Source: an uncultured Pirellulaceae bacterium (GTDB lineage Bacteria; Planctomycetota; Planctomycetia; Pirellulales; Pirellulaceae). From it: DNA of 36,481 nucleotides. The stretch is from NCBI GenBank assembly GCA_938091115.1, contig CALKNI010000207.1, positions 1 to 36,481 of the forward strand. The letters are read 5' to 3'. Shown here one piece after another: positions 1 through 36,481 of the stretch (within the stretch, counting starts at the first letter, position 1; the number at the start of each line of letters is the position of its first letter). The notes beneath the pieces are model-generated. The model saw only the letters and a program-made list of their open reading frames with translations. It was not told the DNA's origin and ran no database searches. The translations under genes and the position numbers were made by a program.

Positions 1-544
1 CTTGTTCTCCAAATTGGACTTGTTTCCCATCAATTTTGTAGGGTAGTCGGCCGCGGAATCCGTGATTGGCGGTTCTAAGACCGATGATGGGTTTGCCTGA
101 ATCAAGATAGGCAACGATCTCTTCCTGCTGCTCTAAAGGAAGCGTCAGTAGTCGGGCAAAAAAGATCACAAGGTCAGCTTCTTTTAAATGTTCAAGCCCG
201 GGGATATTGTGGTTTTGAAATTCACTCTCTTTTCCTTTCTTTGGGTAAACGGGCATGGTCGGGTCGACTTGCCCTTGCGGATTGACTGCAAATAGAACGG
301 TGCAATCGAATCCATGCCGCGATGACAGAATTTTTGCGAGCATGGGCATGGATTGCTCGCTGCGGTATTCCTGCTCGGCTGCAATCAGGACGATTTTTTT
401 ACCGATTCGTTTTTCTGGAGGCGAGTGGAATGTTAAACCCGGGGCGTCTGTGGTTGATTGAGTTTGTGCGTCGGCGGGACGGCAAGGAACTCCCGCAATT
501 AAAGTGCAGACGATCAGGAGGAGCAAATTTTTTTTAAAGTACAT
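1..544 (-). CDS. ThuA-like secreted protein, 3' end cut by window edge
   Basis: Reading from an ATG at 544-542 the frame stays open for 181 codons to the window edge, so the C-terminus is missing. The N-terminus is a signal peptide: a hydrophobic stretch after MYFKKN, ending near PADAQ. After a short linker come IVLIAAEQEYRSEQSMPMLA, then HGFDCTVLF, NIPGLEHLKEADLVIFFARL and SGKPIIGLRTANHGF. This succession matches the ThuA-like (glutamine-amidotransferase-like) domain common in planctomycete secreted proteins. The family's substrate is poorly known, and it often sits near carbohydrate-processing genes. No strong ribosome binding site is visible, only AGG seven bases before the ATG. The family call rests on motif recognition, and no catalytic residues can be assigned. 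Confidence 0.82.
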   Translation of the reverse strand, partial: MYFKKNLLLLIVCTLIAGVPCRPADAQTQSTTDAPGLTFHSPPEKRIGKKIVLIAAEQEYRSEQSMPMLAKILSSRHGFDCTVLFAVNPQGQVDPTMPVYPKKGKESEFQNHNIPGLEHLKEADLVIFFARLLTLPLEQQEEIVAYLDSGKPIIGLRTANHGFRGRLPYKIDGKQVQFGEQ

Positions 545-922
545 TCAGTTGCCTGTTAACTATTTGAGGAAGGCCAATTTCCAGAAGAACTGGCCTGCTT
601 TTTTTCACTATCGGTTTGTCTTAATTTCTCGCTGTTTGAGGATACCGCATGTTGCGTTGGTAATCCACGTTTGATTGCCCCAAATTTGAAGACTGTAGTT
701 GAGGATGGTGCAAAAACGAATTTACTTCCAATTGAGTTCGTTTATGAGTCCGAATCGCAACTTGAGTGGATTGAACTTGGTGAAATTAAATCTACGCATT
801 TATTAAGGAAAGTTTCGGCGATTCGTTTTAAGGAAGTGTGATCGAGGGACTCGAATTCTGATGAACAAGTTGATAAATTGGAAACCGCGTTATTAGTAGA
901 GGGTAATTGAACCGCTTGAAAA
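545..922. other. Intergenic region with orphan hairpin and an ATG-less open frame
   Basis: This region separates the leftward ThuA-like gene from the rightward methyltransferase. It holds a terminator-like hairpin at 571-605 and a frame with no stop from 560 to 841 on the plus strand. That frame has no ATG; its C-terminal part reads like protein (for example QLEWIELGEIKSTHLLRKV). It could be a small gene starting with TTG, a decayed 3' fragment, or chance. No promoter could be assigned with confidence. Confidence 0.4.
571..605 (+). terminator. Terminator-like hairpin without an obvious upstream gene
   Basis: AGGCCA (571-576) pairs with TGGCCT (591-596). An internal CCAG/CTGG alternative exists, and GC plus seven T follow at 597-605. 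The orientation fits a plus-strand transcript, but no plus-strand gene lies upstream. It may end an antisense transcript or be fortuitous. Confidence 0.35.
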
Positions 923-924
923 GT

Positions 925-929
925 GGAGG
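925..929 (+). promoter_or_regulatory. Shine-Dalgarno GGAGG deciding a TTG start
   Basis: GGAGG lies five bases upstream of TTG 935-937 but overlaps the alternative GTG at 923. Standard spacing therefore favours TTG as the initiator of the methyltransferase. Confidence 0.6.
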
Positions 930-934
930 ATTCG

Positions 935-2686
935 TTGGCCGCAACATTAGTAAAATTCTTAGGTAAAATTCACCAAGGTGACTGTGTTGCTGGGCTTAGA
1001 AAAGTTCCTTCTGAGTCCGTTGACTTAGCCTTTGCCGATCCTCCGTTTAATATTGGTTTCAAATATGATCAATACGATGATCAGTTGGGTGATGATCAAT
1101 ATCTTGCCTGGTCTCGAGAGTGGATGGCTGAGTTGTATCGTGTGTTGAAAAATGAGGGAACGTTTTGGCTTGCGATTGGGGATGAATATGCCGCCGAATT
1201 AAAAATTGAGGCCAAGGGCCTAGGATTTCATTGTCGCAGTTGGGTTATCTGGTATTACACCTTTGGTGTGAATTGCAAGAAAAAGTTTACGCGTTCTCAT
1301 GCTCACTTATTCCATTTTGTGAAAGACCCCAAAAACTTTTTATTCAATCACGACGATATGGATTTGCGAGTCCCGTCAGCCCGAAGGTTGGTTTACAACG
1401 ACGCCAGAGCAAATCCAAATGGGCGAATGCCAGATGACACATGGATTCTCAGGCCTCAAGAGTTGGTTGATGGCTTTCAGGCGGACGAAGACACGTGGTA
1501 TTTTCCGAGAGTTGCCGGGACGTTTAAAGAGCGAGCTGGATTTCATGGCTGCCAGATGCCCGAGCAGTTACTGGGCAGAGTTATTCGATCTAGTTCTAAT
1601 GAAGGTGACGTTGTAATCGATCCATTTTCGGGAAGCTCGACGACACTCGCGGTAGCGAAAAAATTGGGACGTGAATTTTTTGGATTTGAATTGTCGAAAG
1701 ATTATGTGCGTCTAGGGATGGAGCGTCTCGACAGGATTACTACGGGCGATCGTCTTAATGGAAGTGAAGAACCGAGTATGAGCGAGTATGCCAAGCGAGA
1801 TGCTCGAAAGGCAAAAGGGGTTGAAGAGGTTCAGCAAGTTCTTTTTGCAGATGACGCAGATATTCATGAATCACTCGTTTCTGAAATCGCTCAGATCATA
1901 GAAGCGTTTTCAAAGACGAACCGTGGATACTCGGTTGACCGTTTGATTGCAGATCCCATTTTAAATGAGGATTTTCAGTTGGCCTGTGATCGGCTTTCGG
2001 TTCCTGGAACTCCGGCTGAACGAAATCGGTTTTTGTTCCGCATAAGAAAAGCGGGCAAATTAAAGGCGGCTGCGGTCGATACAACGGTGAGAACAAAAAT
2101 CGGCTGGAGTGAGGTTAGTCCTTTTTTGTTTGCCAGCGAAATAGCTTGGCGGCAGATTGTAAATAAATATTGCATGAGCCTTGATGAGATTTTTTGTGAC
2201 CCAAGGATTGGTGTTCAATTTGATGCCATAGCAGCGGGGTTTGCACCTGGTTATCAGCCTCTCGATTATCGCTGGGCGGCGCTCAAGTTACGTAAAGAGG
2301 GGAGTAATGCAAAGCATCGAGCGACGTTGAGGACTCCGAAGCAGTTCGGCATTTCTGCGTTGAGCAAGAAAAAACTGAAGTCGGTAGAGGGCACTTTGGT
2401 TTCTGAATTAGACTTAGATGTGATTCCTAAAGGCCCCGGGGTTTACGTAGTTCGAGAAATCGGGGGAGACGCGCTTTATGCAGGTGAAACGAGTCAACTC
2501 GCTTCGCGGATTTCAACGACTTTTGGTAAGGCGGAGCCTCGAGAGATGTGGCTGAAACAGGTTAACGATTTGGAGTTATTGGTTCATCCCGTTTCGACGG
2601 TAGCAGATTATCGATTTGCGAGACAAAGTGTTCTGTTGAAATGGCATCGGCCAGCGTGGAATACCGTGAAGGAGTTAGCTGGTTAG
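935..2686 (+). CDS. Site-specific DNA methyltransferase (beta-type, N4-cytosine/N6-adenine) with C-terminal GIY-YIG domain
   Basis: Residue numbers here count from an upstream GTG at 923 (587 aa). The amino-methyltransferase core runs over roughly residues 15-265. The catalytic motif IV, DPPF, is at 39-42, and the SAM-binding segment DPFSGSST follows at about 233. This order (catalytic motif before the SAM motif) is that of beta-class amino-methyltransferases. A middle region of about 200 residues is unassigned. The last 85 residues resemble a GIY-YIG domain: GVY (506-508), LYAGE (518-522), Arg529 and a UvrC-like LLKWHRPAWN ending at Asn580; the usual catalytic Glu is Gln568. Start choice: the GTG at 923 is overlapped by GGAGG (925-929), whereas the TTG at 935 lies five bases after it, so TTG is preferred (583 aa). 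No separate restriction enzyme gene is adjacent. Target sequence and nuclease activity are unknown. Confidence 0.88.
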   Translation: MAATLVKFLGKIHQGDCVAGLRKVPSESVDLAFADPPFNIGFKYDQYDDQLGDDQYLAWSREWMAELYRVLKNEGTFWLAIGDEYAAELKIEAKGLGFHCRSWVIWYYTFGVNCKKKFTRSHAHLFHFVKDPKNFLFNHDDMDLRVPSARRLVYNDARANPNGRMPDDTWILRPQELVDGFQADEDTWYFPRVAGTFKERAGFHGCQMPEQLLGRVIRSSSNEGDVVIDPFSGSSTTLAVAKKLGREFFGFELSKDYVRLGMERLDRITTGDRLNGSEEPSMSEYAKRDARKAKGVEEVQQVLFADDADIHESLVSEIAQIIEAFSKTNRGYSVDRLIADPILNEDFQLACDRLSVPGTPAERNRFLFRIRKAGKLKAAAVDTTVRTKIGWSEVSPFLFASEIAWRQIVNKYCMSLDEIFCDPRIGVQFDAIAAGFAPGYQPLDYRWAALKLRKEGSNAKHRATLRTPKQFGISALSKKKLKSVEGTLVSELDLDVIPKGPGVYVVREIGGDALYAGETSQLASRISTTFGKAEPREMWLKQVNDLELLVHPVSTVADYRFARQSVLLKWHRPAWNTVKELAG

Positions 2687-2843
2687 AAGAATTGTGCTTC
2701 CTGCAAAGAGTAGCTCGATAATTAAGCTCGAGAAGTCAATTTGGGATTCAGGAGAGGATTGTTGATAGGGTGTTGCTGCTGGTTACGCTGCTAATGGTGT
2801 AGAGCACATCTTCTGTTTAAACATCTGTTATGTGGTTTTTCCG

Positions 2844-4058
2844 ATGAACGCAGATTTTTCAGACGAGTGCGGTGTCGATATCGGGCACGAAGCGGTGATC
2901 GCTAAATTCAAGAAACGCTTCAATCGCAATCCTGATTTTGTCTCCATTGCGCCAGGCCGGGTTAATTTGATCGGCGGTCATGTCGATTACAACGCGGGAC
3001 TAGTTTTGCCAATTGCAGTTGATCGGCATACTTTTATTGCCGGGGCCAAGAGCGATCAGGCCGATGTTCTGACGGTGCATAGCATCCGCGAAAATGAGTC
3101 TTTTGTTGTGGACTTATCCTGCCCTGTGAGTCCCGCCCAGGCAAACTGGACTAATTACGTGCGAGGAGTAGTGCATGGATTTTTAAGCCGTGGAATTAAA
3201 TTACCGGGAATGGAAATTTTGATTGATTCAACAATTCCCAGTGGTTCTGGGCTCTCTAGTAGTGCTTCTCTGGAGGTTGCGACGGCGGGAATTTTTGAAG
3301 TGGCCAGCGGTGTCGTTCTAAAGGGAAATGAAAAACCAAGATTATGCCAGCAAGCGGAGCATGAATTCGCCAATGTTCCTTGTGGGATAATGGATCAATT
3401 TTCTGTTTCTTTTGCTAAACGGGGTTGCATGTTATTGCTTGACTGCCGTGATGAGTCGGTGGAGCACGTTGAATTTAATCATGACCAACTTGCTTTGGTG
3501 GTGATCAATAGCCATGTTCGTCACGAATTGTCTGAGGGTGAATATGCTATCCGGCGGCAGCGTTGCGAATCGGTTTCAAAAACGCTGGGACTTGAAACCT
3601 TGCGAGACCTTACGTGGAGCATGCTTGAACAATCGCGAGGTCAGCTCGATGAATTGAGTTTTCTATGTGCAGAGCATGTGGTGCGAGAAAATGAGCGGAC
3701 TTTGAACTTTGTCCACTACATGAAAAACTCGAACTGGTTACAAGCTGGTGAAATGTTATACCAAAGTCACGCTTCGTTGCGGGGGAAGTTTCAGGTGAGT
3801 TGTGTTGAGCTAGATGGGTTGGTTGAATTTGCGCGTGAACTAGGCTCAGAGGGGGGCGTGCTAGGTGCTCGGATGACAGGGGCAGGTTTTGGTGGATCCG
3901 TGATCGTGTTGGCCGAGCGTGAAAAAGCGTCTGATGTGGTTTCGAGGATTGTCGAAGACTACAACAAAACCGGAGCGACATTAGCCCGGCCCAGAGCAAG
4001 CGGGTTTGTGGCAGAGTCCACCGCTGGAGCCTGCGTGACTAAGTTCGTTGTTAACTGA
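2844..4058 (+). CDS. galK: Galactokinase-like GHMP kinase
   Basis: This is predicted to phosphorylate galactose to galactose-1-phosphate, the entry step of the Leloir pathway, in the cytoplasm. The protein is 404 aa from the ATG at 2844; an in-frame GTG at 2832 would add four residues, and neither start has a clear ribosome binding site. Family motifs seen in order are APGRVNLIGGHVDYN (residues 36-50), the ATP-binding SGSGLSSSA, CGIMDQFS with the presumed catalytic Asp, and the C-terminal GARMTGAGFGGS. The usual signature is GRxNLIG[ED]HxDY; here the acidic residue, which contacts the sugar in galactokinases, is Gly45, so substrate preference may differ. No galT or galE is nearby, so it is not part of a classical gal operon. 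The fold is secure and the exact substrate less so. Confidence 0.85.
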   Translation: MNADFSDECGVDIGHEAVIAKFKKRFNRNPDFVSIAPGRVNLIGGHVDYNAGLVLPIAVDRHTFIAGAKSDQADVLTVHSIRENESFVVDLSCPVSPAQANWTNYVRGVVHGFLSRGIKLPGMEILIDSTIPSGSGLSSSASLEVATAGIFEVASGVVLKGNEKPRLCQQAEHEFANVPCGIMDQFSVSFAKRGCMLLLDCRDESVEHVEFNHDQLALVVINSHVRHELSEGEYAIRRQRCESVSKTLGLETLRDLTWSMLEQSRGQLDELSFLCAEHVVRENERTLNFVHYMKNSNWLQAGEMLYQSHASLRGKFQVSCVELDGLVEFARELGSEGGVLGARMTGAGFGGSVIVLAEREKASDVVSRIVEDYNKTGATLARPRASGFVAESTAGACVTKFVVN

Positions 4059-4190
4059 ATTTTTCTTTTTTCCAACCTTCGCAACTCGGCTATGGTTTCG
4101 TTAGAATCCACTAACGCGCGAATGTCAGAGGTCTTGGCGGAATTTTGCGGTTTCAAGTGTTGGTTAAGCTATTGTCTTTAGGAGTTGTTC

Positions 4191-6560
4191 ATGACACGGT
4201 TCTCTTTAATTTTTATCGTCTCCTGGGTGCTGTTGGCGTCAGTTGCTATCTCAGCGCAGGCGCAAGAATATACTTCAGCCGAAGATCGTTTGGCTTGGTA
4301 TAAAAAGCATACCGAGATGAAAGAAAACTCTCCCCATAAGAATTTAAAATGGCAATTTTTGGGGCCGACAAACATTAGCGGTCGCGTAACGGATGTCGCG
4401 GTGACCACCCCGAGGTCAAATACTTATTCAATTTATGCGGCTACTGCTTCGGGGGGAGTTTGGAAAACTGAGAATGAAGGGACGACATGGAAGCCAGTTT
4501 TTGAACATGGTGTCTCGACTTCAGTTGGCGACGTTACGATTGCTCCTTCGAATCAGGATGTTGTCTGGATTGGATTAGGAGAGGCGAACGTGTTTCGATC
4601 TTCGATGGCGGGTGCCGGTGTTTATAAATCAATCGATGCGGGACAGACATGGAAACACATGGGTTTGGCAACGGCTCATACGATTCCTCGAATTATCATT
4701 CACCCGACGAACCCAGACATCGTCTATGTCGCTGACTCTGGACACGAGTGGACCGAAAATCCTGAACGAGGTCTTTATAAAACTGTGGATGGTGGCGAAA
4801 GCTGGGAAAAAGTTCTTGAGCTCGATGAGCAAACTGGTGTTATTGACTTGATGATGGATCCAAGAGATCCCGAGACACTTTACGCGGCGACTTGGCAGCG
4901 GACTAGAAAACGTTGGAATGATCCCCGCAATGAAGCGGATTACACTGGAAGTGGTATTCACAAGACAACCGATGGAGGGAAGACTTGGCGACCGATCAAT
5001 CAGGGTTTGCCAGCGGCTAAGTTTCGCGGGCGGATTGGGATTGATTTGTGTCTGACAAAGCCGGACGTGTTGTATGCGTTTGTCGATAATTACGATTTAT
5101 CAGAAAAGCAGCCCAAGGGTAATTCATTTGATTCGTACGGACGGCCTCGTACGAAAACCATTAAGGGAGCGGAAGTGTATCGCTCAGATGATGCGGGAAA
5201 AAGTTGGCGGAAGGTGAGCCAGTCGAATGATTATATGCGGGGTTTGAGCTCCACTTATGGATGGGTGTTTGGCCAGATTCGAGTTGACCCAAATGACACG
5301 GAGACGATTTATGTGATGGGATTAGCCCTCAATGTTTCTAATGACGGTGGGAAAACGTTCCGCCGACTAAGAGGGATGCATGGTGATCACCACGCACTTT
5401 GGATTAATCCGGAAGACTCGAACTATTTGGTTAATGGAAACGATGGCGGCATTAATATGTCGTATGACGCTGGAAAAAATTGGAGGCTATTTACTAAGCA
5501 AATACCGGCCGTCCAGTTTTTCAATGTGATGCATGACATGGATTCACCATTTCATGTTTACGGCTCGATTCAAGATCATGGTAGCATGCGAGGTGTTGTG
5601 AATGTACGTGAAAACCGAGATGGTAGCCGACAAATGCGACCGGTTGAATGGGAGTGGGCTCCAGGAGGAGAAGGCAGCAGTCACGCGATTGATCCGACGG
5701 ACGCCAATACCGTTTACTCGGCTGGATTCTACGGTCAAATTTCTCGAACAGAATTAGATCAAGGGATGCGCGGCAAACGGCTCTTGCCGCCATTAGAATC
5801 GGGTGCGGATCCGATACGCGGGCAGTGGATTGCTCCCTTCATTATTTCGCCGCACAATCCGCGTGTGCTTTACCACGGCATGAACTTCCTTTACCGGTCG
5901 ATGAATCGCGGCGACGATATGCAAAAAATCAGCCCGGATTTGACGAACAATAACCTCGCTCAAATCGGTGACATTTCTTATCAAACTATTTCCACCATTT
6001 CTGAATCCCCTTTTAAATTTGGAGTGCTCTACGTTGGTACCGATGACGGCAATGTCTACATGAGCCCTGATGGTGGTGGGCAATGGGTGAAGAAGGACAA
6101 GGGACTTGCTTCTGATCGTTGGATTTCACAAATCGTGGCCTCTCAGCATCGCGACGGCACGGTCTTTATATCACAGAATGGGAAACGGAATGATGATATG
6201 ACTCCTTATTTATGGAAGTCAGATGATTTTGGAAACACCTGGAAGAGCATCGTCGCGAACATTCCCTCTGGGCCAATTAATGTGATTCGCGAAGATCCAA
6301 AGAATAAGAATCTACTTTATGTCGGTACAGACCTAGGAGTTTACGTTTCCGCTAACGGAGGTGCGGAGTGGAACGTGCTGGCCAATCAACTTCCGACGAC
6401 GTTCGTCTCAGACTTAGTTATCCATCCGCGAGATGACATTATGGTGATTTCCACACATGGCCGAGGAATGTGGGCGATGGACGTTCGTAGTCTTCAAGAT
6501 CCAGAAGGCAAGCTAACAAGAGAACCGGCCGATGCCCTGCCCGATCGCCGAAGGCGGTGA
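4191..6560 (+). CDS. Secreted Asp-box (BNR/sortilin-like) beta-propeller protein
   Basis: The ATG at 4191 sits six bases after GGAG (4181-4184); an in-frame TTG at 4185 abuts that site and is less likely. The 789-aa product begins with a signal peptide cleaved after AQA (residue 24). The body carries at least nine Asp-box-like repeats of the form SxDxGxTW, including KSIDAGQTWKHM, KTVDGGESWEKV, KTTDGGKTWRPI, RSDDAGKSWRKV, VSNDGGKTFRRL and KSDDFGNTWKSI. These point to one or two large beta-propellers like the VPS10/sortilin and BNR glycosidase-like families. No catalytic residue can be assigned, so a specific enzyme activity is not claimed. Its location between galactokinase and a sulfatase would fit extracellular polysaccharide or glycoprotein handling, but that is inference. 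Confidence 0.85.
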   Translation: MTRFSLIFIVSWVLLASVAISAQAQEYTSAEDRLAWYKKHTEMKENSPHKNLKWQFLGPTNISGRVTDVAVTTPRSNTYSIYAATASGGVWKTENEGTTWKPVFEHGVSTSVGDVTIAPSNQDVVWIGLGEANVFRSSMAGAGVYKSIDAGQTWKHMGLATAHTIPRIIIHPTNPDIVYVADSGHEWTENPERGLYKTVDGGESWEKVLELDEQTGVIDLMMDPRDPETLYAATWQRTRKRWNDPRNEADYTGSGIHKTTDGGKTWRPINQGLPAAKFRGRIGIDLCLTKPDVLYAFVDNYDLSEKQPKGNSFDSYGRPRTKTIKGAEVYRSDDAGKSWRKVSQSNDYMRGLSSTYGWVFGQIRVDPNDTETIYVMGLALNVSNDGGKTFRRLRGMHGDHHALWINPEDSNYLVNGNDGGINMSYDAGKNWRLFTKQIPAVQFFNVMHDMDSPFHVYGSIQDHGSMRGVVNVRENRDGSRQMRPVEWEWAPGGEGSSHAIDPTDANTVYSAGFYGQISRTELDQGMRGKRLLPPLESGADPIRGQWIAPFIISPHNPRVLYHGMNFLYRSMNRGDDMQKISPDLTNNNLAQIGDISYQTISTISESPFKFGVLYVGTDDGNVYMSPDGGGQWVKKDKGLASDRWISQIVASQHRDGTVFISQNGKRNDDMTPYLWKSDDFGNTWKSIVANIPSGPINVIREDPKNKNLLYVGTDLGVYVSANGGAEWNVLANQLPTTFVSDLVIHPRDDIMVISTHGRGMWAMDVRSLQDPEGKLTREPADALPDRRRR

Positions 6561-6622
6561 AGTGGTTTTTACGGTTTGATGTTAATGTTAGATGAAATAA
6601 TGCAAGAGATCGTGAGTGCGAA

Positions 6623-8137
6623 ATGAATTTTTATTTAGTTGGCCGTGTATCGTGTTTGACCGTGATTTTCTCGCTGGCTCAGGGGCTGGGGGGAACAGCA
6701 GATACTTGTGCTGCTGATGGTTTAAAAGGAAAACGGCCGAATATCATTCTCGTTATGACGGATGATCAGGGGATGGGAGATTTGTCTTGCATGGGGAATC
6801 AGGTATTAAGAACCCCTAACCTCGATCGGCTTTACGTGATGTCGACTCGATTTACAGATTTCCATGTAAGCCCAACCTGTGCTCCGTCTCGCTCAGCAAT
6901 TTTTAGTGGTCGACACGAGTTCCGAAATGGTGTGACTCACACGATTAAAGAACGAGAGCGAATGGCTTTAAGCACGACTACGTTTCCGGAGTTATTGCAC
7001 CAAGCAGGATATGCGACTGGGATTTTCGGCAAGTGGCATCTGGGAGACGAAGAACCCTACCAGCCGGGGAATCGCGGTTTTAGCGAAGTGTTCACCCATG
7101 GTGCAGGCGGAATTGGGCAGGCCTTTCAGGGAAGTTGTGCGGACTATCCGCCCAATCGTGAGAAGCAAGGGCGCTACTTTGATAATGTCATTCGGCATAA
7201 CGATACGTTGGTCAAGACAAGTGGATTTTGCACTGATGTTTTTTTTCAAGCTGCATTGGGATGGACTAAAGCCCAGCATGAAGCTGGTCGGCCATTTTTT
7301 ACATACATAACGACCAATGCGCCTCACGGTCCGATGTTAGCGCCTAAGAAGAATAAACAAAGATTTTTAGATTTGGGCTGGGATGAAAATACTGCGGGTC
7401 GTTACGGAATGATAGAGAATATTGATGAAAACATGGGAACTTTGATTCAGAAGATGGATGAATGGGATCTGTGGGACAATACTTTGTTGATTTTCATGAC
7501 TGACAACGGGCAAGCGGGAAAGCGAGGCAAGTTAAACGGCAAAGGGACGCCAATCTTTACGGCAGGTTTCAAGTCGGGTAAGGGATCGGCTTACGAAGGT
7601 GGCACCCACGTTCCTGCTTTCTGGTGTTGGAAGGGAGTTCTTGGAGCAGGTGTGGATACCCCTGCTCTGGCGGCTCATATTGATATCTACAAAACGTTCT
7701 GTGAATTGGCGGGGGTAGAAATTCCAGACACAGTTCAGGCAATCGACGGACGCTCGCTTGTTCCAGTTTTGGAAAATACCAAAGCTGAATGGCCGGATAG
7801 GTATTTATTTGTTCACGTTGGCCGTTGGGAAAAAGGGGCGGACCCAAACTTGAGTAAGTTTAAAAAATGCGCTGTACGGACGGCGAGATGGCGGTTGGTT
7901 GGCAATCAAGAGTTGTATGATATATCCGTTGATCCATTTGAAAAAACGAACGTCGCTGATGATCACCCGGAAGTTGTAACGCAACTTCGCAAAGCTTACG
8001 ATCAATGGTGGAGCAAATCGCTTCCATTGATGGTCAACGAAAATGTGCCCTACGCAAAAACCCATCCCGCGACTGAAATGTACGAGGCTCAGTTGAAAAA
8101 GGACGGAATCCCAGCTTGGGTCGGTCCTCGATTTTAG
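6623..8137 (+). CDS. Secreted formylglycine-dependent sulfatase
   Basis: This is a type I sulfatase of 504 aa with an N-terminal signal sequence. The metal-binding start IILVMTDDQGMGD (residues 41-53) is followed by the modification motif CAPSR at Cys86-Arg90. That cysteine is converted to formylglycine by the sulfatase-maturing enzyme in this family. FGKWHLGD, NAPHGP and FMTDNGQ supply further metal and substrate-side residues. The substrate cannot be read from sequence; planctomycete relatives act on sulfated polysaccharides of algae. The start has only a weak ribosome binding site. The gap from the propeller gene is 62 bases, so co-transcription is plausible. Confidence 0.92.
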   Translation: MNFYLVGRVSCLTVIFSLAQGLGGTADTCAADGLKGKRPNIILVMTDDQGMGDLSCMGNQVLRTPNLDRLYVMSTRFTDFHVSPTCAPSRSAIFSGRHEFRNGVTHTIKERERMALSTTTFPELLHQAGYATGIFGKWHLGDEEPYQPGNRGFSEVFTHGAGGIGQAFQGSCADYPPNREKQGRYFDNVIRHNDTLVKTSGFCTDVFFQAALGWTKAQHEAGRPFFTYITTNAPHGPMLAPKKNKQRFLDLGWDENTAGRYGMIENIDENMGTLIQKMDEWDLWDNTLLIFMTDNGQAGKRGKLNGKGTPIFTAGFKSGKGSAYEGGTHVPAFWCWKGVLGAGVDTPALAAHIDIYKTFCELAGVEIPDTVQAIDGRSLVPVLENTKAEWPDRYLFVHVGRWEKGADPNLSKFKKCAVRTARWRLVGNQELYDISVDPFEKTNVADDHPEVVTQLRKAYDQWWSKSLPLMVNENVPYAKTHPATEMYEAQLKKDGIPAWVGPRF

Positions 8138-8477
8138 CAGTCCCCTTCGATACTGGTCTTTTCCCGTTGCGAAATACCAGCTTCTGGAATCTCGTTATTC
8201 TCTGGCCTAAGCGTGTGGAGCACGCTGGAAGATCGTAAATTCTTCGCGAGGATGATGAGGTGTTTTGGGCATTCCCCGAAGACTACCCCGACCGTCTGTT
8301 CAAGGATCTTCCGGAAGTGGTTTCCGCGACGAAAAAGTGATAGTTGGTTCGGTTTTGTTCCGGAATTCAGTTGGAAATTTCCTATTCTGTCACAGATCAT
8401 ACAAATTGTTTCGTTGCGAGAATGATTTATGAAGCGCCACGCAGTAAGATTGGGGTTAAATCACCCAGGGGCGAACC
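8138..8477. other. Intergenic region, possible degraded coding remnant
   Basis: No intact gene was found in this stretch. A short plus-strand frame ending with TGA at 8338-8340 reads EDDEVFWAFPEDYPDRLF and then DLPEVVSATKK, which has a protein-like composition but no start. The neighbouring frame just upstream (EDRKFFAR, near 8225-8250) could join it by a one-base shift. This may be the tail of a decayed gene. The downstream gene's ribosome binding site AGGGG lies at 8467-8471. Confidence 0.35.
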
Positions 8478-11400
8478 ATGAAATACATTCTGTTTGTTGT
8501 CGCGTTGTTTCTCTATCCTTGTCTCGGATTGGCCCAGCAATGGCCCACGTATCGGGCAGATAATGCGAGGTCGGGGAGTACCAACGTAGCGGTTGAGCCG
8601 GAACGTTTGGAGTTGAGTTGGCAGTGGAAGTCCCCTGCTCCACCAACGCCGGCGTGGGATGGACCTGCTCGATGGGATGCGTTTGCTCAGATTCGTGACC
8701 TTCCGGCGATGCGTCAATACGATGCCTGTTTCCACCCGGTTAGTGATGGCGATACTCTCTTTTTCGGCTCATCCAGTCAAGATTTATTGAGAGCGGTTGA
8801 CCTTTCCAGCGGTAAATTAAAGTGGACTTACGTTGCAGGCGGTCCGATCCGTCTGGCTCCGACCATTGATCATGAGCGCATTTTATTTGGCAGCGATGAC
8901 GGTTATGTCTACTGTCTTAACCGAATTTCGGGAGAGCTGATTTGGAAATTCAATCCCTCAATGCACGTGGGCGACGAGCAGCGGCGGTTGATCAACAATG
9001 ATCGGCTGATCAGCTATTTTCCGATTCGCACTGGAGTTGTTGTTCGGGATAAGGTCGCTTATTTCGGAGCTTCGTTATTGCCGTGGCGAGATTCGTTTAT
9101 TTGCGCCGTCGATGTGGCAACCGGAGAAATAAAGAATCCAGAAGTACATTATGTCGCGCCTCACGCCAAATCAACTCTTGAGGGTAATTTATTGGTAGCC
9201 GAGGGGCGATTGATTGTGCCTCAGGGACGAGTGGCTCCCCGGTTATTTGAAAGAAAAAGTGGCAAGGATCTTGGCACGCTACCGGGCGGTGGCGGCGTGA
9301 CGATTGTCCTTACCGATACAGGAAAAATTGTGCGCACCGAGGGGGGGCGGGCCTCTCGTCCCGGGCAAGTTGGCGTATTCGAAGGAAAGGAGCGAGTCGC
9401 ATCTTTCCCAAGAGGGCGGTCGATTGTTGTTTCGGGAGATGATTTCTATGTGATTGATGGACAAAAGTTGTTTGCAGCGGCCCGAATGACAAATGAGTTA
9501 AAGTGGTCATGTGAAGTCGACGAGCCATTGGAATTAGTGATGGCCGGAAAAACGCTGTTCGTTGGTGGGCGTGATCACGTGACGGCAGTTCGCGCAAGCG
9601 ATGGTCAGGTTCTTTGGTCGTCTCCCACCGATGGCCGTGTATTTGGAATGGCGTTGGCGGGAGAGCGGTTGATCGCGTCTACCGATGCTGGCGCGATACA
9701 TGTTTTCTCCCAAACAGCCGACCCGAAAATTCAAAAACCATCTGCAGAAGGCGTGGTCGTAGATTCGCCTCCAGTGAGTCCTGTCCGCGACAAAAATTTG
9801 GTTCATCGTTGGGTTTTTCATCGCTCGGCGATGTCGAAACGAGATGGTAAGCCTTTCAGGACCGAGTTGATCAGTCAGGCAATCGTAAAAGATCAAGTGT
9901 CTAACGTTTCGTTGAATCTTGACGGTAGTGGACGTGTCGTGGCGATTCCGGGGACGGATCATTTGGAAGCGGCTGAAATGAACGGTGGTAGGTTTCTCAT
10001 TGATGAAGCAAACGCGGCAAACTTACCGACCGAAGCGATTGCGATTGAGGCTTGGGTTCGCGTGGATCAAAGCCAACAATGGGGCGGTATTGCCGGTTGC
10101 GTTCAGGATGACGGGCTGACCGAGCACGGATGGTTGTTGGGTTACAATGGTGACCATTTTTGTTTGGCCATTGCTGGTGGCGGCAATGGTTTGACTTACC
10201 TCAAGGCGCCGCGCGCCTTTACGTTAAAATCTTGGAATCACGTTGTGGGAACCTACAACGGGCGAGAAATGAGATTGTACGTCAACGGATCCCTTGCGGC
10301 TTCGAGTGACTTAGAAAAAGGCCCCATCAGCTACGCTCAGAAGCGTTTCTTTTCAGTTGGAGTTTATCGGGATGCAAATGAATCGTTTCCACTCAAAGGA
10401 GCGTTACACGAAGTTCGCGTTTATTCCACCGCCATTGATGGACCTGCCGTTACCCGCCGGTTTGAAGCTGCTCAAGCTAATTTCCCTAGCGAGGTCATTC
10501 CGGATTTGCAACTTCCCCAATTTATTTCTCACGGGCCTTATGTTCGCTATGTCGCTCCGGGTGAAGTGGAAGTTACCTATGGCACGGATCAGGAGTGCCC
10601 GACGGTGGTCGACTTGATTACTGAAGAGGGAATCAAACGAATGAGCTCCAAGGGATTGGCACGGACTCACAAAGCGCGTTTTAAAGATTTACCGTATCGA
10701 CGGATTCTGCAGTATCAAATCCGTACAGGCGATAGCGAAGATTCTAAAGTGTCCGAGAGTTTTTCACTGGACACACATTTTGACTGGACTGCGGATGATC
10801 GTCAGAAACCTTCGGATTGGTCAGCGGATTTGATTGCGGAAAGTCCCAATCCAAGAGGGCTCGTGTTTGTAGTTGGGCGCGAGAATCTTGAGAAAGCAAA
10901 AAAACTATCAGTAGAAAGTCAATTTAATGTGGTGCTAATCGTTGATAAAGAATCCGACGCTGTCGCAATTCGCCGGCAGCTGGTCGAAGATTCCAAAATG
11001 GTTTATGGACAAGGGTTGAGCGTTTCTGATATGCCAATTCAGTTCCTGCCTGCCGCAAGTGCATCGGTGGTCATCGGAGATCCAAAGAGCGACCAAATGC
11101 GTCGATTGGTTCGTCCTCAAGGTGGCGTCTTTCATGATGGCGAACGAGTCACCTGGAAGCGAAGCGCATTGAAGGGATCTGGAGTTTGGAGTCATATGTA
11201 CGGCCAAGCGGACAACAGTGCTTTTGGTGGTGAAGAACTTTCCAATGCTTCCGATCGGGCTGACTTGGTGACGCAATGGATCGGCCGCCCCGGCCCCCGC
11301 TATCAGACGGATCGCCAAAATCGCAAGCCTGCCCCTTTGGCGGCAGGTGGTCGTTTGTTCCTTCAAGGGCAGCAGCGGATGATTGCTCTGGACAGTTACA

Positions 11401-12524
11401 GCGGAGTGGTTCTGTGGAGTGTTGAATCTCCGTCAGTAATGCGTTGGAATGTGCCGCATGACTGCTCAAATTGGTGTGCAGATGAAAACGGTGTTTTTGT
11501 TGCAAGTGAAAATCAGGCGTGGTTCGTAGACGGTAAAACTGGCAAAGTAGCCCGTCGATTCAGCCTTCCTAGCCAATCGAGCCTGAAAGAGTCTTCAGCG
11601 ATAGATCGAAGCTGGGGCTTCATCAGTCGCTATAAAGATCAACTGATTGGAACAGAAGTTAGCTCTGCGGCGATATATAAAAAATGGTGGGGTAGCAGTC
11701 AGTGGTTTGACTCGACTGGTGGCGCAGACACACATGTGGTTGCGGGTGAGAGTCTGTTTTCGATGGAACCAAATAGTGGGGAATTACAATGGGAATACCA
11801 GGGGTTGGTGTTGCACCCGACCATTACGATTATGGACGACCGAATATTCTTTGTAGAAGATATAACTCCGGAGCACCTTACATCAGAAAAACGGAGAATT
11901 TCCCTCGACCATTCCCAGTCTTATGAGTTGGTTTGTCTCGATGCTGCAGACGGTAAACTCCAATGGAGGCAACCGATTGTTCCTTTTGAGGGGCATTTGG
12001 CTAGTTTGTACCTTGCTGGCGGTGGTGATGAAGAGAATCGTTGCCTTGTTACGGTTGCCTCGGAATCGACTAAAAAACAGTTTTCAGTTGCTGCATTTGA
12101 TCGTAATAATGGTCAAAAAAAATGGACTAAAACAGTCGTATGGGAATCCAACCACCACGGTAAACATATCTCGCGTCCTGCTATTCAGGGCGAGTTGATG
12201 TATCTGCGCCCGGAGGTGCTTTCTTTGTCCGACGGCGCGACTATCCAACGCGGGTTTCCTGGAGGGCATGGGTGCGCTAGTTATACGCTAACGACCAATG
12301 GTATGTTCTCCCGATTAGGTGAAACGACCTGGTGGGATGTGCGGACGCAAAAGGTGAATCGTTTTGATCGAATTCGAACTGATTGTTGGATTAGTGTGGT
12401 GCCAGCACAGGGAATGTTGCTTTCGGCCGAAGGTGGAGGAGGTTGTTCGTGTGGATCGTGGCTCGAAACTTCTCTTGGATTTTTGCCGCGAAGTATTGAT
12501 GAAAGCTTACCCGAACAAGAATAA
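8478..12524 (+). CDS. Giant secreted PQQ-propeller / LamG / methyltransferase-like mosaic protein
   Basis: This 1348-aa protein starts six bases after AGGGG and has a signal peptide (hydrophobic MKYILFVVALFLYPCLGLAQ). Approximate domains: residues 25-420 form a PQQ-like (BamB-type) propeller with blades such as LLRAVDLSSGKLKWTY and VYCLNRISGELIWKF. Residues 500-665 form a LamG/concanavalin-like jellyroll (AIEAWVRVD, SWNHVVGTYNGREMRLYVNG, GALHEVRVY). Residues 670-765 resemble the Fn3-like N-terminal domain of purple acid phosphatases. Residues 785-885 look like a degenerate SAM-methyltransferase Rossmann segment (GLVFVVGRENLEKAKKL, NVVLIVDKESDAVAIRRQL, ASVVIGDP, RLVRPQGGV). Residues 890-1330 form a second PQQ-like propeller and end with a conserved-looking GGGCSCGSWLETS. 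The SAM glycine motif is not preserved, so that part is probably structural or binds something else. The protein is likely a periplasmic or surface scaffold; no enzyme activity is claimed. Confidence 0.85.
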   Translation: MKYILFVVALFLYPCLGLAQQWPTYRADNARSGSTNVAVEPERLELSWQWKSPAPPTPAWDGPARWDAFAQIRDLPAMRQYDACFHPVSDGDTLFFGSSSQDLLRAVDLSSGKLKWTYVAGGPIRLAPTIDHERILFGSDDGYVYCLNRISGELIWKFNPSMHVGDEQRRLINNDRLISYFPIRTGVVVRDKVAYFGASLLPWRDSFICAVDVATGEIKNPEVHYVAPHAKSTLEGNLLVAEGRLIVPQGRVAPRLFERKSGKDLGTLPGGGGVTIVLTDTGKIVRTEGGRASRPGQVGVFEGKERVASFPRGRSIVVSGDDFYVIDGQKLFAAARMTNELKWSCEVDEPLELVMAGKTLFVGGRDHVTAVRASDGQVLWSSPTDGRVFGMALAGERLIASTDAGAIHVFSQTADPKIQKPSAEGVVVDSPPVSPVRDKNLVHRWVFHRSAMSKRDGKPFRTELISQAIVKDQVSNVSLNLDGSGRVVAIPGTDHLEAAEMNGGRFLIDEANAANLPTEAIAIEAWVRVDQSQQWGGIAGCVQDDGLTEHGWLLGYNGDHFCLAIAGGGNGLTYLKAPRAFTLKSWNHVVGTYNGREMRLYVNGSLAASSDLEKGPISYAQKRFFSVGVYRDANESFPLKGALHEVRVYSTAIDGPAVTRRFEAAQANFPSEVIPDLQLPQFISHGPYVRYVAPGEVEVTYGTDQECPTVVDLITEEGIKRMSSKGLARTHKARFKDLPYRRILQYQIRTGDSEDSKVSESFSLDTHFDWTADDRQKPSDWSADLIAESPNPRGLVFVVGRENLEKAKKLSVESQFNVVLIVDKESDAVAIRRQLVEDSKMVYGQGLSVSDMPIQFLPAASASVVIGDPKSDQMRRLVRPQGGVFHDGERVTWKRSALKGSGVWSHMYGQADNSAFGGEELSNASDRADLVTQWIGRPGPRYQTDRQNRKPAPLAAGGRLFLQGQQRMIALDSYSGVVLWSVESPSVMRWNVPHDCSNWCADENGVFVASENQAWFVDGKTGKVARRFSLPSQSSLKESSAIDRSWGFISRYKDQLIGTEVSSAAIYKKWWGSSQWFDSTGGADTHVVAGESLFSMEPNSGELQWEYQGLVLHPTITIMDDRIFFVEDITPEHLTSEKRRISLDHSQSYELVCLDAADGKLQWRQPIVPFEGHLASLYLAGGGDEENRCLVTVASESTKKQFSVAAFDRNNGQKKWTKTVVWESNHHGKHISRPAIQGELMYLRPEVLSLSDGATIQRGFPGGHGCASYTLTTNGMFSRLGETTWWDVRTQKVNRFDRIRTDCWISVVPAQGMLLSAEGGGGCSCGSWLETSLGFLPRSIDESLPEQE

Positions 12525-12604
12525 TTTTTATCATCATCATGAACGCGAACCAGAATTTAAAAATGTATCGGCTATCGTCCGAGGTGGACACGCAAAGGGG
12601 TGGG

Positions 12605-13840
12605 ATGTTGAAACGGCTAGAATTGGTTCCGTTATTGCTTGTTGCAATTGGGTTTTGCCTGTTTCTTCCTGGTCAGAGCATCGCGGAAGAATTGGTGCGT
12701 TGCAAATACAGTGTGCGAGATGTTGCTTTTGTAAATGTGCACGGAAAATCATGGCAGTTGCGACTGGTTAAGCCTCCTGCGGTTGAGTCTGAGAAATTTG
12801 AGGAATGGAATTTAGCGTTGCGGATTCAGTTAGCTGATTCCAATATCGGGTATGCCTGGTACGATTCAGATTCGGATGTTGGGAAACAAATTCAGCTTGC
12901 ACGCCCCGATGCTGCTGAGACACCTCTCATGGATTTAGTTCGTTTGGGTGCTACCGACAGTCCTCTCGCAGTGCCTTCTCCCGACCAACTGGAAGAGGGT
13001 TTGAGGCGGTTGGTGCAATCTCCCATCCGCGATGAAATTTTTTCAAAACTGGTTGACGATCTTTGTGTGTTTGTATTCGTCCCGTCAGGAGATGAATCCA
13101 AAGATACTAGTGCCGAGTCAGAATTGAAGGCAGCGGTAAAACGTGTTAACGATCAAATGTGGACACTTGAAAAGCCGACCGATTCCGGCCCTTCAATTAT
13201 TGTTGTGCCACAATCACGATTTTCAGAGGAAAAGTGGCTACTTACTTCGCTGGGAATTAATGGCGACTCGCGGCCATCGGTTGCGGTGCTTTACGGTCAA
13301 GGCCGTCTTTTAGGAGAAATGCTTTCTGGCGATGAGATTACGGCCGATGCGCTTCTCACTCGAGCGAGTATTTGTGGGCAGGATTGCGAATGTTCTTTGA
13401 ATCGAAATTGGCTGTATGGAGTTCAAATTTTACATCGGTGGAATATAGCTCTGGAGCGAAGGGTGGAAGCAAGCCTTGATTTTGATCCCAATTCTGCCTT
13501 TGTGATTGCTGAAGTAGCTCAGATTTTGCAGAAAAATGCAGGGACCGTGAATCAGGCTCCGCCAGTGATGTTGGGTGGTGGTTTGGTGATCCACGAGCTT
13601 GTTGATTTGGATCCTGACAGCAATTTGGAAGCGGAGCCAGCCGAAGCGTATCCAATAGAATTGGATCTAAAAGCTGTGGAAGTCAGTAAAGAGAGTTTAA
13701 ACAAGGGGGTTGGTAAGAATACGATCGAGACGATGGTGGAAGAGGATCGCACGCCAGCAGTTTCGATGCCGTGGGTAATTTTGCTTTTCTTTTCGGTTCT
13801 CGTTTTAATAGGTGCAATCTGGCTGTTTTCACGATCGTAG
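12605..13840 (+). CDS. Membrane-anchored protein of unknown function with C-terminal TM helix
   Basis: The preferred start is ATG 12605, preceded by AAAGGGG four bases upstream and followed directly by a signal sequence (MLKRLELVPLLLVAIGFC, cleavage near SIA/EE). An in-frame ATG at 12539 lacks a ribosome binding site and would place 22 polar residues before the signal. The 411-aa product has a mostly acidic exported middle region. A cysteine cluster CGQDCEC at about residues 257-263 is followed by SLNRNWLYG and an ILHRW motif. A single C-terminal membrane helix (WVILLFFSVLVLIGAIWLF) ends in basic/polar residues. The topology is therefore exported body plus C-terminal anchor. It follows the giant PQQ protein closely and could be a partner. 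I do not recognise the family. Its last 12 bases overlap the convergent xylanase gene. Confidence 0.75.
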   Translation: MLKRLELVPLLLVAIGFCLFLPGQSIAEELVRCKYSVRDVAFVNVHGKSWQLRLVKPPAVESEKFEEWNLALRIQLADSNIGYAWYDSDSDVGKQIQLARPDAAETPLMDLVRLGATDSPLAVPSPDQLEEGLRRLVQSPIRDEIFSKLVDDLCVFVFVPSGDESKDTSAESELKAAVKRVNDQMWTLEKPTDSGPSIIVVPQSRFSEEKWLLTSLGINGDSRPSVAVLYGQGRLLGEMLSGDEITADALLTRASICGQDCECSLNRNWLYGVQILHRWNIALERRVEASLDFDPNSAFVIAEVAQILQKNAGTVNQAPPVMLGGGLVIHELVDLDPDSNLEAEPAEAYPIELDLKAVEVSKESLNKGVGKNTIETMVEEDRTPAVSMPWVILLFFSVLVLIGAIWLFSRS

Positions 13841-15298
13841 AATCGCGGATTGCCGCGTTCGCCGGAATAGTGGTAAGGCAAGGAAGCCTAAAATTGCCAT
13901 GCTAGAGGGCTCGGGAACGCTGACAATAATACTTTTACCTTCGGAACCGAGTGTTATCTTTTGACGATAAGATTTTCCCTGATAGTCGACGGTAATCTCG
14001 TATTCGCCAAGAAACCCCCGAGTCCCAAATTCTCCATCAAGATTTGACAGTCCATTTTCCTCTGTCCACCACTGGTTAAAAACGAGGTCGAGATACTCTT
14101 CACCGTTAAGATTGGGATTGAAATCGAGATCGAATAAAGCAGCTTCGGCGTGGTTTATTTTCCCTTCCCAGAATCCCCATAGAATAAAAGCTTCGACGGA
14201 TTCGTGGGCAAAGACCGCTGTCATGAAGTCACGGGTATAATCCGCCTGGAGATCTTTGTTGGTCGTGTTGTAATCGAATTCAGTGATATGCACTGGCAGA
14301 TCGTAGTCGGCGGCAAACTCATCAAGTAGTTCCCAGATTTTAGTTGGGCTCGTTGGGAGGCGATTCGTTTCGTTGAAATGGGATTGAAATCCAAGGCCGT
14401 CCATTGGAGTGTTGGCTGCCGTGAGTTCGGTAAGAACCGAGCGATAATTATTTCGGATGTTACTATCAAGGCTGTCCCCGCCAGCCAAAATGCCGAAGTC
14501 ATTCAATAACATACTCGCATTACTATCTACCGTTTGAGCAGCCTGAAACCAGCGTTTGCGAATGTCTGTGCGGCTGGTGATGACAGATTGTCCCAAGGGG
14601 GTAAAACCGATCAGTTTGTCTTCGATATCAAAAGACGTACGAGGCTCGTTAAGCATATCCCACGAAAACACTTTCCCTTTCACCGCGGCACCGATATCCG
14701 CGATATGGTTAAACGATAGATCGTAAAGGTCTTGTAGGTTTTGCTGGGTGGGGTTAGCAATGTCGAGGATCGTTCTGACCGAATCTGGTACGCTTTGATA
14801 ACGAGGCCACATCATCGCGTGACCGCGAACATCAATTTCCCGTTCACCCAGCCAATCGAGTCCTGCTTGAGTGACCGATTGATCGAAGCTATTTCCCCAG
14901 GCGCCGTCCCATGCTCGCCACTTCAGGTGATTTTCAAGCGTAGTTGCATTGAAGATTTCTGGAACTTTCGCTGCATACCCAGCATTGTACTGGCTTTGAG
15001 ATTCGAGAAAGTACCTTGGGTCAACGGCCGATCCAAATTTAAAAGCGTGTTGCGTCATCTGAATAGAAACAGCAGCGTTCTCGATTTTATTTCCTTCGAG
15101 ATCCTGAACAGTAATCTGCAAATCAGCTTTTCGATTTTGATCAATTTTTTGAGCTGCAGTGGCGCGCCAAGGGGCATCATCTCCGCGCCCAGAATACTGA
15201 GCATGGGTTTGCACGGAAAATAGAATGCAAATTACGAAAGTTGCCGCGAAAAATAAAATCTCGACGCTGGGAAGCAGATTAATAGTTTGAGTATTCAT
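13829..15298 (-). CDS. GH10 endo-beta-1,4-xylanase with PEP-CTERM sorting tail
   Basis: This predicted extracellular xylanase is 489 aa. After an N-terminal hydrophobic signal comes a small beta-rich domain (ADLQITVQDLEGNKIENAA) and then the motif HAFKFGSAVDPRYF typical of GH10 proteins of this type. The catalytic barrel shows ENHLKW, GHAMMWPRYQ, the acid/base Glu218 in WDMLNEP and the nucleophile Glu340 in HITEFDYN. The C-terminus reads VPEPSSMAILGFLALPLFRRT: the PEP motif, a hydrophobic helix and a basic end that define PEP-CTERM exosortase substrates. The protein is thus probably exported, processed and released or surface-attached. It stands alone on the minus strand, divergent from the transport cluster, and its 3' end overlaps the plus-strand gene by 12 bases. 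Confidence 0.93.
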   Translation of the reverse strand: MNTQTINLLPSVEILFFAATFVICILFSVQTHAQYSGRGDDAPWRATAAQKIDQNRKADLQITVQDLEGNKIENAAVSIQMTQHAFKFGSAVDPRYFLESQSQYNAGYAAKVPEIFNATTLENHLKWRAWDGAWGNSFDQSVTQAGLDWLGEREIDVRGHAMMWPRYQSVPDSVRTILDIANPTQQNLQDLYDLSFNHIADIGAAVKGKVFSWDMLNEPRTSFDIEDKLIGFTPLGQSVITSRTDIRKRWFQAAQTVDSNASMLLNDFGILAGGDSLDSNIRNNYRSVLTELTAANTPMDGLGFQSHFNETNRLPTSPTKIWELLDEFAADYDLPVHITEFDYNTTNKDLQADYTRDFMTAVFAHESVEAFILWGFWEGKINHAEAALFDLDFNPNLNGEEYLDLVFNQWWTEENGLSNLDGEFGTRGFLGEYEITVDYQGKSYRQKITLGSEGKSIIVSVPEPSSMAILGFLALPLFRRTRQSAILRS

Positions 15299-15505
15299 TT
15301 AGCTTGATTTCACATATTGCGCGAAAGGAGGGTAAACTGTTTAGTGGCAGTAAGGTTACCATAATCAAAAAGATTGCATAATTAATCCCAAACTTTTTCG
15401 TTTTGCTGAGAACAGCTAAATTGATTTGGATCCTTTAAGATTCTGATCTACTAGACTCGTAAAATATTGGATTAAAACTAGAATGCGGAGACTGCAGTGT
15501 TTTTA

Positions 15506-15529
15506 AATTCACCTGAGAAAATGTGAATT
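15506..15529. repeat. Inverted repeat in leader of transport cluster
   Basis: AATTCAC (15506-15512) and GTGAATT (15523-15529) form a perfect 7-bp inverted repeat with a 10-base spacer, 36 bases before the permease start. It could be an operator for a dimeric regulator or a leader hairpin. The function is not known. Confidence 0.35.
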
Positions 15530-15565
15530 GCTTGCGGTGAATCAACGTTTGGAATTACAGAGTCT

Positions 15566-16744
15566 ATGAACCCGTTTTTTTTAGCCCTTCGAGAATTGCA
15601 ATACCGTTGGAAAAGCGGTTTGGTATTCGTATCAGTTGTGGCATCAGTGACGGGCGCTCTCGCTTATTTCTCAGTTAACGATACCAGTTTCCAAAAGGAA
15701 ATTGGGCGTAATGTCCGCGATATCGGTTCTAACGTTGTGATTTTACCCGCGAAGGTTGATCAGTATTCCTACCACCTAGAGGGCGGTTATTCGGATGTTA
15801 CGATGGCAGAGAATTTGGTTTCACAGTTGATTGAGCACCGTGCTTCGTTAAATCATTTGATTCCAATGCTGGAGCGGCGAGCGATGTGCTCGACAGGTAA
15901 TCGGCAGTCGATTGGCCGGGTGGTCGGATTGTCCGCATCGATCGCGATGCCTGATCGCCCCAAAGCCCCAATGCAGCGATCGATTCCTAATGGTGAGCTT
16001 CAATTAGGAAGTGCTCTCGCAAGGGAACTCGGTGTGGAGCGTGATGCGAAAGCAAAAGTGACGATCGCCGGGGAGGTATTTAAAGTTCAACGAGTTAATC
16101 GGGATTCAGGGACATGGCAAGACTCTGCGGCATTTATTGATTTGCAGGCGGCTCAGAAAATTTTTGAGCTGCCGGAGCAAATTAGTCGGATTGAGGCGAT
16201 TGAGTGTACCAGCGAGCAGTGCGAAGCGTCTGGATTGCAGTCCGCTGTGATTTTAAACAATGAAATTGAAAAAATAACAGATAAGGCTTCTTTTCTTCGA
16301 AAGGAAGACATGGCACAAGCACGTCTGAGTGTGCGGTCGGTAAGCCGCGACAATTTTTTAATGCTGCAGAACGTTCTTTGGGTATTTTTAGGATTCACGG
16401 TACTTAGTCTAGCGTTACTGAATTCGATGAGCCGGAAAACAGAGATTGGGGTGCTTCAAGCTGTGGGGTACGGACGTTATCGCATTGCCGCTTTGTTTTT
16501 AGTGCGTTCGCTGTTGCTCTCCGGAGTGGGTGCCGCAACAGGTGTAACTGTTGGAATGCTGGTTTCAATCGAACAAGCGAATAGTTTGTTTGTCATGACT
16601 GGACAAAAGAGCTCGCTGGATTGGGCGGTGGCAATGACAATTGGAGCCGTTGCGTTTTTACTCGCGGTTCTGGGAGGATGTGTGCCGGCTATGTGGGCAG
16701 CCGGTGAGAACCCTGCGGACTTAATTGGGAGGGATTCCCGATGA
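15566..16744 (+). CDS. FtsX/MacB-type ABC transporter permease
   Basis: This 392-aa protein has the layout of the MacB/LolC/FtsX permease family: one N-terminal membrane helix (SGLVFVSVVASVTGALAYF), a large extracytoplasmic domain of about 230 residues, then three C-terminal helices (near LMLQNVLWVFLGFTVLSLAL, IAALFLVRSLLLSGVGAATG and AVAMTIGAVAFLLAVLGG). The conserved cytoplasmic segment MSRKTEIGVLQAVGYGR, which contacts the ATPase, follows the second helix. Its stop overlaps the next start (ATGA, 16741-16744), so the two are translationally coupled. Such pairs usually do mechanotransmission or lipoprotein/substrate extraction rather than import. Its position ahead of an import-type system is unusual. 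Confidence 0.88.
   Translation: MNPFFLALRELQYRWKSGLVFVSVVASVTGALAYFSVNDTSFQKEIGRNVRDIGSNVVILPAKVDQYSYHLEGGYSDVTMAENLVSQLIEHRASLNHLIPMLERRAMCSTGNRQSIGRVVGLSASIAMPDRPKAPMQRSIPNGELQLGSALARELGVERDAKAKVTIAGEVFKVQRVNRDSGTWQDSAAFIDLQAAQKIFELPEQISRIEAIECTSEQCEASGLQSAVILNNEIEKITDKASFLRKEDMAQARLSVRSVSRDNFLMLQNVLWVFLGFTVLSLALLNSMSRKTEIGVLQAVGYGRYRIAALFLVRSLLLSGVGAATGVTVGMLVSIEQANSLFVMTGQKSSLDWAVAMTIGAVAFLLAVLGGCVPAMWAAGENPADLIGRDSR
16728..16733 (+). promoter_or_regulatory. Strong Shine-Dalgarno for the FtsX-partner ATPase
   Basis: GGAGGG lies inside the 3' end of the permease gene, seven bases before ATG 16741. It supports that start and the coupled translation of the two genes. Confidence 0.6.
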
Positions 16745-17412
16745 GTAATCCTGCGTCATTGCTCGTAGTTAATGATCTTGGGCATATGTTTTTGAATCGT
16801 GGACGTGAGGTTCATGTTTTTGACAAATGCAGTTTTGAACTGGCCTCTACACAGTTTGTTGCGGTCCAGGGAGCGAGTGGAAGTGGGAAAACTACATTGC
16901 TACTTGCTTGTGGAGGAATGCTCGCACCGAGTTTTGGTGAGGTTCATTTCCAAGGGGATAATCTATTTAATTTGCCTCATTCTCAGCGAACCAAGATTAG
17001 AGCTGTTTCGATCGGCTATTTATTTCAGACGCTAGAGCTTGTTCCGTATTTAGATTTGACATCCAACGTGAAAATTGCAACTGGAGTTAATAACGTAGTC
17101 GCCAATCAGTGGCTTGATCGTCTAGGCTTAGGGGATCGCTGTCGAAGCTACCCGAATGAATTAAGTCATGGTCAGCGTCAGCGAGTCGCTTTAGCGAGGG
17201 CGATTGCGCATCGTCCAGCCTTGGTAATTGCTGATGAACCGACAGGGAATTTAGATAATCGAAATTCAGAATTGGTCTTTAGCGTCTTGAAAGAATACGC
17301 GCGGGATGGGGGTGCCGTTCTCATGGCGACTCACGAAGCAAAGCCTGCCACATTTGCTGATTGTGTAATTGATATTGAGAATCTTGATTTATTAAAGGCG
17401 AAAACTCGTTGA
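16741..17412 (+). CDS. ABC transporter ATP-binding protein (LolD/MacB-type)
   Basis: This 223-aa nucleotide-binding subunit is sized like the LolD family. Walker A is GASGSGKTT (residues 44-52), the ABC signature is LSHGQ (141-145) with QRQRVALARA after it, and Walker B with the catalytic glutamate is LVIADEPTGNLD (161-172). The DEPTGNLD wording is typical of LolD/MacB/FtsE ATPases. It most likely energises the FtsX-type permease immediately upstream, with which it overlaps by four bases. Its own stop overlaps a TTG start of the next gene (TTGA, 17409-17412), continuing the coupled operon. Confidence 0.92.
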   Translation: MSNPASLLVVNDLGHMFLNRGREVHVFDKCSFELASTQFVAVQGASGSGKTTLLLACGGMLAPSFGEVHFQGDNLFNLPHSQRTKIRAVSIGYLFQTLELVPYLDLTSNVKIATGVNNVVANQWLDRLGLGDRCRSYPNELSHGQRQRVALARAIAHRPALVIADEPTGNLDNRNSELVFSVLKEYARDGGAVLMATHEAKPATFADCVIDIENLDLLKAKTR

Positions 17413-19067
17413 AAAATCAAATATCAAGGTTAGTAGACTCGACTTTAACGAACCGAGCGGGGAAAGTTTCGGGAGTGTTGGTCACTTTCATTTTCTCCGG
17501 TCTGTTAATTTTGACTTTGTTGGTTCTTGCGTTTCAACTCCGACCAGATGCGTTGCTCGAGACAAGTCGGCAAACCGTTCGAATCTATTGTGCTGCTGGA
17601 ATTGCGAAACCGGTTGAAGATATCGTGACTTCGTACAATGCTCAGTACGGAACGGATGTAGAAATAGTCCGCACCGGTGGATCGGGAGAGCTTGCCGGGC
17701 AAATTAAAACAGAATATGAGACGGGACTGCTGGGAGGGGCTGATGTTTATATTACCGCCGACGACCGACTTTTAGACAAAGCTTATCAGGCAGGAGTGAT
17801 TGCCGAGCGTTTTCCAGTTGCCGAGCAGCGTCCCGTGATTGCGGTGCCGTTGTCAAGTGAAATTCCAATTGCTGGCCTAGAGGAGATGTTATTGGATCCA
17901 GAAGTCAAGTTTGGAATTGCCTCGGAGCGTGCGGCTGTTGGTAAATTGGTGCGAGGCGTGGCTTCGAACTTAAACATTCTTGATCAGCTGGAAGAGCGCA
18001 AAGCCACCGATGCTGAAAATGTGATGACGCTCGCGCAAGCGTTGGTTGCCGGCAGTCTCGACGCCGCTGTAATCTGGGATACGACTGTGAGTCAGTTGAA
18101 TCAAATCGGACCAGAGCCGGTTTTGAAAATTGCTGCATTAGTGGATGCACGCGACGAGACGAAAAGCGAAATTGCGTTAGGCATTATTTCTACGACCAAG
18201 TCGCCAACGGCAAGTTTACAATTTGCAAGGTTTTTGACTGCTAACCAGACCGGGCAGCCTGCATTTGAAAGCTATGGATTTTCTTTTCTGGCTGGTGATG
18301 ATTGGGAGCAGGTGCCAGAAATTCATCTTTATTGCGGTTCGATGTTCACGCCTGTTATCGAAACTGCAGTTCGAGAATTCGCAACGCGAGAGGGAGTCAA
18401 TATATACCCTCGTTGGGAGGGGTGTGGCAAGTTAGTCGCTGCTATGCGAAGTATTGAAGATGAAAATCTCTTCCCGGATGCTTACCTTGCCTGTGACGGT
18501 TCCTTCTTGCTACAAGTCCAAGAATATTTTAACGATCCCGTTGAGGTTAGTCGGAATGAAATTGTATTAGCTGTGTCCAAAACAGCACCCTCAAATGTGG
18601 CGAGTCCTTTTGCATTGGCGAATTCGAATTTGCGAATTGGAATTTGTGATCCTGAGTTTTCGGCGTTGGGCTTCCTGACTCGTGAGATCCTCAGTGGTGA
18701 TACGGCAGCCGCTGGTAACCCAGTAGATATTTCTCCTGCAACAGATAGTTTGTATCAGTCAATCGAACGTCAGGCGGTCGTTAAAGCGGACGTAGGGCCA
18801 ACTTTGATTAGTCAATTGGTGGCCGGTGGGCTCGATGCGGCATTTGTCTATCGTTCGAATCTCGTGGCAGATCCAAAAACCTTACAAACAGTGAACGTGT
18901 ATTCGCTTACCGGTGACACGACTGTTAGCATGGCGACTCAGCCTTGGGCGATTTCCAAGTCGACTCGCAACCCGGCCTTAATGCAAAGACTTTATAACTG
19001 GCTTGATCGTGCTGAGATTAAATCAGAATTTAAAGAAAAAGGTTTTTTGGATCCGGGAACGAAGTGA
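17409..19067 (+). CDS. Membrane-anchored tandem ModA-like substrate-binding protein
   Basis: This is a 552-aa protein with a TTG start overlapping the previous stop. A single N-terminal helix (VLVTFIFSGLLILTLLVLAF) is probably an uncleaved anchor. Two periplasmic-binding-protein modules follow, roughly residues 57-290 and 305-545. They align with each other: IYCAAGIAKPVE with LYCGSMFTPVIE, TGGSGELAGQI with EGCGKLVAAM, and ADVYITADDRLL with DAYLACDGSFL. The first matches the ModA/molybdate-type pattern best; the second keeps the fold but changes likely ligand-contact residues. The expected role is capture of an oxyanion such as molybdate or tungstate for the ModB/ModC-like subunits downstream. 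The ligand is inferred from family and context only. Confidence 0.82.
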   Translation: MKNQISRLVDSTLTNRAGKVSGVLVTFIFSGLLILTLLVLAFQLRPDALLETSRQTVRIYCAAGIAKPVEDIVTSYNAQYGTDVEIVRTGGSGELAGQIKTEYETGLLGGADVYITADDRLLDKAYQAGVIAERFPVAEQRPVIAVPLSSEIPIAGLEEMLLDPEVKFGIASERAAVGKLVRGVASNLNILDQLEERKATDAENVMTLAQALVAGSLDAAVIWDTTVSQLNQIGPEPVLKIAALVDARDETKSEIALGIISTTKSPTASLQFARFLTANQTGQPAFESYGFSFLAGDDWEQVPEIHLYCGSMFTPVIETAVREFATREGVNIYPRWEGCGKLVAAMRSIEDENLFPDAYLACDGSFLLQVQEYFNDPVEVSRNEIVLAVSKTAPSNVASPFALANSNLRIGICDPEFSALGFLTREILSGDTAAAGNPVDISPATDSLYQSIERQAVVKADVGPTLISQLVAGGLDAAFVYRSNLVADPKTLQTVNVYSLTGDTTVSMATQPWAISKSTRNPALMQRLYNWLDRAEIKSEFKEKGFLDPGTK

Positions 19068-19269
19068 GTTTTAGCAGTCTCCTTGATAGTTCCTGGAGAT
19101 CATTTTGCAGAAGATCTTAATTGACCGAAGATGATTATTCGGTGAAACTGTTTGCAGTGATTTGTTCAGAATGTGTTTTTGAAGTAATGTGTTGCTGGCA
19201 GCAGTCTCAGACGGCTCGGCTCGGTTCGGATTCATTGCTCAACATCTTTCACGGTGCATTTGAAACTCG

Positions 19270-20205
19270 ATGTCAAAAACTAAACCAAAATCGATTCGTC
19301 GAAAGCGAACTCAGTGGGATGGTTTATTCTGGACGACAATGTCGGTTTTTGGAGTTTTCTACCTAGCTTTGATCATTGCTCTGTTGGTGGCCGACTTTCG
19401 ATTTGCCAATTGGTCCGACATGTCGAGTTTGCTTTCAGATCCTCGCGTTCAGTTTTCAATTTGGTTAAGTTTAATTTCCTGCACGATTGCGGCCATTCTT
19501 TCCTTGTGGGTTGCGATTCCAACAGGATTCTTGCTTGCTCGATTAGGTTCTGAATCGATGGCACAACGACGTGGTCTGCAGTCTCCCGGTAGTCGCCGAT
19601 TATTTAATTGCGTCCGCTACTCTATCGATACGCTTTTGGATATTCCAATTGTTTTGCCTCCTCTGGTGGTAGGTATTAGTTTGCTGGTTCTATTTCAAAC
19701 TCCAGCGGGGCGGTGGCTTGATGAACGCACCGGTGAGCTGTTCGCATCGCTTGGCTATGCTGGAATTCGAGGGATTACCTATGAGATACCTGCGGTAATT
19801 TTAGCGCAATTTACGGTCGCCGCAGCGTTTGCTATTCGAACGATGCGCAATACCTTTGAACAAATCGATGACCGACCCGAGCGGGTTGCTCTAACGCTCG
19901 GCGCAAGTCACTATCAGGCGTTCTCGATGGTCGCGCTGCCCCAGGCCTGGCGCGGGATCGTCGCGGCATTCACGTTGGCTTGGGCCCGTTCACTTGGGGA
20001 GTTTGGTCCGATATTGATTTTCGCGGGTACGGCGAGAATGAAGACCGAAGTTCTTTCGACGACTGTGTACCTGAATTTTCAGTTCGGAAATCTAAGAGGT
20101 GCTGTTTCGGCATCGCTAATCCTCGTGACATTGGCGATTGTTGTTCTAATTTTGACACGTTTACTCACTCTCGGAGGGAATTCCAAAAACGGAGTAATCG
20201 TATGA
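19270..20205 (+). CDS. ModB/TupB-like ABC importer permease
   Basis: This 311-aa integral membrane protein has about six helices, beginning with FGVFYLALIIALLVADF after a basic N-terminus. The segment LTLGASHYQAFSMVALPQAW and the following RSLGEFGPILIFAGTARMKT match the EAA-type coupling loop and adjoining region of molybdate, tungstate and sulfate-type permeases. It is preceded by about 200 bases without a convincing gene, so an internal promoter is possible. Its stop overlaps the next ATG (ATGA, 20202-20205). Together with the tandem binding protein and the ModC-like ATPase it would form a complete importer. Molybdate versus tungstate cannot be decided from sequence. Confidence 0.87.
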   Translation: MSKTKPKSIRRKRTQWDGLFWTTMSVFGVFYLALIIALLVADFRFANWSDMSSLLSDPRVQFSIWLSLISCTIAAILSLWVAIPTGFLLARLGSESMAQRRGLQSPGSRRLFNCVRYSIDTLLDIPIVLPPLVVGISLLVLFQTPAGRWLDERTGELFASLGYAGIRGITYEIPAVILAQFTVAAAFAIRTMRNTFEQIDDRPERVALTLGASHYQAFSMVALPQAWRGIVAAFTLAWARSLGEFGPILIFAGTARMKTEVLSTTVYLNFQFGNLRGAVSASLILVTLAIVVLILTRLLTLGGNSKNGVIV

Positions 20206-20873
20206 TCTCAGTACAACAATTGCTAGTTCGCCAAGGTGATTTCGAATTGAGTTCAATCAGTTTTGAAATTCCTCAGAATGCTTACGCAATTTTGATGGGG
20301 GCGACTGGTAGCGGTAAAACGACACTATTGGAATCGATTTGTGGATTAAGGGCAGTTTCAGGCGGAAAGATCTGGATCGATGGCGATGACATTACACGGG
20401 CCCCGCCGGCTCAGCGGCAGATTGGTTACGTACCGCAGGATTCTTCTTTGTTTCCAACGATGAAAGTCTATCGACAAATTTCTTTTGGAATGGAAGTTCG
20501 CGGATTCAGCCAAGCCGAACGCAGCCAACGGGTCGACGAACTGGCTTCGAGTTTAGATATTACTGAAATTCTTGATCGATATCCACGAGGACTTTCAGGT
20601 GGCGAGAGGCAAAGAGTGGCGCTTGCCCGAGCGTTATCATTTCGTCCCCGTCTATTGTGCCTCGATGAACCGTTGAGTGCATTAGACGATGATACTCGAA
20701 GTAATTTGACTAAACTGCTGAAAAAAATTCAGCAATCCGAATCGGTTACTGTTTTGCATATTACGCATAATGTCGAAGAGGGGAATCAACTGGGAACCGT
20801 GCATTTTCGATTGGAAAAAGGCCAGGTGCGGGCGGTTGTTTGTGAGGATTCAGGTGATAAAAATACAGCGTGA
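20202..20873 (+). CDS. ModC-like ABC importer ATPase
   Basis: The correct start is ATG 20202, which overlaps the permease stop and lies seven bases after GGAG (20191-20194); the frame is open further upstream, but that part overlaps the permease gene. The 223-aa protein has Walker A GATGSGKTT (residues 33-41), a Q-loop at YVPQDSSLFP, signature LSGGE (131-135) and Walker B LLCLDEPLSALD (151-162), plus a switch His in HITHNVEEG. It lacks the C-terminal molybdate-binding (TOBE/Mop) domain of classical ModC and ends soon after the core, so it is a short form. It should power import through the adjacent permease. Confidence 0.9.
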   Translation: MISVQQLLVRQGDFELSSISFEIPQNAYAILMGATGSGKTTLLESICGLRAVSGGKIWIDGDDITRAPPAQRQIGYVPQDSSLFPTMKVYRQISFGMEVRGFSQAERSQRVDELASSLDITEILDRYPRGLSGGERQRVALARALSFRPRLLCLDEPLSALDDDTRSNLTKLLKKIQQSESVTVLHITHNVEEGNQLGTVHFRLEKGQVRAVVCEDSGDKNTA

Positions 20874-20928
20874 GCTTCTTGAAAAGACACGCATTTCAAG
20901 AGAAATTGCATCCCTTACCGGTTGAAAA

Positions 20929-21696
20929 ATGGAAAACGAAATCCCCAAGCGTCCCGCGCCGTTTTTGACGGACGTTGAGCAGGCAACCTACCAATGGCAA
21001 ATTTGGACGGATGACTTTGGAGAAGAAGGCCAGCGTCGATTGAAGAACAGCACGGTTTTGATTTCCCGGTGCGGTGGGCTTGGAAGTGTGGTTGCGTATG
21101 AATTGGCTGCAGCAGGAATTGGCAGACTAATTATTGCTCACGCTGGAAACGTGAAGCACTCCGATTTAAATCGTCAGTTGCTAATGACCCATGACTGGCT
21201 TGGTAAGCCGCGGATCGAAACAATTGAGCGACGTTTGAAGGAGCTGAATCCACGACTTGAAATCGTCCCTGTGGCTGCGAATTTAGATGATGAGTTGGCT
21301 GAAAAATGGGTTCCGGAAGCGGACTTGTGTGTTGGGGCTGCTCCGATGTTTCAAGAACGATTTGCAATGAATGATGCTTGCGTTCGTCATGGCAGGCCGC
21401 ATGTCAATTGTGCGATGTATGACACCTCAGCGACCATTACAACTTTTCCTGCCGGGGGGAAACCATGTTTGCGTTGTTTGACCCCCGAGGTGCCGGAGCA
21501 TTGGAAGCGGGAATTTCCCGTCTTTGGAGCGACTTCAGGCACGGTGGCCTGCATGGGTGCATTGGAAGCCATCAAAGTGTTGGCCGGTTTTGGAGAGACG
21601 CTTGAAAAGAGAGTGCTTCATTTTGATTTACGATACATGACGTTTCACGAGGTCACACTTAACCCCCGTGAAGACTGCAAAATTTGTGGGAAATAG
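20929..21696 (+). CDS. ThiF/MoeB/HesA-family protein with altered ATP-site residues
   Basis: This 255-aa protein belongs to the E1-like adenylyltransferase superfamily, whose members activate the C-terminal glycine of sulfur-carrier proteins in molybdopterin (MoeB) or thiamine (ThiF) synthesis. Family features are FGEEGQRRLKNSTVLI (30-45), a glycine-rich loop, NRQLL with Arg82, LGKP with Lys93, and zinc cysteine pairs Cys180/Cys183 (PCLRC) and Cys250/Cys253 (DCKIC). Deviations: the loop reads SRCGGLG rather than GxGGLG, the usual acidic DxD strand is IIAHAG, and the usual DxxDN strand reads GAAPM. It lies 55 bases after the ModC-like gene and may serve molybdenum or tungsten cofactor chemistry. 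That link is inference from neighbourhood. Confidence 0.82.
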   Translation: MENEIPKRPAPFLTDVEQATYQWQIWTDDFGEEGQRRLKNSTVLISRCGGLGSVVAYELAAAGIGRLIIAHAGNVKHSDLNRQLLMTHDWLGKPRIETIERRLKELNPRLEIVPVAANLDDELAEKWVPEADLCVGAAPMFQERFAMNDACVRHGRPHVNCAMYDTSATITTFPAGGKPCLRCLTPEVPEHWKREFPVFGATSGTVACMGALEAIKVLAGFGETLEKRVLHFDLRYMTFHEVTLNPREDCKICGK

Positions 21697-21820
21697 TAAT
21701 TGCAGCATCGGGTGGTTGTCAGTTGTTTCTCAATTTGGCTATTCTTCCGGAGCTAAGATTGACTCGAAGGAAATTCAAGCAACAATCAGTCCGAGTTTCT
21801 AAATATTTTTAGGTTTTGAT

Positions 21821-22510
21821 ATGTCAAGATATTTTACTTTGTTGTGCATCGTCAGCCTCTGCGCAGGTTGTTTTCCAAACGAACAAAAGGAACCGGTTGA
21901 GCCGGTTACTTTACCCTCGGTGAATTGGGAAAAGGGAAAGACGTCCGTCGCGGGTGCGGCAACCGAGGGTGAGTATCGAATAAAATTTGAAACGACCGCA
22001 GGAGATTTTGTTCTTTTGGTGCATCGGGATTGGGCGCCTTTGGGTGCGGAACGTTTGCACGAATTAGTGAAGAGCAAGTTCTACGATGGAGTTGCATTCC
22101 ACCAAGTGAATCCCGGATTAATTCAATTTGGAATTAGTGGGGATCCAAAGGCGACCATGTATTGGGATCAACCAATTGATGATGAGCCCGTTAAAGAGAG
22201 TAATTACGCTGCGGTGGTCTCGTTTGCGAAAAAAGGCGAGAACTCGAGAACGACGCAACTTTGTATTAATCTTGTCCAAAATTCGTATATGGATGCCGAA
22301 GGTTATTCTCCTCTGGCAGAAGTTGAAAGCGGCTGGGAAGTCGTCAAAAGCATTAATCCCGAATACGGAATTAATGCAAGTGAGGAAAGAATTAAAGAGA
22401 GAGGGAACGAGTATATTTTTGAAAAGTTTCCCAAAATGGATTACGTCATCAAAGCATCCATTGTCGCTAATGAATCCGATGCTGAGGTTTCAACAGGAAC
22501 ACAAAAATAG
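21821..22510 (+). CDS. Cyclophilin-type peptidyl-prolyl isomerase lipoprotein
   Basis: This 229-aa protein has a lipobox LCAGC (lipidated Cys17), so it is probably membrane-tethered in the periplasm. After a linker, the cyclophilin core starts near residue 51 (YRIKFETTAGDFVL) and includes the substrate region VAFHQVNPGLIQFGISGDP (92-109), AVVSFAKKGENSRTTQLCIN and SPLAEVESGWEVVKSI. In active cyclophilins the first motif reads FHRV; here the catalytic Arg is Gln95, so isomerase activity may be low or lost and the protein may act as a binding chaperone. No ribosome binding site is obvious. A hairpin overlaps its stop codon. Confidence 0.85.
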   Translation: MSRYFTLLCIVSLCAGCFPNEQKEPVEPVTLPSVNWEKGKTSVAGAATEGEYRIKFETTAGDFVLLVHRDWAPLGAERLHELVKSKFYDGVAFHQVNPGLIQFGISGDPKATMYWDQPIDDEPVKESNYAAVVSFAKKGENSRTTQLCINLVQNSYMDAEGYSPLAEVESGWEVVKSINPEYGINASEERIKERGNEYIFEKFPKMDYVIKASIVANESDAEVSTGTQK

Positions 22511-22531
22511 CCGCCAATGCAAGCGGCTATT
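22506..22531. terminator. Bidirectional terminator between convergent genes
   Basis: AATAGCCGC (22506-22514) and GCGGCTATT (22523-22531) form a perfect 9-bp stem with an 8-base loop, overlapping the cyclophilin stop codon. Read on the minus strand, five T follow the stem, which suits the end of the convergent sulfatase transcript. The plus side has only a weak T tract. Confidence 0.7.
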
Positions 22532-22573
22532 GAGTTTGTTCCATCCCAGTGTAGAGATTCTAAAAAAACTTAG

Positions 22574-24130
22574 CTAGCGACTTTTGCCATCTTCGATAAT
22601 TTGGTTAAGTTTGGCTTTCATCTCTTTGGCAACTTCCGGATTATCTTTCAGCACATTGTCTTTTTCTCCGGGGTCCTTGGCGAGATTAAAGAGCTGAAAT
22701 TCATCGACAGTGGTGTTGGCCAATTTTGCCTCGACAACAATATTTCTCGCTCGCTTTTTACCGTAACGCTGTAGTTTCCAATCACCTACTCTGAGGCCAT
22801 AGGTGCCACTTGCGCCATTGTCTTGTTGCACGAGATGATCGCGCCCGGTTGCTCCCGGTTTTCCCAAAAGGGCGTCCATTACGTTGTGGCTATCGACGCA
22901 ATCTTTATCTTCAACCTTCTGGCCGGCTAAGGCAGCGAGACTGCTGGGCAGATCGATTGTGCAAACCATTTCATCACTGACACCGGGTTTAATTCGAGTT
23001 GGCCAGCGTGTAATAAATGGAGTTCGAGTGCCTCCTTCGTAGACGCTGTATTTCCCTCCGGTAAAGGGGCCGCCGGCACGGTGGTTGCCAATCTTCTCAA
23101 TAGCTCCATCGGCGTATCCATCGTCTAGGACCGGACCGTTATCGGAGCAGAATACGACGAGTGTATTTTCAGTAAGGTTCAAGCGGTCAAGGGTCTTCAT
23201 GATTTCGCCAACGCACCAATCAAGTTGGATGATTGCATCTCCTCGGAAACCCAAGTCGGTCTTGCCTTGAAACCGTTCGTGTGGGATCCGGGGTACATGA
23301 ATGTCGTGGGAGGAAAAGAAAAGGAAAAATGGATTGTCTTGATTGGCTTCCATAAATTCATTGGATTTCTCAACCCATTTGTCGGCGAGATCTTCGTCGC
23401 GAAAGCGTGCGGCGTGTCCACCGGTGTAAAAGCCAATTCGGCTAATACCGTTATGAATCGTGGCATTGTGGCCATGTGACCAGTCCATTTTTAAGGTGCT
23501 GCGATGAGTGATGCCGGTTGGGTGGTCATCACTCGGTTTTTTTCGGCCAACCCAAAGAGGGTCTTTCGGGTCAAGGTTTAGCACACGATGATCTTCAACA
23601 TAAACCTGCGGGACGCGGTCATTAGTTGTTGGTAGTAAAAAGCAGTGATCGAATCCGATTTCGAGGGGGCCTGGGTTTAATTCTCCGTTCCAATCGGGGC
23701 CACCCGGATCTGATTCCGTAGCTTCTTTTCCCAAGCCCAAATGCCATTTCCCGATTACGGCTGTTCGGTAACCTGCTTTTTGCAGTAGCGACGCAACGGT
23801 TACAACGCCCGGTTTAATGATGGCTGGGGCGCTTGGGGGTGCAATTCCAGTACGTTTTGTGCGGAAGGCGTAATTGCCCGTCAACATTGAGTATCGGGTA
23901 GGTGTACAGGTCGAAGCTGAGCAATAACCGCTGGTAAATCGCTGACCCTCGGCGGCAAGGCGATCGATATTAGGGGTTTCCAACTCAGTTGCACCGTAGC
24001 AAGAAACGTCACCGTACCCCAAATCGTCGGCCATGATCACAATCACATTTGGTTTGTCTTGGGCGGCGAGCGTCGCGACCATCAAGGTGAGGCATGAAAA
24101 TATAAAACAGCGGAGGTAGTTTAGAGGCAT
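22574..24130 (-). CDS. Secreted formylglycine-dependent sulfatase
   Basis: This is a 518-aa type I sulfatase with a signal peptide (hydrophobic to LAAQ/DK). The metal site VIVIMADDLGYGDVSCYG (residues 29-46) carries Asp35 and Asp36. The formylglycine motif is CTPTR with Cys75, within STCTPTRYSMLTG. Further active-site segments are VIGKWHLGL, SSHDIHVPRIPHERF and VVFCSDNGPV. The C-terminal QLFNLAKDPGEKDNVL is the conserved sulfatase end. The overall pattern is close to arylsulfatase A-like enzymes of planctomycetes. It differs in length and inserts from the sulfatase at 6623-8137, so the two are not recent duplicates. It lies 97 bases downstream of the flavoprotein gene on the same strand; a functional link is not evident. 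Confidence 0.93.
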   Translation of the reverse strand: MPLNYLRCFIFSCLTLMVATLAAQDKPNVIVIMADDLGYGDVSCYGATELETPNIDRLAAEGQRFTSGYCSASTCTPTRYSMLTGNYAFRTKRTGIAPPSAPAIIKPGVVTVASLLQKAGYRTAVIGKWHLGLGKEATESDPGGPDWNGELNPGPLEIGFDHCFLLPTTNDRVPQVYVEDHRVLNLDPKDPLWVGRKKPSDDHPTGITHRSTLKMDWSHGHNATIHNGISRIGFYTGGHAARFRDEDLADKWVEKSNEFMEANQDNPFFLFFSSHDIHVPRIPHERFQGKTDLGFRGDAIIQLDWCVGEIMKTLDRLNLTENTLVVFCSDNGPVLDDGYADGAIEKIGNHRAGGPFTGGKYSVYEGGTRTPFITRWPTRIKPGVSDEMVCTIDLPSSLAALAGQKVEDKDCVDSHNVMDALLGKPGATGRDHLVQQDNGASGTYGLRVGDWKLQRYGKKRARNIVVEAKLANTTVDEFQLFNLAKDPGEKDNVLKDNPEVAKEMKAKLNQIIEDGKSR

Positions 24131-24227
24131 ATCTTGGCGTCCATAGATCGAAAAGGTTTACACTCGGAACAATTAGTCTATCTAATTCGAGAGGCTTTGC
24201 GGGAGGCAGGTTTGAAAAATTTCTGAT

Positions 24228-25787
24228 TTATCGGCCGACGTTAATTAGTAAAAGCCATTTCAGGATTTTTTGGTTCAGCGGGGTTAGTTTGGTCTTGTTA
24301 AATTGGTCACCAAGTTTCCGGATTGCATCGGCGTAGGTTGGATAGGGGTGGATGGTTGCACCGATTTTTGAAAGTCCAATTTTGTTGGTGATAGCGACTG
24401 AAATCTCGGAAATCAAGTCGCCGGCATGTTCAGCACAAATGGTGGCCCCCACTATTTGATCGGTGCCTTTCCGCGTGTGAACTTTTACAAATCCCTCTTC
24501 AGCGGATTCGAGGATGGCTCGGTCGACATGTTCAAACGATTGGATAAAGGTGTCAATTTCAATTGACTGTTCTGCGGCTTCTTGGGGGTAAAGTCCGACG
24601 TGAGCAATCTCAGGCGATGTGTAGGTTGCCCGGGGGATGAGTAATTGGCTGGCTTTTTTTCGGCCGATCGGACCGATAGCGAACAGCGCATTTTGGATCA
24701 CAATTCTAGCTTGAAAGTCTGCTGCATGCGTAAATTTATATTTAGAGCAAACATCTCCTGCTGCAAAAATCTTGGGGTTGCTGGTTTGCATTGAATCATT
24801 AACGACAATTCCTTCGGCATTGAATTTTACATTAGCTGATTCGAGATTTAAGTTTTCTAAATTAGGTGTTCGGCCGGCTGCGATTAACAGTTGATCAACC
24901 GTTGTTTCATAAGGACTAGCATCTTTACCTTTGAGTCCGCGAACTAGAATGCCGTTTTCTGTTTTGTTGAGAGTTAGGTTGTTTGATTCGAGGAATAAAT
25001 TAATTCCCTCTTTTTCAAATTGATTTTGCAACACTTTTGCGGCTTCCTGGTCCTCGCGACCAAGAACATTTGATCCTCGTTCAAATAGCGATACTTCACT
25101 TCCGAATCTTGCGAAACACTGAGCAATCTCAGAACCGATCGGGCCTCCACCGATGATGCCAAGTCGAGGCGGCAGTTCTGTAATGGAGAATAGTGTTTCG
25201 TTGGTTAAAAAATCAACTTGGTCGAGTCCCGCGATTTCCGGAATTTTGGCTCGGGCTCCTGACGCGATCACTGCTTTCTTGAATTTTAAATTCGTCGTTC
25301 GTTCGTTGGTGGCTTGTATTGAAATCGTATGATCGTCGACAAAACTCCCCTGTCCGAAAAATACATCAACGCCTAACGCCTTGAAACGGTTCGCCGAATC
25401 AACAGGACTGATTTGAGAACGCTGTTTCCGCATTCTTTCCATGATTTCCGAAAAGTTGGCACGGGGATTGTTTGCGCTGGAAAAGCCCATTTTTTTGCCG
25501 CGCTGACCATTGGCGACAACCCGCGCAGCAGCAATCAGACTCTTGGATGGAACGCACCCCACATTAAGGCAATCGCCTCCCATCAAATCGCGTTCAATCA
25601 ACGCTACCCGAGCGCCCAGTCCGGCAGCCGCGGCAGCGGTTACCAGTCCGGCAGTGCCCGCGCCTACAATCACCAAATGGTAGTTGGAAGCGGGGGTGGG
25701 GTTTTTCCAATCTGAAGGATGGACATTGGATTCGAGGAGTTGATTGTGTTGATCGAAGGGAACTAATTGAGGGAGTCGATGGGCCAT
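24228..25787 (-). CDS. MerA-like pyridine nucleotide-disulfide oxidoreductase
   Basis: This 519-aa flavoprotein has an N-terminal extension of about 33 residues before the FAD motif VIVGAGTAGLV (39-49). The redox-active disulfide is CLNVGC (Cys73, Cys78), the NAD(P)H motif is IIGGGPIGSEIA, and the second FAD motif is IFAAGDVC. The C-terminal dimer-interface motif reads IHPYPTYAD instead of HxHPTxxE of lipoamide dehydrogenase. The paired cysteines at the C-terminus of true mercuric reductase are absent, and there is no mer operon, so mercury reduction is not supported; this is the MerA-like subfamily of uncertain substrate. AAGG seven bases upstream of the ATG supports the start. Confidence 0.87.
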   Translation of the reverse strand: MAHRLPQLVPFDQHNQLLESNVHPSDWKNPTPASNYHLVIVGAGTAGLVTAAAAAGLGARVALIERDLMGGDCLNVGCVPSKSLIAAARVVANGQRGKKMGFSSANNPRANFSEIMERMRKQRSQISPVDSANRFKALGVDVFFGQGSFVDDHTISIQATNERTTNLKFKKAVIASGARAKIPEIAGLDQVDFLTNETLFSITELPPRLGIIGGGPIGSEIAQCFARFGSEVSLFERGSNVLGREDQEAAKVLQNQFEKEGINLFLESNNLTLNKTENGILVRGLKGKDASPYETTVDQLLIAAGRTPNLENLNLESANVKFNAEGIVVNDSMQTSNPKIFAAGDVCSKYKFTHAADFQARIVIQNALFAIGPIGRKKASQLLIPRATYTSPEIAHVGLYPQEAAEQSIEIDTFIQSFEHVDRAILESAEEGFVKVHTRKGTDQIVGATICAEHAGDLISEISVAITNKIGLSKIGATIHPYPTYADAIRKLGDQFNKTKLTPLNQKILKWLLLINVGR

Positions 25788-26000
25788 GAATTAACCTTAG
25801 GAATTGGGTGGATTGGTATTTTAACCAGTTTTAAGGTGAGGCTACAGGACTGGTGAGAGGGCGTGACTTCGCGGATCAGATAGCGAAGTAAACTCCTGTT
25901 AGATGGACTTTTCGGAAGCTGGTTAGAAAATTAAACTAGAATGGTAATTTAATGAAGACCAAGATTTCTATTGATTTTTCTTGTAGCCAGACCGAGCAAT

Positions 26001-27329
26001 ATGACTGAAAAACAAGAATTGCAACGCCAAATCGGCGGTGTCGGCGCCGTTATGCTGGGGCTGGGATCGATTTTAGGGACAGGCGTATTTGTCAGTATCG
26101 GTATTGGGACAGGCGTTGCCGGGTCGAATATTATTTGGGCGATCGCGATCGCTGCTGCGGTTGCGATTTGTAATGGCCTGAGCAGCGCTCAACTGGCCGC
26201 CGTCCATCCGGTGAGTGGAGGCACGTACGAGTACGGTTATCGCTGGCTTTCCCCTCGAATGGGTTTTGCTGCTGGCTGGTTATTTTTGTGCGCTAAATCG
26301 GCATCGGCCGCGACTGCTGCTCTGGGATTGTCGGGTTATTTAGCCTCTTTATTCGGCCAGCGGGCGATTGGAAATGAAGGGTTGTCCTATGCCGGTAATG
26401 TATGGGGGGGGATCACTCTTCTGGTCTGCATCACGGGTGTCGTGTTAATTGGAATCCGCCGAACCACTAGAGTTAATACAGTGATCGTATGTCTCACTTT
26501 GGTTTCTTTGACGGTACTTGTTATTGCCGGTTTTGGGGTAAAAGGAGATTTTAATTTTGTGAGGACCCCGGAGCCTAAAGAGGTAGTTCAGTCAGGGCAG
26601 CAAAACGATTCGTGGTATGCACTGTTTTCTGCTGCCGCTCTGATGTTTGTCGCTTATACCGGCTACGGGCGAATTGCGACGATGGGCGAAGAGGTCGTTG
26701 ACCCCAAAAAAATTATTCCTCGGGCCATGGTTATAACTCTTGCGATTGCGATGTTGGTCTACGTTTCTGTGGCCTGGGTAGGTATTGCGACAATTGGGAC
26801 AGTTGGACTAAGTGATGCGACTGGAAAATGGGCCGCACCTCTTTTTAGGGTAGCTGAGTCGACCGGGATGAGGTGGGTTGTTGTCTTGGTAGGTGTCGGA
26901 GGGATTACTGCAATGCTCGGCGTGATGTTAAACCTGATCCTCGGGTTGTCACGTGTCGTTCTCGCTATGGCTCGTCGATCTGATCTGCCAAACTCGCTGG
27001 CTGCCATTGATCGTCGGGGAGTGCCTCTTCGAGCGACGTTGGCGGTCGCTGCGGTGATTGGTGCATTGGTCTTAATTGGTGACGTGAAACTGGCGTGGTC
27101 GTTCAGCGCGACGACTGTTTTGATTTACTACGCTCTGACCAATTTGTGCGCCATTCGTGTCGATTCTGCGGAGCGGATTTTTCCAGTAGGTTTCGCCTGG
27201 TTGGGTCTGCTTGGATGTTGCGGGTTGGTTATGTTTATCCCCTGGCAAATGCTTGTAGCGGTAGTGAGCTTAATAGCATTGGGGATGTTGATTCGGTGGT
27301 TGAGAGAATCAATTGGAAACGACCCGTAA
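26001..27329 (+). CDS. APC-family amino acid permease
   Basis: This is a 442-aa integral membrane protein of the amino acid-polyamine-organocation superfamily with about 12 helices. The first helix carries the substrate-binding glycine pattern GSILGTGVFVSIGIG, and VHPVSGGTYEYGYRWLSPRMGF matches the helix 2 region of family members. AYTGYGRIATMGEEVVDPKKIIPRAM corresponds to the conserved segment after helix 6. ATG 26001 is preferred over an in-frame TTG at 25971 because the transporter fold begins just after MTEKQELQRQ; neither has a good ribosome binding site. The transported amino acid cannot be inferred. The gene is divergent from the flavoprotein and converges on the DinB-like gene. Confidence 0.85.
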   Translation: MTEKQELQRQIGGVGAVMLGLGSILGTGVFVSIGIGTGVAGSNIIWAIAIAAAVAICNGLSSAQLAAVHPVSGGTYEYGYRWLSPRMGFAAGWLFLCAKSASAATAALGLSGYLASLFGQRAIGNEGLSYAGNVWGGITLLVCITGVVLIGIRRTTRVNTVIVCLTLVSLTVLVIAGFGVKGDFNFVRTPEPKEVVQSGQQNDSWYALFSAAALMFVAYTGYGRIATMGEEVVDPKKIIPRAMVITLAIAMLVYVSVAWVGIATIGTVGLSDATGKWAAPLFRVAESTGMRWVVVLVGVGGITAMLGVMLNLILGLSRVVLAMARRSDLPNSLAAIDRRGVPLRATLAVAAVIGALVLIGDVKLAWSFSATTVLIYYALTNLCAIRVDSAERIFPVGFAWLGLLGCCGLVMFIPWQMLVAVVSLIALGMLIRWLRESIGNDP

Positions 27330-27357
27330 TGTGGTGACTTAACTTCAGCACACTGGT

Positions 27358-27879
27358 TTACGTGTTGATTCGACGTTTGATAATTTTTAAATGGTATCGT
27401 ACGTGGCCAGCCAAAATAAAGAGATTGGCCCGAGCCGAGACAGGGTTGTCGGAGGCAATTCCCATGTTGGTCATGGAGGCGCTCGGTAAACGGTCGCAAA
27501 GCAAGCAATTAGCTTTGCGAAGATGTTCGAATTCGTCGAGGAGGTTGGCCATTGGAATGGGCGAATAGTTGACTGCGGAGACGTATTTATTTTGATCGAT
27601 TCCAGGAATTGGTGTTTCATCACCAACTGCAATCCGATTCAAGCGATGGCTGAAAATCCGTTCGCAATCAATCAAATGACCGGTTACCTGTTTCAATGTC
27701 CACGTATAGGGTTCGTGAAGGCAATTGACCTCGGAATCCGAAAGAGTGGAGAGAAGTTGTTTTAGTTCGACGGGTTGTTTGTTTAGTTCGTCGGGCAGTT
27801 TGTTCGGGTCAACAAGTGAAATGTACTTCCCATAAAATTGATGATATTCATTGGACTTGGGGGCTGAGTTGAATTCCAT
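27358..27879 (-). CDS. DinB/YfiT-like putative metalloenzyme
   Basis: This 173-aa protein starts at the ATG at 27879-27877, seven bases after GAGGA; a longer in-frame start at 27960 lacks such a site. The four-helix DinB/DUF664 pattern is visible: YTWTLKQVTGHLIDCERIFSHRLNRIA in the first half with a candidate metal His, and ILAGHVRYHLKIIKR near the C-terminus with the HxxxH pair. These three histidines usually bind a divalent metal in DinB and in mycothiol- or bacillithiol-dependent transferases. No specific reaction can be assigned. It lies 146 bases downstream of the IclR gene on the same strand. Confidence 0.75.
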   Translation of the reverse strand: MEFNSAPKSNEYHQFYGKYISLVDPNKLPDELNKQPVELKQLLSTLSDSEVNCLHEPYTWTLKQVTGHLIDCERIFSHRLNRIAVGDETPIPGIDQNKYVSAVNYSPIPMANLLDEFEHLRKANCLLCDRLPSASMTNMGIASDNPVSARANLFILAGHVRYHLKIIKRRINT

Positions 27880-28025
27880 TAAGTTATCCTCAGAATAGAC
27901 GCGCAAGGCGGCAAGGAAGGTAGTTTGGTAAGCGTTATGGGGCTGGCACGGGTGCACCAAGGACGGAGATTGGGTTGAGGAAAAATAGAGCGAACTGGAT
28001 TCACTTATTTACGAACCTCAGGTAA

Positions 28026-28940
28026 TTACTTCGATTGAGCACATCCCAGCTTTTGCATGATCCGATCCCGGCACTCCAGAAGCGGTTTCAGGTATTCATC
28101 ACGATTTGCTTTGAGACGGTAGATTGGCACGCTAATGCTGACTCCGGCTGCTGGCTGTCCATTGCGATCGAAAATACAGGTTGCAAAACACTGGATCTCA
28201 AGATCGCTTTCTTGATGGGATGTTGCATAACCATACTTGCGAATTTTTTCAAATTCGGCGAGTAACTCGTTTCGGTCAGTAATGGTGAAATCAGTCAGCC
28301 TTCGCATGTCCATCGAATCAACGACTCGAATTCGTTCTTCTTCTGATAAAAATGCGATGAGGCATTTACCAACGGCACTGGCATGACATGGGACACGAGC
28401 ACCAACGGTTGACGCAATTCTTACCGCGTGGGGCGTGTCTTTTTTGTAGATGTAGACAAGATCGTTGCTACTTCGAATTGCAAGGTGCACCGTTTCTTGG
28501 GTCTGGGCACTTAACAAACTCATTTCGGGTGCAGCGATTTTCGCTAAATCATTCTGAGCGAGCGCGCGCCCAGCTAGCTGGAGGGTTCGCGCACCAACCG
28601 CGTAGGTTTTGTTGGGCCTGAGTTCAACCATGTCTTCAGCGGCAAGCGCCTTTAACAAGCGATGAAGCGTTGGGCGAGGTAAATTGCTTTGCCGAACCAG
28701 CATCGAAATCGAAGGAGGTTGTTCGGAATCCGCAATCATTTGCAAAATCGCAATGCTCTTTGAAAAAGCCGCAGCGCCTTTGACCGCGTTTGTTGACAGA
28801 CTCGTCTTTCGTGGTTCGGTCGTCACTTTTGCAGCGCTGTCACTTAGAAGGGATGCTCCCTCGTCAGCGGTTGGAATGCCGGTGAATTGACTAATTGTGT
28901 TACTGGTCTCAGTCTCTTTGATTTGCGATGTTGGGCTCAT
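28026..28940 (-). CDS. IclR-family transcriptional regulator
   Basis: This 304-aa protein has an unusually long polar N-terminus of about 50 residues. A winged helix-turn-helix follows (FSKSIAILQMIADSEQ, SISMLVRQSNLPRPTLHRLL, LRPNKTYAVG). The IclR effector-binding domain comes next (ETVHLAIRSSNDLVYIYKKD, ASAVGKCLIAFLSEEE, YATSHQESDLEIQCFATCIF, AGVSISVPIYRL). Members bind small metabolites and regulate catabolic operons, often autoregulating. The obvious candidate targets are the divergent region at 28941-29220 and its own promoter. The ligand is unknown. Confidence 0.93.
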   Translation of the reverse strand: MSPTSQIKETETSNTISQFTGIPTADEGASLLSDSAAKVTTEPRKTSLSTNAVKGAAAFSKSIAILQMIADSEQPPSISMLVRQSNLPRPTLHRLLKALAAEDMVELRPNKTYAVGARTLQLAGRALAQNDLAKIAAPEMSLLSAQTQETVHLAIRSSNDLVYIYKKDTPHAVRIASTVGARVPCHASAVGKCLIAFLSEEERIRVVDSMDMRRLTDFTITDRNELLAEFEKIRKYGYATSHQESDLEIQCFATCIFDRNGQPAAGVSISVPIYRLKANRDEYLKPLLECRDRIMQKLGCAQSK

Positions 28941-28983
28941 AATTTCACTTCACAAATGTTTAATGAAAGATTGGGGAACGTTA

Positions 28984-29068
28984 GAGGGGGAAGAGTTCCA
29001 ATTCCAAGGGAGCGTAATTTTACCCCTCCGCCACCATTTGAACAACAGTTCAGATGGTGGAGTTTTTT
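28984..29068 (+). ncRNA. Structured RNA ending in a strong intrinsic terminator (candidate leader or small RNA)
   Basis: GAGGGG (28984-28989) can pair with CCCCTC (29023-29028). Directly beside it CCACCATTTGAAC (29031-29043) pairs with GTTCAGATGGTGG (29048-29060) through 13 base pairs with one G-U and an AACA loop, followed by AG and six T (29063-29068). This is a textbook plus-strand terminator 150 bases before the M1 peptidase start, with no annotated plus-strand gene before it. It may be a small RNA or an attenuating leader. A 53-codon ATG frame (28957-29118) also crosses it. Confidence 0.45.
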
Positions 29069-29220
29069 GGTTTTTAGCCAATTCCGCTTCTACGGGCATA
29101 ATTGGGCTAGTTTTTAGGTAGCAATCAGGCGGATCGCTATTTGCGGGGAGGGATATTGGAGGCGTGGGCGTTACAATTGGAGTGTTAAAGGAATCTGAAT
29201 CCATTCTCACGGATATTTTC

Positions 29221-30906
29221 ATGCTTGTTTGTAGATTTTTGCTTTTGATGCTGTTTCTAAATTTGTTTCCTTCATCCGTTCTGTCACAAACGGAAACGGC
29301 TGACCAGCGCGCGGTCGAGCTCCGGGGTACGGTGACTCCCGAGCGGGCCTGGTGGGATCTTCAACGTTACGACTTAAAAATTGAGGTGGATCCTGACGAG
29401 AGAACGATTGTTGGCACCAATGAAATAACATTCGTTCCGACCAGGTTGGGCAAACGACTCCAAATTGATTTGCAGGCGCCGCTAGAGATCGAATGGTTCA
29501 AAGCGGGTGAGCGAGAGCTGAAGTTTGTTCGAGAGGGCAATGCGTACTTCGTTGAATTTGGTAACGATCTGAATGTCGGTACTGTCAGTTCAATTACCGT
29601 TAAATACAGTGGGACGCCAATGGTGGCCGAGAATCCTCCGTGGAGCGGTGGCGTATCGTGGCAGAGAGATAAAAACGGATTTCATTTTATTGCGACGTCC
29701 TGCCAGGGGATTGGTGCGAGTGTTTGGTGGCCTAATAAGGATCATGGATATGACGAACCGGACCGGGGAATGTCGATTCAGATAACTGTTCCCGAGGATT
29801 TAGTGGCCGTTTCAAACGGTCGGCTGAAAAAGAAGTTGCACAATCAAAAAAATCGGACTCGAACGTTTTTGTGGGAGGTTACTAACCCCATTAATAACTA
29901 CGGTGTGAACATGAATATCGGAAACTATGTCAACTTTTCAGAAACCTTTTCTGGTGAAGGAGGTGATTTGGATGTTGATTATTGGGTTCTCGATCATCAG
30001 CGCGAAACAGCTAAGAAGCACTTCAAAGAAGCGCCCCGAACATTGCGAGCATTCGAACACTGGTTTGGACAATATCCTTTTTATGAAGATAGCTACAAAT
30101 TGGTAGTCGTTCCCTATTTAGGAATGGAGCATCAGAGTTCAGTGACTTACGGGAACGGATTTAAGAATGGTTATCGTGGGCGGGATCTCAGTGCAACTGG
30201 AGTTGGGTTGAAGTTTGATTTCATTATTGTTCATGAGTCGGGGCACGAGTGGTTCGGCAATAACATTTCGATGAAGGATGCGGCAGACATGTGGATCCAC
30301 GAAAGTTTTACAAATTACTCTGAGAATTTATTTGTTGAGTATCACTTCACTGAAAAAGAAGCGCAGGACTACGTCTTAGGTTGCCGGAAATTAGTTAAGA
30401 ATGACCGGCCGATCATTGGTGAATACGATGTTAATGGCCGCGGGTCGTCTGGAGACATGTATTACAAGGGTGGCAATATGCTGCATGCGATTCGCCACAC
30501 AATTAATGACGACAAAAAATGGCGTAGTATTCTGCGAGGGCTCAATAAGAAATTTTGGCATCAAACCGTGGGAACCAGAGAGATTGAGTCATACATTAGT
30601 CAGGAGTCAGGTATCGACTTTGATTTGTTTTTTGACCAATATCTCCGAACTACAAAAATTCCTGTTTTGAATTATCAAGTTGATGGAAATCGTCTTGACT
30701 ATCAGTATCAGAATGTTGTGCCGGGATACGATTATCCACTTCGGGTTCAGATAAACGGTGAGGTCGTCTCAATCAGACCAACAGAGGAACTGCAGACATT
30801 GCTTAAAGACGAAGCGATTAAGACTTTCGAGGTTGATCGAAACTTCTTCGTTGATTCAAAAAACGCTGAGAGAAATTCTTCGCCCAACATCAAAGAGACC
30901 TACTGA
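29221..30906 (+). CDS. Secreted M1-family zinc metallopeptidase
   Basis: From the ATG at 29221 the product is 561 aa and begins with a signal peptide (LVCRFLLLMLFLNLFPSSVLSQ); an in-frame GTG at 29164 would put 19 residues ahead of it. The M1 N-terminal beta domain spans about residues 40-210. The exopeptidase-type motif is LGMEHQSSVTYGNG. Zinc is bound by HESGH (338-342) and Glu361, 18 residues further on, in WIHESFTNY. A downstream Tyr (MYYKGGNML region) is the likely transition-state stabiliser. It resembles short M1 enzymes of marine bacteria that release N-terminal amino acids from peptides, here probably in the periplasm. It is transcribed divergently from the IclR regulator. Confidence 0.9.
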   Translation: MLVCRFLLLMLFLNLFPSSVLSQTETADQRAVELRGTVTPERAWWDLQRYDLKIEVDPDERTIVGTNEITFVPTRLGKRLQIDLQAPLEIEWFKAGERELKFVREGNAYFVEFGNDLNVGTVSSITVKYSGTPMVAENPPWSGGVSWQRDKNGFHFIATSCQGIGASVWWPNKDHGYDEPDRGMSIQITVPEDLVAVSNGRLKKKLHNQKNRTRTFLWEVTNPINNYGVNMNIGNYVNFSETFSGEGGDLDVDYWVLDHQRETAKKHFKEAPRTLRAFEHWFGQYPFYEDSYKLVVVPYLGMEHQSSVTYGNGFKNGYRGRDLSATGVGLKFDFIIVHESGHEWFGNNISMKDAADMWIHESFTNYSENLFVEYHFTEKEAQDYVLGCRKLVKNDRPIIGEYDVNGRGSSGDMYYKGGNMLHAIRHTINDDKKWRSILRGLNKKFWHQTVGTREIESYISQESGIDFDLFFDQYLRTTKIPVLNYQVDGNRLDYQYQNVVPGYDYPLRVQINGEVVSIRPTEELQTLLKDEAIKTFEVDRNFFVDSKNAERNSSPNIKETY

Positions 30907-30923
30907 CGACAGTGCCAGCAAGT

Positions 30924-31151
30924 TTAGTTCAGAGAAGCAACCAGGGATGCATTGATACTTTGCCCTTGAGAGGTGGCGAAGTCATGGGCGGTGAGTTCGT
31001 ACAAATCGCCGACTTCGCAGTAATCTGGTTGCAGTGAGAATTCTACAAACTGGTCGGTCGATTCACCATTTAAGACTAACTCAAACACTACGTTCACGAG
31101 ACAATTTCCATCGGAAATTTCTTCGATTCGTCGGCACATGAGTTGAAGCAT
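30924..31151 (-). CDS. Small acidic hypothetical protein
   Basis: A 75-codon protein starts at the ATG at 31151-31149; the frame also extends to a TTG at 31178. It contains RRIEEISDGNCLVNVVFELV and YCEVGDLYELTAHDFATSQG, with an acidic, soluble composition and codon use similar to neighbours. No family is recognised and no signal peptide or membrane helix is seen. It converges on the M1 peptidase gene with an 17-base gap. It may be genuine but could be a chance frame. Confidence 0.45.
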   Translation of the reverse strand: MLQLMCRRIEEISDGNCLVNVVFELVLNGESTDQFVEFSLQPDYCEVGDLYELTAHDFATSQGQSINASLVASLN

Positions 31152-31296
31152 AAAATCGCTTTCAAAATGCGGTTGCAAAATTGTGAGGCAGGGTGTGGTT
31201 TGCAGATTTGCCAGTCACTTCGAAACGAAGCAGTCATTTTGGAAAAAGTTGGAAAGCGAAATGACTCAATTTAACGTTCGACATTTCGTTGTCCCG

Positions 31297-31357
31297 AATG
31301 CAATAAAAACCTTGCTCAGTTGAATAATGCAATGAAGACCATAATGCAATAAAAGCC
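31297..31357. repeat. Three imperfect 15-bp direct repeats
   Basis: AATGCAATAAAAACC (31297-31311), AATGCAATGAAGACC (31326-31340) and AATGCAATAAAAGCC (31343-31357) share the AATGCAAT core, with start-to-start distances of 29 and 17 bases. They could be binding sites for a regulator of the small minus-strand gene. No function is known. Confidence 0.5.
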
Positions 31358-31395
31358 GCAACGCGTCAAAGAAATGATTCACACAAAGAAAGTTT

Positions 31396-31425
31396 GTTAC
31401 TTTCAGTTACATTCAGTTACATTTC
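31396..31425. repeat. Tandem 10-bp repeat, three units
   Basis: GTTACTTTCA, GTTACATTCA and GTTACATTTC follow one another without spacing. The 10-base period is close to one helical turn. The array may be a protein-binding site or a simple slippage product. Confidence 0.55.
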
Positions 31426-31565
31426 TTGGGACTGCTTTCTTCTGAATGCGGGTTGGTGAGACATGTGAACAACATTCGATTTCGTCAAAAATTATTAAAT
31501 CAAATCTTAATCGCCGTTCTTTAAGTAAAGAATTCCCCGTAAAACAAGAGCCTAGGTGTCAGGTC

Positions 31566-31585
31566 AGTGCAATTGCTATTGCACT
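31566..31585. repeat. Perfect 8-bp inverted repeat
   Basis: AGTGCAAT (31566-31573) and ATTGCACT (31578-31585) are separated by TGCT. It may be a hairpin downstream of the DUF3050 gene or an operator. There is no T tract on either strand. Confidence 0.45.
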
Positions 31586-31619
31586 AAAAGGAACTTGAAT
31601 TGCAACAGCCAACGATGTT

Positions 31620-31644
31620 CAGGGGAACGAAATTCTTTCCCCTG
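31620..31644. terminator. Hairpin downstream of the DUF3050 gene
   Basis: CAGGGGAA (31620-31627) pairs perfectly with TTCCCCTG (31637-31644) across nine bases. It lies 65 bases beyond the 3' end of the leftward DUF3050 gene and could protect or end that transcript. A T tract is missing, so it is not a classical intrinsic terminator. Confidence 0.35.
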
Positions 31645-31708
31645 TAGATCTTTGGATTTCCGTCGCAGAGTTCAGTGTTGCGGTTCTAGTCAGCGGTTGG
31701 ACGCCCAA

Positions 31709-32521
31709 CTAGTTCTGCAGGCTGAATGACTGCTGGTTACTCATTCTGGCGTCCTGAATTTGCCGATGCATCCCATTCCAAAGGCAAAGACGTGCTTGTA
31801 ATGCGTCCCTCGCTGCAACTTCGACAAGGTGCCAATTGGAGGCGTTGTCGCCGCAGAAAGATTCTATCATCCGTTCCGCCATCGGCCCGTGATGTTCGGC
31901 ATCGAGTTCGATATGGCGATTCAGGTAGTAGCGGAAGTTATCGAGTTTACCGTGGTTTTGTAAATTTAGTCGTTCGACGATTTTTTCGAAAATCGCAGGG
32001 AGCAAATCTTCTCTACCGAACGTAAAGGCCGAGGCGATCCGAATGATCTGTTGTGATTCGATGGTATCGAACGTGTTGTTTAAAAACGATCGAACCGACA
32101 GAGGAACGTTGATCTGACCGGCGGCGTCACGAACGGAGACGCAACGGCGAATCAAGTTTAAGAATTCGTTGACGGAGGAAACGTCCGCGCCGCAGTCGGT
32201 CATCGATTGTAGATACAACTCAAAGTGACTACTAAAATTTCCATCCGGCGTTTCATCGCTCTCTTCACCAAGCACGATCTCGTTGATCAGTCGGATCGCT
32301 GTCCGGTTCTCAGGTGGCAACCATGGCAGCACGGGCCCGGCGAGTTGTCGCTGAAGACTCTTTAACAGCGACATGAAGTCCCAAACGGCGTAAACGTGGT
32401 GTTCCATGAAGATTTTAAGTTCACGAAGCGTGGTAATATCGTCATAAATGGGGTGGTTGATAAGTGCCGCGCGCTGAGTCTCCAGACTCGCATTGACTTT
32501 CGAAATTTTACTGACTGTCAT
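31709..32521 (-). CDS. DUF3050 protein, heme-oxygenase-like fold
   Basis: This 270-aa protein is recognised as DUF3050 from LKIFMEHHVYAVWDFMSLLK, RLINEIVLGEESDE, SHFELYLQSM, ASAFTFGREDLLPAIFEKIV and YYLNRHIELDAEHHGPMAERM. The family is all-helical and is thought to share the heme-oxygenase-like fold. The clustered Glu/His residues (MEHH, EIVLGEE, RHIELDAEHH) resemble a non-heme di-metal site of heme-oxygenase-like oxidases, but a metal or reaction is not established here. The tail MSNQQSFSLQN is polar. It stands alone on the minus strand; the 500 bases upstream contain strong hairpins. No signal peptide is seen, so it is cytoplasmic. Confidence 0.85.
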   Translation of the reverse strand: MTVSKISKVNASLETQRAALINHPIYDDITTLRELKIFMEHHVYAVWDFMSLLKSLQRQLAGPVLPWLPPENRTAIRLINEIVLGEESDETPDGNFSSHFELYLQSMTDCGADVSSVNEFLNLIRRCVSVRDAAGQINVPLSVRSFLNNTFDTIESQQIIRIASAFTFGREDLLPAIFEKIVERLNLQNHGKLDNFRYYLNRHIELDAEHHGPMAERMIESFCGDNASNWHLVEVAARDALQARLCLWNGMHRQIQDARMSNQQSFSLQN

Positions 32522-32603
32522 CGTTTAAAAGCTATAGAGAAAAAATTTTTACGTGATACTTGGAAAACCGAGATTTCGTAGTAATTATTAACTTAAATTT
32601 ACG

Positions 32604-32662
32604 GGAGGTCAGGGTGCAAAATCACGCGAAAGACCGATTTTTGTTCTTGCACCGCGACCTCC
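32604..32662 (+). repeat. Long interrupted inverted repeat
   Basis: GGAGGTC-AG-GGTGCAA (32604-32619) pairs with TTGCACC-GC-GACCTCC (32647-32662): 14 pairs around a 2x2 internal loop, with a 27-base terminal loop and TTTT following. It may be a terminator-like or regulatory RNA fold on the plus strand. The right arm's CCTCC could also sequester a ribosome binding site. Confidence 0.45.
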
Positions 32663-32765
32663 TTTTGGGGGGCAAGACGGGTTGGCGATCGAGCGAAAGT
32701 TCAGTTTAAGATCTTCAACATTTGGCTAATTCAACGTTTGGCTCGTCGCCATCTATCCTTTCCTT

Positions 32766-32802
32766 GTCGGGGTTTTCTTTTTTGGGATTTTGAGACCCCG
32801 AC
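32766..32802. repeat. Perfect inverted repeat GTCGGGGT/ACCCCGAC
   Basis: Arms 32766-32773 and 32795-32802 are perfectly complementary with a 21-base, T-rich spacer, and can be extended by T-G and T-A pairs. It is a candidate operator or leader hairpin upstream of the lipoprotein gene. Confidence 0.45.
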
Positions 32803-32983
32803 GAAAGGTCGAATGGAAATCAGGGGGGTGCTCAATCATGGGTGATGGCACTTTATGCAGAAATATAGAGAGTGCCGGTAACCATTTAACAAGAGCCAGT
32901 CGCGGTTGAGCCGCCCGAAAATCTTGATTTTTTGGAGTGGGTTAGAAAAATTCGAAATTTCTGGTGATCGACGCGGCTGTTGT

Positions 32984-32989
32984 TATACT
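32984..32989 (+). promoter_or_regulatory. Candidate -10 box of the thioredoxin-like lipoprotein gene
   Basis: TATACT lies about 50 bases before the ATG at 33040. No convincing -35 hexamer is found 16-18 bases upstream, so the sigma factor is unclear. Confidence 0.35.
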
Positions 32990-33026
32990 GCGAGGGCTGG
33001 AAATGTTGATTTTCGGCTTTTCATAC

Positions 33027-33033
33027 AGAGGGG
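33027..33033 (+). promoter_or_regulatory. Shine-Dalgarno of the thioredoxin-like lipoprotein gene
   Basis: AGAGGGG lies six bases before ATG 33040 and firmly sets that start. Confidence 0.7.
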
Positions 33034-33039
33034 TTCAAA

Positions 33040-34209
33040 ATGAAAAAAGTCCGAATACTGGAAACTTGTGTCGTTTCGATTGCAATTGTTAGCATGGCAG
33101 GTTGTGCTGATCCGGAGCCAGAGGTCGTTAAGACATCGGGTTCCGCGTCAAGTTCTGAACGCGATTCAGCGACTTCTCGTGTACCCGCGATACGAGAGGC
33201 CCGCCCAGAGGTTGTTGAGGACCGAGAATACCGTGATATGGCAGCTGTTGATGGAGAGCGTCCAGTTTCAGCAACCCGCCCTCCAGCGTCTCGTGATTCA
33301 CGCCCGTCCGAGACAAGAGATTCTCGACCCACTGGCCCCGGAATGGGAGTTGGATCTGGTGCCGGAGGTGGCTCGTTACCAGGCATTAGACCGCCCGGTG
33401 GAAATAATGTGTACGATTCTTCGTCTGGAATAGGTATGGCGGTTCGAGACAATGCTTCTCAAAATCCAGGCGCCTCACGAGAGCCGGAAGCCCATCGGCA
33501 GCCCGCACCGCGGGAGTACAAGCTGGAGTTTACATCTGCTACCGGAGCCAAGGGGTTGGAAGTCGGAGATGCGATTCCGGAAGTGAGTGGTAAGGATTTG
33601 GATAACATCAAATTCAAACTCTCAGATTATCAGGGTAAAGTTGTTATGTTGGATTTCTGGGGGGATTGGTGACCGCCCTGCCGTGCGATGTACGGACACG
33701 AGCGGACGCTCGTCAATGAGATGAAAGGACGCCCCTTTGTGTTACTTGGGGTTAACAGTGATAAAGAAAAAACGAGAGCGAAAGATGCAGTCAAAGATAA
33801 TAATTTGAATTGGCGGAGTTGGTGGGATAAGAGTACACAAGGTGACATTTCAACCAGTTTTCAAATACAAGGTTGGCCGACAATATTTTTGATTGACCAC
33901 GAGGGAGTTATACAGGCTAAAAACTTGCGTGGTAGTCAATTAGATATCGCAATTGAACAACTGGTGGCTCGTGCCGAGGGAGATGGGGCCGAGGGAGGCC
34001 CGTTCATTAGTGAGTGGCGTACGTTTGAAGATTCGCAAGGAAAGTTTCAAGTGGAGGCGCGTCTGGTCGGCATGGAGGGTGGAGAGGTCATCCTGCTTAG
34101 AAGATCGGACCAAGTTGAAATTAACGTTCCGCTTTCGAGATTGAGCAAGCGAGATCAGTCATTTTCTCGAACCGAAATTAAACGTTTAAACGCAATGAAT
34201 CGACTATAA
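33040..34209 (+). CDS. Candidate selenocysteine-containing TlpA-like thioredoxin lipoprotein with SHD1 domain (in-frame TGA)
   Basis: The frame is 389 residues if the TGA at 33670-33672 is read through. The N-terminus is a lipoprotein signal with lipobox MAGC (Cys22), followed by about 145 low-complexity residues rich in Arg, Pro, Ser and Gly. The thioredoxin/TlpA-like domain begins near LEVGDAIPEV (about 172) and runs through KVVMLDFWGDW, the TGA as residue 211, then PPCRAMYG with Cys214, LLGVNSD and the cis-proline motif GWPTIFLID (Pro280). A C-terminal SHD1-like domain (about 322-385) contains EWRTFEDSQGKFQVEARLVG and INVPLSRLSKRDQSF. Family members read CPPC at the active site, so the TGA replaces exactly the first cysteine. 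If Sec is inserted, this is a membrane-tethered thiol-disulfide oxidoreductase with a Sec-Pro-Pro-Cys centre. Alternatives are a fresh nonsense mutation or base error, which would leave a 210-residue inactive stub. Confidence 0.8.
33670..33672 (+). other. In-frame TGA at the CxxC position (putative Sec codon)
   Basis: The codons are GAT TGG TGA CCG CCC TGC CGT, that is D-W-(TGA)-P-P-C-R. The nearby galactokinase, the propeller gene and several ABC genes end in TGA, so UGA is a normal stop in this genome. Recoding would therefore have to be local. Confidence 0.7.
33681..33713 (+). promoter_or_regulatory. Candidate bacterial SECIS hairpins after the TGA
   Basis: Two adjacent stem-loops follow the TGA. 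CCGTGC-GAT-GTACGG (33681-33695) has 6 pairs including one G-U, with a 3-base loop starting with G, 14 bases after the TGA. ACGAGC-GGAC-GCTCGT (33698-33713) has 6 perfect pairs and a loop starting GG, 31 bases after the TGA. Bacterial SECIS elements are short hairpins in this position with an apical G. Which one, if either, binds SelB cannot be told by eye. Confidence 0.45.
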
Positions 34210-34212
34210 TTC

Positions 34213-34242
34213 AGCACGTTGATCGATTGCTTCAACAGTGCT
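34213..34242. terminator. Hairpin at the 3' end of the thioredoxin-like gene
   Basis: AGCACGTTGA (34213-34222) pairs with TCAAC-a-GTGCT (34232-34242), ten pairs with one bulged base. It begins four bases after the TAA at 34207-34209. There is no T tract, so it may act as a 3' stabilising hairpin in the gap between the convergent genes. Confidence 0.4.
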
Positions 34243-34332
34243 CGATACGGAATAGGCTGGTTGGCTTCTTCCCCCTGTCGAGTTTTTGATTAAACCTAAG
34301 CTTTCGTCTTAAGCGTCTGAAATCGAGGCGGC

Positions 34333-36481
34333 TTAAGGCCCGCTTAACCCCGGCCATCCTGATCGTAAATTGAGATCTCTCTGTGGAAACGGGATCTCAA
34401 TATTGTGTTCGGCGAATCGTTCATTGATTCTGGTGTGCAGCTCAGTAATGACTTTCAGACGATCCTCGAGATCAGGTAAATAGGCGCGTAATGAAATTGT
34501 CAAAGCGCTGTCTCCAAACCCATCGAAGGTTGACATAGGCGGTGGCTCTTGCATCAGGCTGGGATGTTCGTTTGCAATTTCAACAAGGAGTTTTCTTGCG
34601 AGTTTCGTATCACTTCCGTACGCAATCCCAATAATGATTTGCACCCGATTGATGGATGCGGTCAATGTCCAGTTAATAAAGGATCCTGTAATTAGCGTTT
34701 TGTTGGGAACGACCAAATCTTGCCGATCCCAGTTGGTGATGATTGTTGCCCGCATGTTAATTTTGACAACCTTTCCCGTTGTTCCTTGCACGGTCACGAT
34801 GTCACCTGCGCGTATTGGCCGTTCAAACAGAAGGATGAGTCCACACACAAAATTTGCAACAACTTCCTGTAATCCGAACCCAAGCCCAACGCTTAACGCT
34901 GTCAGAATCCAGCCAAATTGAGACCATTTTAAATCTAGGATGTTTGCGAAAATTGCAATTCCAATTGCAATGACCCCGTATTGGCAAAGCGTTGTAATTG
35001 CAGTGCGTGTCCCCATATTGATACGAGTGTCACTTGAAAGTACCAGTTCAATCAGGCTTGAAAGGTTTTGAACAGCGCCGTAGGTCACGACAATCACAAG
35101 GCCGGCTTTGATGATGCTGAGCAGAGTGGGAGATCCAAAGAATGTAATATTATCTACCGCTTCAAAGATTGGCACCGATTGTGACCAAGCGAGGGCGATT
35201 AAGAACAGGGTTGCCAGACTCACGAGTAGGCGGATCAGCTCCCGGGCTTGATTACCTACGGAAGCGAGATCAATGACTTCTTCCTGATCTTCCACTAGGT
35301 TTAAGCGATCTCCAGCAGAGTCAGGGGTAGGAAGAGGGTTCTCCTGTTCTTGCTTTAAGCGACGTTTTTCCAAGGCTTCCGCGAGTGCAAGCCGCCGATA
35401 TCGAATTGCGAACCAGCGAATAATTAAGCTGTAAGTAAGGACGCCGCCCGCTGAAATAGTAATCGCCGTCATCATCCCCATCCCCAGTTGCAGCGCAGTG
35501 TAGGTATAACCGTAAACGGCTAATACACTGATGGCGATCGGGCAGCTTAACAAAATCGGAAACCAGAGGTACCTCAAGCGACACATCATCCGTAACGGGT
35601 GGTCGCGGAATACATCGGCAAGAATGCCATCTGAGAATCGAAACAATCGGTAGATCGCAAGGAACATACACAGGCTGGCGAGGAGCAACATGATCCGTCC
35701 GAGTCCGCCAAAATGAAGGGCCGCATCTCCGTGGACCGTAATAGAAGTGATCAGAATCGCGGGAATGAATACGAAAGTGAATGAGCGAATGACACGTCTG
35801 GTTAAGGCAAGTGAGCGGGCATCCCAATGGAAGTGTGTATCTCCCAGGCCATCTTTCCGACAGGCATTGTAAATGAGTTGCAAGGAAACGATGACGAACG
35901 CACTTAATTTAAGCCCGTGTGCCAAGCCGTCGAGCCACCCATCGCTCGTTTCAATCTGAGAGAGAGCGATTCCAACTCCCGCGCAGAGAAACGCTCCTGG
36001 TAGCGACATCAAGACCGTCAAAAGCAGGGCTTGCCAAGTGTAGTAATATTGATCTGTCGATATTTTTTTTACATGAGTTTTAATTTTTAAAAGCGATGAA
36101 ATGAACTTAAATCGAAGTAAAGCCAAAGAGAGAAACAGAGTTAAGAAAATGGTGCTGGCAATGGGGGAGCGTCGAAGAGTTAGGGACAGTGCATTGAAAA
36201 AGTCAAGCCCATGTTTTGGATCTGCTACCCATTGAATGCCGTCTTTTAAGCTCAATGCGGAATCCAAGTCAAATGTTTTAGATGTCCTCATCCAGAGTAA
36301 TAATTCTTTGATCGATTTGTCGATCTGATCAGTTTTTTCATAAAATTCTTGTTTCTTAGCTTTGAGTTTCGCGAGGTTGCCTGTCAAATTTTTATATTGA
36401 TCTTTTAGGTCGGTAAGATATTTGTCTCGGTAGACTAAAAGTTGTTGAATGTCAGAGGAGTCAGTGTCCTTGTACTCATCC
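34333..36481 (-). CDS. MscS-family (MscK-like) mechanosensitive channel, 5' end cut by window edge
   Basis: The frame is open to the right edge without a stop, so the N-terminus lies outside the window; the visible part is 715 codons plus the stop. The first visible stretch (DEYKDTDSSDIQQLLVYRDK, then LAKLKAKKQEFYEKTDQI) is charged and likely coiled coil, as in the large periplasmic domain of MscK/KefA-type channels. About ten membrane helices follow. The MscS pore and beta domain is clear: WILTALSVGLGFGLQEVVAN, GLILLFERPIRAGDIV, then GKVVKINMRATIITNWDRQD and VPNKTLITGSFINW. The cytoplasmic C-terminal alpha/beta domain ends NIEIPFPQRDLNLRSG. The role is release of solutes on hypo-osmotic shock at the inner membrane. 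Confidence 0.93.
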   Translation of the reverse strand, partial: DEYKDTDSSDIQQLLVYRDKYLTDLKDQYKNLTGNLAKLKAKKQEFYEKTDQIDKSIKELLLWMRTSKTFDLDSALSLKDGIQWVADPKHGLDFFNALSLTLRRSPIASTIFLTLFLSLALLRFKFISSLLKIKTHVKKISTDQYYYTWQALLLTVLMSLPGAFLCAGVGIALSQIETSDGWLDGLAHGLKLSAFVIVSLQLIYNACRKDGLGDTHFHWDARSLALTRRVIRSFTFVFIPAILITSITVHGDAALHFGGLGRIMLLLASLCMFLAIYRLFRFSDGILADVFRDHPLRMMCRLRYLWFPILLSCPIAISVLAVYGYTYTALQLGMGMMTAITISAGGVLTYSLIIRWFAIRYRRLALAEALEKRRLKQEQENPLPTPDSAGDRLNLVEDQEEVIDLASVGNQARELIRLLVSLATLFLIALAWSQSVPIFEAVDNITFFGSPTLLSIIKAGLVIVVTYGAVQNLSSLIELVLSSDTRINMGTRTAITTLCQYGVIAIGIAIFANILDLKWSQFGWILTALSVGLGFGLQEVVANFVCGLILLFERPIRAGDIVTVQGTTGKVVKINMRATIITNWDRQDLVVPNKTLITGSFINWTLTASINRVQIIIGIAYGSDTKLARKLLVEIANEHPSLMQEPPPMSTFDGFGDSALTISLRAYLPDLEDRLKVITELHTRINERFAEHNIEIPFPQRDLNLRSGWPGLSGP

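Follow-up and report, generated by a model that had tools for sequence, protein, structure and literature searches.

A candidate Sec-containing TlpA-like lipoprotein with an SHD1 domain, and its conserved SECIS-like hairpin, in an uncultured Pirellulaceae bacterium

Thiol-disulfide isomerase-like proteins with a selenocysteine (Sec)-containing UxxC active site were predicted in 2005 (PMC1088965), and the same proteins appear under cd02966 in Table 1 of a 2026 review (PMC13188914). The Sargasso Sea thiol-disulfide isomerase-like selenoprotein (UxxC, cd02966) resembles the protein described here in carrying Sec in place of the first Cys, in its TlpA-like domain and in being marine (PMC1088965; PMC13188914); it was described from four sequences (reference MGB1650493.1), and is set apart by its description, in which we found no mention of a lipobox, linker and SHD1 domain. 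WAxxUGC_long (NF041054) and the UGC-containing TlpA selenoprotein are likewise ResA/TlpA-like selenoproteins, although their Sec motif is UGC rather than UPPC. ResA, CcmG, TlpA and StoA share the fold and a CxxC-type active site with the present protein, but use Cys and lack SHD1, and our protein scores far under their family cut-offs. Amongst planctomycetes, P1 and P2 possess, as here, Sec machinery and several selenoproteins; the main text there discusses formate dehydrogenase and formylmethanofuran dehydrogenase, and leaves TlpA unmentioned (PMC4807772).

Literature searches of partial coverage, over main texts, found no selenoprotein with an SHD1 domain and no report of a planctomycete or verrucomicrobial Sec-TlpA family; a search for SHD1 with Planctomycetes returned one paper only, on chromo-like domains, and one for Mariniblastus with selenium returned nothing relevant. 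The novelty claimed in the first-pass annotation of this DNA is accordingly narrowed, in that Sec-containing TlpA-like UxxC proteins had been predicted earlier (PMC1088965; PMC13188914), whilst no description of the SHD1 fusion was found. Within the literature searched, the architecture of lipid anchor, linker and SHD1, and a multi-copy family whose SECIS hardly varies, appear undescribed.

The window analysed here, i.e. the whole stretch of 36,481 nucleotides, contains on its forward strand one frame (33040-34209) interrupted by a single in-frame TGA (33670-33672) which, when counted as a residue, yields a product of 389 residues with Sec at position 211 (U211). The genes on both sides lie on the opposite strand, leaving this gene solitary; one relative (L138) has the same mechanosensitive-channel-like gene downstream as is found in the window. 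The features of the locus are as follows.

33027-33033, forward strand: probable ribosome-binding site AGAGGGG, 6 nt upstream of the ATG (from sequence).
33040-33105, forward strand: predicted signal peptide with lipobox SMAG-C (from sequence; kept in six full-length orthologues; AlphaFold helix 4-16).
33103-33105, forward strand: Cys22, the probable lipidation site (lipobox judged by eye).
33106-33549, forward strand: long, Ser/Arg/Gly/Pro-rich linker, predicted to be disordered and fast evolving (pLDDT; dN).
33556-33969, forward strand: TlpA/ResA-type thioredoxin domain (Pfam PF00578/PF08534/PF13905; Foldseek).
33670-33672, forward strand: putative Sec codon TGA, giving U211 in the active site U-P-P-C (sequence, alignments, orthologues).
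33679-33681, forward strand: codon (TGC) of the resolving Cys214, invariant in the alignment and in 117/117 distinct TGA copies.
33698-33713, forward strand: candidate apical hairpin of a bacterial SECIS, ACGAGC-GGAC-GCTCGT, with its loop 31 nt past the TGA (conservation, distance, MFE).
33877-33879, forward strand: codon of cis-Pro280 of the thioredoxin fold (GWP-TIFLID), invariant in alignment A1.
34006-34170, forward strand: SHD1 domain (PF03983; E 1.1e-10, 41.6 bits against a cut-off of 23.7).

The first-pass annotation had placed the TGA at the first Cys of a thioredoxin CxxC motif, with GWPTIFLID and an SHD1-like domain further on in the same frame, and both points hold. Translation and alignment with Cys homologues locate the codon within FWGDW-U-PPCR, at the attacking-cysteine position of a TlpA/ResA-type thioredoxin, with the cis-proline of GWPTIFLID following, and Pfam assigns AhpC-TSA/Redoxin to residues 175-297, spanning the TGA, and SHD1 to residues 323-377, with all domains above cut-off. 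SHD1 is also found in one orthologue (L028) and in two relatives (L033, L037). The signal peptide and the lipobox ending in Cys22, conserved in the orthologues, make the product a probable lipoprotein. AlphaFold predicts the thioredoxin domain confidently (pLDDT about 85-95) and the SHD1 region well, with a disordered linker (pLDDT <50 for nearly all of residues 17-169), and the top Foldseek matches are TlpA/ResA-type oxidoreductases (TMt about 0.8-0.88). The thioredoxin fold, (C/U)xxC motif and cis-Pro together place the protein in the TlpA/ResA-like thiol-disulfide oxidoreductase superfamily. No NCBIfam model reached its cut-off with the window protein, including ResA (NF002854, 73 bits against 170), TlpA (NF047696, 47.5 against 230), the ResA-like selenoprotein WAxxUGC_long (NF041054, 25 against 300) and the TUGYCR redoxin selenoprotein (NF053656, 23 against 100).

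At the residue-211 column, which the first-pass annotation had singled out for alignment, close homologues have either TGA or a Cys codon (TGC/TGT), the pairing of TGA with Cys that serves to recognise selenoproteins, and from the sequence the in-frame TGA is almost certainly read as selenocysteine. Seven same-genus genomes contain an orthologue, 80-88% identical and each with the identical single TGA. Among named records, the nearest orthologues lie in MAGs labelled Mariniblastus sp. and Pirellulaceae. Past the TGA these orthologues show neither frameshift nor further stop, the very damage that had been proposed as a check, and dN/dS 3' of the TGA is 0.01-0.08, equally low as in the domain part 5' of it; dN is about 0.1-0.25 in the linker versus 0.02-0.07 in the domains. 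Since the same single TGA recurs in seven orthologues and dN/dS after it is low, the gene is not decaying and the TGA is not a sequencing error. An erroneous conversion of TGC or TGT to TGA concerns one base of a MAG assembly and might on that account be suspected, but the occurrence of the same TGA in seven other same-genus assemblies and in more than 100 homologous copies already refutes it, and its probability is negligible.

Reading the TGA as a true stop would give a 210-residue truncated lipoprotein and a second protein starting at ATG 33688, the gene then being either split in two or a pseudogene, and mechanical calling of open reading frames does return two, 33040-33672 and 33688-34209. 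Termination would, however, sever the thioredoxin domain at its active site in all 117 distinct TGA copies collected from Planctomycetota and Verrucomicrobiota, whilst both halves are under purifying selection in the orthologues and the Cys paralogues run continuously across the residue-211 site; we regard this reading as very improbable. The in-frame TGA recurs in a wider family. The source genome contains four more close homologues, three with TGA (L010, L011, L012) and one with TGT (L009) at the identical codon position, and some relatives' genomes have about six TGA copies. A tree of 79 domains requires five Sec/Cys changes and unites the window orthologues in one supported Sec clade, and a separate scan of genome contigs, which turned up 461 related stretches, added 60 new TGA copies, including some from records labelled Verrucomicrobia, Kiritimatiellia, Limisphaerales and Akkermansiaceae. 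One further homologue, L113 (G046:C90), has two active-site TGA codons (V-U-L-T-U-R) with the same hairpin (see below), a possible UxxU site.

Bacteria in which TGA has been reassigned exist, and the codon might in principle specify Trp, Gly or Cys, through genome-wide reassignment or selenium-free readthrough. Against this, 9/22 window genes terminate in TGA, so that the codon is an ordinary stop in neighbouring genes and the recoding is local, as the first-pass annotation had argued; the alternative residue at the site in homologues is Cys; the genome encodes tRNA-Sec and SelB; and a SECIS-like hairpin goes with the TGA. Such a decoding therefore seems highly unlikely, and Sec remains the preferred reading. 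Of the checks put forward in the first-pass annotation, nearly all that could be computed came out on its side.

Searching the genome for Sec machinery, as had been suggested, gave a result that is complete but for one gene. The tRNA-Sec, with a UCA anticodon (67 bits, over the family cut-off), SelB (364 bits, over cut-off) and SelD (261 bits, over cut-off) are present, whereas the search of the source MAG for selA returned only a weak 44-residue match, judged unrelated. Full-length selA occurs in most same-genus genomes, and in two close relatives (L056, L057) directly follows an HU-type gene; in the source genome the contig with that neighbourhood (C15) stops inside the HU gene, just before the conserved place of selA. 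Because the contig ends there, and the MAG is 88% complete, the absence of selA is best explained by an assembly gap. Three other same-genus MAGs with TGA copies (G002, G003, G004) also gave no full selA match. The selD match (L023, G000:C97) lies within a 740-residue open frame, and SelD may here be fused to another domain.

Downstream of the TGA, and conserved with it, is a hairpin that was absent from the first-pass annotation. Its 6-bp stem (ACGAGC/GCTCGT) closes a loop of 4 nt that lies 31 nt past the TGA, with a calculated energy of -7.9 kcal/mol for the hairpin alone. The window DNA reads CAC GAG CGG ACG CTC GT, with the first C at 33697, 27 nt after the TGA, and most relatives have CAC GAG CGG TCG CTC GT, so that the loop is GGWC over the window and most relatives. 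The bSECIS model specifies an upper stem of 4-16 bp, a loop of 3-9 nt with G in the first two loop positions, a distance of 16-37 nt from the UGA and an MFE <= -7.5 (PMC13188914), and the window hairpin (6 bp, loop GGAC, 31 nt, and -7.9 kcal/mol when folded by itself) falls within each of these limits. Rfam, searched with this region for known SECIS families, gave no credible match. In the window RNA segment the hairpin has an ensemble probability of about 0.29 and an alternative fold competes; the position of the ribosome may affect the balance between them. A second hairpin, close to the UGA, folds more strongly than anything else in the segment (-16.2 kcal/mol); it was considered as the SECIS and rejected, since unlike ACGAGC-GCTCGT it is not conserved in paralogues.

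In the first set of homologues the core GAGC-N4-GCTC is present in 63/64 TGA copies versus 1/17 Cys copies (Fisher p 8e-15, a value that ignores shared ancestry), and the hairpin occurs in 60/60 of the new TGA copies from the separate scan, Verrucomicrobiota included, its distance to the TGA being constant among copies. In three whole genomes, the hairpin matches in TGA genes all have a TGA at -30, and the matches to the pattern outside the family have a TGA at -30 in no case. Across the 117 TGA copies, codons +10 to +12 show no synonymous change and codon +13 shows one. It might be supposed that Sec is inserted but that the invariant CAC GAG CGG TCG CTC codons reflect a constraint on the protein (HERSLV) or codon bias, with no SECIS involved: HERSLV is conserved as protein too, and the segment is an alpha helix beside the active site in the AlphaFold model. 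Nevertheless, the six-codon residues Arg, Ser and Leu are each held in a single codon (114/114, 110/110 and 116/117, respectively) whilst the adjoining Pro, Ala, Val and Leu codons vary, with four or five synonyms in use; the hairpin is lost in Cys paralogues; and base pairing persists in two variants, GAGC-AGTT-GCTC and, through a G-U pair, GGGC-GGTC-GCTC. To protein constraint or codon bias in place of a SECIS we accord a very small probability, and we favour a SECIS function for the hairpin.

Natural variation in the hairpin takes several forms. The loop is GGAC (33704-33707, a Thr codon) in 7/8 window orthologues versus GGTC (Ser) in nearly all paralogues, a possible tuning of SelB affinity. 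Three TGA copies (L092, L094, L096) have the loop AGTT for GGTC with the stem kept, the protein reading HEQLLV for HERSLV, and three more distant TGA homologues (L051, L052, L115), with FWxxxUPPC and HGRSLV, have the hairpin GGGC-GGTC-GCTC, in which a G-U pair replaces A-U. The lone Cys copy with the hairpin core, L089 (G026:C166; TGC, CRPC), is nested in a Sec clade with a complete SECIS hairpin retained; it has probably changed from Sec to Cys recently, which would make its SECIS a fossil.

The sequence itself shows the recoding signal, the order of the domains and the machinery. The locus is very probably explained by a selenoprotein made through SelB, tRNA-Sec and the hairpin, most likely acting as a lipid-anchored Sec thiol oxidoreductase that would be supplied with electrons by DsbD/CcdA and docked through SHD1. 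In this mechanism the hairpin at 33698-33713 would guide SelB and Sec-tRNA-Sec in inserting Sec at the UGA at 33670-33672, and the product, to judge from its lipobox, would be exported as a lipoprotein, with the TlpA/ResA-type thioredoxin domain presumably facing outward on a flexible tether of roughly 150 residues. By analogy with the family, the U211 selenolate would attack oxidised thiols, disulfides among them, in partners outside the cytoplasm; Cys214 would resolve the resulting selenylsulfide. Electrons would probably come from the cytoplasm via the one DsbD/CcdA-type membrane protein (DsbD_TM) in the genome, and SHD1, at the C-terminus, probably serves for docking onto a partner; Sec insertion itself, export, lipidation, substrates, reductant and the role of SHD1 are what we infer.

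More broadly, we think it more probable than not that an extracytoplasmic Sec-TlpA family (W-U-[PG]-P-C-R-A-M-Y), multi-copy and outside the NCBIfam models, is common to Planctomycetota and Verrucomicrobiota. It would have diversified through paralogy and by gaining domains (SHD1 in the present case), with an almost unchanged SECIS hairpin in the coding sequence, and would provide a selenium-dependent thiol redox system of the cell envelope. Annotation of such genes easily goes wrong, giving two fragments or a truncated lipoprotein, and recognition of the family would add several more selenoproteins per marine planctomycete genome. The family presents one nearly fixed 16-nt hairpin over two phyla and many paralogues, and nature supplies variants of it: loops of GGAC or AGTT, a stem with a G-U pair, and a Cys copy in which the hairpin survives. 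The family is thus ready material for testing what SelB recognises; it also offers natural Sec/Cys pairs within a single genome. The finding would tie the envelope redox chemistry of marine planctomycetes to selenium.
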